The position numbers were made by a program, and so were the translations under genes. The notes beneath the pieces are model-generated. The model was not told the DNA's origin and searched no databases. It saw nothing but the letters and a program-made list of their open reading frames with translations. Shown one piece after another: positions 1-64,000 of a stretch of DNA of 64,000 bases. Origin of the DNA: Halioglobus sp. (lineage in GTDB: Bacteria > Pseudomonadota > Gammaproteobacteria > Pseudomonadales > Halieaceae); the NCBI GenBank assembly GCA_002699145.1, contig PABK01000058.1:240427-304426 (forward strand), in the 5' to 3' direction. Each line of letters starts with the position of its first letter. Positions within the stretch are counted from its first letter, which is position 1.

Positions 1-19
1 GTGATGTATTGCGCGCATG

Positions 20-112
20 ATTATACGCCAATGCGCCGCCCGCCCGGGGCCGCGGCGGCGCCACGGCGCGGGCGCCGCCGCCCATTGGCAATCCACGGCA
101 GAGGCGTATAAT
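20..112 (+). promoter_or_regulatory. Putative lysR promoter in a divergent promoter region
   Basis: A -35 TTGGCA at 85-90 and a -10 TATAAT at 107-112 are separated by 16 bp and lie about 57 bp upstream of the lysR start, so this reads as a sigma70 promoter. The ten bases at 103-112 are an exact inverted copy of 20-29, so a second TATAAT faces left towards a gene outside the window; I see no good -35 for it. LysR regulators are commonly transcribed divergently from a target, which fits, but the target is not visible. Confidence 0.55.
52..81. repeat. GC-rich hairpin upstream of lysR
   Basis: An 11-bp perfect inverted repeat (52-62 with 71-81) encloses an 8-nt loop and ends four bases before the -35 hexamer of the putative lysR promoter. 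It has no adjacent T-run. It could be an operator-like dyad or part of the 3' end of an upstream gene; the sequence does not decide. Confidence 0.4.
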
Positions 113-168
113 TCCCCGAATCGATCAACCGTGATTAGTCCATTCACCCAGTGAATGCGGAGAGAGCC

Positions 169-1125
169 GTGAACGTCAACCGCATCGACCTCAACCTGCT
201 GGTCTATCTCGACGCCCTGCTGCGCGAGCGCAACGTCACCCAGGCGGCGCACCAGCTCAACCTGTCCCAGCCGGCCATGAGCAACGGCCTGCGCCGCCTG
301 CGCGAGGTGTTCGACGACCCCCTGCTGGTGCGCACCAGCGAGGGCATGACGCCCACCGAGCGCGCACTGGAACTGGAACCGGTGGTGCGCGAGGTACTGA
401 GCAAGGTGGACCACGCGGTACAGCCGCGCACCGCCTTCGACGCGGAAAACGCCGTGCGCGTCTTCCGCATCATGGCCAGCGACTACGCCGAGTCCACCTT
501 GCTGCCCACGGTGCTCGGCAAGCTGCGCACCCTCGCCCCCGGCCTGACCCTGGACATCATGACGCCCTCCGACGTCAGCTTCCTGGATGTGGAACGCGGC
601 AAGGTGGACATGCTCATCAACCGCTTCGACTCCATGCCCCAGTCCTTCCACCAGATCCACCTGTGGAACGACAGTTTCACCTGCGTGCTCAGCCCCGAGA
701 ACCCGGTACTCGAGGACTGGACCCTGGATGCCTACCTGCAGGCCAACCACGTGTGGGTGAGCAAGACCGGCATGGGCGTCGGCGTGGGTGTCAACCCCGC
801 CGACGTGCAGCGCCTGGGCTGGGTGGACGTGGCCCTGAACAAGCTCGGCAAGAAGCGCCAGATCCGCGTGTTCACGCGCCACTACCAGGCGGCGATGACC
901 CTCGCCGAGCAGAACGACCTCATCGTCACCCTGCCCACGCGCTGTGCCAACCTGAAGGTGAACAACCCGCGCGTGGTGCTGCGCGAACCGCCGCTGGACA
1001 TCCCGCCGCTGGAGCTGAAGATGGCCTGGAGCCCCCTGCTGCAACACAACCCCGCGAACAAGTGGCTGCGCAAGATCATCGCCGACACCGCGCGCGAACT
1101 CGACGGCCAGGAAGCGACGCCCTGA
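169..1125 (+). CDS. LysR-family transcriptional regulator
   Basis: A 318-residue LysR-type regulator. Residues about 4-62 form the winged helix-turn-helix, with the family pattern of a helix rich in AAHQLN followed by the recognition helix SQPAMSNGLRRLR and the wing LLVRTSEGMTPT; the remainder is the periplasmic-binding-protein-like effector domain. I chose the GTG at 169 because GGAGAG sits at a normal distance upstream; a GTG at 151 in the same frame would add six residues without a comparable ribosome site. The N-terminus resembles the NodD/LinR-like branch, but effector and targets cannot be read from sequence. The next gene, malate synthase, is on the same strand but separated by 316 bp holding a large hairpin repeat, so co-transcription is unlikely. 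Confidence 0.85.
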   Translation: MNVNRIDLNLLVYLDALLRERNVTQAAHQLNLSQPAMSNGLRRLREVFDDPLLVRTSEGMTPTERALELEPVVREVLSKVDHAVQPRTAFDAENAVRVFRIMASDYAESTLLPTVLGKLRTLAPGLTLDIMTPSDVSFLDVERGKVDMLINRFDSMPQSFHQIHLWNDSFTCVLSPENPVLEDWTLDAYLQANHVWVSKTGMGVGVGVNPADVQRLGWVDVALNKLGKKRQIRVFTRHYQAAMTLAEQNDLIVTLPTRCANLKVNNPRVVLREPPLDIPPLELKMAWSPLLQHNPANKWLRKIIADTARELDGQEATP

Positions 1126-1156
1126 CCGCCGGCAAGGAAACCGCTGACCACACAGA

Positions 1157-1296
1157 GGTCCCGCGCCGCACAGGCCCCTTGCGGACGCTGTGGGCCGCGC
1201 CGAGGGAGTGGAGCGAGACCGCAGGGCTCGCGACCGACCGAGGGCAGCCCGGAGGGCCGCGGGTCGCGAAGCAAGGGGCCTGTGCGGCGCGGGACC
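1157..1296. repeat. Palindromic interspersed repeat, copy A
   Basis: A 140-bp element bounded by a perfect 26-bp inverted repeat (1157-1182 with 1271-1296) enclosing an 88-nt core (1183-1270). The core differs at a single base from the core at 48416-48503, while the arms of the two copies differ from each other at many positions yet are perfectly complementary within each copy. Inside the core, 1228-1235 can pair with 1262-1269 over 8 bp. It starts 31 bp after the lysR stop, where a terminator is expected, but has no T-tract. It may act as a transcript-end structure, a REP-like mobile repeat or a structured RNA. Open reading frames through it look like chance products of its composition. Confidence 0.85.
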
Positions 1297-1382
1297 GGCT
1301 GCTCTAGCACCATTCAATAACGCGAGCGCCCCTGGCGGCAAATTACATTCAGCCTCGAAATGACCGCGATTGGAACGATAAA

Positions 1383-1412
1383 TTAGCTAAATCCCCCTGC
1401 GGACTCTAGAAT
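1383..1412 (+). promoter_or_regulatory. Possible glcB promoter
   Basis: TAGAAT at 1407-1412 is a fair -10; the best partner is a poor -35, TTAGCT at 1383-1388, with an 18-bp spacer. Its location 30 bp upstream of glcB makes it the only reasonable candidate in this otherwise featureless stretch. Confidence 0.3.
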
Positions 1413-1441
1413 TCCCCTTATCTGATACAGGACAAGCCCCC

Positions 1442-3625
1442 ATGAGCGAGCGCATCCAAGTCGGCGGCCTGCAGGTCGACGCCGAACTCCACCAGTTACT
1501 CGAGCAGGACATCGCCCCCGGCACCGGCGTGGAGCCCGCCGCGTTCTGGCAGGCCCTGGCAGCCGTCGTCAGCGAACTCGGCCCGCGCAACCGCGAACTG
1601 CTGCGCGTGCGCGACGAGATGCAGGCGCAGATCGACGCCTGGCACCGCGCCCACCCCGGCCCCGACTACGACGCCGCGGCCTACCGCGCCTTCCTCGAGG
1701 AGATCGGCTACCTGTTGCCCGAGGGCGCGGACTTCCAGATCAGCACGCAAAATGTCGACGAGGAGGTGGCGACGCTGGCCGGCCCGCAACTGGTGGTGCC
1801 GGTGATGAACGCGCGCTACGCGCTGAACGCCGCGAACGCGCGCTGGGGCAGCCTGTACGACGCGCTCTACGGCACCGACGTCATCCCCGAAGACGACGGC
1901 GCGGAACGCGGCGGCGACTACAATCCCGTGCGCGGCGCGCGTGTCATCGCCTACGCGCGCGACTTTCTCGACCGCTACTGCCCACTGGCGTCAGGCAGCC
2001 ACGCCGACGCCCGCGCCTACCGCGTGCGCGACGGCGCGCTGGCGGTGGAACTGGCCGACGGCGCGCAGGCCGCGCTGGCGGAGCCGGGTCTGCTGCGCGG
2101 CTTCCGCGGCGAAACCGAGGCGCCCACGGCCATCCTGCTGCGCCACAACGGCCTGCACATCGAGATCCAGGTGGACCGCGCGCACCCGGTGGGCGCCACC
2201 GACGCCGCCGGGGTCAAGGACGTGCTGCTGGAGGCGGCGCTGACCACCATCCAGGACTGCGAGGACTCCGTCGCCGCGGTGGACGCGCAGGACAAGTCGG
2301 TGGCCTACCGCAACTGGCTCGGCCTGATGCGCGGCGACCTGCAGGACAGCTTCAACAAGGGCGGGCGCAGCATGACGCGCACGCTCAACCCGAACCGCGC
2401 CTACACGGCGCTGGACGGCGGCGAGCTGGTGCTGCCCGGGCGCAGCCTGCTGTTCGTGCGCAATGTCGGCCACCTGATGACCACCCCGGCCATCCTCGAC
2501 GCCGACGGCGCGGAGATTCCCGAGGGCATCATGGACGCCATGTTCACCGGCCTCATCGCCCTGCACGACCTGAACAAGACCGACCCGCTGGCGCGCAACT
2601 CGCGCGCCGGCAGCGTCTACATCGTCAAGCCGAAGATGCACGGGCCCGAGGAAGTCGCCTTCGCCTGCGAGCTGTTCGCGCGCGTGGAGGACGCCATCGG
2701 CGTCGCGCGCAACACCCTGAAAATGGGCATCATGGACGAGGAGCGGCGCACCACCATCAACCTCAAGGAGTGCATCCGCGCCGCCGGCGAGCGCCTGGTG
2801 TTCATCAACACCGGCTTCCTCGACCGCACCGGCGACGAGATCCACACCAGCATGGAGGCCGGCGCGATGACCCCCAAGGGGGCGATGAAGCAGGAGCCCT
2901 GGATCAACGCCTACGAGGACTGGAACGTCGACGTGGGCCTGCGCTGCGGGCTGCGCGGCCGCGCGCAGATCGGCAAGGGCATGTGGGCCATGCCGGACCT
3001 GATGGCGGACATGATGGAGAACAAGGTCGCCCACCCCGAGGCCGGCGCCAGCACCGCCTGGGTCCCCTCGCCCACCGCGGCGACCCTGCACGCCATCCAC
3101 TACCACCAGGTCGACGTCGCGCAGCGCCAGCAAGCGCTGCTGGGACAGCGCCGCGCCAGCGTCGACGACATCCTGCGCATCCCGCTCAAGGGCGCCGCGG
3201 GCCTGGACGCCGCGGACATCCAGCGCGAGCTGGACAACAACGCCCAGGGTATCCTCGGCTACGTGGTGCGCTGGATCGACCAGGGCGTGGGTTGCTCCAA
3301 GGTACCGGACATCAACAATGTCGGCCTGATGGAAGACCGCGCCACCCTGCGCATCTCCAGCCAGCACATCGCCAACTGGCTGCATCACGGCGTGTGCACG
3401 AAGGAACAGGTGACCGAGACCCTGCAGCGCATGGCCGCGGTGGTGGACGCGCAGAACGCCGCCGACCCCGCCTACCACCCCATGGCGCCGGACTTCGCCG
3501 AGAGCGTGGCCTTCCAGGCCGCCTGCGACCTGGTGTTCCTCGGCCACGAGCAACCCAGCGGCTACACCGAGCCCATCCTGCACGCGCGGCGGCGCGAGGC
3601 GAAGCGGCGCGCCGGCGCGCGGTAA
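1442..3625 (+). CDS. glcB: Malate synthase G
   Basis: Cytosolic enzyme that condenses glyoxylate with acetyl-CoA to make malate, feeding the glyoxylate bypass and glycolate use. The length, 727 residues, matches the G isoform (about 720) rather than the shorter A isoform. Family motifs are visible: [14 protein letters not shown], the arginine loop [18 protein letters not shown], the metal-ligand region [10 protein letters not shown], and [14 protein letters not shown] before the C-terminal plug with the [10 protein letters not shown] segment. AGGAC precedes the ATG. It stands alone: lysR ends 316 bp upstream and the next gene converges from the other strand 45 bp downstream. No isocitrate lyase is in the window. 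Regulation by the neighbouring LysR protein is possible but not shown. Confidence 0.96.
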
Positions 3626-3670
3626 CTGCCGGCGCGCACGCGCGGCGGGTGCAATGCGGCCGCGCCGCCC

Positions 3671-4582
3671 CTACTGCGGCGGCGTGCGCTCGCGCGGCGC
3701 CACGTCGCCGGCGCGGCGGCGCTCGTCCGCGGTGTCCTTGAACTGCAGGTTGGTGAGCTGCTCGGACAGCAGGCCGATGAGGAACATGACCATGCCGGCG
3801 AGAATCAGCAGCGTGCTCATGTTGGTGAAACGCCAGCCCGAGTTGGCCACGGTCAGCGCGTAGTTCAGCAGGCCCAGCCCCGCCACCAGCAGCGACGCCG
3901 GGAAGTACACCTTCAGCGGCGAGTACAGCGTGCCGATCTTGAAGATGATGAGAAAGAAGCGGATGCCGTCGCGCAGCAGGCTGATGTGGCTCTTGCCGAG
4001 CCGCTTCGACACCTCGATGGGCACGAAGCCCACCGAGTAACCGGCGCGAAAGAACGCCATGGTCGAGGTCGTCGGGTAGCTGAAACCGTTGGGCAGCAGG
4101 TACAGGAAGCTGAGGAACTTGCGCCGCTCCACGCAGCGGAAGCCCGAGGTGAGATCGTCGATGCGATGGTCCACCATCCAGCTGGCGAAGGCGTTGTAGA
4201 ACGCGTTGGCGCTCCAGCGCGCCACGCTGGCCTGGGCGGCGACGCCGCGCCGCGCACCCACCACCAGTTCGTAGCCCTCGCGCACGCGCGCCAGCAGTTT
4301 CTCGATATCGGCCGGGCTGTGCTGGCCGTCGCCGTCCATGAACACCAGGTAGTCGCCGCTGGCGGCGCGCGCGCCGGACTTCACCGCGGCGCCGTTGCCC
4401 TTGGAATAGGGGTGCGTCACCACCGCCACGCCCGCCTCGGCGCAGACCCGCGCGGTGCCGTCGGTGGAGCCGTCGTCGACCACGATGACCTCCGCGTCCG
4501 GGTACAGGCGCGTCAGTTCCGGCAGCACCAGCGCCAGGCCCTGCTCTTCGTTCTTGGCAGGTATGATGATGGACAGTTTCAA
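3671..4582 (-). CDS. GT2 glycosyltransferase, polyprenyl-phosphate sugar synthase-like
   Basis: A 303-residue family 2 glycosyltransferase of the DPM1/dolichyl-phosphate-sugar synthase type. Residues 3-9 are the first beta strand, DDGS is at 36-39 and the metal-binding DGDG at 83-86. The C-terminus carries two membrane spans (about 226-246 and 255-273) and a charged cytosolic tail. Such enzymes move a sugar from a nucleotide carrier to undecaprenyl phosphate, giving a lipid-linked donor used on the periplasmic side. It is the last gene of a minus-strand group, 15 bp after a TMTC-like membrane protein, and the set lies just downstream of pilA. This suggests that it supplies the donor for the two neighbours; sugar and acceptor are unknown. 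Confidence 0.85.
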   Translation of the reverse strand: MKLSIIIPAKNEEQGLALVLPELTRLYPDAEVIVVDDGSTDGTARVCAEAGVAVVTHPYSKGNGAAVKSGARAASGDYLVFMDGDGQHSPADIEKLLARVREGYELVVGARRGVAAQASVARWSANAFYNAFASWMVDHRIDDLTSGFRCVERRKFLSFLYLLPNGFSYPTTSTMAFFRAGYSVGFVPIEVSKRLGKSHISLLRDGIRFFLIIFKIGTLYSPLKVYFPASLLVAGLGLLNYALTVANSGWRFTNMSTLLILAGMVMFLIGLLSEQLTNLQFKDTADERRRAGDVAPRERTPPQ

Positions 4583-4597
4583 GCGCGGCGCCTCCGG

Positions 4598-6508
4598 TTA
4601 CGGGTCCAGGTAGAGTGCGAGGGTCTGCTGTTGCGCAACGGTCAACTTACCCTGTTGGTCCAGTGCTTGCAAAGTCTCGATGACCGCGCGCGCCTCGTCG
4701 CGCCGCTGCAGCGCGGTGGCGAAATGCAGGTGCATGAGCAGGCCGCGGCGGTGCCGCGGCGACTTCTGCAACAGTTTCTCCGTGTAGGCGTAGGCGATCT
4801 CGTAACGGCCCAGGGCGTTTTCCAGCACCGCCAGGTTGGAGTACATGTTGGTGGAAGCGCTGGCCGGCGCGTCCTGGTACAGGTAGATGCGCGCCAGGTG
4901 ATCGGCGAAGTACGCGCGCTCCAGGCCCGGGCACTGGTCGTCCTGCACCATGCGCACCAGGGTCAGCAGGGTGGTGACCGAGCCCAGCGGGCGCTGCGCG
5001 TCGACCTGGCCGATACGGTCGATATCCTCGCGGCCCACCGGGGCCCCGGCGATACAGCCCAGCGCCAGGTCGCGCACCGCCCAGTCGCCCTCGCGCTCGA
5101 CGAAGCTCACCTCGTGGGCGCGCCGCGAGTAGCGCAGCGCCGCCGCGTGCGAACCCAGGGTCGCCATCTGTGACGCCATGTCCAGGTTGGCGCGCGAGGA
5201 GTCGGGATGGCCGTTGAGGTGGTGCAGGATGAGCAGCGGCCGGCTGGACCAGACCTGCACCAGGGGGCTGGTGAGCACGGCCAGCACCAGCACCCAGGCG
5301 CCCAGGCACACCTGCAGCGGGGCCGCGGTCTCGCGCCAGCGCGAGGTCAGCCACGCGCAGGCCACCCCGACCAGCAGCACCAGGCCGAGCGCGGGAAAAT
5401 AATTGCGGTGCTCGAAATACAGTTCCAGCGGCCACACCGTCGACTCCACCGCGTGGCCCACGGTGAACAGGCACACGCAGAACACCGCGTAGCGCCCGAA
5501 GCGGTAGCGCAGCGCCCACACGCACAGCAGCGCCAGCGACAGCCAGGCGAATACCGCGACGGCGGTGCTCAGCGGCTGCGTCAGCGAGCGCGACCAGATG
5601 ACGTCGTCGTGGTAGATCCCCATGCGCGAGATCTGCGGCGCGAACCACTGGCCGAGGTAGTCCCACAGCAGGCGCGCCTGGGTCAGCACGCGCTCGTCGA
5701 GATCGAAGGGGCGCTTGCGGTGCCGCCACTGCAGGTAGTCGAGGCTGAACAGCAGCAGCGCCAGCGCCGCGGCGCCGCCGCCGGCGATCAGCGCCAGGCT
5801 GCTTTTGCGCAGCCAGCCGATCACCTGCCCGGCGGCGTCCCGGCACTGCAGCCACAACACCTCCAGCAAGAGCAGGATGGGCAGGATGACCACCGTGTTC
5901 TCTTTCGACAGCAGGCCCAGGGCGAAAAACAGCAGCACGGGGAGGAACAGCAGGGGCCGCGGCGGGCCGGCGCGCAGGCCGCGGCGCCAGTACAGGTAGC
6001 TGATCGCCGTCAGTAACATGAAGGTCGCCGAGAGCATGGCCATGCGCTGCACCGTGTACAGCACCGTGCTCACCAGCAGCGGGTGCAGCAGCCAGGCCGC
6101 GCCGAGCAGGACCGCGATGCCGCGGTAGCGGGCGGCGCCGGTGCCGCGCAGCAGCAGCGCCAGCAGCCACATCACCAGGGCGCCGTTGACGCAGTGCAGC
6201 AGGATATTGACGCGCTTGTGCCCGGTGATGCCGTGGCCGAGGAAGCGCTTCTCGGCGACAAAGGTGGCCATGGACACGCTGCGGCCCAGCGCGCCGGAGC
6301 GGTCGCCGAACACGTAGTCCCAGGCCAGCTCCGGCTGCGCGCGCAGGTCGTCGATAACCAGCAGCGAGGAGCGGTCGTCGAGCATCTCCGGGCCATCGGC
6401 GCCGGGCCAGTAGACCCAGGCCGCCAGCAGCAACAGCAGGGCCGCGCCCAGCCACGCCGCGGGCGCGGCCAGGCGGCCGGCGCCGCTGCCAAGTCCGCGC
6501 GCGCTCAT
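4598..6508 (-). CDS. TMTC-like multi-pass membrane protein with C-terminal TPR-like region (paralogue 2)
   Basis: A 636-residue integral membrane protein. The first two thirds hold roughly ten or more hydrophobic spans; the last 200 residues are soluble and alpha-helical with TPR-like pattern. Motifs shared with TMTC/GT-C glycosyltransferases are an Asp-Asp in the first periplasmic loop (44-45), LHP at 141-143 followed by QRMAMLSA, and LSKEN at 200-204. The ATG at 6508 overlaps the stop of the upstream paralogue as ATGA, which fixes the start and implies translational coupling. It is about the same length as that neighbour and shares its motif order, including FEHRNY and NGHPDSSRAN near the end of the membrane part. 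Likely role: transfer of a lipid-linked sugar to a periplasmic or surface protein. The link to pilin is inferred from position only. Confidence 0.75.
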   Translation of the reverse strand: MSARGLGSGAGRLAAPAAWLGAALLLLLAAWVYWPGADGPEMLDDRSSLLVIDDLRAQPELAWDYVFGDRSGALGRSVSMATFVAEKRFLGHGITGHKRVNILLHCVNGALVMWLLALLLRGTGAARYRGIAVLLGAAWLLHPLLVSTVLYTVQRMAMLSATFMLLTAISYLYWRRGLRAGPPRPLLFLPVLLFFALGLLSKENTVVILPILLLLEVLWLQCRDAAGQVIGWLRKSSLALIAGGGAAALALLLFSLDYLQWRHRKRPFDLDERVLTQARLLWDYLGQWFAPQISRMGIYHDDVIWSRSLTQPLSTAVAVFAWLSLALLCVWALRYRFGRYAVFCVCLFTVGHAVESTVWPLELYFEHRNYFPALGLVLLVGVACAWLTSRWRETAAPLQVCLGAWVLVLAVLTSPLVQVWSSRPLLILHHLNGHPDSSRANLDMASQMATLGSHAAALRYSRRAHEVSFVEREGDWAVRDLALGCIAGAPVGREDIDRIGQVDAQRPLGSVTTLLTLVRMVQDDQCPGLERAYFADHLARIYLYQDAPASASTNMYSNLAVLENALGRYEIAYAYTEKLLQKSPRHRRGLLMHLHFATALQRRDEARAVIETLQALDQQGKLTVAQQQTLALYLDP

Positions 6509-8466
6509 CGGCGGAACAGCTCCAGGATCTGCGGCATCTGGCGCTGCAGCGTATCGTGGCGCAGCCAGTGGCCGATGGCCTCGTAGCTGGCGCCCAGCTC
6601 GGCGGTGCCGTGGTGTTGCACCAGGTAGGGGTACAACAGGGGCTGGGTGGGCCGCGCCGCGATGCCCTCCAGCAGCAGCTCGAGCGCGAGGTCGCGGCGC
6701 AGCGGCGCGCCCCCGGCGGCGAGCAGTTGATAGCGCAGCTCGTACAGCCAGGCGCGGCCCGGGTAGCGCGCGTGCAGCAACAGCAACAGCTCCATGACCC
6801 GCGGCCTGAAGTCGGCGCCCTCCGCCGACGCCGCGGACCTGACCAGCGCGCGCAAGGCGGTGCGGTCCGAGGGCTGCAGCGGGCGCTCCCGCGCCTGTCG
6901 CTGCAGCAGCGCCAGCCAGTCCGGCGCGTCGGGCAGGCCGGGAAAGAAGTGGCGGTCCATCTGGTAGAGCATCACCGGCGCCGCCATGTCGCGCGGGTCC
7001 AGTTCGTGCATGCGCAGGAAGTGCCGGCGCGCCGCCACCGCGTAGGCGCGCCGCTGCGTCTCGTCGAAGCCGCCGTCCCAGCCGCGCTCGAGCGCGTCGA
7101 ACAGCACCTGGCCGTAGAAAAAATTGGCGCGCGGCGAATCCGGGTGGTTGACCACGTTCTGCCGCGCCAGGGTGACGTCGTCCGACCAGGCCCAGGCGCG
7201 CAGGCCCAGCAGTAGCGCCAGCAGCAGGCACAGCACGGCGCCGGCCAGCGGCGGCCGCCACCAGACCAGGCGCTGGCTCAGGCCCACCAGCGCCGCCGCC
7301 AGCAGCAGCGCCGGCCCCATGGCCGGCAGGTAGTTGCGGTGCTCGAAGACCAGCTCCAGCGGCCACACGGAGGATTCCAGGCTGTGACCGACGAGGAAGA
7401 ACAGCAGCGCGAACAGCAGCAGGGGCAGGCGCCGCCGCAGCGCCAGGGCGGCGAGCAGCGCGCCGGCCCAGGCGGCCAGGGCCAGCGCCGTGGTCGGCGG
7501 CGACCACAGGCCGCGGGACACGGCGATATCGTCGTGAAAGAAGCCCATGGCGCGGATGTCCGGCAGGGCCAGCCAGCCCAGGTAGTGCCAGAGCAGGCGC
7601 GCCTGGGTCAGCAGCCGCTCCTCCAGGCTGAACTCGCGCCGCGCATAGCGCACATCGAGCAGGCCCGGGTCGAGCGTGAACAGCAGCGCCACCAGCAGCA
7701 GCGGCAGCGCCAGCAGCAGCCAGCCGCCGCGGCGCAGCCAGGGCCGCGCGGCGCCGGCCCACAGGCCGCGGAACAGGCACACCTCGACCACCACCAGCAG
7801 CCAGGGCAGCAGCGCGCCGTTCTCCTTGGACAGCACGGCCGCGGCGCCGAGCAGCAGCAGCCACAGGGCCGCGGCGAGCAGTTCGCCGGCGCCGGCGCCG
7901 CGCGCCGCCCAGCGCAGGCGGTAGCGGGTGAACAGCAGCAGGCCGGCGACGGTGAACAGGGCCGAGAGCTGGGTCATGCGCTGCACCGCGTAGAGCACCG
8001 TGGACACGTGCAGCGGGTGCAGCAGCCAGAGGGCGGCGCCGAGCAGCGCCAGCAGCGGGCGCTCGCGTTCGGGCAGGCGGGCGGCCAGCGCCGGTGCGGC
8101 GAGTAAGGCCAGGAACAGGGAATAGAGAAGCGCGCCGATGGCCAGGTGAATGGCGAGATTGGTGCCCTTCAGCGCGAGGGGCGACAGCTCGCCGGCGGCG
8201 ACGCGGTTGGCGGCGAAACTGAGCATGGCCACGGGGCGGTGCAGCACGCCGGAATCGTTACTGAGCACGGCGGCGCGCCAGTCGTCGAAGCGCCGGCCGT
8301 CGAAGTCCAGCAGCGTGTTGTCGCCGAGGTTGGGGATGTCGTCGAAGAACAGCGGCCCGCCCAGGCCGGGAACGTAGGCCAGCGCGCAGGCCAGCAACAG
8401 CAGCGCGAACACGATACCGCGGCGGTGCCCCGCGCGGTCCCCGCTGTCGCTGCGCCCCTCAGTCAC
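6505..8466 (-). CDS. TMTC-like multi-pass membrane protein with C-terminal TPR-like region (paralogue 1)
   Basis: A 653-residue membrane protein, tandem paralogue of the next gene. Visible features are a first span at about 17-34, FDD at 41-43, HRPVAMLS at 76-83, LHPLHVSTVLYAVQRM at about 149-164, LSKEN at 212-216, FFHDD in a loop after mid-protein, and FEHRNYLPA followed by NHPDSPRANF before the soluble helical C-terminus. The LHP-V-RM and SKE signatures are those of bacterial and eukaryotic TMTC-type GT-C proteins, which use polyprenyl-phosphate sugars. The start is a GTG without a clear ribosome site, so the N-terminus is uncertain by several residues. The gene begins 46 bp after the pilA terminator U-tract, so it is either read through from pilA or has its own weak promoter. 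Confidence 0.75.
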   Translation of the reverse strand: MTEGRSDSGDRAGHRRGIVFALLLLACALAYVPGLGGPLFFDDIPNLGDNTLLDFDGRRFDDWRAAVLSNDSGVLHRPVAMLSFAANRVAAGELSPLALKGTNLAIHLAIGALLYSLFLALLAAPALAARLPERERPLLALLGAALWLLHPLHVSTVLYAVQRMTQLSALFTVAGLLLFTRYRLRWAARGAGAGELLAAALWLLLLGAAAVLSKENGALLPWLLVVVEVCLFRGLWAGAARPWLRRGGWLLLALPLLLVALLFTLDPGLLDVRYARREFSLEERLLTQARLLWHYLGWLALPDIRAMGFFHDDIAVSRGLWSPPTTALALAAWAGALLAALALRRRLPLLLFALLFFLVGHSLESSVWPLELVFEHRNYLPAMGPALLLAAALVGLSQRLVWWRPPLAGAVLCLLLALLLGLRAWAWSDDVTLARQNVVNHPDSPRANFFYGQVLFDALERGWDGGFDETQRRAYAVAARRHFLRMHELDPRDMAAPVMLYQMDRHFFPGLPDAPDWLALLQRQARERPLQPSDRTALRALVRSAASAEGADFRPRVMELLLLLHARYPGRAWLYELRYQLLAAGGAPLRRDLALELLLEGIAARPTQPLLYPYLVQHHGTAELGASYEAIGHWLRHDTLQRQMPQILELFRR

Positions 8467-8511
8467 GGTGTGCCGGCAAGCTGTGCCTGTCCCTTGTTAT
8501 TGTCCCAGAAC

Positions 8512-8539
8512 GAAAAAAGCCCGGTGAAAATCACCGGGC
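8512..8539 (-). terminator. Rho-independent terminator of pilA
   Basis: On the minus strand a GC-rich stem (8531-8539 pairing with 8519-8526 around an AT loop) is followed directly by six T residues (8513-8518). It lies 33 bp after the pilA stop. The strong hairpin should insulate highly expressed pilA from the membrane-protein genes behind it. Confidence 0.9.
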
Positions 8540-8572
8540 CCATGATGGTACCACTGTTGTGGCGCGATATTA

Positions 8573-9079
8573 TTATCCGCGGCAGTTGGCCGGCAGGTAC
8601 TTGGTCTCTACCTCGTTGCTGCCGGAACCGTCGCCCGGGATGCAGTCCCAGTTCATGGTGCCGTCCGAGTTGGTGGAGCCGGACAGGCTGAACGCGTGGG
8701 TGCGTGCAGCAGTCGCCGGATCACAGGTGCTGCCGTCCCAGGTGCAGGAATCCACGTAGGCCACCACATAGATGGACTGACCGTCTACCGGCGGGTTGGG
8801 CGTGACATCGAGGTTTTCGATGATCAGGCTGCGCGTACGAATGGACGTGTCGATACCGAAACGGTCGGCATCGCTCGGCCACTGGCCATTCGCGGCCACG
8901 TACTCGGCGATGGTGGTCTTGGCCTCGGCCAGGGACGCCAGCGGCTCGGACATCTTCGAGCGCACGATGTAGTCCTGGTAGGCCGGCAGCGCGATGGCGG
9001 CCAGGATGCCGACGATCGCGATGACGATCATCAGTTCGATCAGGGTGAAACCCTTTTGGGCTGTTTTCTGCATGTTCAT
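8573..9079 (-). CDS. pilA: Type IV major pilin (PilA)
   Basis: Prepilin of 168 residues: a 10-residue positively charged leader ending in glycine, then the mature N-terminus [17 protein letters not shown] with Phe1 and Glu5, followed by a long hydrophobic helix ending near [12 protein letters not shown]. PilD, encoded nearby, should cut after Gly10 and N-methylate Phe1. Two cysteine pairs are visible: CTWDGSTC in the middle and WDC...NC at the end, the latter forming the usual C-terminal disulfide loop. I took the ATG at 9079 because GGAGA sits eight bases upstream; longer in-frame extension shows no pilin character. The gene has its own terminator and a sigma54-type promoter. Base composition is lower in GC than the neighbours, normal for pilin genes. 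Confidence 0.95.
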
Positions 9080-9160
9080 GGTTACTATCTCCGTTGTAAG
9101 TCTTGTTAGTGCACCCGCCCCCGGAACCCCCCGGGCGAACTGTGCGACCGCAACAGGCGA

Positions 9161-9176
9161 TGCAGCGAGCGTGCCA
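9161..9176 (-). promoter_or_regulatory. Sigma54-type (-24/-12) promoter of pilA
   Basis: On the minus strand TGGCAC (9176-9171), five bases, then CTGCA (9165-9161) match the RpoN consensus TGGCAC-N5-TTGCA except for one base. It is 82 bp upstream of the pilA start, leaving a leader of about 70 nt. RpoN/PilR control of pilA is established in Pseudomonas, and rpoN itself is in this window at 59654. The AT-rich DNA at 9195-9245 is where an activator or IHF could bind. Confidence 0.75.
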
Positions 9177-9473
9177 ACTCCGCCGGAAATACTACAGATT
9201 TTCATTTTATTCGTTTTATTTCAGTAGGTTAAAAGATATAGCCTTTTCGAATAACTGGAATCCCGCGCGCCCCGCCGGCAGCCTGCGCGGGAGTTCGCCG
9301 TCACTTTGTGACGCAAATTGTCAGACAATGACGCGCCGCCGGGCACCGCGGCCAGCGCCGATACAGTAAAGGAATACACATTTACGCCGCCGCGGCGCGG
9401 CGCCGCTTGTCCGCGCACCGGGCTTGGTTTAGTCTCGGTCGCTAATCACACAACCGCGTGAACGGCCAGGGAC
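9177..9473. other. pilA-HAMP gene divergent intergenic region
   Basis: About 300 bp between divergent genes. An AT-rich tract lies at about 9193-9250, the expected activator/IHF zone for the sigma54 pilA promoter. TTGTC-A-GACAA at 9318-9328 is a perfect 11-bp palindrome of unknown role. I find no convincing sigma70 promoter for the plus-strand gene. Confidence 0.4.
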
Positions 9474-9977
9474 ATGGACAACCGCCGCAAGACCATCGTC
9501 ATCAACGAGAAGTTCCAGTACCAGTACTCGCTGCTGGTGGTCGCCGTCGCGGTGATGCTGGTGAACGCCTTCCTGCTGGTGCGCATGCTGTTGCCCGGCG
9601 ACGACCCGCTGCTGCTCTCCGCCGCCAGTGGCATCGCCATCGGCGTGGGCGAGGTGCTGCTGATCGGCGCCATCTGGTACGGCTGCCTGCGCGCCACCCA
9701 CCGCATCGCCGGGCCGCTGTTCGTGATCAACCGCGAGGTGCAGCGCCTGGGCGGCGGCGACCTGACCGCGCGCATCAAGCTGCGCGACACGGACATGTTC
9801 CGCATCGAGGCGGACGAGATGAACCGCAGCTTCGAGGCGCTGCGCGACCGCGTCGCCCTGGTGCAGGCGCTGGCCGCGGAACTGCAGGCGGCCCAGGCCG
9901 CCGGGGGCGACATCGAGGTGCCGCTGGGACAACTGCGCACCGCGCTCGACGGATTCACCACCCGCCGCGGCAACTGA
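9474..9977 (+). CDS. Small membrane protein with HAMP domain
   Basis: A 167-residue protein with two membrane spans (about 18-38 and 52-72) followed by a HAMP-like linker (about 73-125, containing GPLFVINREVQRLGGGDL) and a short amphipathic helical tail. It has no kinase, cyclase or methyl-accepting signalling domain, so it cannot signal by a known output on its own. It sits between pilA and pilB, suggesting a pilus-related role such as sensing or modulating assembly, but that is inference. The ATG is preceded closely by CAGGGAC. It is separated from pilB by 160 bp containing a putative promoter, so it may be its own unit. Function unknown. Confidence 0.7.
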   Translation: MDNRRKTIVINEKFQYQYSLLVVAVAVMLVNAFLLVRMLLPGDDPLLLSAASGIAIGVGEVLLIGAIWYGCLRATHRIAGPLFVINREVQRLGGGDLTARIKLRDTDMFRIEADEMNRSFEALRDRVALVQALAAELQAAQAAGGDIEVPLGQLRTALDGFTTRRGN

Positions 9978-10046
9978 GCCCGACCGCGGCCCGCCAGGGC
10001 GGCGGAAATCCCGCCAAAGATGTAATATTTGTCTTGATTATGCTGG

Positions 10047-10074
10047 TATTGCGCGGGACATTGGTGGTTATAAT
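10047..10074 (+). promoter_or_regulatory. Putative pilBCD promoter
   Basis: A perfect -10 TATAAT at 10069-10074 has a weak -35 TATTGC at 10047-10052 with a 16-bp spacer, 63 bp upstream of the pilB start. The strong -10 supports initiation here. Confidence 0.5.
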
Positions 10075-10137
10075 TTACACGCTAGCAACGACTCGAATGG
10101 CGGGGAGGCTCACGTCTTCGTCTGGGGCCAGGAGTGA

Positions 10138-11859
10138 ATGAACGATAAGGCGATAGGGCAGCTCAGCGGCCTGGCCGGCAGGCTGGTGGCCGAGGAGCTG
10201 ATCAGCGCACAGGCGGCGGTACAGGCGCAGAAGGATGCGAGCCTGGAGCGCATGCATTTCGTGCAGTTCCTGGTGGAGAAGAAAAACGTCGACGGCAAGC
10301 GCCTGGCAGAGGTGGCCTCGCACGAGTTCGGCGTGCCCCTGTTCGATATCAGCGCGCTGAACAACGAGGCCATCCCGGTGGGGCTGGTGGAAACCGAGCT
10401 GCTCACCAAACACCACGCCATGCCGCTGTTCCGCCGCGGCAACCGCCTGTTCATCGCCGTCTCCGACCCCACCAACCTCGCCGCCCTGGACGAGATCAAG
10501 TTCCACACCGGCATCAACACCGACGCGGTGCTGGTGGAAGAGAGCGCCCTGAGCAAGGCCCTGGCCAGCTGGATCGATTCGCAGGATTCGCTCTCGGACG
10601 GCCTCGACGACCTGGACGCCTCCGACCTCGACGACGTGGAGCTGTCCGGCGGCGAGGATTCCGGCGACGCCGACGACGGCACCGAGTCGGTGGACGAGAC
10701 GCCCATCGTGCGGTTTATCAACAAGGTGCTGATCGACGCCATCAAGCAGGGCGCCTCGGACATCCACTTCGAGCCCTACGAGCGCAACTACCGCGTGCGC
10801 TTCCGCACCGACGGCGTGCTGCAGGAGGTGGTCAAGCCGCCGCGCAACCTGGCGCCGCGGCTGGCGGCGCGCCTCAAGGTCATGTCGCAGATGGACATCT
10901 CCGAGCGGCGCGTCCCGCAGGACGGCCGCATCCAGATGAAGCTGTCGCGCAACCGCGCCATCGACTTCCGCGTCAACACCCTGCCCACCCTGTTCGGCGA
11001 GAAGATCGTGCTGCGTATCCTCGACCCCAGCAGCGCGCAGATGGGCATCGACGCGCTGGGCTACGAGGAAGACCAGAAAGAGATGTACCTGAAGACCCTG
11101 CACCAGCCGCAGGGCATGATCCTGGTCACCGGGCCCACGGGTTCGGGCAAGACGGTGTCGCTGTACACCGGGCTGAATATCCTCAACACCCCCGAGCGCA
11201 ATATCTCCACCGCGGAGGACCCGGTGGAAATCAACCTCGAGGGGGTCAACCAGGTACACGTCAACCCCAAGGTGGGGCTGAACTTCGCCGAGGCGCTGCG
11301 CTCCTTCCTGCGCCAGGACCCGGACATCATCATGGTCGGTGAGATCCGCGACCTGGAGACCGCCGAGATCGCCATCAAGGCGGCGCAGACCGGTCACCTG
11401 GTGCTGTCCACCCTGCACACCAACAGCGCCGCCGAGACACTCACGCGCCTGCTCAATATGGGCGTGCCGGCCTTCAACGTGGCCTCCTCGGTGGACCTGA
11501 TCATCGCCCAGCGCCTGGCGCGCCGCCTGTGCTCGCACTGCGCGGTGCCGGCGGACGATATTCCCCACGAAACCCTGCTGCAGGAGGGTTTTACCGAGGA
11601 CATGCTGGACGGCGCGGAAATTCTCAAGGCGGTGGGCTGCGAGCAGTGCAACGCCGGCTACCGCGGGCGCGTGGGCATCTACGAGGTGGTGCGCATTACA
11701 CCGTCCATCGCCAGGATCATCATGGAGGAAGGCAATTCGCTGGAAATCCAGGAACAGGCCAACGCGGAAGGCTTCCGCGACCTGCGCACGGGGGCGCTGC
11801 GCAAGGTGGCCCAGGGGCTGATCAGCCTGGAGGAGGCAAACCGCATCACCGTCGACTAA
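10138..11859 (+). CDS. pilB: Type IV pilus extension ATPase PilB
   Basis: A 573-residue hexameric cytoplasmic motor that powers pilin polymerisation. The N-terminal T2SSE/MshEN-type domain covers about 1-150, followed by an acidic linker (about 150-185, rich in Asp/Glu/Ser). The ATPase core has Walker A GPTGSGKT from residue 332, the Asp box around AEDPVE, Walker B IIMVGEIRD and the His box STLHTN. Two CxxC pairs (465/468 and 501/504) form the zinc-binding site typical of assembly ATPases and absent from PilT. CCAGGAG precedes the ATG. It is the first gene of pilB-pilC-pilD; 132 bp separate it from pilC. Confidence 0.97.
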   Translation: MNDKAIGQLSGLAGRLVAEELISAQAAVQAQKDASLERMHFVQFLVEKKNVDGKRLAEVASHEFGVPLFDISALNNEAIPVGLVETELLTKHHAMPLFRRGNRLFIAVSDPTNLAALDEIKFHTGINTDAVLVEESALSKALASWIDSQDSLSDGLDDLDASDLDDVELSGGEDSGDADDGTESVDETPIVRFINKVLIDAIKQGASDIHFEPYERNYRVRFRTDGVLQEVVKPPRNLAPRLAARLKVMSQMDISERRVPQDGRIQMKLSRNRAIDFRVNTLPTLFGEKIVLRILDPSSAQMGIDALGYEEDQKEMYLKTLHQPQGMILVTGPTGSGKTVSLYTGLNILNTPERNISTAEDPVEINLEGVNQVHVNPKVGLNFAEALRSFLRQDPDIIMVGEIRDLETAEIAIKAAQTGHLVLSTLHTNSAAETLTRLLNMGVPAFNVASSVDLIIAQRLARRLCSHCAVPADDIPHETLLQEGFTEDMLDGAEILKAVGCEQCNAGYRGRVGIYEVVRITPSIARIIMEEGNSLEIQEQANAEGFRDLRTGALRKVAQGLISLEEANRITVD

Positions 11860-11991
11860 AACGGGCGGGGCAGGACACTGCAGGGCGATAGGCCAACCGG
11901 CAGGACGCGGTAAAGCAGGACGCCACATCGGACGCTATAACGACAGCCACAGCAGAAAGCTGGGCACGCAGACACAACGGGGCGAGGCAAC

Positions 11992-13212
11992 ATGGCAACC
12001 AGCGCAGTCAGAAACGACACTTTCCAGTGGAGCGGCACCGACAAGACCGGGCGGCCGAGCAAGGGCGAGATCAGTGCCGTCAGCCAGGCCATGGCCAAGG
12101 CGCAGCTACGGCAACAGGGCATCAAGCCGAAGTCGGTGAAGAAAAAGGCCAAGCCGCTGTTCGGCGGCCAGGGCAAACCCATCAAGCCGGCGGACATCGC
12201 CGTGTTTACGCGCCAGCTCGCCACCATGCTCAAGGCCGGCGTGCCGCTGGTGCAGAGTTTCGAGATCGTCGAGGACGGCCTGGAAAAACCGCGCATGCGC
12301 GAACTGGTCAGCAGCCTGCGCAGCGACGTGGCCTCGGGCACGGGCCTGGCGGTGTCACTGGCCAAGCACCCGCGCCACTTCGACGACCTGTACTGCAGCC
12401 TGATCGGTTCCGGTGAGGACTCCGGTACGCTGGAGGTGATGCTCGACCGCGTCGCCACCTACAAGGAGAAGACCGAGGCGCTGAAAGCGAAAATCAAGAA
12501 GGCCATGACCTACCCCACCGCGGTGATCTGCGTGGCCATCGTGGTGACGGCCATCCTGCTGATCAAGGTGGTGCCGGTGTTCGCCAAGACCTTTCAGAGC
12601 TTCGGCTCCGAGCTGCCGGCCTTCACCCAGTTCGTCATGAACATCTCGGAGTTCACCCAGGAGTGGTGGTTTATCGCGCTGGCCGGCATGGTGGCGCTGT
12701 TTTTCACCATCCGCGAACTGAAACTGCGTTCGGTGGGCTTCTCCGAGTGGCTGGACCGCATGGCGCTGAAGGCGCCCATCGTCGGCGGCATCGTGCACGA
12801 CGCGGTGGTGGCGCGCTTCTCGCGCACGCTGTCCACCACCTTCGCGGCGGGCGTACCGCTGGTCGACGCACTCAACTCCACCGCCGGCGCCGCCGGCAAC
12901 TCGGTCTACGCCAAGGGCATCCGCCGTATCCGCGACGACGTGACCGGCGGTTCCAGCCTCTACAACGCGGTGAAATCCACCGGGCTGTTCCCGCACATGC
13001 TACTGCAGATGGTCTCCATTGGCGAGGAGTCCGGCGCCCTGGACGAGATGCTCGACAAGGTCGCCACGCACTACGAGGAAGCCGTGGACAACGCGGTGGA
13101 CAGCCTCAGCTCACTGCTGGAACCGCTGATCATGTCGGTGCTGGGCATACTGGTGGGGGGCCTCATGATCGCGATGTACCTGCCGATCTTCATGCTGGGG
13201 TCGGTCATCTGA
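11992..13212 (+). CDS. pilC: Type IV pilus inner-membrane platform protein PilC
   Basis: A 406-residue platform protein that couples PilB to the growing pilus. Two repeated GspF domains are visible: the first near 70-195 (FTRQLATMLKAGVPL), the second near 270-395 (FSRTLSTTFAAGVPLVDAL). Three membrane spans lie at about 176-198, 226-243 and 378-400. Length matches Pseudomonas PilC. GGGGCGAGGC upstream provides the ribosome site. The 132-bp gap from pilB holds a few near -10 sequences, none convincing. Confidence 0.97.
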   Translation: MATSAVRNDTFQWSGTDKTGRPSKGEISAVSQAMAKAQLRQQGIKPKSVKKKAKPLFGGQGKPIKPADIAVFTRQLATMLKAGVPLVQSFEIVEDGLEKPRMRELVSSLRSDVASGTGLAVSLAKHPRHFDDLYCSLIGSGEDSGTLEVMLDRVATYKEKTEALKAKIKKAMTYPTAVICVAIVVTAILLIKVVPVFAKTFQSFGSELPAFTQFVMNISEFTQEWWFIALAGMVALFFTIRELKLRSVGFSEWLDRMALKAPIVGGIVHDAVVARFSRTLSTTFAAGVPLVDALNSTAGAAGNSVYAKGIRRIRDDVTGGSSLYNAVKSTGLFPHMLLQMVSIGEESGALDEMLDKVATHYEEAVDNAVDSLSSLLEPLIMSVLGILVGGLMIAMYLPIFMLGSVI

Positions 13213-13260
13213 GCGCAGCGCGTCCGGCGGCGGCAATCCCCGCGAGCGGCGCCCTGCGCC

Positions 13261-14130
13261 ATGCTTGAAGCCTTCGACCAACTGGGCTGGCTGCTGCCCC
13301 TGTGCCTGCTGCTGGTGGGCCTGTGCGTGGGCAGCTTCCTCAACGTGGTTATCTACCGCCTGCCGCTGATGATGGAGAGCCGCTGGCGCGCGGAGTGCTG
13401 CGAACTGCTGGAAGTGGAGCGCGAGAAACAGGACGCGCCGCTGAACCTGGCCACGCCGAATTCACACTGCCCGCACTGCCAGGCCGCGATCCGCCCGTGG
13501 CAGAACATCCCGGTGCTCAGCTACCTGCTGCTGGGCGGCAAGTGCGCCAACTGCGCCGCGCCGATCTCCCCGCGCTACCCGCTGGTCGAACTGGTCACCG
13601 GCCTGCTCACCCTGGCGCTGTTCTGGCATTTCCCGCCCTCGCCGGCGCTGCTGGGCGCGATGCTGTTCACCTGGACACTGGTCGCCCTGACCATGATCGA
13701 CGTGGACCACCAGTTGCTGCCGGACAACCTCACCCTGCCGCTGCTGTGGCTGGGGCTGCTGTTCAACCTCGGCGGCACCTACACCGGGCTGGCCGACGCG
13801 GTTATCGGGGCGATGGCCGGCTACCTCATCCTGTGGAGCATCTACTGGCTGTTCCGCCTGGTCACCGGCAAGGAGGGCATGGGCTACGGCGACTTCAAGC
13901 TGCTCGCGGCCCTGGGCGCCTGGATGGGCTGGCAGTCGCTGCACATGATCGTACTCATGTCCTCGCTGGTGGGCGCGGTCTGCGGCATCGCGCTGATGTT
14001 GCTGCAGCGCCGCGGGCGCGAGGTGCCCATGCCCTTCGGTCCCTACCTGGCCGCCGCCGGCTGGATCACCTTCCTCTGGGCGGAGCCGCTGCTGCGCGCC
14101 GTGCCCGCGCTGGACATCTGGATGCAATGA
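13261..14130 (+). CDS. pilD: Prepilin peptidase / N-methyltransferase PilD
   Basis: A 289-residue polytopic aspartic protease that removes the type III leader of PilA and minor pilins and methylates the new N-terminus. The N-terminal methylase domain carries the zinc tetrad C70-x2-C73 and C95-x2-C98. The catalytic aspartates are within MIDVDHQ (Asp147 and Asp149) and the GxGD motif GYGD at 208-211. About eight hydrophobic spans follow. It lies 48 bp after pilC and 16 bp before coaE, the usual pseudomonad order; the small zinc protein YacG that often follows coaE is absent here. Confidence 0.97.
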   Translation: MLEAFDQLGWLLPLCLLLVGLCVGSFLNVVIYRLPLMMESRWRAECCELLEVEREKQDAPLNLATPNSHCPHCQAAIRPWQNIPVLSYLLLGGKCANCAAPISPRYPLVELVTGLLTLALFWHFPPSPALLGAMLFTWTLVALTMIDVDHQLLPDNLTLPLLWLGLLFNLGGTYTGLADAVIGAMAGYLILWSIYWLFRLVTGKEGMGYGDFKLLAALGAWMGWQSLHMIVLMSSLVGAVCGIALMLLQRRGREVPMPFGPYLAAAGWITFLWAEPLLRAVPALDIWMQ

Positions 14131-14146
14131 CAGGGGCATGCATGAC

Positions 14147-14758
14147 ATGGGCCTGGTAGTCGGCGTCACCGGCGGGATCGGCAGCGGCAAGTCGGCGCTT
14201 ACCGCACGCCTGGAACAGCACGGCATCGTCGTGGTGGACGCGGACCTGGCCGCGCGCGTGGTGGTGCAGCCCGGCCGCCCCGCGCTGGACGCCATCGCCG
14301 CGCACTTCGGCCGCGACATCCTGCTCGCCGACGGCAGCCTGGACCGCGCCGCGCTGCGCGCGCAGGTGTTCGCCAACCCACAACAGCGGCAGTGGCTGGA
14401 ACAGCTGACCCACCCGCTGATCGGCCAGGAGATTGTCGACCAGCTCGGCGCCGCCGACAGCGAGTACACGGTGCTCAGCTCGCCGCTGCTGCTGGAGACC
14501 GCGCAGAAGGAACTGGCGGACTGCCTGGTGCTGGTCGACGTGCCGGTGGAGGTACAGGTGGCGCGCACCATGGCGCGCGACGCCAACGACGAGGCGCAGG
14601 TGCGGCGTATCATCGCCGCGCAGATGCCGCGCGAGGAAAAACTCGCCCTGGCGGACATCGTCGTCGACAACAGCGGCACGCTCGAGGAACTGCACCAGCG
14701 CGCGGACGAACTGCACAAGGAATTCCTGCAGCGCGCGGAGCTGGCGCGATCGCGTTAG
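14147..14758 (+). CDS. coaE: Dephospho-CoA kinase
   Basis: Last step of coenzyme A synthesis: ATP-dependent phosphorylation of the 3'-hydroxyl of dephospho-CoA. A 203-residue P-loop kinase with GGIGSGKS at about 9-16, DADLAAR and HPLI in the CoA-binding lid region, and the terminal VDNSGT strand typical of the family. The ATG at 14147 gives the family N-terminus MGLVVGVTGG and AGGGG lies 10 bases upstream; an in-frame ATG at 14138 would add three residues. It follows pilD closely and is probably co-transcribed with pilBCD. It converges on mutT with 28 bp between. Confidence 0.95.
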   Translation: MGLVVGVTGGIGSGKSALTARLEQHGIVVVDADLAARVVVQPGRPALDAIAAHFGRDILLADGSLDRAALRAQVFANPQQRQWLEQLTHPLIGQEIVDQLGAADSEYTVLSSPLLLETAQKELADCLVLVDVPVEVQVARTMARDANDEAQVRRIIAAQMPREEKLALADIVVDNSGTLEELHQRADELHKEFLQRAELARSR

Positions 14759-14786
14759 GCCCCGGCGCCGGGCCCTCGCCGGCGCG

Positions 14787-15179
14787 CTACCACAGGTCGC
14801 GCACGGCGGTGACGATCGGCAGGTTCGCGGCGGGGAAGTCGTAGCTGTCGAGTTCAGCGACTGGGACCCAGGCCAGTGGCTGGCCCTCCACGCCGCGGGC
14901 GTCGCCGCGAAAATCCCACACCACGTGCACGTCGAGCAACACCCGTTTATCACCGTAGTCATGGCGTACCTGGATTAGCGGGCTGGTGCGCACCGGTACG
15001 ATATCCAGTTCCTCGCGCAGTTCGCGCGCCAGGGCGTCGCCCAGCGCCTCGCCATCCTCCACCTTGCCGCCGGGAAACTCCCACAATCCGCCCTGGTGCG
15101 CGTCGGCGGCGCGGCGGCTGAGCAGGATGCGGCGCTGCGCATCGACAATGACACCGACCGCGACATGCACAGCGCCCAT
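14787..15179 (-). CDS. mutT: 8-oxo-dGTP diphosphatase, MutT-type Nudix hydrolase
   Basis: A 130-residue Nudix hydrolase that removes oxidised guanine nucleotides from the pool. The Nudix box runs from Gly38 to Ile60 with GGKVEDGE and ARELREELD; Glu53 and Glu56/57 are the metal ligands. The penultimate position of the box, usually glycine, is Asp59 here. Position next to argJ and secA and length agree with MutT of pseudomonads, although those are often longer with a ThiE-like extension that is absent here. It begins immediately after the argJ stop and is probably in one operon with it. Start ATG 15179. Confidence 0.87.
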   Translation of the reverse strand: MGAVHVAVGVIVDAQRRILLSRRAADAHQGGLWEFPGGKVEDGEALGDALARELREELDIVPVRTSPLIQVRHDYGDKRVLLDVHVVWDFRGDARGVEGQPLAWVPVAELDSYDFPAANLPIVTAVRDLW

Positions 15180-16406
15180 TCAGGTCCGGTACTCGGCGTT
15201 GATTTTCACGTAGTCGTAGGAAAAGTCCGAGGTCCACACGGTCGCCGCGGCGTCGCCGCGCCCCAGCTCCACGCGCAGCACGATATCCTCGGGCGCCATC
15301 GCCGCCACGCCCTGTTCCTCGCTGTAGGAGGCCGCGCGGCAGCCGCCCTCGGCGATCAGCACCTCGTTGAGGAACAGCGCCACGCGCGCGACGTCGAGGT
15401 CGTCGATACCGGCGCGACCGATAGCGGCGAGCACGCGCCCCCAGTTCGGGTCGGAGGCGAACAGCGCGGTTTTCACCAGCGGCGAGTGGGCGATGGTGAA
15501 GGCCACGTCCAGGCACTCCTGCTCGCTGGCGCCGCCGTTGACCTGTACGGTGACGAACTTGCTCGCGCCCTCGCCGTCGCGCACCAGGCCGGTGGCGAGG
15601 TCCACGCACACCGCCAGCAGCGCCTCGGACAGGGCGGCGTACAGCGCGCCCTCCTGCCGCGCCAGTTCCGCGTTGCCGGCGGCGCCGGTGGCCAGCAGCA
15701 CGCAGGCGTCGTTGGTGGAGGTGTCGCCGTCGACGGTGATGCGATTGAAGGACAGCTCGACCGCGCGGCGCAGCATGGCCTGCAGGACGTCCGCGTGCAC
15801 CGCCGCGTCCGTGGCGAGGTAGGCGAGCATGGTGGCCATGTTCGGGCGGATCATGCCGGCGCCCTTGGCGATCCCGGTCACGGTGTAGTGCCGGCCCGCG
15901 CACTCGAAGCGCACGCTGCTGCCCTTGGGCCGCGTATCGGTGGTCATGATGCCCGCGGCGGCGGCGGCCCAGCCGTCTTCGCGCAACGCGTCGTACGCGG
16001 CGGGAAGCGCGTCGACAATGGGTTGCACCGGCAGCGGCTCGCCGATCACCCCGGTGGAGAAGGGCAGCACGGCGGCGGCCTCGACAGCGGCCTGTTGCGC
16101 CACGGCCCGCGCGCAGGTGCGGGCGTCATCGATGCCGGCCTGGCCGGTACCGGCGTTGGCGTTGCCGGTGTTGACCAGCAGGTAGCGCGGCTGGCCGGCG
16201 CAGGCCGCGAGGTGTTCGCGCGCCACGGTGACCGGGGCGGCGCAGAAGGCGTTGCGCGTGAACACCGCGGCGCAGCGCGTGCCCGGGGCGGCCTCGACGA
16301 GGACGAGGTCGCGGCGGCCGGCGGTCTTGATGCCGGCGCTGACGGTGCCCAGGCGGATGCCCGGGACGGGGTGCAGTTCGGGTAAGGTGTCGGGGCCGGT
16401 CGCCAC
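15180..16406 (-). CDS. argJ: Bifunctional ornithine acetyltransferase / N-acetylglutamate synthase
   Basis: Arginine biosynthesis: transfers acetyl from N-acetylornithine to glutamate, recycling the acetyl group, and may also use acetyl-CoA. A 408-residue precursor that self-cleaves at the conserved [16 protein letters not shown] segment between Ala191 and Thr192, the new N-terminal threonine being the nucleophile. The oxyanion region STGVIGEPL is at about 117-125. The C-terminus AEYRT is the family ending. The start is a GTG at 16406 just downstream of the repeat-rich spacer. The gene pair argJ-mutT downstream of secA is a common gammaproteobacterial arrangement. Confidence 0.95.
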
Positions 16407-16430
16407 AGGTGGTTCTCGCTTTTTTTCTAC

Positions 16431-16526
16431 TGGATTCCCGCGTTCGCGGGAATGACGGCGTGCTGGATTCCCGCTTGCGCGGGAATGACGGTGTGCTGGA
16501 TTCCCGCTTGCGCGGGAATGACGGTG
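16431..16526. repeat. Three tandem REP-like hairpins, 33-bp period
   Basis: Three copies starting at 16431, 16464 and 16497 of a unit with the palindrome ATTCCCGC...GCGGGAAT followed by GACGG. Copies 2 and 3 are identical through the palindrome; copy 1 differs in the loop. This dyad resembles the widespread dRS3/REP-type element seen in many proteobacteria. The spacing is too short and the between-repeat DNA is not unique, so it is not CRISPR. It lies just upstream of argJ and downstream of secA. Confidence 0.9.
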
Positions 16527-16562
16527 CCTCCCTGATTCATGGAACGGTGTTGCGAGGACCGG

Positions 16563-16623
16563 CGGGGAAAAACCCCTCCGGGGTGAGTATCTTGGCAGTC
16601 CGAGCCGCGGAGGGGTTTCCCCG
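16563..16623. repeat. Imperfect inverted repeat after secA
   Basis: Segment 16563-16580 and segment 16608-16623 are reverse complements except for two extra A residues in the left copy; the left copy can also fold locally as CGGGG-AAAAA-CCCC. The pair brackets a 27-bp loop and borders the 42-bp minisatellite. It could act as a transcription stop for secA, but no T-run follows. Confidence 0.55.
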
Positions 16624-16830
16624 GCGGGCCAGTGAAGTGGGCCCGGGTCCAGACCAACTCCCCCGGCGGGCCAGACAAGCGGACCCGGGGCCAGACCAAC
16701 TCCCCCGGCAGGCCAGGGAAGCGGACCCAGGGCCAGACCAACTCCCCCGGCGGGCCAGTGAAGCGGCCCCGGGGCCAGACCAACTCCCCCGGCGGGCCCG
16801 GGGCCAGACGAACCCGCCCGCCGGGGCCGC
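16617..16830. repeat. 42-bp minisatellite between argJ and secA
   Basis: The marker CCAGACCAACTCCC recurs at 16649, 16691, 16733 and 16775, exactly 42 bp apart, with a truncated fifth unit at 16804. Units share a block of CCCCCGGCGGGCCAG and differ at a few positions. Because 42 is a multiple of three, long frames run through it on both strands with 14-residue peptide repeats, but there is no ribosome site or recognisable protein, so I treat it as non-coding. Copy number is likely to vary between strains. Confidence 0.88.
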
Positions 16831-16885
16831 CGCTGGCGGCGGAGAGTGAAGCCTCGACGCCATGCCCGGGCCGCTCACCGGTCCA

Positions 16886-19612
<2,727 letters not shown>

Positions 19613-19684
19613 CGCGATTCATCTGCTTGACGTGGGTAAGGCCCACCCGCCGCGGCGGGAGGGGCTCCGTTGTACGCGGAGCAA

Positions 19685-20617
19685 TCAGCGTCGACGGGTG
19701 CGCGCGAGGTAACTGGAAGGGTCCACCGATCGGCCGTGCTTGTACACCTCGTAGTGTACGTGGGCGCCGGTGGAGCGGCCGCTGGAGCCCATCAGGGCAA
19801 TGGTCTCGCCCTTGCGCACGAAGTCGCCGGGCTCCACCAGGTTCTGCTGGTTGTGCGAGTAGCGGGTGACGAAGCCGTCGCCGTGGGACACCTCCACCAT
19901 CTCGCCGTAACCCGGCCTGCGGCCGGCCCAGGTGACCACGCCCGCGGCCACGGCGAGGACATCCGAGCCCTCCTGGCCGGCGAAGTCGATGCCGTGGTGC
20001 ATGGCCTGCTTGCCGGTGAACGGGTCGGTGCGCATGCCGTAGCGGGAGGATATCCAGCCCTTGGCGACCGGCTGGCCGCTGAGCCTGCGCTGGTCGTGGA
20101 GGTGGCGGTTGCTCAGCAGCGACTCGAGGATACCCAGCTGTTGTTCGCGGTCGTCGAGTTGCGCCTCGAAGCGGTCCAGCTCGGCGCTCAGCGCGCCGCT
20201 GTCGAAGTCGACGCTGAACTCGCCGGCCAGCGGCCCGCCCAGCGCGGGGACGCGGCTGAAATCGAACTCGCCCTCTTCCAGGTCGGCCATGGCGGTGAGG
20301 TGCTGGCCGAGGGCGTCGAGCCGCGTGATGCGCGCCTGCAACTCCGCCAGCCCGAGCGTCATGGCCTGCAGGCGGCGATCGGCAAGTGCTTGTAATTCCT
20401 CGAATTCTTCGGCCTGGCGCTGCAGTTCATCCTGCATTTCATCGAGGGCCGCGCCGCGCACGCTGCGCGCCTCGCTCGCCTGCCCGGCCTGGTAGCCCCA
20501 GGTCACCAGCCCCAGGGGCAGGCCGAGGCAGCACAGTGACAGCAGCGCCCGGGACCATTTGCCCAGTTCCAGGGTGCGTGAACCGCCGTGCCTGCCGCTG
20601 ATCAGAATGACTTTCAT
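19685..20617 (-). CDS. M23 family peptidase (LytM-type), membrane anchored
   Basis: A 310-residue protein with a cytosolic N-terminal 20 residues, one membrane span (about 22-42), a periplasmic coiled coil (about 50-175, rich in Glu/Gln/Leu) and a C-terminal LytM domain. Zinc ligands are intact: H207-x3-D211 within HHGID and H286-x-H288 within HVHYE. It should cut peptide cross-links in peptidoglycan or activate an amidase; intact metal ligands favour an active endopeptidase. The gene lies between lpxC and secA, where pseudomonads also carry an M23 gene. The small DciA (DUF721) gene often found in this interval is not present. Confidence 0.88.
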   Translation of the reverse strand: MKVILISGRHGGSRTLELGKWSRALLSLCCLGLPLGLVTWGYQAGQASEARSVRGAALDEMQDELQRQAEEFEELQALADRRLQAMTLGLAELQARITRLDALGQHLTAMADLEEGEFDFSRVPALGGPLAGEFSVDFDSGALSAELDRFEAQLDDREQQLGILESLLSNRHLHDQRRLSGQPVAKGWISSRYGMRTDPFTGKQAMHHGIDFAGQEGSDVLAVAAGVVTWAGRRPGYGEMVEVSHGDGFVTRYSHNQQNLVEPGDFVRKGETIALMGSSGRSTGAHVHYEVYKHGRSVDPSSYLARTRRR

Positions 20618-20713
20618 CGAGTGGGGTACGTGGACGAAGTGGCAGCGAACTATGCCACAATGAGTGAAGAAATACCATTTCCGGCAGCCCCGTGCGGGGT
20701 ACGCCCGAGGGCC

Positions 20714-21613
20714 TCAACGCCAGGCAAGCGGCGCGCTGGCGCTGTCCGCGCCGCTGACCCACTCCCAGGCGTTGCGCCGCTGCAACAGCGCGCGCACGGC
20801 GGCGTTGTTCAGGCTGTGGCCCGACTTGTAGGCGCGGAACTCGCCGATCAGGCCGGCGCCGAGCAGGGACAGGTCGCCGAGGGCGTCGAGCACCTTGTGC
20901 TTGACGAACTCGTCCTCGCTGCGCAGGCCGCCGCGGTTGAGGATGCGGTCCTCGGCAATGACCACCGCGTTGTCCAGGCTGCCGCCCAGGGCCAGGCCGC
21001 GCGAGCGCAAGCCCTCCACCTCGTGCATGAAACCGAAGGTGCGCGCCCGGCTCACCTCGTCGATGAAGGAGGTGCGCGCGAAGTCCATCTCCACGTGGGT
21101 GGTGCGCTCGCGCACCACGGGCTGGTCGAAATCGATGGTGAAGGCGATCTTGAAGCCGGCATAGGGGAGAAAGCTGGCTACCTTGTCGCCCGCCTCGACG
21201 ACGACCTCCCGGGTGACGCGCAGGAAGCGCTTGGGCACGGCCTGCTCGCGGATGCCCGCGGACTGGATCAGGTCCACGAAGGGTCCGGCGCTGCCGTCCA
21301 TGATGGGCACTTCCGGCGCGTTGAGCTCCACCAGTACGTTGTCCACGCCCAGCCCGGCCAGGGCCGCCAGCAGGTGCTCCACGGTGGAAACCCGCTGGCC
21401 GTCACGCTGCAGGGAAGTGGACAGCGTGGTGGCGCCGACATGGCGCGAGTGCGCCGGGATGCTCAGCGCCGGCCGCAGGTCGATGCGGCGGAACACCACG
21501 CCGCTGCCCGCGGGCGCGGGGCACAGGCACAGTTCCACCGGCGCGCCCGTGTGCAGGCCGATGCCCGTGGTAGAGACCGCCTTACGCAGGGTGCGCTGGC
21601 GCAGCACTGTCAT
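20714..21613 (-). CDS. lpxC: UDP-3-O-acyl-N-acetylglucosamine deacetylase
   Basis: Zinc enzyme for the committed step of lipid A synthesis. 299 residues from the ATG at 21613, which is preceded by GAGGG and gives the family start MTVLRQRTL. Metal ligands are His80 (STVEH), His239 and Asp243 (HKVLD); His266 is the likely general acid. Its place after ftsZ at the end of the dcw cluster is conserved. The C-terminus, used for FtsH-mediated turnover in E. coli, ends ADSASAPLAWR here. A perfect 10-bp stem sits in the 64-bp gap just upstream. Confidence 0.97.
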   Translation of the reverse strand: MTVLRQRTLRKAVSTTGIGLHTGAPVELCLCPAPAGSGVVFRRIDLRPALSIPAHSRHVGATTLSTSLQRDGQRVSTVEHLLAALAGLGVDNVLVELNAPEVPIMDGSAGPFVDLIQSAGIREQAVPKRFLRVTREVVVEAGDKVASFLPYAGFKIAFTIDFDQPVVRERTTHVEMDFARTSFIDEVSRARTFGFMHEVEGLRSRGLALGGSLDNAVVIAEDRILNRGGLRSEDEFVKHKVLDALGDLSLLGAGLIGEFRAYKSGHSLNNAAVRALLQRRNAWEWVSGADSASAPLAWR

Positions 21614-21639
21614 GCCCTCGCTGTGCCCGGGTCGGCACA

Positions 21640-21668
21640 CCGGCCGCGGCGCAAGGCCCCGCGGCCGG
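21640..21668 (-). promoter_or_regulatory. Hairpin in the lpxC leader
   Basis: A perfect 10-bp stem (21640-21649 with 21659-21668, CCGGCCGCGG against CCGCGGCCGG) with a 9-nt loop lies between the ftsZ stop and the lpxC ribosome site. No T-run follows, so it may slow or protect transcripts rather than terminate them, helping to set the ftsZ:lpxC ratio. Confidence 0.5.
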
Positions 21669-21677
21669 CCTCCCGGG

Positions 21678-22850
<1,173 letters not shown>

Positions 22851-22931
22851 GGTGTATCTCCCCTTTAATGATCATGCCGTCCCCCGGGACGACGCTCTCC
22901 AACAAAACCAGGCCGGCGCGTACGGGCCGCC

Positions 22932-24173
22932 CTAGAAATTACTCTGCAGCCAGCTCCTGAGCCGGCCCAGTAAACCCTCGTTCTGCCCCGCGCCCTTGCC
23001 GGGAACCGGCGAACCGCCCCCTTCCGGGTGCTGCGCGCCGTACTGCAACAGGCCCACGCTGGTGGCGTAGATCGGGTTGCGCACGATGTCCGTCAGGCCC
23101 TGCACGGTGGCCGGGTAACCCACGCGCACCGGCATGTGGAATATCTCCTCGGCCAGCTCCACCACGCCTTCCATCTTCGAGGTGCCGCCGGTCAGCACCA
23201 CCCCGGCGGGTATCATGTCCTCGAAACCGGAACGGCGGATTTCCGCCTGTACCAGCGTGAACAACTCGTCGTAACGCGGCTCGACCACCTCCGCCAGCGA
23301 CTGGCGCGACAGGTCCCTGGGCGGGCGATCGCCGACACAGGGCACCTTGATGGTTTCCTCCGGGCCGGCCAGCTGGGCCAGCGCACAGGCGTACTTGATC
23401 TTGATCTCCTCGGCGTGCTGCGTCGGCGTGCGCAGCGCCATGGCGATGTCGTTGGTCACCTGGTCGCCGGCGATGGGAATCACGCCGGTGTGGCGAATCG
23501 AACCCTCGGTGAAGATGGCGATGTCGGTGGTGCCGCCGCCGATGTCCACCAGACACACACCCAGTTCGCGCTCGTCGTCGGTGAGCACGGAGTAGCTGGA
23601 GGCCAGCTGCTCGAGAATGATGTCCTCGACATCCAGCCCGCAGCGGCGGATACATTTCTCGATGTTCTGCGCGGCGTTCACCGCGCAGGTCACCAGGTGC
23701 ACCTTCGCCTCCAGGCGCACCCCGGACATGCCCAGCGGCTCCTTGATGCCCTCCTGGTGATCGATGACGTAGTCCTGGGGCAGGATGTGCAACACCTTCT
23801 GGTCGGCGGGTATGGCCACGGCCTGGGCCGCGTCGATCACCCGTTCCAGGTCATGGCCGAACACTTCCTGCTCCTTGATCGCGACGATGCCGTGGGAATT
23901 CAGGCTGCGGATATGACTGCCAGCGATGCCCACGTACACCGAGTGGATCTGGCAGCCGGCCATCAACTCGGCCTCTTCCACGGCGCGCTGGATGGACTGC
24001 ACGGTGGACTCGATATTCACCACCACGCCCTTTTTCATGCCCTTGGAGGGATTGGAGCCGATACCGACCACCTCGATCTCCCCGTCCGGGCCGATCTCGC
24101 CGACGATGGCCACGACCTTGGAGGTGCCGATGTCCAGTCCGACGATCATCTTTTTGTCCTGCGCGCTGCCCAT
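22932..24173 (-). CDS. ftsA: Cell division protein FtsA
   Basis: Actin-like ATPase that tethers FtsZ to the membrane and recruits late division proteins. 413 residues from the ATG at 24173, preceded by AGGAGA; an upstream in-frame extension lacks homology. Phosphate-binding loops VGLDIGTSKV near the N-terminus and VDIGGGTTDIAIF in the middle, and GVVLTGGTSKMEG near the C-terminal third are visible. The last residues GLLGRLRSWLQSNF form the amphipathic membrane-targeting helix. Confidence 0.97.
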   Translation of the reverse strand: MGSAQDKKMIVGLDIGTSKVVAIVGEIGPDGEIEVVGIGSNPSKGMKKGVVVNIESTVQSIQRAVEEAELMAGCQIHSVYVGIAGSHIRSLNSHGIVAIKEQEVFGHDLERVIDAAQAVAIPADQKVLHILPQDYVIDHQEGIKEPLGMSGVRLEAKVHLVTCAVNAAQNIEKCIRRCGLDVEDIILEQLASSYSVLTDDERELGVCLVDIGGGTTDIAIFTEGSIRHTGVIPIAGDQVTNDIAMALRTPTQHAEEIKIKYACALAQLAGPEETIKVPCVGDRPPRDLSRQSLAEVVEPRYDELFTLVQAEIRRSGFEDMIPAGVVLTGGTSKMEGVVELAEEIFHMPVRVGYPATVQGLTDIVRNPIYATSVGLLQYGAQHPEGGGSPVPGKGAGQNEGLLGRLRSWLQSNF

Positions 24174-24207
24174 GGCAGTCTCTCCTGCTTGTGCGTCTCT
24201 ATCCTGC

Positions 24208-25056
24208 TCAAAGTCCGGCGACCTGCGAGCCTTCCTGCGGCGCCGGCTCTTGCGCGAACGCCACCGCCACACCGCTGGCGTAGCGCAGGTCCACGCGCAG
24301 CACCTGCTGCGCCCGCGGCGCCAGCTCGCGGCGGTACACGGTGACGAAGCGCTGCATGCGCTGGCGAAAATCCCGGCTGCCCAGCACCAGCTGCATACCG
24401 CCGTCCAGCACCGCCTGCACCTGCCCGCGCTCGTCCACCTGCAGCTGCCGCACCGTCAGGTGCAACGGCGCGAGCATCTCCAGCAGGCGCTGGTAGCGCG
24501 CCATCAGCGCCGGCGCCGAGCCCTCGGGGCCCAGCAGCAGGGGCAGCGAGTCCCACTCCCCCTCGCGTTCCGGGTGGAACACCCCGCCCTCATGGTTGAG
24601 GAAGCCGTCACTGCCCCAGCGGGCGATGGGCAGCTGCTCCACCACGTGAATTTCCAGCGCCGCCGGCCAGCGCCGCCGGATCGTCGCCTCGAAAATCCAC
24701 GGCAATGCTTCCAGCTCCGCGCGCATGCGCTGCAGGTCGGCGCCGAGAAAGCCCCCGGCCAGGGAGGACTGCACCTGCTCCTGCACCGCCTCCGCCTGGG
24801 TGTGCGCCAGCTCGCCGGTCACCGTGATGCGCTGCACCGGGATGGCCTGCAGCGTGACCCAGGCCTTGCCGCCCGCCGCCAGCACCACGCCGGCGCCGAC
24901 CAGGATCAACAGCCGGTTGAACCACACCGAGGGCTGGCGCCGGCGCGCCGCCGACGCCGCGACCCGCGGCGTGGCCCCCTGGGCGCTGCGGCGGCGCTTG
25001 CCGCGCGCGGCGCGCGGCGGCTTGCCGCGACGGCGCCAGCGGTCAAACAGGCCCAT
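24208..25056 (-). CDS. ftsQ: Cell division protein FtsQ
   Basis: Bitopic division protein that bridges early and late divisome parts through FtsL-FtsB. 282 residues: a very basic cytosolic N-terminus (about 1-45), one span (about 46-66), a POTRA domain starting near IPVQRITVTG (about 72-142) and the beta domain. The C-terminus has a short extension after the last strand. The start overlaps the end of ddlB by 14 bases, implying coupled translation. Confidence 0.93.
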   Translation of the reverse strand: MGLFDRWRRRGKPPRAARGKRRRSAQGATPRVAASAARRRQPSVWFNRLLILVGAGVVLAAGGKAWVTLQAIPVQRITVTGELAHTQAEAVQEQVQSSLAGGFLGADLQRMRAELEALPWIFEATIRRRWPAALEIHVVEQLPIARWGSDGFLNHEGGVFHPEREGEWDSLPLLLGPEGSAPALMARYQRLLEMLAPLHLTVRQLQVDERGQVQAVLDGGMQLVLGSRDFRQRMQRFVTVYRRELAPRAQQVLRVDLRYASGVAVAFAQEPAPQEGSQVAGL

Positions 25057-25978
25057 GGGCGGCGCCCTCCAGGCTCAGTTCGACAATGCGCGTCACCAGC
25101 GCGGGCAGGTCCATGCCCGCGGCCGCGGCGGCCATGGGCACCAGGCTGTGCGAGGTCATCCCCGGGATGGTGTTCACCTCCAGTACATAGAACGCGCCGT
25201 CGGCGCCGCGCATCAGGTCCACCCGACCCCAGACCGAGCAGTCCAGGGAGTGGAACGCGCGCAGCGACAGCAGCGCGATTTCCTCTTCCTCCGCCGGCGT
25301 CAGGCCGCTGGGGCAGTGGTAGCGCGTGTCGTCGGAGAGGTACTTCGCCGCGTAGTCATAAAACACGTTGTCCGTCTCCAGGCGGATCGACGGCAGGGTC
25401 TGTCCGCCGAGTATCGCCACCGTGTACTCCGGCCCGTCGATGAAGCGCTCGGCCAGCACCGCGCCGGCGTACTGCCGCGCGTCGGCGAAGGCCCGGGCCA
25501 GCGCGCCGGCGCTGTCCACGCGCGCCATGCCGATGCTCGACCCCTCGCAGGCGGGCTTGACGAACACCTCGCCCAGGCGGTCGATGACGCCCTGCCAGTC
25601 GGTCTGCGGCGTGAGCACCTCGAAATCGGCGCTGGGCAGGCCGATGCCGCGCCACAACTGCTTGCAGCGCTGCTTGTCCATGGCCAGGGCCGAGCCGAGC
25701 ACGCCCGAACCACTGCCGGGCACGCCCAGGGCCGCCAGCGCGCCCTGCATGCTGCCGTCCTCGCCCCCCGGGCCGTGCAGGGCGTTGAAGGCGAACGCCG
25801 TGGCCTGCAGCTGCGCGATCCAGTCCGGCTGCGCCGGGTCCACCGAGACGGCGTCGAAGCCCGCCGCGCGCAGCGCCGCCAGCACCGTGGCGCCGCTTTG
25901 CAGCGACACCTCGCGCTCCGCGGAACTGCCGCCGCAGAGCACGGCGATGCGCCGCTCGCGCAGGCTGTCCAGGCTCAT
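25043..25978 (-). CDS. ddlB: D-alanine--D-alanine ligase B
   Basis: ATP-grasp enzyme joining two D-alanines for the pentapeptide stem. 311 residues from the ATG at 25978, which overlaps the murC stop as ATGA. Motifs are [13 protein letters not shown] at the N-terminus, [24 protein letters not shown], and the metal/substrate end [16 protein letters not shown]. Embedded in the dcw cluster between murC and ftsQ as in E. coli. Confidence 0.96.
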
Positions 25979-27411
25979 GCCCCCACCTCCGCCAGGTTCA
26001 GCGCGCACAGTTGCTGCGCCAGGCGGCCGATATCGCCGGCGCCCTGGGTCACCACCACGTCGCCGTCGGCGACAATGGCGGCCAGCAGCGCCGGCACCTC
26101 GTCGGCGCTCTCGGCGAACACCGGCTCCACCTGGCCGCGCTGGCGGATGCTGCGCGTCAGGCTGCGGCTGTCGGCGCCGGCGATGGGCGCCTCCCCGGCG
26201 GGATAGACGTCCAGCAGCACCAGCACGTCACAGGCGGACAGCACCGCGACAAAATCCTCGTACAGGTCGCGAGTGCGGGTGTAGCGGTGCGGCTGGTACA
26301 CCATCACCAGGCGGCGCCCCGGCCAGGCCTGGCGCACCGATTCCTGGGTCGCACGCACCTCCGTGGGGTGGTGGCCATAGTCGTCGACCAGCAGGGCGCT
26401 GCCACCGCGGCAGGGCAGCTCGCCGAGCTGGGTGAAGCGGCGATTGACGCCGCTGAACTGCGCCAGGCCACGCGCGATGGCGGCGTCCGCGACGCCCTCG
26501 TCGCAGGCCACCGCCACGGCGGCGGTGGCATTCAGTACATTGTGCCGCCCGGGCAGGTTCAGGCTGATATCCAGCGGCGCGGCGTTACCGGGGCGGTGCA
26601 CGCGAAAGTGTGTGCTGCCGCCGTCGGGGCGCAGCGCGTCGATGCGGTAATCAGCGTCCGCGGCAAAGCCGTAGGTGATCACCTGGCGCGAAATCTCCGG
26701 CAGCAGCTCGCGCACCACCGCGTCGTCGATACACAGTACGGCCACGCCGTAGAACGGCAGGTTGTGCAGGAAATCGAGGAAGGTGCGGCGCAGCAGCGCG
26801 AAATCGCCGCCGTAGGTCTCCATGTGGTCGGCCTCGATATTGGTGACCACGGCGACCATGGGCTGCAGGTGCAGGAACGACGCGTCGCTCTCGTCCGCCT
26901 CGGCGATGAGGAAACGGCCGGCGCCGAGCTGCGCATTACTGCCCACGCTGTTGACCAGCCCGCCGATGACAAAGGTCGGGTCCAGTTCGGCGGCGGCAAA
27001 CACCGCGGCGATGAGGCTGGTGGTGGTGGTCTTGCCGTGCGTACCGGCCACCGCCACGCCGTGGCGATAGCGCATCAGTTCGGCCAGCATCTCCGCGCGC
27101 GGCACCACCGGCACCCGCGCCGCGCGCGCCGCGACCACTTCCGGGTTGGCCTCGTCCACGGCGCTGGAGGTCACCACCACGTCGGCGCCGGCGACGTTGG
27201 CGCCGGCATGGCCGATGAACACCTCGACACCCAGCGCGGCCAGCCGCTGCGTCACCGCGCCGCCGCGCAGGTCCGAACCGCTGACCTGGTAGCCGAGATT
27301 GACCAGCACCTCGGCGATGCCGCTCATGCCGGCGCCGCCGATACCGATCATGTGGATGCGGCGGATGCGGCGCATTTCGGGGATGCTGTAGACACTGCGC
27401 TGGTCAGCCAT
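25975..27411 (-). CDS. murC: UDP-N-acetylmuramate--L-alanine ligase
   Basis: First Mur ligase, adding L-Ala to UDP-MurNAc in the cytosol. 478 residues with the Rossmann start [14 protein letters not shown]-loop [19 protein letters not shown] and the C-terminal [11 protein letters not shown]. It overlaps the upstream murG by 8 bases and the downstream ddlB by 4. Confidence 0.97.
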
Positions 27412-28501
27412 CGAGCAGCTCCTCGCAGCAGTCGCTGACCTGCGCGGCCGCGAGCGGCGTGGCCGCCTCGCGCGCGGCCCTGGCCATGGCGGCGAGACGT
27501 TCCGGGTGCGTCATGAACTCGCGCAGCAGCGCGCCCAGCATGTAGGCGTCGAGCTGGCTCTGCAGCATGACCAGCGCGGCGCCGCGGGCGGTGAGCGAAC
27601 GCGCGTTGGCGGTCTGGTGGTCGTCGATGGCGTGCGGCAGGGGCACCAGGATCGAGGGCCTGCCCATCACCGCCAGTTCCGACACGGTGAGCGCCCCGGC
27701 GCGGCACAGGACCAGGTCGGCCCACTGGTAGGCCGCGGCCATGTCCTCGATGAACGGCGCCACGCGGATCTCCTCGCCGAGCATGTCGGCGTAGCGCCTG
27801 CGCAGGGCGTCGTAGTGCGCCTCCCCCGCCTGGTGCCAGATCTCCAGCGCGGCGCCACCGTCGCGGTTGAGCCGGCGCACCATGCCCGGCAGGACCTCGT
27901 TGATCGGCTGCGCGCCGAGACTCCCCCCCAGCACCAGCAGGCGCAGCGGGCGCCGGCCGTCGTAGTCGTAGCCGGCGCGCGCCCCCGCCTCGATCAACTC
28001 GCGGCGCAGTGGGTTGCCGACCACGCGGTAGTCCAGGCCACCGGGGAAGGCCCCGGGAAAGGCGCCCATGACGCGCCGCGCGAAGCGCGACAGCATGCGG
28101 TTGGTGGTGCCGGCCACGGCGTTCTGCTCGTGGATCAGCAGGGGTTTGCGCAGCAGCCAGGCGGCCATCCCGGCGGGACCGGCGGCGTAGCCGCCCATGC
28201 CCACCACACAGGCGGGCCTGCGCCGCAGCAGCAGCCACAGCGCCCCCAGCTGCGCGCGCAACAGGCTGAACACCGCACGCAACCGGTGCCAGGCGCTCTT
28301 GCCGCGAATCCCCTGCACCGGCAGGCAGTGCAGCGTGATCCCCGCGGCGGGCACCACGCGGTGCTCCAGGCCGGCGCGGGTGCCCACCCACTCCACGCGG
28401 TAGCCGCGCGCCAGCAATTCCAGCGCCACTGCCAGCGCCGGGTAGACGTGTCCCCCCGTGCCCCCGGCCGTGACCAGCACCAATGGTTTCTGCTCGGCCA
28501 T
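27404..28501 (-). CDS. murG: UDP-GlcNAc--undecaprenyl-pyrophosphoryl-MurNAc-pentapeptide transferase
   Basis: GT28 enzyme that makes lipid II from lipid I on the inner face of the membrane. 365 residues. N-terminal glycine-rich loop [36 protein letters not shown], and the UDP-GlcNAc-binding [12 protein letters not shown] are intact. The ATG at 28501 shares one base with the ftsW stop (TAATG). Confidence 0.97.
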
Positions 28502-29640
28502 TAGCGCTGCCTCCTGCGGCGCGGCTGCGGCCGCGTCTCGCGCTCGACGCGCAGCACCAGGGCGAGCATGGCGCAGCACACGATCAGGCTGGTGCCGCCG
28601 TAGCTGACAAAAGGCAAGGTCAGGCCCTTGGTGGGCAACAGCCCGGAGCTGACGCCCATGTTGACGAAGGCCTGCCCGGAAAAGATCAGCGCGACGCCGT
28701 AACACACATAGGCGCCGAAGGCGTTGCCCGCCAGCAGCGCGCGGCGCCCGGTCCACAGGATGCGCGCGACCAGTGCGGCGAACAGCGCGATCACCGCGAG
28801 GGCGCCGACAAAACCGGTCTCCTCGGCCCAGATGGAAAAGACGAAGTCGGTGTGCGCCTCGGGCAGGTAGAACAGTTTCTGGATGCTGTTCCCCAGACCG
28901 ACCCCCAGCCACTCGCCCCGACCGAAGGCGATCAGGGACTGGGTCAACTGGAATCCCGTGTTGTAGGGGTCGGCCCAGGGATCCGTGAATGCGGTGAGAC
29001 GCTTCACCCGGTAAGGTGCGCTGAGCACCAGCACCAGCATGGCCGCCAGCGCGCCGGCCAGTACCAGCAGGAAATTGCCCAGGCGCACGCCGGCCAGGAA
29101 GAGCATGCCGAAACTGGTGGCGACGACGATCACGGTGGCGCCGAAATCCGGCTCCACCATGAGTAACAGGGTGGCGGCGAACAGCACCGCCATGGGCTTG
29201 AGGAAGCCCTGCCACTGGTGGCGCACCTCGTGTTCACGGCGCACCACGTAGCCCGCCAGGTACACCACCATGGCCAGCTTGGCCAACTCGGAGGGCTGCA
29301 GGGTGAACCCGGCCAGGCGCAGCCAGCGCTGGCTGCCGTTGACCTCGTGGCCGACGCCGGGTATGAGCACCAGGATAAGCAGGCCCAGCGCGATAAAAAG
29401 CCAGATCCAGCCCGTGTCCTCCCAGAACTGCAACGGTATGCGGTAGACCAGCGCCGCCGCGAGCAGCGCGGCCGCCATGTACACCAGGTGCCGCGTCGCG
29501 TTGTGCCAGGGGCTGCCGTAGTGCAGGTCGGCGTATTCGATGGACGCCGAGGTGATCGCCACCAGCCCGATCAGCATCAGCGCCAGCCCCAGCAGCAGCA
29601 GCGGCCTGTCCGGCAGCGCCATGTCCTGCGCCGCGCTCAC
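28501..29640 (-). CDS. ftsW: Septal peptidoglycan glycosyltransferase FtsW
   Basis: SEDS-family polymerase that extends glycan strands at the septum with FtsI. About 379 residues with ten predicted spans. SEDS signatures include the loop with GSQRWLRL and QPSELAKL, MVEPDFGATVIV, and the C-terminal SSGLLPTKGLTLPFVSYGG. The GTG at 29640 overlaps the murD stop as GTGA; an ATG at 29622 with AGGAC upstream is an equally plausible start and would remove six residues. The C-terminal tail is strongly basic. Confidence 0.95.
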   Translation of the reverse strand: MSAAQDMALPDRPLLLLGLALMLIGLVAITSASIEYADLHYGSPWHNATRHLVYMAAALLAAALVYRIPLQFWEDTGWIWLFIALGLLILVLIPGVGHEVNGSQRWLRLAGFTLQPSELAKLAMVVYLAGYVVRREHEVRHQWQGFLKPMAVLFAATLLLMVEPDFGATVIVVATSFGMLFLAGVRLGNFLLVLAGALAAMLVLVLSAPYRVKRLTAFTDPWADPYNTGFQLTQSLIAFGRGEWLGVGLGNSIQKLFYLPEAHTDFVFSIWAEETGFVGALAVIALFAALVARILWTGRRALLAGNAFGAYVCYGVALIFSGQAFVNMGVSSGLLPTKGLTLPFVSYGGTSLIVCCAMLALVLRVERETRPQPRRRRQR

Positions 29641-31001
29641 GCCGCGCCCCCGGGCAGGGCCGCGACGGCGGCGCAGAATTGCTCGCCGCGCTCGGCGTAG
29701 CCGCTGAACATGTCGAAGCTGGCGCAGGCCGGGGACAGCAGCACCGTGTCGCCCGGGCGCGCCGCGGCGGCGGCGCGGCGCACCGCCTCGTCCATGGACG
29801 CCGCGCATGCCACCGGCGCCACGTCCTGCAGCGCCGCCTGCAGCAGCGGCGCATCCTCGCCGATCAGCACCAGTTGCCGGCAGTGCGCGGCGACGGCCTC
29901 GCGCAGGTCGGCGAAGTCCGCGCCCTTGCCCTGGCCGCCGGCGATAAGCACCACATCGTTGGCCCCGCCCAGGCCCTGCAGGGCCGCGCGGGTGGCGCCG
30001 GTATTGGTGCCCTTGGAGTCGTTGACGAAGCGCACGCCAGCGCGCTCGCCGACCAGTTCACAGCGGTGCGGCAGGCCGCGAAAACGCCGCAGGGTCGCGG
30101 TCATGCCCTGCACCGGCAGGCCCACGCAGTTCCCCAGCGCCAGGGCGGCCAGTGCGTTGGCCAGGTTGTGGCGGCCCGGCAGGGCCACCTCGTCCGCCGG
30201 CATGAGGCTCTCGAAACCGCGGCAGAGGTATTCGCGACCGTCGACCACGCGCAGGCCGAAGCCGCCCAGTTCCGGCTCGCCCATGCGCCAGCCGACCACG
30301 TCCACGTCCGGCGGCACCAGCGGTACGGTCAGCGGGTCGTCGCGGTGCACCACCGCCGCGCGGCAGCCGCGGAAAATGCGGTGCTTGGCCTGGTGGTAGG
30401 CGATCATGCTGCCGTGCCGGTCCAGGTGATCCGGGCTGATGTTCAGCACCGCGGCCACCGACAGGTCGAGTTCGGCGGCGCGCTCGAGCTGGAAACTGGA
30501 CAGTTCCAGCACGTACAGCTCGCGCTGCGGCGCCAGCAGGTCCAGGGCGGGCGTGCCCAGGTTGCCGCCGACCCCGGTATCCAGGCCGGCATCGCGCGCC
30601 ATCTGCCCGAGCAGTTCGGTCACCGTGGACTTGGCGTTGGAGCCGGTGATCCCCACCACCGGCGCCTGGGCCTCGCGCATGAACAGGTCGATATCGCCGA
30701 CCACCGGCACGCCGCGCGCGCGGGCCAGCGCAACCAGCGGCTGGTCGAGGGCGACGCCGGGGCTGACCACCAGCTCGCCGGCGCCGGTGATGACGTCCTC
30801 GGGACAGTCGCCGGCGAACACGGCGATATCGGGCATCTCGGCGCGCATCTCCGCCAGCCCGGGCGGCGCGCTGCGCGTATCGACCACGCTGAAGCGCGTG
30901 CCGGCGCGGTACAGGTAGCGCGCGCAGGACAGGCCCGTCGCCCCCAGGCCGACGATGACCCGGTTGTCGGTGCTCGCTATGAGTTCAGGCGCCACTAACA
31001 T
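29637..31001 (-). CDS. murD: UDP-N-acetylmuramoylalanine--D-glutamate ligase
   Basis: Second Mur ligase, adding D-Glu. 454 residues with the N-terminal VGLGATGLSCARYL fold, P-loop GITGSNAKSTV, the NISPDHLDRHG motif and VNDSKGTNTGATRAAL in the C-terminal domain. The ATG at 31001 begins two bases after the mraY stop. Confidence 0.97.
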   Translation of the reverse strand: MLVAPELIASTDNRVIVGLGATGLSCARYLYRAGTRFSVVDTRSAPPGLAEMRAEMPDIAVFAGDCPEDVITGAGELVVSPGVALDQPLVALARARGVPVVGDIDLFMREAQAPVVGITGSNAKSTVTELLGQMARDAGLDTGVGGNLGTPALDLLAPQRELYVLELSSFQLERAAELDLSVAAVLNISPDHLDRHGSMIAYHQAKHRIFRGCRAAVVHRDDPLTVPLVPPDVDVVGWRMGEPELGGFGLRVVDGREYLCRGFESLMPADEVALPGRHNLANALAALALGNCVGLPVQGMTATLRRFRGLPHRCELVGERAGVRFVNDSKGTNTGATRAALQGLGGANDVVLIAGGQGKGADFADLREAVAAHCRQLVLIGEDAPLLQAALQDVAPVACAASMDEAVRRAAAAARPGDTVLLSPACASFDMFSGYAERGEQFCAAVAALPGGAA

Positions 31002-31003
31002 CC

Positions 31004-32086
31004 CTATCGCAACTTGAGTGTCGCCAGCCCGAACAGGACCAGCATGACGGTGATAATCCAGAAGCGCACGATGACGCGCGGTTCCGGCCAGCCTTTCAGT
31101 TCAAAATGGTGGTGAATCGGCGCCATGCGGAAGATGCGCTTGCCGGTGAGGCGGAACGACAGCACCTGCAGGATCACCGACACCGTCTCCAGCACGAAGA
31201 TGCCGCCCATGATGAAGAACACGATCTCGTGGCGCGTGATCACCGCCACCGTGCCCAGCGCGGCGCCCAGGGACAGGGCGCCGACGTCGCCCATGAAGAC
31301 CTGCGCCGGGTAGGTGTTGAACCAGAGGAAACCCAGGCCGGCGCCGGCGATCGCACCGCAGAACACCGCCAGCTCACCACTGCCGGCCACGTAGGGGATG
31401 TGCAGGTACTCGGCGAAGTCCACGCGGCCGGTGAGATAGGCGATGATGCCCAGCGCGGTGCCGACCATCACCGTGGGCAGGATGGCCAGGCCGTCCAGGC
31501 CGTCGGTGAGGTTCACCGCGTTGCTGGCGCCGACAATCACGAAGTAGGCCAGCACGACGAACAGCGGCCCCATGCTCCAGGCGAAATCCTTGAAAAACGG
31601 TATGTACAGCTCGGTGGTCACCGGCGTGTCGAAGGCCAGGTACAGGTACAGCGCCGCCGCCAGGCCGGCGACGGACTGCCAGAAATATTTCCAGCGCGCC
31701 GGCAGGCCGCGCGAGTCGCGCTCGACCACCTTGCGGTAGTCATCGACCCAGCCCACCGCGCCGAACACCAGGGTGACCAGCAGCGCGATCCACAGGTAGG
31801 GATTGCGCAGGTCGCCCCACAACAGGCTGGAGGCGACGATGCCCACCAGCAGCAGCGCGCCGCCCATGGTCGGCGTGCCGCTCTTGCTCAGGTGCGACTC
31901 GGGGCCGTCGTCGCGCACCGCCTGGCCGACCTGGTAAAAATTCAGCCGGCGGATCATAGGCGGTCCGACCAGCAGCGAAATAGCCAGGGCGGTGCCCGCG
32001 GCGAGGATGCCGCGCAGGGTCAGGTACTGGAAAACGGTGAACCCACTTTCGAATTGCGCCAGGTATTGTGTGAGCAGCAACAGCAT
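31004..32086 (-). CDS. mraY: Phospho-N-acetylmuramoyl-pentapeptide transferase
   Basis: Integral membrane enzyme that makes lipid I from UDP-MurNAc-pentapeptide and undecaprenyl phosphate. 360 residues, ten spans. Catalytic-site signatures are [37 protein letters not shown] and [13 protein letters not shown]. It starts 3 bases after murF ends. Confidence 0.97.
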
Positions 32087-32089
32087 CGT

Positions 32090-33457
32090 TCAGCACTCCC
32101 CCGCCTGCGCGTCCGCGAGCAGGCCGTGCAGCACCTGTTCCATCCCCGCGCTGCGCGATCCCTTGACCAGCACCGTGTCGTCCTGGCCGAACTCGCCCGC
32201 CAGGGCGCCCAGCGCCGCCTTGCGCTCCTCGAAGTGGCGGCCGCCGGCGCCGAAGGCGTCCACCGCCACGGCCAGCTCCGCGCCGACACCCCAGAAGCGA
32301 TCGATGCCGGCCTGGCGCGCGTACGCGCCGATCTCGCGGTGCATCTGCTCGCTGTCCGCGCCCAGTTCGCGCATCGCCCCGAGCAGCAGCGTGCGCCGGC
32401 CGGCGCAGTCCGCGAGCAGGTCGATGGCCGCGCGCACGGAGCCGGGGTTGGCGTTGTAACAGTCGTCGATGACCGTGCAGCCCGCCGTACCCGCGCGTGC
32501 ACACAGCCGCCCCGCCACCGGGCGCAGCGCTTCCAGGCCGTCCCGAATGGCGGTCAGGGGCAGGTCGCAGGCCAGGCCCGCGGCGATCGCCGCCAGCGCG
32601 TTGGCGACGTTGTGCCGCCCCGGCAGGGCCAGGCGTATGGCGATGTCGCCGGCGGGCGTGGAGGCGGTGAAGGCGATGCCCTGCACACCGCGCGCGTTGA
32701 TGCCCGAGGCGCCGATCGCCGCGGCCTGCCGCAGGCCGAAGTCGAGGATGCGCGCCGGCCCGGCGCGCCGCCGCCACTGCGCCGCCCAGGGCTGGTCCGC
32801 GTTGATCACCGCGCAGTCGCTGGCGCCGAGCCCGTCGAAGATTTCCCCCTTGGCCGCGGCGACATCGTCGACGCTGCCAAAGCCCTGCAGGTGGGCCGGC
32901 ATGGCGTTGAGCAGCAGCGCCACGGTCGGCCGCCCCAGTTCGCACAGCCAGGCGATGTCGCCGGCGCGGGTCGCGCCCATCTCGACCACCGCGAAGCGGG
33001 TGGCGCTGTCCAGGCGCAGCAGGGTCAGCGGCACGCCGATCTCGTTGTTGAAATTCCCCTCGGTGGCCAGGGTGTGGCCGGCCCGCGACAACACCGAGTG
33101 CAGCATGTTTTTCACCGTGGTCTTGCCGCTGCTGCCGGTGATGGCCACCAGCGGCCCGTCGTACAGGGCGCGGTTGTAGGCGCCGAGCCGACCCAGGGCC
33201 GCGCGCGTGTCGGCGACCTGCAGCAGCGGCAGCTGCGCGGGCACCGGGTCGCTGACCAGCGCGGCGACAGCGCCCTGCCGTTGCGCCTGCTCGAGATAGC
33301 GGTGACCGTCGAAGCGCTCGCCGCGCAGGGCGACGAACAGGTCGCCCGCGCGCAGGCTGCGCGTGTCGGTGGAGACGTTGTCAAAGCGCGTGTCGGGGCC
33401 GTGCAGGCTGGCCTGCAGCGGCGCCTGCAGTTCCGCCAGGGTCAGCGCGCGCATCAT
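32090..33457 (-). CDS. murF: UDP-MurNAc-tripeptide--D-Ala-D-Ala ligase
   Basis: Last cytosolic Mur ligase, attaching the D-Ala-D-Ala made by DdlB. 455 residues with P-loop AITGSSGKTTVKNML, the EMGATRAGDI segment and DDCYNANPGS in the C-terminal domain. It overlaps murE by 4 bases. Confidence 0.96.
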   Translation of the reverse strand: MMRALTLAELQAPLQASLHGPDTRFDNVSTDTRSLRAGDLFVALRGERFDGHRYLEQAQRQGAVAALVSDPVPAQLPLLQVADTRAALGRLGAYNRALYDGPLVAITGSSGKTTVKNMLHSVLSRAGHTLATEGNFNNEIGVPLTLLRLDSATRFAVVEMGATRAGDIAWLCELGRPTVALLLNAMPAHLQGFGSVDDVAAAKGEIFDGLGASDCAVINADQPWAAQWRRRAGPARILDFGLRQAAAIGASGINARGVQGIAFTASTPAGDIAIRLALPGRHNVANALAAIAAGLACDLPLTAIRDGLEALRPVAGRLCARAGTAGCTVIDDCYNANPGSVRAAIDLLADCAGRRTLLLGAMRELGADSEQMHREIGAYARQAGIDRFWGVGAELAVAVDAFGAGGRHFEERKAALGALAGEFGQDDTVLVKGSRSAGMEQVLHGLLADAQAGEC

Positions 33458-34944
33458 GTCCGTTCCCTCCGCGCCAGGGCCAGGCGCGCCTGGGCGACGT
33501 CGGAGAAGGGCAGTTTCTCGCCCTCGACCAGCTGGTACTGTTCGTGCCCCTTGCCGGCGATGAGCACGCAGTCGCCGCTGCGCGCGCTGCTCAGGGCGGC
33601 GCTGATGGCGCTGGCGCGGTCCGGCTCCAGCGCGTAACTGCCGCTGCAGCCGGACTCGATGTCGCGCAGGATGTCCATGGGGTCCTCGCCGCGCGGGTTG
33701 TCGCTGGTGACGATGACCTGGTCGGCGTGACTGCAGGCGACGCGCCCCATGAGCTGGCGCTTGTCGCGATCGCGCTCGCCGCCGCAGCCGAACACCGCGA
33801 CCAGCGCGCCCTCGACGTGCGGGCGCAGCGCGCGCAGCGCGTGCTCCAGGGCATCCGGCGTGTGCGCGTAATCGATGATGACCTGCAGCCCCAGCGCATT
33901 GGGAACACGCTGCATGCGCCCCGGCACCGGGCGCAGCTGCGCGACCGCCGCGAGCAGCGCGTCGAGGTCCTCGCCGGCCAGCGCCAGGGCGGTCACGGCC
34001 GCTGCGAGGTTGGCCAGGTTGAAGGCGCCGGGCAGGGGGCTGTCGAACTCACCGCTGCCCCAGGGCGTATGCAGTTCGCCGCGCACGCCGGCGCCGTGGA
34101 AGCGCGTGTTCAGCACGCGCACGTCGGCGCCGGCGCCGCGCGCGGAGTAGGTGAGAATCTGCGCGCCCTCGGTGGTCGCGGCGGCGACCAGCGCGGCCAG
34201 GTCGTCGTCCACGTTGACCACCGAATGGCGCAGCTGCGGCGTGGCGAACAGGCGCAGTTTGGCGCGCGCATAACTGCCGAGGCTGCCGTGGTAGTCCAGG
34301 TGATCGTGGGACAGGTTGGTGTAGATGGCCGTGGTGAAACTCACCCCGTTCACCCGACCCTGCACCAGGGCGTGGGAGGAGACCTCCATGCTCACCGCGC
34401 CGACACCCTGGTCGCGCCAGGCGGCGAGCTGGCGCTGCAGGGCCAGCGCGTCGGGCGTGGTGTTGCCCGCATCCTCCACGCCGTCGTCGAGGGTGGCGCC
34501 GAGCGTGCCGATCACGCCGCACTGCCGCCCCAGGGCATGGGCCAGTTGCGCGATCAGGCGGCTGGTGGTGGTCTTGCCGTTGGTACCGGTGATGCCGGTC
34601 ACCTGCATGTCCCGGCTCGGTTCGCGGTAGAAGCGCGCGGCCAGCGGCCCCGCCTCCAGGCGCAGGTCCGGCCACTCCACCAGGGGCACCGGCAGCGCGT
34701 CGACAAAACCGGCCGCCGGCGCCTCCGCCAGTACGGCGCAGGCGCCATTGGCCACCGCCTGTTCGATGAACTGGCGGCCGTCATGCACGTCCCCTGGCAT
34801 GGCGAGAAAAAGATCCCCGGGACCCACGCGCCTGCTGTCCAGCGCCAGCCCGGAGACCATGGTGTCGGCGTAGGCGCCGTCCTCCCGCTCGAGCAGGGCG
34901 GACAGCGACATCGGGTGCGCCTCCCCGGTGCGCGCCGCGAGCAT
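33454..34944 (-). CDS. murE: UDP-MurNAc-L-Ala-D-Glu--meso-diaminopimelate ligase
   Basis: Third Mur ligase. 496 residues with P-loop GITGTNGKTTTSRL, EVSSHAL, and the DNPR motif within TSDNPRGEDP that selects meso-diaminopimelate, so the organism has the usual Gram-negative stem peptide. The ATG at 34944 overlaps the ftsI stop (TGATG); a GTG one codon earlier is possible and GGAGG serves either. Confidence 0.96.
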   Translation of the reverse strand: MLAARTGEAHPMSLSALLEREDGAYADTMVSGLALDSRRVGPGDLFLAMPGDVHDGRQFIEQAVANGACAVLAEAPAAGFVDALPVPLVEWPDLRLEAGPLAARFYREPSRDMQVTGITGTNGKTTTSRLIAQLAHALGRQCGVIGTLGATLDDGVEDAGNTTPDALALQRQLAAWRDQGVGAVSMEVSSHALVQGRVNGVSFTTAIYTNLSHDHLDYHGSLGSYARAKLRLFATPQLRHSVVNVDDDLAALVAAATTEGAQILTYSARGAGADVRVLNTRFHGAGVRGELHTPWGSGEFDSPLPGAFNLANLAAAVTALALAGEDLDALLAAVAQLRPVPGRMQRVPNALGLQVIIDYAHTPDALEHALRALRPHVEGALVAVFGCGGERDRDKRQLMGRVACSHADQVIVTSDNPRGEDPMDILRDIESGCSGSYALEPDRASAISAALSSARSGDCVLIAGKGHEQYQLVEGEKLPFSDVAQARLALARRERT

Positions 34945-36656
34945 CACGCGGCACCTCCGGGCTGCGCCGTGTCGTCGATGTGATTGGGCGCGATGTTCAG
35001 CAGGCGCAGCGCGCCGCGGGTGACCGCGGAAAACACCGGCGCCGCGGCCGAGCCGCCGCCGTGATGCTCTCCCTGCGGCTCGTTGATCACCACCACGGTG
35101 ACGATGCGCGGGTCCTCGACCGGCGCGATGCCGGCGAACAGCGCCACGTACTTGTCGTCCAGGTAGCCGCCGGGGCCCACCTTGTGCACGGTGCCGGTCT
35201 TGCCGCCAACGGCGTAACCGGGCACACGCGCCCGCCGCCCGGTGCCCTCTTCCCCGGTGACCGCGTGCAGGACCTGTAACACCTTGTCCGCGACGCCGGC
35301 ATCCACCAGCCGCGTGCCCTCGGGGACCTCGCCGTCCAGCGCCAGCAGGCTGACCGGCAGTTGCACGCCGTCATTGGCGAAGGCGGCGTAGGCGTTGGCC
35401 AGTTGCAGCGGGGTGGCGGTGATGCCGTAACCGAAGGCCAGGGACACTTTTTCCGTGGCGTGCCAGCGCTGCCGCTGGGGTAACTGGCCGGCGCTCTCCC
35501 CCGGGAAACCCGTGCCCGGCGGACGGCCGATGCCGAAGCGGTTGAACACGTCGCGGATCGGCTCGTGCCCCAGGTCCAGGGCCAGTTGCGTGACCCCGAC
35601 CTGGCTGGATTTCTCGATTACCCGGCTCAGTGTGATCTCGCCGTAGTCGCGCGGGTCGACGTAGGTCTTGCGTCCCACGCGGATGCGCCCGGGAGAAGTG
35701 TCGAACAGCGTTTCCGTGGAGTAACGCCCGCTCTCCAGCGCCGCCACCAGGGTCAGCGTCTTCATGGTGGAACCGGGCTCGTAGACGTCGGTGAGCGCGC
35801 GGTTGCGCATGGCGGCGGGGCGCGCGTTGTCGCGACTGTTGGGGTTGAACACCGGGTAGTTGACCATGGCCAGCACCTCGCCGCTGCGGCTGTCCAGGGT
35901 CACCACGGAGCCGGAGGCGGCGCCGAGCAGCTTGACCGCCCGGCGCAACTCGCGGTGCTGCAGGTACTGCAGGCGCAGGTCGATGGACAGGCGCAGGTCG
36001 CGACCCGGTCGCGCCGGCTCCAGCACGCCGATATCGCGCACCACGTCGCCGTGCAGGTCCTTGATGTACTGCTTGCGCCCGGGCTCGCCGCGCAGCCAGT
36101 CGTCGTAGGCCAGCTCCAGCCCGGCGATGCCCTGCCCGTCGACATTGGTAAAGCCCACCAGTTGCGCCGCCACCTCCCCGGCCGGGTAGAAGCGGCGGTA
36201 CTCGCGCTCGCCGTAGACGCCGGGGATGCCGCGCTCGAGGATCGCCCTCGCTTCACCGGGTACGCGGTGGCGCTGCAGGTACATGAAGCGCTTGTCGCGG
36301 TAGCGCGCGAGCTTGTCGCGCAGTGTCGCCGGCGGCATATCCAGCGCCCCGGCCAGCTCCTCCAGGCGCTGTGACCCGGCCAGCAGGCGCGGGTCGGCCC
36401 AGATCGACACCACCGGCGTGCTCACCGCCAGCGGCTCGCCACGACGGTCGGCAATGACGCCGCGGTAGGCGGGAATCTCCGCGGTGCGCAGCGCGCGCAT
36501 GGCGCCCTGGTCCTGCAGGAACTCGCGGCCGCGCTCGACGTCCAGCACCTGCAGCGAGAGCACGCGTCCGACCAGCAACAGCAGCATCGCGGCGAGGCCG
36601 GCGCTCACTGTATACAGGCGCCACATGGACGGAACGGCTGCCTTTTTGCCTCTCAC
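34944..36656 (-). CDS. ftsI: Septal peptidoglycan transpeptidase FtsI (PBP3)
   Basis: Class B penicillin-binding protein that cross-links septal peptidoglycan with FtsW. 570 residues: one N-terminal span (about 16-35), a pedestal domain, and the transpeptidase. The active serine is Ser296 in STMK, and KTG is at 486-488 in GGKTGTV. The second motif reads Ser350-Ser351-Gln352, where SxN is the norm. The ATG at 36656 overlaps the ftsL end. Confidence 0.96.
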   Translation of the reverse strand: MRGKKAAVPSMWRLYTVSAGLAAMLLLLVGRVLSLQVLDVERGREFLQDQGAMRALRTAEIPAYRGVIADRRGEPLAVSTPVVSIWADPRLLAGSQRLEELAGALDMPPATLRDKLARYRDKRFMYLQRHRVPGEARAILERGIPGVYGEREYRRFYPAGEVAAQLVGFTNVDGQGIAGLELAYDDWLRGEPGRKQYIKDLHGDVVRDIGVLEPARPGRDLRLSIDLRLQYLQHRELRRAVKLLGAASGSVVTLDSRSGEVLAMVNYPVFNPNSRDNARPAAMRNRALTDVYEPGSTMKTLTLVAALESGRYSTETLFDTSPGRIRVGRKTYVDPRDYGEITLSRVIEKSSQVGVTQLALDLGHEPIRDVFNRFGIGRPPGTGFPGESAGQLPQRQRWHATEKVSLAFGYGITATPLQLANAYAAFANDGVQLPVSLLALDGEVPEGTRLVDAGVADKVLQVLHAVTGEEGTGRRARVPGYAVGGKTGTVHKVGPGGYLDDKYVALFAGIAPVEDPRIVTVVVINEPQGEHHGGGSAAAPVFSAVTRGALRLLNIAPNHIDDTAQPGGAA

Positions 36657-36973
36657 TGCTCCAGCACCTCAAAGTGCGCCAGGTCCGGCGCGCGCATACC
36701 CAGGTCGCCTCGCGCCACCTTCTCCACGCGGTGGTGCGACGCCCAGGTGCTCTGTTCCAGCAATAGCCGGCCGTAATCTTCCTGCAGGTACCAGCGCGAG
36801 GATTCCAGCACCTGCAACCGCGCGTAGAGCTCGCGACACGCGTGGGTGGAATGGATCACGCTGAATGCGCAGACCAGGACCAACACCAGCAGCGCGCCGT
36901 TGACCAGGGCCAGTCGGGGCGCTGCGCCCTCTCCGGCAAGCGGTCGCTGTACGTTGTTTTTCCTGGCTGCCAC
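36653..36973 (-). CDS. ftsL: Cell division protein FtsL
   Basis: Small bitopic divisome protein: cytosolic N-terminus (about 1-20), one span (about 22-40) and a periplasmic leucine-zipper-like coiled coil ending VEKVARGDLGMRAP, the segment that tends to be conserved. 106 residues with a GTG start. It sits between rsmH and ftsI as expected and overlaps ftsI by 4 bases. Confidence 0.9.
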   Translation of the reverse strand: MAARKNNVQRPLAGEGAAPRLALVNGALLVLVLVCAFSVIHSTHACRELYARLQVLESSRWYLQEDYGRLLLEQSTWASHHRVEKVARGDLGMRAPDLAHFEVLEQ

Positions 36974-36991
36974 CGACGTCCGGATCGCCTC

Positions 36992-37909
36992 CTACGCTAT
37001 CTTTTCTGCCGCGCGCATCACCGCGCTGCGCGCCCGTGCGTTCGCGCGCACTTCCTCGTCGCCGGCGCGCACCGCCTTGCCCACCAGGCGCAGCCTGCGC
37101 GCGATGGCGCTGTCGGGTACCGGGAGGTGTCGCGGCAGGTCCTGCCCGCGCGCCATGTCGCGCATGTAGCGCTTGACCATGCGGTCCTCCAGGGAGTGAA
37201 AGCTGATCACCACCAGGCGCCCGCCGACACGCAGCAGGTCCAGCGCGCCGTCGAGCAACTCGCGCAGGTCATCCAGCTCGTGGTTGACGCGAATGCGGAT
37301 CGCCTGGAAGGCGCGCGTGGCCGGGTGCTTGTGCTTTTCCCAGCGCGGGTTGGCCGCGCTGACGACGCGTGCCAGCTCACCGGTGGTCTCGATCGGCGCG
37401 TCGGCGCGCGCGGCGACGATGGCCGCCGCGATACGCCGCGCGAAGCGCTCCTCGCCGTAATCGCGCAGCACCGCGGCGATCTCCGCCTCGTCGGCGCCGG
37501 ACAGCCACTGCGCGGCGGTCTCGCCGCCGCTGGTGTCCATGCGCATATCCAGCGGCCCGTCGTGCTGGAAGCTGAAGCCGCGCCCGGGCTCGTCCAGTTG
37601 CGGGCTGGACACTCCCAGGTCCAGAAGAATGCCATCAACTGCGTCGATCCCCATACGACGCAGTTGATGGGGAAGCCGGGCGAAAGAACCGTGAAAGAAT
37701 TCAAACCGGGGTTCGCCCGCAGCCAGTTCCGCGGCGACCGCTGCCGCCGCGGGATCCTTGTCCACCGCCAGCAGGCGGCCGTTGTCGTCCAGGCGCGCCA
37801 GCAGCTCGCGGCTGTGCCCGCCGCGGCCGAACGTGCCGTCGATATAAAAGCCCCCCGGGCGCGTTACCAGGGCGTCGACGGCCTCGTGCAATAGCACTGT
37901 CTGGTGCAT
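36992..37909 (-). CDS. rsmH: 16S rRNA (cytosine(1402)-N(4))-methyltransferase
   Basis: SAM-dependent methyltransferase for C1402 of 16S rRNA. 305 residues from the ATG at 37909, giving the family start [17 protein letters not shown]-site motifs are [10 protein letters not shown] and [19 protein letters not shown] is the late conserved block. The ATG follows the mraZ stop by 8 bases. Confidence 0.96.
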
Positions 37910-37917
37910 AGTTCCGC

Positions 37918-38373
37918 CTACAGTTTCAGCGACATCATTTCTTCGGGCAGCTCGTCCTCGGCCGCCGAATCGTGCAGCGCCTGTTCGCGCTCGCCCAGCC
38001 ACAGGTCCTCGGCCCACAGCTCCAGCTTGTTGCCCAGGCCCACCAGGACCAGTTTCTTCTCCAGGCGCGCGTACTCGCGCAGGGACTGGGGCAACAGCAC
38101 GCGGCCATTGCCGTCCAGCTCCAGGTCGGAGGCGTAGCCCAGCACCAGGCGCTGGAAGCGCTTGACCGCCGGTTTCAGCTCGGGCAGGGCCTGGATGTCC
38201 TGTTCGATGCGCTCCCACTCAGGCAGCGGGTAGACCACCAGGCACGGGGAGCGGGTGTCGATCGTGATGACGATGCGGCCCTCACAGGCGGACACCAGGG
38301 GCTCGCGCTGGCGCGCGGGCATGGCCAGGCGCCCCTTGGCATCCATGTTGATGTGCTGCACTCCGCGAAACAC
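37918..38373 (-). CDS. mraZ: Transcriptional regulator MraZ
   Basis: AbrB-like DNA-binding protein that represses the dcw promoter from direct repeats upstream of its own gene. 151 residues from the GTG at 38373, which gives the family start [19 protein letters not shown]; a GTG at 38388 would add five residues. Two SpoVT/AbrB-type repeats are visible, the second around [20 protein letters not shown]. First gene of the long dcw run. Confidence 0.93.
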
Positions 38374-38384
38374 GCCAGGCGTCC

Positions 38385-38429
38385 CCACTCTTTTGGCTTT
38401 TCATCCCACAAAAAGCCAAATAATCCCAC
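38385..38429 (-). promoter_or_regulatory. Three MraZ-box-like GTGGG repeats, exact 20-bp spacing
   Basis: On the minus strand GTGGG occurs with its outer base at 38429, 38409 and 38389, each exactly 20 bp apart and preceded by an A-rich or T-rich run. They lie between the -10 hexamer and the mraZ start. MraZ is known to bind short TGGG-type direct repeats in this position, so this is the expected autoregulatory operator; the two-turn spacing is wider than the one-turn spacing known from E. coli. Confidence 0.8.
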
Positions 38430-38447
38430 TTCTTTCTACTTTTCGAC

Positions 38448-38477
38448 ACTATAGGTCCCGCTCGCTCGGGGTGTCAA
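38448..38477 (-). promoter_or_regulatory. Sigma70 promoter of mraZ/dcw cluster
   Basis: A consensus -35 TTGACA (38477-38472) and -10 TATAGT (38453-38448) with an 18-bp spacer. Initiation near 38440 puts the MraZ boxes directly downstream of the start point, suited to repression. It is the strongest promoter I can see for the cell-division cluster. Confidence 0.85.
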
Positions 38478-38684
38478 GCTGGGCGGAGTCAAAAAACGTT
38501 TTATTTTCAGGGAATTAGGGCCGATATCGGCAGCTCCGGAGCAAGTTTTGGGGGGTGCTATTAATGAGAAAAATTACATAAAACAGCCGAATAAACCCCC
38601 TTCCTGAGGATCTACTTTAAGTTAAAGGCTGATTTTTTATTTCTCAGGCTTCGCTTAGGCGAAAACGATCTAAGAGACGGGGGA
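38478..38684. other. AT-rich spacer between rnpB and the dcw promoter
   Basis: About 200 bp, clearly lower in GC than the rest. It contains a short dyad TTCGC-CTAA-GCGAA around 38650-38663 soon after the rnpB 3' end, which could help stop rnpB transcripts, and T-rich tracts. No gene is apparent. Confidence 0.45.
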
Positions 38685-39045
38685 AAAAGACGAGTCGGTC
38701 GATAAGCCGGGTTCTGTCGTGGACGATCATTCATCTGCGACAGGTGTCACCACCTGCCTGTAGCGACCTACCCGAATCCGCTGTGGGCCACAGCTGACGG
38801 ATTCCTATTTGGTCTTGCTCCGGGTGGGGTTTACCATCGCCACGCCTGTTGCCAGCCGCGCGGTGCGCTCTTACCGCACCTTTTCACCCTTACCCCCCTG
38901 TCGAAACGGGGAGGCGGTATCCTTTCTGTTGCACTTTCCGTAGGCTCGCGCCCCCCAGGTGTTACCTGGCACCCTGCCCTGTGGAGCCCGGACTTTCCTC
39001 CCCGCCACGCACTGGTGGCCGGGCGATCGCCTGACCGACTCGGCG
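38685..39045 (-). ncRNA. rnpB: RNase P RNA (M1 RNA), bacterial type A
   Basis: Catalytic RNA of RNase P, about 360 nt. The terminal helix P1 is a perfect 10-bp pairing of 39042-39033 with 38700-38691. The universally conserved 5' block GAGGAAAGTCCGGGCTCC is at about 39001-38984, and the 3' block ACAGAACCCGGCTTA at about 38717-38703. A T-run follows P1. The ends are set by P1 and may be off by several bases. Location between rsmI and mraZ matches pseudomonads. Confidence 0.95.
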
Positions 39046-39087
39046 GCAAGCCTAACACAGATCCGCACCCCGGGGGCGGTCGGCGCA

Positions 39088-39927
39088 CTACTCCTGTTTC
39101 TGCGTGAGCAGGAAGTCGTACAGCAGGTTCCTGCGCAGACCGCTGCACTCGGCGACCACCGCTGCGGCGCGCCGCGCCGGCAGCTCCTGCGCCAGGCGCA
39201 ACAGCCACTTGCGCGTGGCGGCATCGATCTCGCCCTGCGCGCCGCGCGGCGCCGGCGCCACCAGCAGCACCAGCTCCCCGCGACACTGGTTGTCGTCCGC
39301 GGCGACGAACTGCACCAGTTCGCGCAGGCTGGCGCGACGCACGGTCTCGAACGCCTTGGTGATTTCCCGCGCCAGCACCGCCTCGCGCTCGCCACCGAAA
39401 GCGCTGAGCATGGCGTCGAGGCAGTCGCGCAGGCGGTGCGGCGCCTCGTAGAACACCAGGGTGCAGGTCTGCCCCGCCAATTCCGCCAGGCGCTTTTCCC
39501 GCGCCTGCGCCTTCGCCGGCAGGAAACCCTCGAACAGGAAGCGGTCGGTCGGCAGCCCGGACACGCTCAGGGCGGCCACCGCAGCGCAGGCGCCGGGCAC
39601 GGGGCGCACGGCGCAGCCCCTGTCCTGGACGCGACGCACCAGCCGGTACCCCGGGTCGGAAATCAGCGGCGTGCCCGCATCGGAAATCAGCGCCACGCTG
39701 CCGCCGGCCGCCAGGCACTGCTCGATGCGGGCCAGGTCGCGTCCGGCGCTGTGCTCGTGATAGGCCACCAGGGCGCTGTCGATGCCGTGGGCGTCCAGCA
39801 GCCGGCGGCTGTGCCGCGTGTCCTCGGCGGCGACGAGATCGGCTTCGCGCAGCACCTCCACGGCGCGCTGTGACAGATCGGCGAGGTTGCCGATCGGCGT
39901 GGCCACCACGTAGAGTCCGGGATCCAC
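39088..39927 (-). CDS. rsmI: 16S rRNA (cytidine(1402)-2'-O)-methyltransferase
   Basis: Tetrapyrrole-methylase-fold enzyme that methylates the ribose of C1402, the same nucleotide that RsmH modifies. 279 residues starting with GTG at 39927 after AAGGGG. Motifs YVVATPIGNLADLS, EDTRHSRRLL, SDAGTPLISDPG and FEGFLPAK are typical. It is divergent from lpoA and upstream of rnpB. Confidence 0.95.
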   Translation of the reverse strand: MDPGLYVVATPIGNLADLSQRAVEVLREADLVAAEDTRHSRRLLDAHGIDSALVAYHEHSAGRDLARIEQCLAAGGSVALISDAGTPLISDPGYRLVRRVQDRGCAVRPVPGACAAVAALSVSGLPTDRFLFEGFLPAKAQAREKRLAELAGQTCTLVFYEAPHRLRDCLDAMLSAFGGEREAVLAREITKAFETVRRASLRELVQFVAADDNQCRGELVLLVAPAPRGAQGEIDAATRKWLLRLAQELPARRAAAVVAECSGLRRNLLYDFLLTQKQE

Positions 39928-40003
39928 AAATTCCCCTTATAATGTCAGACTGTCGCAACGCCCGGACAACCGGACCCCTGTCGAAACGTCGGTGAAGCAT
40001 AAC

Positions 40004-41794
40004 ATGAGACATCCCTCGCGCCGGGCACACGCCGCGGCCCTGCTGGTACTGGCCGCCCTGCTGCACGGCTGCGCCGGGGCGCCTTCGCAACAGGACACAA
40101 AGGCGCCGCCGCCAGTCGTCGAGACACAGCAACCCGACCCGGGTGTTTCCCTGGCGCTGCCGCCCAGCGCCTACCGCGCGCAGTTCAACGCCGCGGAGCA
40201 GGCGCTGGCCGGGTTCGACTGGATGCAGGCCAGCCTGGCCCTGGAGGCGCTACCGGCGACGGCACTGGACGCCGACGACACGGCCTACCTGCACTACCTG
40301 CGCGCGCGCATCGCCTGGGTGCGCGGCACCCGCGACAGCGCGCTGGACGAATTGCAGCAGGCGCGCGCCGCCAGCGCCAACCCGGCGCTCATCTACCGCT
40401 CGCGCACCTTCGCCTTTTACATGTTTTCCCTGCGCGGCGAGCACATCCGCGCGGCCCAGGAAGCGACACAACTGCTGCAGCTGGTGCCCGAGGCACAGCG
40501 CGCGGACTGGAAGCGCCACGCCTGGCGCGAGCTGAACCGGGCGGACACCGGGGCCCTGCGCGCGGCGCTGGAGCAGGACGCCGACACCGCCTGGCTGGCC
40601 TGGCTGCAGCTGGCGCTGGACTGCCGCGAGCCGGACCCCGCGGCCGCCGTGGACGCCTGGCTGGCGCGCCATGCGCAGCACCCGGCCGCCAACCCGCTGC
40701 CGGGAGGACTGCACTACCTGCAGCCCGCGGCGAGCGGGCCGCGGCGCACAGCGCTGTTGCTGCCGCTGAGCGGGCGCCTCGCCCCCGCCGGACGCGCGGT
40801 GCTGGACGGTTACCTGGCCGCGCACTACGCCGCCGCCGGACGCGGGGACGCGACCGCCGAACTACTGGTCTTCGACCTCGGCAGCCAGTCCGCCGACGGC
40901 GCCTACCAGGCCGCAGTGAGCCAGGGCGCGAGCATGGTGATCGGCCCGCTGAGCAAGGAGTCCGTCGCGCAACTGGCGGCGCGGGAACGGCGGCCGGTAC
41001 CGGTGCTGGCGCTGAACCGGCTGGACGGGCCCGCGCCGCCGGCCGCCGGCAGCGCGCTGGTGCAACTGGCCCTGGCGCCGGAGGACGAGGCGGCAACCCT
41101 GGCGCAACAGGCCTACGGCGACGGCGGCCGCCTGGCCATGATCATTCGCCCGCAGGGCGCCTGGGGCGAAAAGGTCGAACGCGCCCTGCGCGAGCGCTGG
41201 CGCGACCTCGGCGGCCGCGTGGTCAGCGCCGCCACCTACGGCGAACGCGAGGACTACTCGCGCGGGGTCAAGGGCGCCCTTGGGGTGTCGGCCAGCGAAC
41301 AGCGCGCGCGGCAGGTCCGCGACATGCTCGCCACCAATATCGAATTCACGCCGCGCCGCCGCGAGGACCCCGACGTCGTCTTCCTGCTCAGTGCGGACGG
41401 CGCGGAGGCGCGCTCGATCAAGCCGCTGTTGGCATTTCACTACGCCGGCGGCCTGCCCGTGTACGCGCTGTCCAGCGTGTACAGCGGCGTCCCCGACGCG
41501 CGCAACCGCGACCTGGACGGCCTGCACCTGGTGGAGACGCCGTGGCTGCTCGGCGCCAGTCCCGAGCTGCGCGTGGCCATCGCCGCCGGCGCTACCGGCA
41601 GCGCCAGCTACACGCGCCTCAACGCCCTGGGTGTCGACGCCTATCTGCTCGGGTCACAGTTCGCCCGCCTGCGCGCCGGCCCCGACGCACTGCTGCGCGG
41701 CACCACCGGGCTGCTCGACATGGACCCGCAACTGCGCATACACCGTGAACTGTCCCCGGCCACATTTGATAAGGGCGAGATTCGGCCACTCTAG
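40004..41794 (+). CDS. lpoA: Penicillin-binding protein activator LpoA
   Basis: Outer-membrane lipoprotein that stimulates PBP1A. The N-terminus is a lipoprotein signal with lipobox LHGC (Cys about residue 23 from the ATG at 40004). The first part is TPR-like (about 50-220) and the C-terminal part is a periplasmic-binding-protein fold beginning near TALLLPLSGRLAPAG. A GTG at 39992 would add four residues. It heads lpoA-yraN-diaA-dolP, the order also found in E. coli. Confidence 0.92.
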   Translation: MRHPSRRAHAAALLVLAALLHGCAGAPSQQDTKAPPPVVETQQPDPGVSLALPPSAYRAQFNAAEQALAGFDWMQASLALEALPATALDADDTAYLHYLRARIAWVRGTRDSALDELQQARAASANPALIYRSRTFAFYMFSLRGEHIRAAQEATQLLQLVPEAQRADWKRHAWRELNRADTGALRAALEQDADTAWLAWLQLALDCREPDPAAAVDAWLARHAQHPAANPLPGGLHYLQPAASGPRRTALLLPLSGRLAPAGRAVLDGYLAAHYAAAGRGDATAELLVFDLGSQSADGAYQAAVSQGASMVIGPLSKESVAQLAARERRPVPVLALNRLDGPAPPAAGSALVQLALAPEDEAATLAQQAYGDGGRLAMIIRPQGAWGEKVERALRERWRDLGGRVVSAATYGEREDYSRGVKGALGVSASEQRARQVRDMLATNIEFTPRRREDPDVVFLLSADGAEARSIKPLLAFHYAGGLPVYALSSVYSGVPDARNRDLDGLHLVETPWLLGASPELRVAIAAGATGSASYTRLNALGVDAYLLGSQFARLRAGPDALLRGTTGLLDMDPQLRIHRELSPATFDKGEIRPL

Positions 41795-41828
41795 GTACAC
41801 TGGCTCGCCGCGGGCGGGGAGGCGGGCC

Positions 41829-42188
41829 ATGAACAGCGACGGGGACCAGGGCGAGCGACGCGCGGCGCAATGGCTGCAGGAGCAGGGCCTGCATATCATC
41901 GAGCGCAACTTCCGCGCGCGCTGCGGCGAGATCGATATCGTCGCCCGCGACGGCGCGGTGCTGGTGTTCGTGGAGGTGCGTGCGCGGCGCGCGTCGCGCT
42001 TCGCCTCGGCGGCGGCCTCGGTGACCCGGCCGAAACAGGCGCGCCTGCTGCGCACCGCCGCGTTGTACCTGCAGCGCCACCCGCACCTGGCCTCCCTGGC
42101 CTGCCGATTTGACGTGGTCGCCATCGAGCCGCGACAATCCGCAGGCGCCGCGCGCCTGCGCTGGATTCGCCACGCCTTCACCGCCTAG
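41829..42188 (+). CDS. yraN: UPF0102 family protein YraN
   Basis: A 119-residue nuclease-fold protein of unknown physiological role. The restriction-endonuclease-like core is visible as GEIDIVARD then VFVEVRAR, with a CGEID and EV-R pattern resembling the PD-(D/E)xK active site. GGGGAGG precedes the ATG at 41829. Located between lpoA and diaA. Confidence 0.92.
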   Translation: MNSDGDQGERRAAQWLQEQGLHIIERNFRARCGEIDIVARDGAVLVFVEVRARRASRFASAAASVTRPKQARLLRTAALYLQRHPHLASLACRFDVVAIEPRQSAGAARLRWIRHAFTA

Positions 42189-42202
42189 GGGACAGGGAAC
42201 AC

Positions 42203-42802
42203 ATGGACTACTACCAGACCATCGCCGGCAGTTTCCAGGCCACAATAGAAGCCGCCGCGAACTCCGTCGATGCGCTGGCCGCGCCGATAGAGCGCGCCGC
42301 CAGGCTGATGACCGACTGCCTGCTGGGCGACCACAAGATCGTCGCCTGTGGCAATGGCGCCGACGCCGCCATGGCCCAGCTGTTCAGCGGGCAGTTGCTC
42401 GGCCACCACGCGCGCGAGCGCCCCGCCCTGCCCGCGCTCACCCTGGGCGGCGACAGCGCCGGGCTGACCGCACTGGCGCGCGCCGGCGCCGCCGCGGACG
42501 CCTACGCACGGCAGCTGCGCGCCCTCGGCCAGGCCGGCGACCTGATGCTTTACATCAACAGCGGCGGCAGCGACGACAGCCTGCTGCGCGCGGTGCGCAC
42601 CGCGCGCGAACGAAACCTGACAGTGGTCGCGCTGTCCAACGTGCTCGACGACGGCCTCGCCGGACAGCTCGGCGACACCGACGTCCTGCTGCGCGTCGAG
42701 GCGCCGCGCAGCGCGGCGGTGCGCGAGCTGCAGCTCATGGTCATCAACTGCCTGTGCGCCCTGGTCGACCAGGGTCTGTTCGGCAACTACAGCGAGGAAT
42801 GA
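42203..42802 (+). CDS. diaA: SIS-domain DnaA initiator-associating protein DiaA
   Basis: A 199-residue sugar-isomerase-domain protein. In E. coli DiaA binds DnaA and promotes ordered initiation. Conserved stretches are KIVACGNGADAAMAQLF, ERPALPALTLGGD and a C-terminal VNCLCALVDQGLFG. It is similar to GmhA phosphoheptose isomerase, but its place in the lpoA-yraN-diaA-dolP operon favours DiaA. Confidence 0.85.
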   Translation: MDYYQTIAGSFQATIEAAANSVDALAAPIERAARLMTDCLLGDHKIVACGNGADAAMAQLFSGQLLGHHARERPALPALTLGGDSAGLTALARAGAAADAYARQLRALGQAGDLMLYINSGGSDDSLLRAVRTARERNLTVVALSNVLDDGLAGQLGDTDVLLRVEAPRSAAVRELQLMVINCLCALVDQGLFGNYSEE

Positions 42803-42807
42803 ACACG

Positions 42808-43380
42808 ATGCGAAGCCTGTTAACCACGATCCTGCTCACCGCCTGTTGCGGGCTGGCCGGCTGCGGCAGCCTGCTGGCGACCATGCAGGCTGACACGATC
42901 GAGGAGGACAGGGGCGAGCGCACCCTCGGCATGATGGTCGAGGACAACAATATCGAGACCAAGGCCATCGTCAACATCCACGCCGCCGACGAGGCCTTCC
43001 ACGACGCACACGTCGTGGTGGTGAGCTACAACGGCTACGTGTTGCTGGCCGGGCAGGTCAACAGCGAGGCGCTCAAGGCGCAGGCCACCGCGGTGGTGCG
43101 CAAGGTGCGCGGCGTGCGCCGCATCTACAACGAACTGGAGATCGCCGCGCCCAGTTCGGGCATGACGCGCACCTCCGACGCCTGGATCACCGCCAAGGTG
43201 AAATCCTGGCTGATCGGCGCGAAGGACATCGAGGGAACGCGGGTAAAAGTCACCACCGAGGACGGCGTGGTCTTCCTGATGGGCCTGGCCACCGCCGCCG
43301 AGGCGGACCGCATCGCCGAGACCGCCGCCGGCATCTCCGGCGTGCAGCGCGTGGTGCGCCTGTTCGAGTTGATCGACTGA
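42808..43380 (+). CDS. dolP: BON-domain outer-membrane lipoprotein DolP
   Basis: Lipoprotein supporting outer-membrane integrity and BAM function. 190 residues from the ATG at 42808 (GAGGA eight bases upstream; an ATG at 42799 overlaps the diaA stop). The lipobox LAGC is at about residues 15-18. Two BON domains follow, near 45-115 (YNGYVLLAGQV) and 120-190 (TEDGVVFLMGLA). E. coli DolP has 191 residues. Confidence 0.92.
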   Translation: MRSLLTTILLTACCGLAGCGSLLATMQADTIEEDRGERTLGMMVEDNNIETKAIVNIHAADEAFHDAHVVVVSYNGYVLLAGQVNSEALKAQATAVVRKVRGVRRIYNELEIAAPSSGMTRTSDAWITAKVKSWLIGAKDIEGTRVKVTTEDGVVFLMGLATAAEADRIAETAAGISGVQRVVRLFELID

Positions 43381-43398
43381 CCCGGGGCGGACGCCGGG

Positions 43399-43785
43399 CT
43401 ACTTGACGATGCGCAGGGAGGGCCGACGCTCCGACTTGCGTGGCTGCGGCGGTTCGTCGTCCGGCGGTTCGGAGGGATCCTCGGGCTCGAAGACCATGCC
43501 CTGGCCGTTCTCCCTGGCGTAGATACCGACCACGGCGGCAATGGGCACGTACACGTCGGTGGCGACGCCACCGAAGCGGCCGTTGAAGGACACCGCCTGG
43601 TTGGTGATGTCCAGGTCGACCACCGCATCCGGCGAGATATTCAGCACGATCTGGTCGTCCTTGACGAATTGCCGCGGCACCGACACATCGCTCGCCGAGG
43701 CGTCGACCAGCACGTAGGGCGTACACTCGTTGTCCACGATCCACTCGTAGAGCGCGCGCATGATGTAGGGGCGGCTGGACGTCAC
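43399..43785 (-). CDS. sspB: ClpXP protease specificity-enhancing factor SspB
   Basis: Adaptor that delivers ssrA-tagged and other substrates to ClpXP. 128 residues with a GTG start. The substrate-binding domain covers about 1-105 (RALYEWIVDNECTPYV, FNGRFGG); a flexible charged Pro/Glu linker leads to the ClpX-binding tail RPSLRIVK. It follows sspA by 30 bp. Confidence 0.95.
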   Translation of the reverse strand: MTSSRPYIMRALYEWIVDNECTPYVLVDASASDVSVPRQFVKDDQIVLNISPDAVVDLDITNQAVSFNGRFGGVATDVYVPIAAVVGIYARENGQGMVFEPEDPSEPPDDEPPQPRKSERRPSLRIVK

Positions 43786-43815
43786 GGGTCGGTCTGCCGG
43801 GGCGCCGGGTGCGAC

Positions 43816-44448
43816 CTAAAGGCGCATTTCCCGTTCCTGCTCGGACAGGCTGTCCTGGAAAGAATCGCGGTTGAACAGGCGGTCCATGTAGGCTTGCAGG
43901 GGCTTGGACTGCTTGCTGTTGCGAATCTCCACACCCAGCGAGGGCAGGCGCCACAGGATGGGTGCGATGCAGCAGTCGACCAGCGTGAACTCGTCGCTCA
44001 TGAAGAACGGCTTCTCGGCGAAGATCGGCGCGATGGCCATGATGCCCTCGCGCAGCTCCTTGGTGGACTTCTTGATCACGTTGTCGCTGCGCGTGTGCTG
44101 TATGGCGTCGACCAGGCTGCACCAGTCTTTCTCTATGCGGTGGATGAACAGGCGGCTCTCGGCGCGGGCCACCGGGTACACCGGCAGCAGCGGCGGGTGC
44201 GGGAAGCGCTCGTCCAGGTACTCCATCATGACCTTGGATTCATACAGTACCAGGTCGCGGTCGACCAGCGTCGGCAGGCTGTTGTAGGGGTTGAGGTCGG
44301 CGAGTTCCTCGGGCGGGTGGGCCGAATCGGATTCGATCATGTCCACCGTGACGCCCTTTTCCGCGAGAACGATGCGCACGCGATGGCTGTAGTGACTGGT
44401 GTTGTCGGAAAAAAATGTCATGGACGACCGTTTTGCCACTACACCCAT
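43816..44448 (-). CDS. sspA: Stringent starvation protein A
   Basis: Glutathione S-transferase-fold protein that associates with RNA polymerase and affects stationary-phase and stress transcription. 210 residues from the ATG at 44448 preceded by GAGGA. Thioredoxin-like half with [25 protein letters not shown], then the helical half. The sspA-sspB pair downstream of petABC is a conserved arrangement. Confidence 0.95.
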
Positions 44449-44511
44449 GGGGGAATCCTCAGTTGCTTGTTTCAGGGCCACTGTGCGCGCTGCTTCGCGT
44501 CGGGGCGGCGA

Positions 44512-46551
44512 TCAGTGTACGTCTTTCCAGTATTCGCGGTTGAGCAGCGCGGCGAATACCGTAAACAACGCGATGAAAAGCAGGGTAAACGTACCGATGC
44601 GGTGGCGGTCTTTGACGACCGGTTCCGCGGTATAGGCGAGGAAGTTTACCAGATCGTACATGGCGCCATCGAATTCCTCGGTGCTCATGCTGCCCTCGCT
44701 GGCCAGGGCGAACTCGCCGCAGGGATCTTCCTTGATGTCCTCACCGGTCAGCGGATCGCGCTTGATGCCGCCGTTCTCCGCTTTCACCGGCCCCGGGGCA
44801 CACTCCTGCATGCCCTGCAGCTCCAGCAGCACGTGGGGCATGCCCACGTCCTTGAACACGCGGTTGTTGACGCCGTAGGGGCGGCTGTCGTCGCGGTAGA
44901 ACGTGCGCAGGTAGGTATAGAGCCACTCGGGCTGGCGCGCGCGCGATACCAGGGTCAGGTCCGGAGGGGTGGCGCCGAACCAGACCTTGGCGCTGGCCTC
45001 GTCCATGGCGTTTTCCATCAGCGCGCCGATTTTCACCTCGGGGTCAAAAATCAGGTGCTGCTCCATCAGGTCCTCTGGAATACCCAGGTCCGCGGCAACA
45101 CGGTTGTAGCGCGAGTACTGCAGCGAGTGACAGCCGTAGCAGTAGTTCATGTATAGCCTGGCGCCATTCTGCAGGGAGGCCTTGTCGCCGGGATCGGCGC
45201 TGAACTCATCGCAGGGTATGGCGCCACAGCTGTGCGCCGACTCCGCGCCCACCGCCTTCAGCGGCAGGAAGGTGAGCAAGCCGATCAGCGCCAGGCCGCC
45301 CAGGCTGCCCCAGAAGCCGATGCCGCCGTCCATGGTGACCCGCTCCGGCACGGGCTTCGTCTTGTCCATGGCGCTCCAGATGGGCATGAGCAAAAAGAAG
45401 GCGAAGTAGAACACGCTGCAGATCTGCGCCAGCACGGTGCGCGCCGGTGTCGGCGCCTTGACGCCGAGCACGCCGAGAATCAGGAAGGAGGCGACGAACA
45501 GCAGCAGCATGACCTTGGTGATGTTGCCCCGGTAGCGCCAGGATTTCACCGGGCTGCGGTCCAGCCACGGCAGCACAAAGGGAATGGCCACCGACGCGGC
45601 GAAGGCGACGAAGCCCCAGAACTTGTCCGGCACCGCACGCAGCACCGAGTAGAACGGGGTGAAGTACCATACCGGCGCGATATGCTCCGGGGTCTTCAGG
45701 TTATTGGCCTCCTCGAAGTTGGCGAACTCGAGGAAGTAACCGCCCATCTCGGGCATGAAGAAGATCACGCCGCAGAAAATGAACAGGAACACGCCCACGG
45801 CCTGCAGGTCGTGCACCGTGTAGTAGGGGTGGAAGGCGACGCCGTCCAGGGGCACGCCGTTCTCGTCCTTGTGCTTCTTGATATCCACGCCGTCGGGGTT
45901 GTTCGAGCCGACCTCGTGCAGCGCCAGCAGGTGCAGCACCACCAGCGCCAGCAGGATGATCGGCAGCGCCACCACGTGCAGGGCGAAGAAGCGGTTCAGG
46001 GTGATGCCCGAGATGAGGTAGTCGCCGCGGATCCAGGTGACGATATCCTCGCCCACCACCGGGATCGCGCCGAACAGCGAAATGATGACCTGGGCGCCCC
46101 AGTAGGACATCTGGCCCCAGGGCAGTACGTAGCCGACAAAGGCCTCGGCCATGAGCACCACGAAGATGAGCATGCCGAAAATCCAGATCAGTTCGCGCGG
46201 TTTCTTGTAGGAACCGTAGAGCAGCGCGCGGAACATATGCAGGTACACCACGACAAAGAACGCCGAGGCGCCGGTAGAGTGCATGTAGCGCAGTATCCAG
46301 CCGTAATCCACGTCGCGCATGATGTACTCGACCGAGGCGAAGGCGCCCTCCTGGCTCGGGTTGTAGCTCATGGTCAGCCAGATGCCGGTGAGCAGCTGGT
46401 TGACCAGCACCAGCAGCGACAACACGCCGAAGAAGTACCAGAAGTTGAAGTTCTTGGGCGCGTAGTACTTGCCCATGTGGGTGTCCCAGGCGCGCATGAT
46501 GGGCAGGCGCGCGTCGACCCAGTCGCGCAGACCGATGAGCATGTTAATCAT
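44512..46551 (-). CDS. Cytochrome b / cytochrome c1 fusion of the bc1 complex
   Basis: One 679-residue frame carries both cytochrome b and cytochrome c1. Residues about 1-405 are cytochrome b with eight spans, the Qo-site loop and two pairs of haem histidines in the spans after YMHSTGASAFF and RFFALHVVAL. A further span (about 412-432) then acts as an internal signal for c1, with a likely signal-peptidase site after Ala436. The c1 part has the CYGCH haem site at 471-475 and a C-terminal anchor (about 652-672). Separate petB and petC genes are the usual gammaproteobacterial form; the known parallel is Bradyrhizobium fbcH, which is cleaved after synthesis. The ATG shares a base with the petA stop. 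I see no internal stop or frameshift. Confidence 0.93.
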   Translation of the reverse strand: MINMLIGLRDWVDARLPIMRAWDTHMGKYYAPKNFNFWYFFGVLSLLVLVNQLLTGIWLTMSYNPSQEGAFASVEYIMRDVDYGWILRYMHSTGASAFFVVVYLHMFRALLYGSYKKPRELIWIFGMLIFVVLMAEAFVGYVLPWGQMSYWGAQVIISLFGAIPVVGEDIVTWIRGDYLISGITLNRFFALHVVALPIILLALVVLHLLALHEVGSNNPDGVDIKKHKDENGVPLDGVAFHPYYTVHDLQAVGVFLFIFCGVIFFMPEMGGYFLEFANFEEANNLKTPEHIAPVWYFTPFYSVLRAVPDKFWGFVAFAASVAIPFVLPWLDRSPVKSWRYRGNITKVMLLLFVASFLILGVLGVKAPTPARTVLAQICSVFYFAFFLLMPIWSAMDKTKPVPERVTMDGGIGFWGSLGGLALIGLLTFLPLKAVGAESAHSCGAIPCDEFSADPGDKASLQNGARLYMNYCYGCHSLQYSRYNRVAADLGIPEDLMEQHLIFDPEVKIGALMENAMDEASAKVWFGATPPDLTLVSRARQPEWLYTYLRTFYRDDSRPYGVNNRVFKDVGMPHVLLELQGMQECAPGPVKAENGGIKRDPLTGEDIKEDPCGEFALASEGSMSTEEFDGAMYDLVNFLAYTAEPVVKDRHRIGTFTLLFIALFTVFAALLNREYWKDVH

Positions 46552-47150
46552 TACGCGGCCTCCGCATCGACGCCGATCACGAGGATGTTGTCACCCTCGA
46601 AGGAATACGGCGGGACAATCAGGTTCTTGGACGCCGGCACCCCGGCGTAGACACGACCGGACAGGTCGAACAGGGAGCCGTGACAGGGGCAGAAGAAACC
46701 GCCGAGCCAGTTGTCGCCGCCGAACTCGGCCACGCCGACCTCCGGGCGAAACTTCGGCGCGCAGCCCAGGTGCGTACACAGGCCCTCGATGACCAGGATT
46801 TCCGGGCGGATGGAACGCGCGATACCGGAGACATAGGCCGGCTGCGAACCCTCGATGGTGGACTCCGGGTCCTTGAGCTGGTCGTTGATGCTGGCCAGCG
46901 CCTCGACCTGCTCGGGCGTGCGGTGCAGCACGTAGACCGGCTTGCCACGCCACTCGACGTTGATCATCTGGCCGGGTTCCAGCTTGCTGATGTCCTGCTT
47001 GACCGGTGCGCCGGCCGCCTTGGCCTTGGCGGAGGGGTTCCATGACCCGACAAACGGTACCAGGATACCCACCGCACCGGCGGCGCCCACCGCACTCGTG
47101 GCCGCGGTCAGAAACCTGCGCCTGCCGTCGTTCACGCCCTCGCTACTCAT
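46551..47150 (-). CDS. petA: Ubiquinol-cytochrome c reductase Rieske iron-sulfur subunit
   Basis: Rieske protein of complex III. 199 residues with a twin-arginine-type N-terminus (RRRFL at 10-14) and an uncleaved anchor span (about 16-36). The 2Fe-2S ligands are Cys125 and His127 in CTHLGC and Cys154 and His157 in CPCHGS; Cys130 and Cys156 form the disulfide. First gene of petA-petBC. Confidence 0.97.
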   Translation of the reverse strand: MSSEGVNDGRRRFLTAATSAVGAAGAVGILVPFVGSWNPSAKAKAAGAPVKQDISKLEPGQMINVEWRGKPVYVLHRTPEQVEALASINDQLKDPESTIEGSQPAYVSGIARSIRPEILVIEGLCTHLGCAPKFRPEVGVAEFGGDNWLGGFFCPCHGSLFDLSGRVYAGVPASKNLIVPPYSFEGDNILVIGVDAEAA

Positions 47151-47224
47151 GCTTTGATCTCCAGATTACAGGCCCGGCTGCCTCGCGACGCAAGGCAATG
47201 CCCCGACTCCCAAAAAGGGTGCTA

Positions 47225-47253
47225 ATGCTAATGATTTTACCCCGTACTGACAA
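47225..47253 (-). promoter_or_regulatory. Sigma70 promoter of petA
   Basis: A -35 TTGTCA (47253-47248) and -10 TAGCAT (47230-47225) are spaced by 17 bp, about 75 bp upstream of petA. Confidence 0.65.
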
Positions 47254-47352
47254 GGTAAACGCCTTGATTTCACTGTAGTTTCGGCCGTGTTACCGACCCG
47301 GGGCAATTTGCCTGACCGCCGTTGAACCAGGTAAATCGACCGCATAAACGAG

Positions 47353-47392
47353 CAAAAAAAACGCCCGGTTTGACGCAGCAAACGGGCGTTTT
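47353..47392 (-). terminator. Terminator after rpsI
   Basis: On the minus strand, 42 bp after the rpsI stop, a stem of AACGCCCG-type sequence with an interior loop is followed by eight T residues (47361-47354). The other strand also ends in TTTT, so it may work in both directions, but only the minus-strand rplM-rpsI unit needs it. Confidence 0.9.
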
Positions 47393-47433
47393 CGCTACCG
47401 CGGGCCCGGTGGCCGGGCCGGCACGTCGTCCGC

Positions 47434-47826
47434 TTAGCGCTTGGAGTACTGCGGACGCTTGCGCGCCTTGCGCAGGCCGACTTTCTTGCGCTCCACCTCG
47501 CGCGCGTCGCGCGTGACGTAACCGGCGCCGCGCAGTGTGCCGCGCAGAGATTCGTCGTACTCCATCAGGGCGCGGGTGATGCCGTGGCGAATGGCGCCGG
47601 CCTGGCCGAAGCTGCCGCCGCCGGCGACGGTGACGTTGATGTCGAACTTGTCTGCCAGCTCGACCAGGTCCAGCGGCTGACGCACGATCATGCGCGCAAC
47701 TTCACGGCCGAAGTACTGGTCCAGGGGACGCTTGTTGACAGTGATGTTGCCGGCACCTGAACGCAGGAACACGCGGGCTGTGGAGGTCTTGCGGCGACCG
47801 GTTCCGTAATACTGGGTAGCGGACAT
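47434..47826 (-). CDS. rpsI: 30S ribosomal protein S9 (uS9)
   Basis: 130 residues with the canonical start [14 protein letters not shown] and the basic C-terminus [11 protein letters not shown] whose end reaches the P-site tRNA. Follows rplM by 13 bases in the usual two-gene operon. Confidence 0.98.
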
Positions 47827-47839
47827 AGGAGTCGATCCC

Positions 47840-48268
47840 TCAAATATTCAGTGGCTGCGGTTGTTGCGCGGCGTGGGGGTGCTCGGTGCCCGCGTAGACC
47901 TTCAGCTTGCGGAACATGGCGCGGCCCAGCGGGTTGCGCGGCAGCATGCCCTTGACGGCGTTCTGGATGGCGCGCTCCGGGGCTTTCTCGATCAGTTTCT
48001 CGAAGGAAATGCTCTTCAGGCCGCCCGGGTAGCCGGTGTGGTGATGGTAGAACTTGTCGGTACGCTTGGCGCCGGTGACACGCACTTTCTCGGCGTTGAC
48101 CACGACGATGTAGTCGCCGGTATCCACGTGCGGGGTGTACTCCGCCTTGTGCTTGCCGCGCAGGCGGTGGGCGATTTCGCTGGCCAGGCGACCCAGGGTC
48201 TTGTCAGCAGCGTCCACCACGAACCAGTCGCGGGTGACGTCTTCTGCTTTGGCGCTGTACGTTTTCAT
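47840..48268 (-). CDS. rplM: 50S ribosomal protein L13 (uL13)
   Basis: 142 residues from the ATG at 48268 ([20 protein letters not shown]), matching the E. coli length. Conserved [17 protein letters not shown] and [16 protein letters not shown] are present. Preceded by a strong promoter. Confidence 0.98.
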
Positions 48269-48311
48269 GGCTGATAACCGCCTTGCGGGGGCTGCAAATT
48301 CGAGAGCGCGA

Positions 48312-48340
48312 ATTCTAGGGGAACGACCGCCCCATTTCAA
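48312..48340 (-). promoter_or_regulatory. Sigma70 promoter of rplM-rpsI
   Basis: A -35 TTGAAA (48340-48335) and -10 TAGAAT (48317-48312) with an ideal 17-bp spacer, 44 bp from the rplM start. The leader is too short for a structured ribosomal-protein autoregulatory element of usual size. Confidence 0.85.
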
Positions 48341-48388
48341 GCCAAAAATCGAAGATATTTCGCCACTTACCGCCCGGCGCCGCTACAG

Positions 48389-48530
48389 GGGCTGGCGCCG
48401 CGCAGCCCTCCCCGCGGACGCTTTGGGCCGCGCCGAGGGAGTGGAGCGAGACCGCAGGGCTCGCGACCGACCGAGGGCAGCCCGGAGGGCCGCGGGTCGC
48501 GAAGCGGGGAGGGCTGCGCGGCGCCAGCCC
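48389..48530. repeat. Palindromic interspersed repeat, copy B
   Basis: Second copy of the element at 1157-1296, 142 bp. Perfect 27-bp arms (48389-48415 with 48504-48530) enclose an 88-nt core (48416-48503) that differs from copy A at one position. It lies between rplM and zapE, both on the minus strand, so it is at the 3' end of zapE and upstream of the rplM promoter. Relative to its upstream gene it is in the opposite orientation to copy A, so any function at transcript ends must be symmetrical. Confidence 0.85.
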
Positions 48531-48636
48531 GACAGTCCGCGCCACTCGCCCCCCGCAGCACGCCGGCACCCGCACGCAGGTTGCAGCAGGTGCCAACGAC
48601 AGCGTCCGGCGTCCGGCGCCCCGCGTCAACAAAAGT

Positions 48637-49734
48637 TCAGGGGCGGTGCTCCCGCGCCAGGTACTCGAACGACTGCATCTCCTGCAGTCGCGAGACCGTG
48701 CGCTGGAACTCGAACTCGAGCTGCCCGCCGCCGTACAGCTCCAGCAGCGGCACCGCCGCCGCCAGCACCAGCTTGACGTTGCGGTCGTAGAACTCGTCCA
48801 CCAGGTTGATGAAGCGCCGCGCCTGGTCGTCCGTGCCGGCGACGAACTGTGGCACGCCCGACACCAGCACCGCGTGGAAGATGCGCGCCAGCTCGATATA
48901 GTCGTTCTGCGAGCGCGGACCGTCGCACAGCTCGGCGAAATCGAACCAGGCCACGTCCTCGGACACACGGCGGCAGGTCAGGTAGCGGCGGTTGATCTCG
49001 ATGCGCTCCCAACCCTGCCCCTGGTCCAGGGCCAGGCGGGAGAAGCTGTCCTGCAGCGAACGGTCCGCCGCCGCATCCAGCGGGCAGTGGTACAGCTCCG
49101 CCTGTTGCAACGTGCGCAGCCGGTAGTCGGTGCCCGCGTCGACATTCACCACGCGGGTGTACTTCTGCAGCATATCGATGACCGGCAGGAAGCGCTGCCG
49201 CTGCAGGCCGTTCTCGTAGAGCCGCTGCGGCTCGATATTCGACGTGGCCACCAGGCAGACGCCGCGCGCAAACAGCGCCTCCATCAGGCCGCCCAGGATC
49301 ATCGCGTCGCCGATGTCGGTGACGAAAAACTCGTCGAAGCAGATCACCCGCGCATCCTCGGCGATGCGCCCGGCGACGCCCAGCAGCGGGTCCTTCTCCC
49401 CCTCCAGCGCCGCCAGCTCGGCGTGCACGCGCTGCATGAAACGGTGGAAATGCACGCGCAGTTTGCGCCTGAACGGCAGGCACTCGTAGAAGTTGTCCAT
49501 CAGGTAGGTCTTGCCGCGCCCGACGCCGCCCCACAGGTACAGGCCGGTTTCCGGCTCCGGGGTGTCGCCGCGCAGGCGGCCGATGAATGCGCGCAGGCCG
49601 CCGCTCGATTGCGGTGCGCTGCACAGCCGTTCGTACAAATCCTGCAGCAGCCTGACCGCCTCCTCCTGGGCGGGATCGTGGCTGAAATCCTGCCGCTGGA
49701 GGTCCGCCTGGTAGCGTTGCCAGGGTGTCGTCAT
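48637..49734 (-). CDS. zapE: Cell division ATPase ZapE (AFG1-like)
   Basis: P-loop ATPase of the AFG1 family; in E. coli ZapE modulates Z rings under stress. 365 residues, with Walker A GGVGRGKT at 69-76, Walker B VICFDEFFVTDIGDA, and the sensor region LVATSNIEPQRLYENGLQR. Start ATG 49734. Its own promoter lies 40 bp upstream; the neighbour zapG diverges. Confidence 0.94.
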   Translation of the reverse strand: MTTPWQRYQADLQRQDFSHDPAQEEAVRLLQDLYERLCSAPQSSGGLRAFIGRLRGDTPEPETGLYLWGGVGRGKTYLMDNFYECLPFRRKLRVHFHRFMQRVHAELAALEGEKDPLLGVAGRIAEDARVICFDEFFVTDIGDAMILGGLMEALFARGVCLVATSNIEPQRLYENGLQRQRFLPVIDMLQKYTRVVNVDAGTDYRLRTLQQAELYHCPLDAAADRSLQDSFSRLALDQGQGWERIEINRRYLTCRRVSEDVAWFDFAELCDGPRSQNDYIELARIFHAVLVSGVPQFVAGTDDQARRFINLVDEFYDRNVKLVLAAAVPLLELYGGGQLEFEFQRTVSRLQEMQSFEYLAREHRP

Positions 49735-49772
49735 GTCGGGGCCGGACCGTCTCCGTGTGCTGCGAGCGGCAC

Positions 49773-49801
49773 ACTGTACCCAGCAGCCCGGCGCTTGGCA
49801 A
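49773..49801 (-). promoter_or_regulatory. Sigma70 promoter of zapE
   Basis: A -35 TTGCCA (49801-49796) and -10 TACAGT (49778-49773) with a 17-bp spacer, about 40 bp upstream of the zapE ATG. Confidence 0.65.
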
Positions 49802-49889
49802 CGCGCCCCCGCGGGGGCCGCACCCTATGGCGGCAGCGGCAATGGAGGTATACTGCGCTTCCCGTCACGACTGCACCGAGGAAACACCC

Positions 49890-50372
49890 GTGGAAGCACC
49901 CCTGTACAGCCTGCAAACGCTGCTCCTGGCGGCGGCACTCACCGGCCTGGTCGGCATCGCGCTGGGGCTGTTGATCGGCAGGCGCTCGTCCGCCACGAAC
50001 CGCAAGTACCGCGACGTGGAGCGCAAACTGGACCAGGTGCTGCAGGACAAGAAACTGTACGAGGACGAGGTGGTCGGGCATTTCAGCGAAACCGCGCAGC
50101 TGCTGAACAAGCTCACCGACAGCTACCGCGACGTGCACAATCACCTGGCCACCGGCGCACAGAGCCTGTGCCGCGGCGAGGGGCCGGTGTCACTGGACCA
50201 GCTGCAACCGGGCAGCGACCCGGCGGAGATCCCGTCCGACCTCGTCGACGTGCGGCCGCCCCTGGACTACGCGCCGAAAACCTCCCCCGACGAAAAGGGC
50301 ACGCTGCACGAGGAGTTTGGCCTGGAGCGCGAGCGCAAGGCGAAGCCGGCGGAAGACACGACCGCACCCTAA
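49890..50372 (+). CDS. zapG: Cell-division associated protein ZapG (YhcB, DUF1043)
   Basis: A 160-residue inner-membrane protein: one N-terminal span (about 8-28, ending GLLIGRRSS) followed by a cytosolic coiled coil (about 35-95, RDVERKLDQVLQDKKLYEDEVVGHFSETA) and a disordered acidic tail. In E. coli YhcB links division and envelope growth. GTG start at 49890 with GAGGA eight bases upstream. A TATACT at 49849-49854 may be its -10, without a good -35. Confidence 0.9.
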   Translation: MEAPLYSLQTLLLAAALTGLVGIALGLLIGRRSSATNRKYRDVERKLDQVLQDKKLYEDEVVGHFSETAQLLNKLTDSYRDVHNHLATGAQSLCRGEGPVSLDQLQPGSDPAEIPSDLVDVRPPLDYAPKTSPDEKGTLHEEFGLERERKAKPAEDTTAP

Positions 50373-50417
50373 CCGGCCGCATTCTCGCCGGCCGCATCCT
50401 GGCCGGCCGCACCGCGG
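50373..50417. repeat. Three 15-bp tandem repeats after zapG
   Basis: Units beginning at 50373, 50388 and 50403 share CCGGCCGCA and a 15-bp period. They begin immediately after the zapG stop codon in the short gap to the converging Nif3-like gene. Each unit holds the palindrome CGGCCG, so alternative hairpins are possible; no T-run. Confidence 0.75.
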
Positions 50418-50421
50418 AACA

Positions 50422-51189
50422 TTACACCGGGTTGTCGATATCGAAGTAGCGGTGCTCGATGGCGAAGTGCTGCGCCAGGTGTTCGCCCAGCGCCTGCACG
50501 CCGTAGCGCTCAGTGGCGTGGTGCCCGGCGGCGATGAAGCCGATGCCCTCCTCGCGCGCAATGTGCACCGTTTGCTCGGACGCCTCGCCGGTGACGTACA
50601 GATCCGCCCCCGCCGCCAGCGCGGCCTCGAGGTAACCCTGGGCCGCGCCGGTGCACCAGGCGAGGCGGGCCACCGCCTGCTCCGGCGCACCGATGTGCAG
50701 CGGCGCGCGCCCGCTGATCTGGCGCAAACTGTCCACCAGCGCCTGCGCCGGCTGCGGCTGCGCCAGGGTGGCGATACAGCCCACCGCGCTCGCATCGCCC
50801 GGCTGCAACGGCTCCTGCCGGTCCAGCGGGATGCCCAGCAGTTCGCCCAGGCGGGCGTTGTTGCCCCAGCGCGGGTGCGCGTCCAGCGGCAGGTGGTAGG
50901 CCAGCAGGCTGAGGTCATGGCCCAGCAGCGTCGCCAGGCGGCGGCGCTTCATGCCGGTGACCCGCGGCGATTCGCCGCGCCAGAAATAGCCGTGGTGCAC
51001 CAGCACCGCGTCGGCGCCCCAGGCGACGGCGGCGTCCAGCAGCGCCTGGTTCGCGGTCACCCCGCTGGCCAGCCGGCCCACGCGGTCACGGCCCTGCACC
51101 TGCAGGCCGTTCGGGCAGTAATCGCTGAAACGGGGGACGTCCAGGCAATCGTCCAGGTAGGCGGTCAGCTCGACGAGGGGCAGGCTCAT
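50422..51189 (-). CDS. Nif3/DUF34 family metal-binding protein
   Basis: 255-residue dinuclear-metal protein of the NIF3/YbgI family, whose cellular substrate is still unclear (it has been linked to GTP cyclohydrolase-like chemistry). Metal-ligand motifs are VLVHHGYFWRGE, YHLPLDAHPRWGNN and, near the end, AAGHHATERYGV. The ATG at 51189 follows CCGGAG. It is divergent from the DegS-like protease, a neighbourhood shared with pseudomonads. Confidence 0.92.
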   Translation of the reverse strand: MSLPLVELTAYLDDCLDVPRFSDYCPNGLQVQGRDRVGRLASGVTANQALLDAAVAWGADAVLVHHGYFWRGESPRVTGMKRRRLATLLGHDLSLLAYHLPLDAHPRWGNNARLGELLGIPLDRQEPLQPGDASAVGCIATLAQPQPAQALVDSLRQISGRAPLHIGAPEQAVARLAWCTGAAQGYLEAALAAGADLYVTGEASEQTVHIAREEGIGFIAAGHHATERYGVQALGEHLAQHFAIEHRYFDIDNPV

Positions 51190-51268
51190 GGTCACTCCGG
51201 GGCAAAGGCCGGGATGCGGCGGGCGCATCATCATATACAATGCGGGCAGGCAACTTAAACCGGCAGCG

Positions 51269-52384
51269 ATGAAAGATACCCTCACCTACGTGTTATGGCC
51301 CGCCCTGGCCGGGCTGCTGGCGGCCCTGCTGATCCTCGATCGCTGGGGGCCGGCCGCCGCGAACGGCGCGCCTGACGCGAGCCGGGAACCCGTCAGCTAT
51401 GCGCGCGCGGTCGCCGCGGCCACCCCCTCGGTGGTCAATATCTACATCGCCAAACTGGTGCCCACCCAGGACACCCCCCTGGCCAGTGACTCCCTGTTCC
51501 GCCGCTTCGGCCAGGCCCAGGTGCGGCGCCAGCGCGTCGAGCGTTCGCTGGGATCCGGTGTGATCGTCAGCGACGAAGGGCATATCCTGACCAACAACCA
51601 CGTCATCGACGATGCCGACGCCATCCAGGTCATGCTGCACGACGGCCGCTCCGCCAACGCCATCGTCATCGGCACGGACTCGGCCACCGACCTGGCGGTG
51701 CTGCGTGTGCAGCTGCCCGATCTCGAGCCGATCGCACTGGGCGACTCGGACAGTACGCGCGTCGGCGATGTGGTGCTGGCCATCGGCAACCCGCTGGGCT
51801 TCGGCCACTCGGTCACCCAGGGCATCGTCTCGGCCATGGGTCGCTACGGCCTGCAACTGAGCACCTACGAGGACTACATCCAGACCGACGCCACCATTCA
51901 CCTGGGCAACTCCGGCGGCGCGCTGATCGACACCAGCGGCAGGCTGCTGGGCATCAACACCCTGATCTACACCGGCAACAGCCGCGCCGGCGGCAACGGC
52001 ATCAGCCTGGCGATCCCGGTCAACCTGGCCATTTTTGTCATGCAGGACCTGATCCGCTACGGCGAGGTGATTCGCGGCTGGCTGGGCGTCAGCGTGGAGC
52101 CGACCCCGCTGTTCAACGGCGACGGCAAGCCGCTGCCCGCGCTGTCGGTGATGGCCGTGGCGGAAAACAGCCCCGCCGCCAGGGCGGGCCTGGAAGCCGG
52201 CGACGTGATCACGCATATCAACGGCGAGGCGGTGCGCGACGGCCGTACCACCATGCACAGCATCGCGCGGCTGCGTCCGGGGGACACGGTGGAGGTCTCG
52301 GTGCGCAGGGACCGGCAGAGCCTGGAACTGCGCGCCACGGTGGGCGTGCTCAGCCAGTCCACCGGCGCCGCGCCGGTGCGCTGA
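51269..52384 (+). CDS. Periplasmic site-1 protease, DegS/AlgW type
   Basis: HtrA-family serine protease that starts the sigma-E envelope-stress cascade by cutting anti-sigma factor RseA/MucA. 371 residues: one uncleaved N-terminal anchor (about 7-24), protease domain with triad His111 (TNNH), Asp141 (ATDL) and Ser215 (GNSGG), and a single PDZ domain (about 270-360). One PDZ and a membrane anchor separate it from DegP-type proteins. It may be called degS or algW. Confidence 0.93.
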   Translation: MKDTLTYVLWPALAGLLAALLILDRWGPAAANGAPDASREPVSYARAVAAATPSVVNIYIAKLVPTQDTPLASDSLFRRFGQAQVRRQRVERSLGSGVIVSDEGHILTNNHVIDDADAIQVMLHDGRSANAIVIGTDSATDLAVLRVQLPDLEPIALGDSDSTRVGDVVLAIGNPLGFGHSVTQGIVSAMGRYGLQLSTYEDYIQTDATIHLGNSGGALIDTSGRLLGINTLIYTGNSRAGGNGISLAIPVNLAIFVMQDLIRYGEVIRGWLGVSVEPTPLFNGDGKPLPALSVMAVAENSPAARAGLEAGDVITHINGEAVRDGRTTMHSIARLRPGDTVEVSVRRDRQSLELRATVGVLSQSTGAAPVR

Positions 52385-52390
52385 GGCGAC

Positions 52391-53689
52391 TCAGTCGTCG
52401 CGCGCCAGGCGCAACTGCGCCGAGCGCGCGTGGGCCTGCAGCGACTCGCCGCGCGCCAGGGTCGCGGCGACCCGGCCCAGCTCCGCCACCCCCTGGGCGC
52501 TGCAACCGATCAGCGAACTGCGCTTCTGGAAATCGTACACCCCCAGCGGCGAGGAAAAGCGCGCGCTGCCCGCGGTGGGCAGGACGTGATTGGGGCCGGC
52601 GCAGTAGTCGCCCAGCGCCTCGGAGGTCCAGGGCCCGAGGAATATCGCCCCGGCGTTACGCACCAGCGGCAGCAGCGCCTGCGGGTCCGCCACGGACAAC
52701 TCCAGGTGCTCCGGGGCGATGCGGTTACTCAGCGCCACCGCCTCTTCCAGGTCGGCGGTGCGAATGAGCGCGCCGCGGCGCTGCAGCGAGGCGCGCACAA
52801 TAGCGGCGCGCTCCAGTTGCGGCAGCAGCCGCTCGATGGCGCCGGCGACCGCGTCCAGGTAGTCGCCGTGCGGCGACAGCAGCAACGACTGCGCGTTCTC
52901 GTCGTGCTCGGCCTGGGAAAACAGGTCCATGGCCACCCACTCCGGGTCGGTGCCGCCGTCGCCGATCACCAGGATTTCCGAGGGGCCGGCGACCATGTCG
53001 ATGCCCACGCGGCCAAACACCTGGCGCTTCGCGGTGGCCACGTAGAGGTTGCCCGGACCGACGATCTTGTCCACCGCCGGCAGGGTCTCGGTGCCGTAGG
53101 CCAGGGCGGCCACCGCCTGGGCGCCGCCCACGGTGAACACGCGGTCGACCCCGGCGATGTCGGCGGCGGCCAGCACCATGTCGTTGAGCTCGCCCGCGGG
53201 CGCCGGCACCACCATGACGATCTCCTCGACCCCCGCCACCCGCGCCGGGATCGCGTTCATCAGCACCGAGGAGGGATAGCTGGCCCTGCCGCCGGGGACG
53301 TAGATGCCGACGCGCTGCAGCGCGGTAACCTGCTGGCCCAGGGTATTGCCCGCCGCATCCTGGTACTGCCAGCTCTCCTGCCGCTGGTGTGCGTGGTACT
53401 CGCGCACCCGCGCCGCGGCGAACTCCAGCGCCTCGCGCTGCGCCGGGTCGATGGCCTGCAGGGCCGCCCGGCGGCGCGCGGCGGGAATTTCCAGCGCTGC
53501 GACGTCGGGCGCCGACAGCTTGTCGAAACGCGCGGTGTACTCCAGCAGGGCGGCGTCGCCGCGGGCCGCGACATCCGCGATGATCGCGGCGACCACCGTC
53601 TCGACATCGCCGTCGTCGCCGGCCGGGGCACGGCGCAGCTGCGCCAGGGCCTGTTCGAAATCCGCGTCGGCGGTGTCAAGCCGGCGCAT
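52391..53689 (-). CDS. hisD: Histidinol dehydrogenase
   Basis: Zinc enzyme for the last two oxidation steps of histidine synthesis. 432 residues from the ATG at 53689 (a GTG two codons earlier is possible). Motifs include [51 protein letters not shown], and the ligands in APEHLEL and GPNHVLPT. The start overlaps the hisG stop by 14 bases. Confidence 0.97.
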
Positions 53690-54326
53690 CGTCACCGTTC
53701 CCCACCGCGGACCCCAGCGCGTCGATGATGCTGTCGATCGCGTCGTGCTGCGAGCGCATGGCCGCCTTGTTCACCACCAGGCGCGAGCTGATCGCGGCGA
53801 TCTCGTCCAGCGGCTGCATGCCGTTGGCGCGCAGCGTGTTGCCGGTGTCGACGATGTCCACGATCAGGTCGGCCAGGTCCATCGCCGGGGCCAGCTCCAT
53901 GGCGCCGTAGAGCTTGATGACATCGGCGTTGACGCCCTGGCGCGCGAAGTGCCGCCGGGCGATGTTGACGAACTTGGTGGCCACGCGCACGCGCGCACCC
54001 AGCGGCGCGCGCCCCACCGGGCCCGCCGTCATCAGGCGACAGCGCGCGATACCCAGGTCCAGCGGTTCGTACAGGCCCTCGGCGCCGTGCTCGAGCAGGA
54101 CGTCCTTGCCGACCACGCCCAGGTCCGCCGCCCCCAGGCGCACGTAGGTGGGCACATCGGTGCCGCGCAGCACCACCAGTTGCAGGTCCTGCCGGTTGGT
54201 GGGAAAGATCAGCTTGCGGCTGGCGCCGATATCCTCGGCGGGCTCGATGCCGGCGCGCGCCAGCAGCGGCAGCGTCTCCTTGAGGATACGCCCCTTGGTC
54301 AGGGCCAGGGTCAGTTTTGCGGTCAC
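53676..54326 (-). CDS. hisG: ATP phosphoribosyltransferase, short form
   Basis: First, feedback-controlled step of histidine synthesis. Only 216 residues: the catalytic domain with [23 protein letters not shown] and [16 protein letters not shown] is complete, but the C-terminal regulatory ACT-like domain of the long (about 300-residue) form is absent. Short HisG requires the HisZ regulatory subunit, which must be encoded elsewhere. GTG start at 54326. Preceded by ibaG with a 20-bp gap. Confidence 0.95.
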
Positions 54327-54346
54327 CAGAGATTCCCGGCGGCGCG

Positions 54347-54583
54347 CTAGCGCGCCTGCCTCTCGGCGGGCGTCGCGGTGCGGATGTTAACCGCGTGTAT
54401 GCTGCCGTCAGCGATGTTGTCACTCAGGGCGGCGTAGACCAGCTGCTGCCGCTGCACCGCACGCTTGCCCTCGAATACGTCACCGACCACGTCGATATCG
54501 TAGTTCGCCCCCTCCCCCTGCACGTGGCACTCACAGTCGGGTAATTGCGCCAGGACAAGTGCCTTGACGGTGGCTGCATCCAT
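54347..54583 (-). CDS. ibaG: BolA-family protein IbaG
   Basis: A 78-residue BolA-like protein that with monothiol glutaredoxin handles iron-sulfur clusters. The helical signature [19 protein letters not shown] and the closing [11 protein letters not shown] match IbaG/YrbA rather than BolA itself. In most gammaproteobacteria it lies between mlaB and murA; here it lies directly between mlaC and hisG. Confidence 0.9.
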
Positions 54584-54705
54584 AAATCTGGTCTCCGCTG
54601 GTCGGGCGCGCCGGGGCCGGCGCGAACTCGCCGTGCCGGGGTCGCCGGGAGGGGCATTTTAGGAGAAAAGTCGCGCCGTTGCGACCGCCGGCGCGGTTGT
54701 CGCGC

Positions 54706-55389
54706 TCAGTCTTCCACGTCGACGGTCACGGTGGTCCAGTTGGCGATCACCGCGTCCAGGTCGCCGTTGTAATCCCGCGCCGAGGACTCGAACTGGTCGC
54801 GGTAGACCTCGCCCAGGTTGACGCCCTCGATAATCATGTTGCGCAGCTGCCACTGGCCGTCGCGGCCGCGCCCCATGAAATACAGCACGACATAGGGCTC
54901 GCTGCGGTCGGCGAATACGTGCTGGCGCACCGCGGCGCGCGCGCTGACGTCGGCGCCCTCCTCCGCTGGCAGCACCTCGATGCGCGAACCGCCGAAGGCG
55001 AGCAGGCCCTTGCTGTAGGTACGCACCAGGCTCTTGCGCATGACTTTGGTGAACCGGTCCAGCTGGCCCTTCAACTGCGCCAGGGTTTCCTTGTCGCCGC
55101 GCTGGCGCAGGCCGTCGATACGCCTGGGCGACGCGTACCGGCCCATCACGCCGCGCGCGAAGCCGCGGTAATCGATGAGCGGGTCGAGCAGGGCCTGGAC
55201 CTGGTCGTAGTAGCGCTCCGGGTCGTCGTCGACATAGGCGTCGGCGGCCGCGACCACCTCCATGACCTCGGTGGTGGCGGCTTCCACCAGTTCGTGCGCA
55301 CTGCCCCCGCTCGCCTCTGGCTGACCCACCGCGTGCGCGGCGAGCAGGCAAAGCAAATACGGGACCAACAGGTGAAAACGAAAGGTCAT
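54706..55389 (-). CDS. mlaC: Phospholipid-binding protein MlaC
   Basis: Periplasmic carrier of phospholipids between the MlaA complex and the inner-membrane MlaFEDB transporter (Ttg2D family). 227 residues from the ATG at 55389 (GGAG upstream) with a Sec signal peptide ending near AHAVG. Family motifs are DYRGFARGVMGRYA and RNMIIEGVNLGEVYRDQFES. It is unusual in lacking adjacent mlaF, mlaE, mlaD and mlaB. It starts a minus-strand group with ibaG, hisG and hisD; the 122-bp gap to ibaG contains a TAAAAT that may be a second promoter. Confidence 0.93.
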   Translation of the reverse strand: MTFRFHLLVPYLLCLLAAHAVGQPEASGGSAHELVEAATTEVMEVVAAADAYVDDDPERYYDQVQALLDPLIDYRGFARGVMGRYASPRRIDGLRQRGDKETLAQLKGQLDRFTKVMRKSLVRTYSKGLLAFGGSRIEVLPAEEGADVSARAAVRQHVFADRSEPYVVLYFMGRGRDGQWQLRNMIIEGVNLGEVYRDQFESSARDYNGDLDAVIANWTTVTVDVED

Positions 55390-55420
55390 TCCCTTCACTC
55401 CAATTCGAGGATTTGCCACT

Positions 55421-55447
55421 GGCAGCCAAGGCGCTGCCCTGTATAAT
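55421..55447 (+). promoter_or_regulatory. Possible promoter of the antiporter-kds-lpt operon
   Basis: A perfect TATAAT at 55442-55447 has a weak -35 candidate, TGGCAG at about 55420-55425, with a 16-bp spacer. The resulting leader would be about 115 nt. The divergent mlaC starts only 53 bp to the left, so promoters probably overlap. Confidence 0.45.
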
Positions 55448-55568
55448 CGGCGCTTGCCCTGATGCAACCAGCGTGGCAGTCATTGCCGCCAGGGATATAT
55501 GACAACAGGCCTGCCCAAGCGGTTCCAAAGCACATCGCGGCGCATACTTTAGCAGGAAATCGGTTTAT

Positions 55569-56543
55569 ATGCTGTTAGCGGCCGCCACTATCATCATCGG
55601 CTTCATCGTCCTTATCTGGAGCGCCGACCTGTTCGTCGCCGGCGCCGCGTCCATCGCCCAGAATATGGGTATGTCGCCGATCATCGTCGGCCTGACCATC
55701 GTCTCGCTGGGCACCTCCGCGCCGGAAATCCTCGTCTCCCTCACCGCATCCATCTCCGGCTCCGGCAGCCTGGCCATCGGCAACGCGATCGGTTCCAACA
55801 TCGCCAACATCGCGCTGGTGCTGGGCACGACGCTGCTGGTCGCGCCGCTGATGGTGCAGGAGCAGTGCATGCGCAAGGAAGTGCCCGCCCTGCTCCTGGT
55901 CACCTTCGGCGTCGGCTTCCTCATTCGCGACCAGCTGCTGTCGCCGCTGGACGGCTGGATCATGTTCGGCGTCATGGTGCTCATCATCGTCCACCTGGTG
56001 CGCAGCCAGGTGCGCGACCCCTCGCTGCAGCTCGAGGCCGAGGAAGACGAGCTGCCCCACCTGCCGCGCCTGCGCGCCTGGGTCTACTTCATCGCCGGGC
56101 TGGTGCTGCTGATCGTCAGCTCCAAGGTGCTGGTGTGGGGCGCCCACCGCGCGGCGCTGGAGCTGGGCGTCTCGGAGATGGTCATCGGCCTGACCATCGT
56201 CGCCGTCGGCACCAGCCTGCCCGAACTGGCCGCGACCGTGGCCAGCGCCATGCGCGGTCACACCGAGATCGCGCTGGGCAATATCATCGGCTCCAACCTG
56301 TTCAACCTGCTCGCCGTCATGTCCATACCGGGGATGGTCGCGCCGCAGCACCTGGAGCCTGCAGCGCTGTCCCGGGACTACCTGACCATGACCTTCCTCA
56401 CGGTGTTCCTGGCGCTGGCCATCATGGTCAGTCGCAAGCGCAGCAAGTCGCGCCCCGGGCACTCCTACCTGGGCCGTATACTGGGCACGCTGTTAGTGTC
56501 TTTCTACGGCCTGTATTATTATCTGCTACACACCACTCTCTAA
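55569..56543 (+). CDS. Calcium/sodium antiporter (YrbG/CaxA family)
   Basis: A 324-residue cation/Ca2+ exchanger with ten predicted spans in two inverted halves. Each half holds the alpha-repeat: GTSAPEILVSLTAS with GNAIGSNIAN, and GTSLPELAATVASA with GNIIGSNLFN. AGGAAA precedes the ATG. First gene of the run into kdsD-kdsC-lptA-lptB as in E. coli yrbG. Transport direction and ions are family-level knowledge. Confidence 0.93.
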   Translation: MLLAAATIIIGFIVLIWSADLFVAGAASIAQNMGMSPIIVGLTIVSLGTSAPEILVSLTASISGSGSLAIGNAIGSNIANIALVLGTTLLVAPLMVQEQCMRKEVPALLLVTFGVGFLIRDQLLSPLDGWIMFGVMVLIIVHLVRSQVRDPSLQLEAEEDELPHLPRLRAWVYFIAGLVLLIVSSKVLVWGAHRAALELGVSEMVIGLTIVAVGTSLPELAATVASAMRGHTEIALGNIIGSNLFNLLAVMSIPGMVAPQHLEPAALSRDYLTMTFLTVFLALAIMVSRKRSKSRPGHSYLGRILGTLLVSFYGLYYYLLHTTL

Positions 56544-56547
56544 CTCC

Positions 56548-57540
56548 ATGGAACAGGCAATGTCGGAGCCAGGCTCCACCAGTTTCAGCGCATCCGCGCG
56601 ACGCACCATCCGCATGGAGGCAGCCGCCGTGGCCGCGCTCGAGGCGCGCACCGGCGAGGACTTCGACCGCGCCTGCGAATTGCTGCTCACCGTGCAGGGA
56701 CGCATTATCGTCACCGGCATGGGCAAGTCCGGCCACATCGCGCGCAAGATCGCGGCGACCCTGGCGAGCACCGGCTCGCCGGCGTTCTTCGTGCACCCCG
56801 GCGAGGCCAGCCACGGCGACATGGGCATGATCACCGCCGAGGACGCGGTCATCGCCCTGTCGAACAGCGGCGGCGCCGCGGAGATCGTCACCCTGCTGCC
56901 GCTGCTGAAGCGCCTGGGCATACCGCTGATCGCCATGACCGGCAACCCGCAATCCGCCCTGGCCGAGGCCGCTGACGTCAACCTGGACGCGGGCGTGGAA
57001 ACCGAGGCCTGCCCGCTGGACCTGGCGCCCACCTCCAGCACCACCGCCGCGCTGGTCATGGGCGATGCCCTAGCGATCGCCCTGCTGGAAGCGCGCGGCT
57101 TCACCGCCGACGATTTCGCCTTCTCGCACCCCGGCGGCACCCTGGGCAAGAAGCTGCTGCTGATGGTGCGCGACGTGATGCAAACCGGCGCGGCCATTCC
57201 ACGGGTGCAGGTGGACACCACCCTGTCGCAGGCCCTGCTGGAGATCAGCGACAAGGGCCTGGGCATGACCACGGTGGTGGATGCCGACGGCGCCCTGCTG
57301 GGCGTCTTCACCGATGGCGACCTGCGCCGCTCGCTCGGCTCGCGCACTGACATCAATACCACGAACATCGGCGAACTGATGACCGTGAATGCCAAGAGCG
57401 TCGGCCCGGAGATGCTCGCGGCCGAGGCCATGCGCATCATGGAAGAGAACGAGATCGGCGCCCTGGTGGTGGTCGACGAGCACGGCGCCATCACCGGCGT
57501 ACTGCACCTGAAAGACCTGCTGCACGCGGGGATCGCGTGA
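56548..57540 (+). CDS. kdsD: Arabinose-5-phosphate isomerase
   Basis: Converts ribulose 5-phosphate to arabinose 5-phosphate, the first committed step to Kdo. 330 residues: SIS domain (about 40-180, TGMGKSGHIARKIAATL, LSNSGGAAEIV, TSSTTAALVMGDALA) and two CBS domains (about 205-330, MTTVVDADGALLGVFTDGDLRR, ALVVVDEHGAITGVLH). Four bases separate it from the antiporter stop. Confidence 0.96.
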   Translation: MEQAMSEPGSTSFSASARRTIRMEAAAVAALEARTGEDFDRACELLLTVQGRIIVTGMGKSGHIARKIAATLASTGSPAFFVHPGEASHGDMGMITAEDAVIALSNSGGAAEIVTLLPLLKRLGIPLIAMTGNPQSALAEAADVNLDAGVETEACPLDLAPTSSTTAALVMGDALAIALLEARGFTADDFAFSHPGGTLGKKLLLMVRDVMQTGAAIPRVQVDTTLSQALLEISDKGLGMTTVVDADGALLGVFTDGDLRRSLGSRTDINTTNIGELMTVNAKSVGPEMLAAEAMRIMEENEIGALVVVDEHGAITGVLHLKDLLHAGIA

Positions 57541-57556
57541 ACGGACGGCGCCGCAC

Positions 57557-58081
57557 ATGAGCGCTGTCGAACAGGCCGCGGCCACGGTACGCCTGCTGGT
57601 GCTGGATGTCGACGGCGTGCTGACCGACGGCCGCCTGTACTACGGCAACGACGGCGAGGAACTCAAGGCGTTCAATATCAAGGACGGCCTGGGTATCAAG
57701 CTGTTGCGCGACGCCGGTGTGGGCGTCGCCATCATCACCGGTCGCGAATCGGAGATTGTCGCGCGACGCGCGCGGGAACTTGGCATCGACCAGGTCGTCC
57801 AAGGACGAGAGGACAAACGACAGGCCCTGCGCGAATTGTGCGCGCGCGAGGGTCTGCAGTTGACGGAGTGCGCCTACATGGGCGATGACCTGCCCGACCT
57901 GGGCGCCATCCTGGATGCGGGGCTGGGCATGACAGTCGCCGACGCCAGCCCCGACGTGCGCGAGGCCGCCGCCTGGTGCAGCGTGCTGGACGGCGGTTGC
58001 GGCGCGGTGCGCGAGGCCTGCGAATTCATTCTGCGCGCGCGCGGCGACTGGGCCGCGACAGCGGCGGGCTTCACACAATGA
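57557..58081 (+). CDS. kdsC: 3-deoxy-D-manno-octulosonate-8-phosphate phosphatase
   Basis: HAD phosphatase releasing Kdo from Kdo-8-phosphate. 174 residues with catalytic DVDGVLTDG (Asp17, Asp19), the second motif IITGRES and the acidic MGDDLPDL. The stop overlaps the lptA start as ATGA. In most relatives the next gene would be lptC; it is absent. Confidence 0.96.
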   Translation: MSAVEQAAATVRLLVLDVDGVLTDGRLYYGNDGEELKAFNIKDGLGIKLLRDAGVGVAIITGRESEIVARRARELGIDQVVQGREDKRQALRELCAREGLQLTECAYMGDDLPDLGAILDAGLGMTVADASPDVREAAAWCSVLDGGCGAVREACEFILRARGDWAATAAGFTQ

Positions 58082-58753
58082 CCCAGCTCCTGCTTCCCGC
58101 GTGGCGCACAGTGGCGCTGCTCTGCGGCCTGCTCGCGGGCCTGTGCGCGACACCGGCGCACGCGCTGCCGGAGGACCGCGAACAACCCATCCACATCACC
58201 GCCGATAAAGCGGTGCGCGATGAAAAGCGCGGGTTGACCGTGTACAGCGGCAATGTCGAGATGCGCCAGGGCAGCATGGAACTCGAGGCGGACACCCTGA
58301 CCATCTACCACGAGGCCAACGACGCCAACAAGATTGTCGCGCGCGGCGCCCCCGCGCGCATGCGCCAACAGCCCGAGATCGACAAGGGGCTGGTGCACGC
58401 CCACGCCGCCATCATCACCTACCTGCGCGACGTCGAACGCGTCAACCTGCGCAAGGGCGCACACCTGGAACGCGACGACGGCACACTGGTGACCGGCGAT
58501 TCCATCGACTATTTCATCATCAAGCAGCTGGTCAAGGCGGAGTCGGACCGCAACGACGAGGACAACAAGGTCGTGGTGGTAATACCGCCGAGTGTCCACC
58601 AGGGCGCAGCGGCGGACGACGCGCCGCCCCCCGGGGACGACGCCGGGACGCCGCCGGAGAGTACAGCGGCGCCCGAGGCGGCCCCCGCACCCGGCGAGGC
58701 GGGCAGCGAGGACGGCGCGGACGACACGGGGCAGGCGACAGAAGACGGTGGCG

Positions 58754-58776
<23 letters not shown>
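58078..58776 (+). CDS. lptA: LPS export periplasmic bridge protein LptA
   Basis: Forms the beta-jellyroll bridge that carries LPS across the periplasm. 232 residues: Sec signal (about 1-28, cut near AHA), OstA domain (about 35-165, [27 protein letters not shown]), then a long low-complexity tail (about 178-232) rich in Ala, Pro, Asp, Glu and Gly. E. coli LptA is about 185 residues, so the tail is extra. The start overlaps kdsC, leaving no space for lptC. Confidence 0.93.
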
Positions 58777-59479
<703 letters not shown>

Positions 59480-59538
59480 GGCCGCGCGCCGGGCTTAATT
59501 TCGGCCTGGTTCACACTTGCGTCGATTTCCGCAAAATT

Positions 59539-59566
59539 TTGTAAGCAATTTTCACGCCAATAGATT
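59539..59566 (+). promoter_or_regulatory. Putative rpoN promoter
   Basis: A -35 TTGTAA (59539-59544) and -10 TAGATT (59561-59566) with a 16-bp spacer in the 174-bp gap between lptB and rpoN; the palindrome CAAAATTTTG at about 59532-59541 abuts it. Confidence 0.55.
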
Positions 59567-59653
59567 GCATCCGGCGCAAACCGGGGGCTAAACTGGTGCC
59601 GACAAGCTATTTAGGGGGCCCAGGGGCACACCGCGAAACGCCCGGGGACATCG

Positions 59654-61156
59654 ATGAAACAGTCTCTGCAACTGAAGCTCGGTCAGCAGCTGACCATGAC
59701 GCCGCAACTGCAACAGGCAATACGCCTGCTGCAGCTGTCGACCATGGATCTGCAGCAGGAGATTCAGCAGGCGCTGGACAGCAATCCCCTGCTGGAAGTG
59801 ACCGAGGACGAGGACAGCGACGCCCCCGAGGAGTCCTGGAGCGAGGAGGCGAAGGCCAGCGACAGCGACGGCCCGCTGCAGAACCTGGAACAGGCGGCCA
59901 GCGCCGACAGCGACAGTGACAGCTGGGACAGCGACCAGGGCCAGGCGGCCATGCCCGAGGACCTGCCCGTCGATACCCAGTGGGACGACCTGCTGCCCTC
60001 GGCCTCCGCCCCGGCGCCCGCCGGCGAAGACTTCCCCGACAACGACTTCGACAACAGGAACAGCAGCAGCGATTCGCTGCGCGAACAGCTGCTGTGGCAG
60101 CTCAGCCTGACGCGCCTGTCCGACACCGATCGCCTGATCGCGCTGGCCATCATCGACGCCACCGACGGTCGCGGGCGCCTGCTGATGAGCCTGGAGGAAA
60201 TCCACGAATCCCTGGTCGAGCACCTGGAAATCGACCTGGACGAGGTGGTGGCGGTACTGCACTGCCTGCAGCAGTTCGAGCCCGCCGGCGTCTGCACCCG
60301 CGACCTGCAGGAATGCCTGCAGGTGCAACTGGAACAACTGCCCCCGCAGACACCCTGGCTGGAACAGGCCAAGCTGGTGATCAGTCGCTACATCAACCAG
60401 CTCGCCAGCAGCGATTTCAACCAGATTCAGCGTCGCACCCGCCTGCGCGAACACGAGTTGAAGGAAGTACTGGCCCTGATCCAGTCGCTGGACCCCAACC
60501 CGGGGCATACCGCGGTGCCCGACGAGGTCGAGTACATCGTACCCGACGTGTTCGTGAGCAAGCGCGAGGGGCGCTGGGTGGTGGAACTGAACCCGGACAT
60601 CGCCCCGCGGCTGCGCATCAACAGCAACTACGCGAGTCTGATCAAGCGCGCCGACAGCAGCGCGGACAACACCTTCCTGCGCGACAACCTGCAGGAGGCC
60701 CGCTGGTTCCTGAAGAGCCTGCACAGCCGCAACGAGACGCTGATGAAGGTCGCCTCGAAGATCGTCGAACACCAGCGCAATTTCCTCGAATACGGCGAGG
60801 AAGCCATGAAACCGCTGGTCCTGCACGATATTGCCGAGGCGGTGGAAATGCACGAATCGACCATTTCCAGGGTGACGACCAACAAGTACATGCACACGCC
60901 GCGCGGGATCTACGAGCTGAAATACTTCTTCTCCAGCCACGTGGCGACCACCGCCGGCGGCGAGTGCTCGTCGACGGCCATCCGCGCCCTGATCAAGAAA
61001 CTGGTTGCCGCGGAAAACCCGCGCAAACCGCTCAGCGACAGCAAGATTACCCAGCTGCTCGAGGAACAGGGCATCAAGGTCGCCCGCCGCACCATCGCAA
61101 AATACCGCGACACACTGTTTATTCCGCCCTCCAACGAACGCAAGCGCCTGGTCTAG
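59654..61156 (+). CDS. rpoN: RNA polymerase sigma-54 factor
   Basis: Sigma factor for -24/-12 promoters requiring AAA+ activators. 500 residues: N-terminal activator-interacting region ([20 protein letters not shown]), acidic region II (about 50-130, many Asp/Ser), core-binding and DNA-binding regions, and the RpoN box ARRTIAKYR near the C-terminus. Followed by hpf, ptsN, rapZ and ptsO in the standard order. It probably reads the pilA promoter in this window. Confidence 0.97.
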
Positions 61157-61296
61157 TGCGCCCGGAGCCTGCTGTGTGCGCCCCGGGGGCGGCGGGTCTG
61201 TGGTGACGACCCAAACTGGTCTAGAATCAACATAGCAAACACCGGTTTCACCGGTCCCGGGCGGATTTTCGCCCGGCGCAGCAAAGGGAGTATTTC

Positions 61297-61584
61297 ATGC
61301 AATTAAACATCAGTGGCCATCACCTGGACCTGACCCCCCCACTCAAGGAGTATGTAGAGAGCAAGTTCGAACGCCTGCAACGCCACTTCGACCAGATCGA
61401 CACCACCCACGTCATTCTCTCCGTGGAGAAGATGGTGCAAAAAGCAGAGGCGACCGTGCACATCGCGGGCGCGGACCTGTTCGCGGCCGCCGAGGACGAG
61501 GACATGTACGCCGCTATCGATGCACTGGCCGACAAACTGGACCGCCAGCTCATCAAGCACAAACAAAAGCACCGGGGGCACTGA
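61297..61584 (+). CDS. hpf: Ribosome hibernation promoting factor
   Basis: 95-residue short HPF that dimerises 70S ribosomes into 100S in stationary phase. Beta-alpha-beta-beta-beta-alpha core with MQLNISGHHLDLTPPLKEYV and MYAAIDALADKLDRQLIKHK. A TAGAAT at about 61222-61227 upstream may be a -10. Gap to rpoN 140 bp. Confidence 0.95.
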   Translation: MQLNISGHHLDLTPPLKEYVESKFERLQRHFDQIDTTHVILSVEKMVQKAEATVHIAGADLFAAAEDEDMYAAIDALADKLDRQLIKHKQKHRGH

Positions 61585-61596
61585 CCGCGTCACACC

Positions 61597-62055
61597 ATGC
61601 ATGCCTTCAGCAAGATTCTGACCCCGGCGCGGACCGTCTGCCATGTCCCCGGGTCGAGCAAGAAAAGACTGTTCGAAACCATCGCGCGCATCATCGCCGA
61701 CGACCAGCCGCAGATGCCCTACGACGAGGTGCTGGACAACCTCGTGGCGCGGGAAAAGCTCGGCAGCACCGGGCTGGGCCAGGGTATTGCCATCCCGCAC
61801 TGCCGCGCCGAGCACTGCACCGCCCCGCTGGGCACCCTGATCTCCCTGGCGCAGCCGATCCCCTTCGACGCGCCGGATGAGCGCGACGTGGACCTGTTGT
61901 TCGTGCTGCTGGTGCCCCCGGAGGCGCACCAGCAGCACCTGGACATCCTCGCCGAGATAGCGCGCCGCCTCAGCGAGGCCGCGTACTGCGAGCGCCTGCG
62001 CGCCGCCACGGATGACCGCGGCCTGTTCGACGCCGCCGTCGGCGACACCGGCTGA
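61597..62055 (+). CDS. ptsN: PTS-Ntr IIA component PtsN
   Basis: Nitrogen-PTS phospho-acceptor that regulates potassium transport and other targets by its phosphorylation state. 152 residues; active His68 in GIAIPHCR. It starts 12 bases after hpf. Confidence 0.95.
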   Translation: MHAFSKILTPARTVCHVPGSSKKRLFETIARIIADDQPQMPYDEVLDNLVAREKLGSTGLGQGIAIPHCRAEHCTAPLGTLISLAQPIPFDAPDERDVDLLFVLLVPPEAHQQHLDILAEIARRLSEAAYCERLRAATDDRGLFDAAVGDTG

Positions 62056-62060
62056 GCCGT

Positions 62061-62915
62061 ATGCGCCTGATTGTCATCAGCGGCAGTTCCGGTTCAGGCA
62101 AGAGTACCGCGCTGAACCAGCTGGAGGATGAGGGCTTCTACTGCATCGACAACCTGCCCGTGGCGCTGCTGCCCTCCCTGGTGGAGGAAACCAGCGGCGC
62201 GGAGTTCGCGCAGTTCCACGGCACCGCGGTGGGTATCGACGCGCGCAACGCCTGGAAGGGGCTGGACGATTTCCCGCGCATTCTCGAGTCCCTGCCCGGC
62301 TCGGTCGACAGCCAGGTGCTGTTCCTCGACGCGCGGCGCGACACCCTCATCCAGCGCTTTGGCGAGACTCGCCGCAAACACCCGCTGAGCAGCGAGGACA
62401 CGCCGCTACCCGAGGCGATCGACAAGGAACGCGAACTGCTCGAGCCGATCTTCTCGGTCGCCTCCCTGGTGCTGGACACCAGCCAGATGACCATCTACGA
62501 GTTGCGCGACGCGATCAAGCAACGCCTGCTGGGCAAGAGCGAGGGCAACATGTCCATCCTCGTGCAGTCCTTCGGCTTCAAGCGCGGCGTGCCGGTGGAC
62601 GCGGACCTGGTGTTCGATGTGCGTATGCTGCCCAACCCGCACTGGGTCGGCGAGCTGCGCGGCAAGACCGGCCTGGACCCCGAGGTGCAGACCTTCCTGG
62701 AGGGGCAGCCGATGACCGGGGAGCTGTACGCCGACATCTGCAGCTACCTGGACACCTGGCTGCCGCGCTACCGCGACAGCAACCGCAGCTACATGACCAT
62801 CGCCGTGGGTTGTACCGGCGGGCAACATCGTTCAGTATATCTGGCCGACCGGCTGTACCGACACTACAAGACGCAGTACCAGGCGGTGGACGTGCGCCAC
62901 CGGGAACTTCAATAG
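62061..62915 (+). CDS. rapZ: RNase adapter protein RapZ
   Basis: P-loop protein that in enterics delivers GlmZ sRNA to RNase E and so controls GlmS and UDP-GlcNAc supply. 284 residues with Walker A GSSGSGKS at 8-15, the DARRDTLIQRFGETRRKHPL block and C-terminal IAVGCTGGQHRSVYLADRL. Whether this organism has GlmY/GlmZ is not visible. Confidence 0.95.
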   Translation: MRLIVISGSSGSGKSTALNQLEDEGFYCIDNLPVALLPSLVEETSGAEFAQFHGTAVGIDARNAWKGLDDFPRILESLPGSVDSQVLFLDARRDTLIQRFGETRRKHPLSSEDTPLPEAIDKERELLEPIFSVASLVLDTSQMTIYELRDAIKQRLLGKSEGNMSILVQSFGFKRGVPVDADLVFDVRMLPNPHWVGELRGKTGLDPEVQTFLEGQPMTGELYADICSYLDTWLPRYRDSNRSYMTIAVGCTGGQHRSVYLADRLYRHYKTQYQAVDVRHRELQ

Positions 62916-62927
62916 GGCCTGCCCGGC

Positions 62928-63197
62928 GTGATCCGAACCCAGCTCACCATCATCAACAAGCTCGGCCTGCACGCGCGCGCCGCCGCCAAGTTCGTCGCCT
63001 GCACCTCCGCGTTCTCCAGCAGCATCCAGGCCGGGGTCGACGGCCAGCTGGTGGACGCCAAGAGCATCATGTCGGTGATGATGCTGGCGGCCGGCAAGGG
63101 CACGGTGCTGGATGTGCAAATCGACGGCAGCGACGAGGAGGCCGCACTCGCGGCCTTGCGGGCGCTGATTGAAAATCGTTTCGAAGAAGCCGAATAG
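62928..63197 (+). CDS. ptsO: PTS-Ntr phosphocarrier NPr
   Basis: HPr-like carrier passing phosphate from EI-Ntr (PtsP) to PtsN. 89 residues, GTG start, active His15 in LGLHARAA, and the Ser-region motif AKSIMSVMMLAAGKGT. Ends the rpoN operon. Confidence 0.95.
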   Translation: MIRTQLTIINKLGLHARAAAKFVACTSAFSSSIQAGVDGQLVDAKSIMSVMMLAAGKGTVLDVQIDGSDEEAALAALRALIENRFEEAE

Positions 63198-63221
63198 CCG
63201 TTCAATCCGGCACTAATTCCA

Positions 63222-63250
63222 TTGTTGCTGTTCCGGGATTTCCGGATAAT
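63222..63250 (+). promoter_or_regulatory. Putative mgtE promoter
   Basis: A -35 TTGTTG (63222-63227) and -10 GATAAT (63245-63250) with a 17-bp spacer, in the 98-bp gap before mgtE. The leader is only about 40 nt, too short for an M-box riboswitch. Confidence 0.6.
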
Positions 63251-63295
63251 TGCGCCATCAGGTGATCGCCTGAGGGGTTGGGTCGGGAGATTGCA

Positions 63296-64000
63296 ATGGG
63301 CCAGAAAAACGTCGCGTCCCAGGATGCACTGGACAAGCTGACCAGCGCCCTGGAAAGCGGCACCTTCGTCGACGTCCGCCGCATGCTCAATGGCCTGTCA
63401 CCCGCGGACGTGGCCCACCTGCTGGAATCCTCACCGCCGAAGTTCCGCCACATCATCTGGCAGATGATGGAGATGGACCAGGAGGGTGAGGTCCTGGGCG
63501 AGTTGAGCGACGAGCTGCAGGCGCAGTTCCTGGGCAGCATGGACGCCGCCGAAGTCGCCGCCATCACCGAAGGGCTCGAAGACGACGACATCGCCGATAT
63601 CCTGCAGCAACTGCCGGACCGGGTCACCTTCGAAGTTCTAAACGCCATGGACCACCAGGACCGCGCGCGCCTGGAACAGGTGATGTTCTACCCGGACGAT
63701 GTCGCCGGCGGCCTGATGAACACCGACACCATCACCATTCGCGCGCGCCTGACCCTGGACGTGGTGCTGCGCTACCTGCGCCGCCACGACGAGATCCCGG
63801 CGATGACCGACAACCTGATCGTCGTCAATCGCGCGGACCAGTTCATCGGCCTGCTGCCGCTGCGCACCCTGCTGGTGTCCGACCCCGCCGCCAGCGTGCG
63901 CGAGATGATGGTGACCGACGTGGAGCCGATTGCCGTGGATATGCCCGACACCGAGGTGGCGCGATTGTTCGAGCGCAACGACTGGGTGTCCGCGCCGGTG
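63296..64000 (+). CDS. mgtE: Magnesium transporter MgtE, 5' part
   Basis: The frame opens at ATG 63296, with GGGAGA upstream, and runs off the window after 235 codons. The visible part is the cytosolic MgtE N domain (helical repeats with PADVAHLLE, LEDDDIADILQQLP and EQVMFYPDDVAGGLM) and the start of the CBS domains (TDNLIVVNRADQFIGLLPL). The membrane channel domain is beyond the end. The N and CBS domains sense Mg2+ and gate the channel. Confidence 0.93.
   Translation, partial: MGQKNVASQDALDKLTSALESGTFVDVRRMLNGLSPADVAHLLESSPPKFRHIIWQMMEMDQEGEVLGELSDELQAQFLGSMDAAEVAAITEGLEDDDIADILQQLPDRVTFEVLNAMDHQDRARLEQVMFYPDDVAGGLMNTDTITIRARLTLDVVLRYLRRHDEIPAMTDNLIVVNRADQFIGLLPLRTLLVSDPAASVREMMVTDVEPIAVDMPDTEVARLFERNDWVSAPV

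What the first reader, a model, noticed from the sequence alone, without database searches (positions are those of the whole stretch)
1157..1296. Repeat element with a near-identical core but different, self-complementary arms (copy A)
The 88-nt core (1183-1270) matches 48416-48503 at 87 of 88 positions, while the 26-bp arms differ from the 27-bp arms of copy B at many positions yet each pair is perfectly complementary. Compensated change in arms beside an almost frozen core points to selection for a long stem or to a copying mechanism that regenerates arms. I do not recognise it as a named REP, attC or retron family.
Basis: partly seen in the sequence, partly recalled or inferred. Interest (0 to 1): 0.8.

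Follow-up and report, generated by a model that had tools for sequence, protein, structure and literature searches.

The report
Dispersed repeats: constant heads, drifting stems

Summary
In detail: arms 26/26 and 27/27 paired, heads 87/88 identical. It is not a two-copy oddity. A covariance model of the head finds 34 copies in this genome, 4-46 in nine other Halieaceae and 9-103 in twelve Chitinibacteraceae. The head is a three-way junction supported by covariation. In four copies whose heads differ at 1-2 of 88 positions, arms are 59-85% identical, yet all 105 counted arm cells still pair and 11 of 27 positions changed on both sides. Isolated arm mismatches are G-T 31 versus A-C 4 on the head strand (p=3e-6), so one particular strand seems selected to fold. 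Many copies lie in composites with outward-facing head pairs (38 of 38 pairs picked) and sister hairpins of the same design. Two Silvimonas terrae copies are absent at orthologous S. amylolytica sites. No Rfam family, plasmid, phage or viral contig matched; RAYT and reverse transcriptase tests gave no link. Best reading: a non-autonomous intergenic repeat recognised through a folded single strand (RNA or ssDNA), its arms changing faster than its head. Enzyme and function unknown.

The parts
1157..1182 (+). copy A, left arm (26 nt)
   Evidence: 26/26 complementary to 1271-1296
1183..1270 (+). copy A, 88-nt head
   Evidence: 87/88 identical to 48416-48503
1197..1261 (+). copy A, three-way-junction core
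   Evidence: model R1 match, 78.7 bits, E 7e-23
1213..1231 (+). copy A, helix P2 (1213-1217 and 1219 with 1225 and 1227-1231)
   Evidence: 4 of 6 P2 pairs change on both sides across 45 sequences
1247..1257 (+). copy A, helix P3 (1247-1250 with 1254-1257)
   Evidence: 2 of 4 pairs change on both sides
1271..1296 (+). copy A, right arm
48389..48415 (+). copy B, left arm (27 nt)
   Evidence: 27/27 complementary to 48504-48530
48416..48503 (+). copy B, 88-nt head; core 48430-48494
   Evidence: 87/88 identical to copy A; R1 78.7 bits
48504..48530 (+). copy B, right arm
151..1125 (+). LysR-type regulator; stop 32 nt before copy A
   Evidence: Pfam HTH_1 and LysR_substrate; position
1442..3625 (+). 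malate synthase G (glcB); start 146 nt after copy A
   Evidence: Pfam malate synthase domains; position
47840..48268 (-). ribosomal protein L13 (rplM); a promoter-like site at 48340-48312 lies between it and copy B
   Evidence: Pfam Ribosomal_L13
48637..49734 (-). AFG1/ZapE-type ATPase; its stop is 107 nt from copy B
   Evidence: Pfam AFG1_ATPase; position

Best explanation
Copies A and B are solo members of a dispersed, non-coding, non-autonomous intergenic repeat. One strand folds into a stem of about 26-31 bp capped by a conserved three-way-junction head. Shown: the family, the fold, its covariation, a mismatch bias that singles out one strand, outward-facing pairing of heads in composites, enrichment between convergent genes, and presence/absence at two orthologous sites. 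Inferred: the head (with loop d in composites) is what a trans-acting protein or RNA-processing enzyme recognises in single-stranded form (RNA or ssDNA) during spread; the stem need only be paired, so its letters are free to change. Also inferred: the arms change faster than the head because one arm can be copied from the other by replication template switching, pairing then being held by selection. The repeats survive mainly where they do least harm, past gene ends.
For: Copies: 34 in own genome, 4-46 in nine further Halieaceae, 0 in ten genomes chosen as lacking DNA matches; 9-103 in twelve Chitinibacteraceae. Fold: 97.8% of 585 cells paired, 7 of 13 pairs changed on both sides, 0/500 shuffles, slid controls 34-46%. 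Arms of four near-identical heads: 105/105 cells paired, 11 of 27 positions changed on both sides. Strand: isolated arm mismatches G-T 31, A-C 4, other 21 in 62 core hairpins; the col 13-53 pair is U-G in 33, C-G in 10, A-G in 2 of 45. Sister hairpin a (16 hairpins): 22 of 27 pairs changed on both sides, 100 doubly changed cells against 5 one-sided and 10 unpaired of 432. Pairs: 38 of 38 close pairs picked are minus-then-plus. Context: convergent neighbours in 19 of 30 classified Halieaceae heads (own-genome background 52 of 252 spacers) and 24 of 49 Chitinibacteraceae heads (background 56 of 207). Presence/absence: two S. terrae copies absent in S. amylolytica; no head near glcB in 15 relatives' loci or near rplM in 29.
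Against: No enzyme found: 0 heads at 15 Y1_Tnp loci and reverse transcriptase absent from G000. No target-site duplication seen by eye in two G131 composites. No replication-strand bias, 31 of 72 with positive GC skew, which a lagging-strand ssDNA transposon might show. No promoter-like site at copy A; the only one at copy B precedes rplM on the other strand. Sense orientation is not favoured among tandem genes (8 v 12 and 4 v 7), so readthrough RNA from neighbours is not the likely form. Loops a and d show no significant strand bias. The two empty sites lack about 450-630 nt of mosaic repeat, not the element alone.
Confidence: 0.5

Rival explanations
1. A family of independently transcribed small structured RNAs: the head binds a protein or metabolite, the stem protects it, and copies multiply by duplication rather than by a mobility system.
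For: One-strand bias (G-T 31 v A-C 4) and three-way-junction covariation are what a folded RNA gives. A second hairpin follows the core in composites and in Chitinibacteraceae.
Against: No promoter-like site at copy A (a sigma-70 consensus scan only). In one composite (L392) only 42 nt lie between the two outward-facing head hairpins, little room for two promoters. Copy number 4-103 varies widely among relatives.
Confidence: 0.22
2. Heads are homogenised by ectopic gene conversion among dispersed copies, while arms, flanking the conversion tract, drift with compensation. The head/arm contrast would then need no special arm-rewriting.
For: Heads 86-87 of 88 identical beside arms 59-85% identical in four copies. 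Outer head segments nearly identical among these four differ in the two more diverged solo copies, so constraint alone does not explain the identity.
Against: It does not explain how copies arose, or why arms stay 24-27 of 26-27 Watson-Crick paired. Heads remain recognisable between Gamma- and Betaproteobacteria, so there is constraint as well.
Confidence: 0.2
3. Ordinary 3'-end stem-loops or bidirectional transcription barriers that happen to share a loop.
For: Found past gene ends and between convergent genes. Canonical terminators were seen in the 160-nt flanks of only 7 of 17 elements, so the stems might serve at the rest.
Against: No T-run follows the stem of A or B on either side. A conserved 65-nt junction is not needed for termination (general knowledge). 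5 of 49 classified Chitinibacteraceae heads lie between divergent genes.
Confidence: 0.06

Closest known systems
REPIN / REP sequences mobilised by RAYT (Y1) transposases
   Same: Intergenic, many copies, hairpins in inverted pairs, non-autonomous (REP features recalled)
   Different: REP stems are conserved and short (recalled); here the stem varies and a 65-nt junction head is constant. Of 15 Y1_Tnp loci, 9 carry GGGGTCAG-type repeats and none a head.
MITEs
   Same: Short, non-coding, terminal inverted repeats, many copies
   Different: In MITEs the inverted ends are the conserved part (recalled); here the ends vary and the middle is constant. No target duplication seen (two composites).
Template-switch maintained hairpins (Monttinen and Loytynoja, PMC8794818; abstract, section list and start of introduction seen)
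   Same: Perfect stems kept through multi-base compensatory changes
   Different: That is a mutation mechanism described for RNA genes, not a dispersed repeat family; here it is only inferred.
Structured RNA families in Rfam 15
   Same: Covarying three-way junction
   Different: Neither copy matches at gathering score. With permissive search the best at copy A is 17.1 bits against a gathering score of 59; hairpins a and d of relatives draw only sub-threshold, mostly microRNA-precursor, hits.

Membership tests
REP/REPIN-RAYT | conserved stem sequence of a short palindrome | tested here: not met
   arms 59-85% identical beside heads 86-87 of 88 identical
REP/REPIN-RAYT | cognate Y1 transposase gene flanked by the repeat | tested here: not met
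   0 R1 matches in 15 Y1_Tnp loci of 12 genomes, up to 1.5 kb each side (four loci cut short at contig ends); distant Y1 genes acting in trans not excluded
REP/REPIN-RAYT | inverted pairs in intergenic space | tested here: met
   38 of 38 close pairs picked minus/plus; solo copies such as A and B also exist
MITE | conserved terminal inverted repeats | tested here: not met
MITE | target-site duplication | tested here: inconclusive
   none seen by eye in two G131 composites; boundaries uncertain
Retron ncRNA | adjacent reverse transcriptase gene | tested here: not met
   PF00078: 0 matches in G000; 7 of 32 genomes overall
Integron attC | R/L core boxes, integrase, cassette array | not tested
   no call made
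Rfam 15 RNA family | score over gathering threshold | tested here: not met
Covarying single-strand structure | compensatory changes above shuffles, slid controls near background | tested here: met

The most novel reading that the evidence does not exclude
A new class of bacterial mobile element defined by a folded single-strand head: each family keeps a constant head or loop (three-way junction, loop a, loop d, head e) and rewrites its 25-31 bp arms in concert during or soon after each jump, so the arms are a per-copy signature while only their pairing is inherited. Up to four such hairpins assemble into outward-facing composites.
Probability: 0.3. Interest if true: 0.85.

Novelty: new variant of a known kind. 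Interest (0 to 1): 0.62.

Why it matters
Interspersed repeats are normally recognised by their conserved ends; here the ends vary freely and a folded head is kept, so standard repeat finders are likely to split or miss the family. Near-identical heads beside diverged yet still paired arms give a natural test of whether long hairpins are kept by selection or rewritten by template switching, and the copies offer bait for finding the unknown factor that spreads them in two proteobacterial families.

Tried and rejected
RAYT mobilisation: not supported at the tested loci. Y1_Tnp occurs in 8 of 10 head-bearing and 4 of 10 head-free genomes, which is no clean link either way. Reverse transcriptase: 7 of 32 genomes, absent from G000. 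Plasmid and phage records (blastn of copy A) and viral contigs (exact head pattern): no match. Empty site for copy A: no head lies in the glcB loci of 15 relatives (one of them, L296, starts inside glcB), but the intergenic alignment is too poor to place the junction. Searches read minus-strand loci without turning them, and one search also misplaced L304; replace them, and only plus-strand loci are used. Literature: head and loop strings, 0 papers; concept searches gave no matching description (only listings and abstract starts seen). This covers only the held open-licence library.

Dropped or corrected: the c-hairpin arms were out of register and its counts are not used. Two d rows overlap in membership (the pattern of one also matches the other's loops) and are not summed. 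In one search mismatches of internal loops were mixed in (G-T 58, A-C 17, other 55); one search replaces it. Two of 118 heads (one 82-nt, one cut by a contig end) were left out (116), and 45 of the 116 were given. For one search I used 14 of 20 loop-a sites of G011 (one cut by a contig end, five not fetched) and 2 of 22 of G000, most of which share one stem. One search left out heads overlapping an ORF call (8 and 1) or with a gene further than 1200 nt (3), and counts both heads of a composite. One search looked only at the 160 nt outside each element. One search used only pairs that I picked by eye from the rows, whose list was cut; one overlapping chimera at a contig end (G000 C33) was left out. 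The survey is not blind: some stretches were chosen because they hold known copies.

Full report
Observation. Copy A (1157-1296) and copy B (48389-48530) are as described: arms 26/26 and 27/27 complementary, heads 87/88 identical. Both fold far better than shuffles (z -8.3 and -9.1, 0 of 200).

Not two copies. The 140-nt query gives 40 matches in the window's own genome (a few are the arms matching each other or pieces cut at contig ends). A head search at DNA level hits 3 of 18 genomes of the genus (own included) and 16 of 140 of the family, a few of these weakly. A covariance model (R1) finds 34 heads in G000, 46 in G013, 34 in G131, 13, 13, 12, 5, 5, 4 and 4 in seven others, none in ten genomes that I had chosen as lacking DNA matches, and 9 to 103 in twelve Chitinibacteraceae. 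At most 150 candidates per genome were scored, and pieces at contig ends count. In 369 genomes drawn from the class only the own genome gave strong matches. G230 gave a weak one (30.3 bits) that again sits on a long stem; two more weak hits look like chance. That search scored only 13 candidates per genome, so absence is not proven. Nothing was found in viral contigs with the exact pattern, or in plasmids and phages by blastn.

The head. 45 distinct heads, hand-picked for diversity from 116, align over 78 columns. The structure that I drew is a three-way junction: P1 base, P2 (GSGAG/CTCSC plus a C-G beyond a bulge) with a variable tip, and P3 (NCNC-GGA-GNGN). 97.8% of 585 cells are paired, 7 of 13 pairs change on both sides, 0 of 500 shuffles reach this, and slid versions pair 34-46%. 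RNAalifold, run without my structure, recovers most of P2 and P3 but not the P1 base, and adds a pair that is U-G in 33, C-G in 10 and A-G in 2 of 45 sequences, which points to the window's + strand as the folded one.

The arms. Among A, B and the copies on C52 and C6 (55 kb), heads are 86/88 to 87/88 identical, while arms are 16/27 to 22/26 identical per side. Of 27 arm positions 11 have changed on both sides and all 105 counted cells still form a standard pair; shuffles give 4.0 positions with double change on average. Outer head segments that are nearly identical in these four differ in the two more diverged solo copies, so constraint on the head alone does not explain the contrast. Either the arms change unusually fast, or heads are homogenised by gene conversion.

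Which strand. For 62 distinct core hairpins I took arm mismatches flanked by three Watson-Crick pairs on each side and counted distinct contexts on the head strand: G-T 31, A-C 4, other 21 (p 3e-6 for G-T v A-C). A DNA-symmetric process would give equal G-T and A-C. So pairing of this one strand, as RNA or as ssDNA, seems to be under selection. Loop a (3 v 1) and loop d (3 v 0, 8 v 3, 6 v 3; overlapping sets) point the same way but are not significant.

Composites. In G000 one fully covered copy shows a roughly 0.9-kb intergenic element with four hairpins: a, head on the minus strand, a spacer with tandem repeats, head on the plus strand, and d; pieces of the same kind lie at many contig ends. 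Loops a and d are themselves constant on variable stems: loop a has 22 sites in G000 and 20 in G011 at up to one mismatch, loop d 25 in G000, 5 in G049 and 1 in G011 at up to two. For 16 loop-a hairpins (14 of 20 from G011, 2 of 22 from G000), 22 of 27 pairs changed on both sides, with 100 doubly changed cells against 5 one-sided and 10 unpaired of 432. In several Mangrovimicrobium copies the element is symmetric, d-head-spacer-head-d, with d loops inverted at the two ends. All 38 close head pairs that I picked are minus-then-plus, spacing 112-619 nt. Chitinibacteraceae mostly carry single heads with short P1; of 68 second hairpins found after the head, with variable stems, 37 have the loop GCGAAG. 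A survey of 0.86 Mb of G000 (partly chosen for known copies) found 21 long hairpins: 13 carry the head or loops a/d, one a loop-a variant, two share a further head ('e') on different stems, five are other palindromes.

Context and mobility. Elements sit past gene ends: convergent neighbours in 19 of 30 classified Halieaceae heads against 52 of 252 own-genome spacers, and 24 of 49 Chitinibacteraceae heads against 56 of 207 spacers (own simple gene caller; both heads of a composite counted). Sense orientation relative to tandem genes is not favoured (4 v 7 and 8 v 12). Canonical terminators were found in the outer 160-nt flanks of 7 of 17 elements. GC skew shows no replication-strand preference in Chitinibacteraceae (31 of 72 positive). 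No head lies near glcB in the loci of 15 genus relatives, or near rplM in 29 family relatives, so A and B are at positions not shared with these. In 33 S. terrae loci compared with 0.8 Mb of S. amylolytica, four had a nearby match and two had both flanks. At both, S. amylolytica lacks the element and about 450-630 nt of surrounding mosaic repeat. This shows gain or loss between species, not the mechanism.

Candidate enzymes. Y1_Tnp genes occur in 8 of 10 head-bearing and 4 of 10 head-free genomes. None of the 15 loci has a head within the fetched flanks of up to 1.5 kb, while 9 of 15 carry GGGGTCAG-type repeats, probably their own REPs (the RAYT reading is recalled knowledge). Reverse transcriptase is absent from G000.

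Mechanism and limits. I infer a non-autonomous repeat recognised through the folded head of one strand, with arms free to change provided they pair. Template switching, which Monttinen and Loytynoja report as a source of compensated stem changes (PMC8794818, abstract and start of introduction seen), is the most economical source of concerted arm change. The one-strand bias says that selection acts too. RNA against ssDNA is undecided. No expression data, no enzyme and no target duplication are in hand.

Noticed in passing
L310:12243-12436 (-) and L343:9350-9534 (+), own genome: A further head family 'e' (GGGGCTTTCYGCGAGCACTGTGCGAATCC ... GTTGMGTTGCGCAGC) on two unrelated 31- and 26-bp stems.
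   Followed up: partly
L279 (G061) and L283 (G005), upstream of rplM: The intergenic site that holds copy B in this genome holds other long hairpins with different loops (TCGCTC...ATTCGCTC type) in two relatives: a possible hotspot (seen by eye).
   Followed up: no
Chitinibacteraceae loci, e.g. L209, L149: The second hairpin after the head has a variable stem, and an oligo just before it repeats part of its left arm, so the right arm could pair with either copy.
   Followed up: no
L211:6500-6600, L433:1590-1660, L031:3490-3585: Microsatellite-like tracts (GTTGNN, CTGGACTG units) on the 5' side of heads.
   Followed up: no
window 16577-16828: About five tandem copies of a 42-nt unit, beside three 33-nt CTGGATTCCCGC repeats at 16430-16528.
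   Followed up: no
L348-L353, L355-L357, L320; window 61330 and 61618: GGGGTCAG-type repeats near Y1_Tnp genes, probably a separate RAYT/REP system in Halieaceae; two CTGACCCC sites in the window.
   Followed up: partly
L247:1460-1600 (G230, another family of the class): A distant head match (30.3 bits) again on a long stem, suggesting wider spread.
   Followed up: partly
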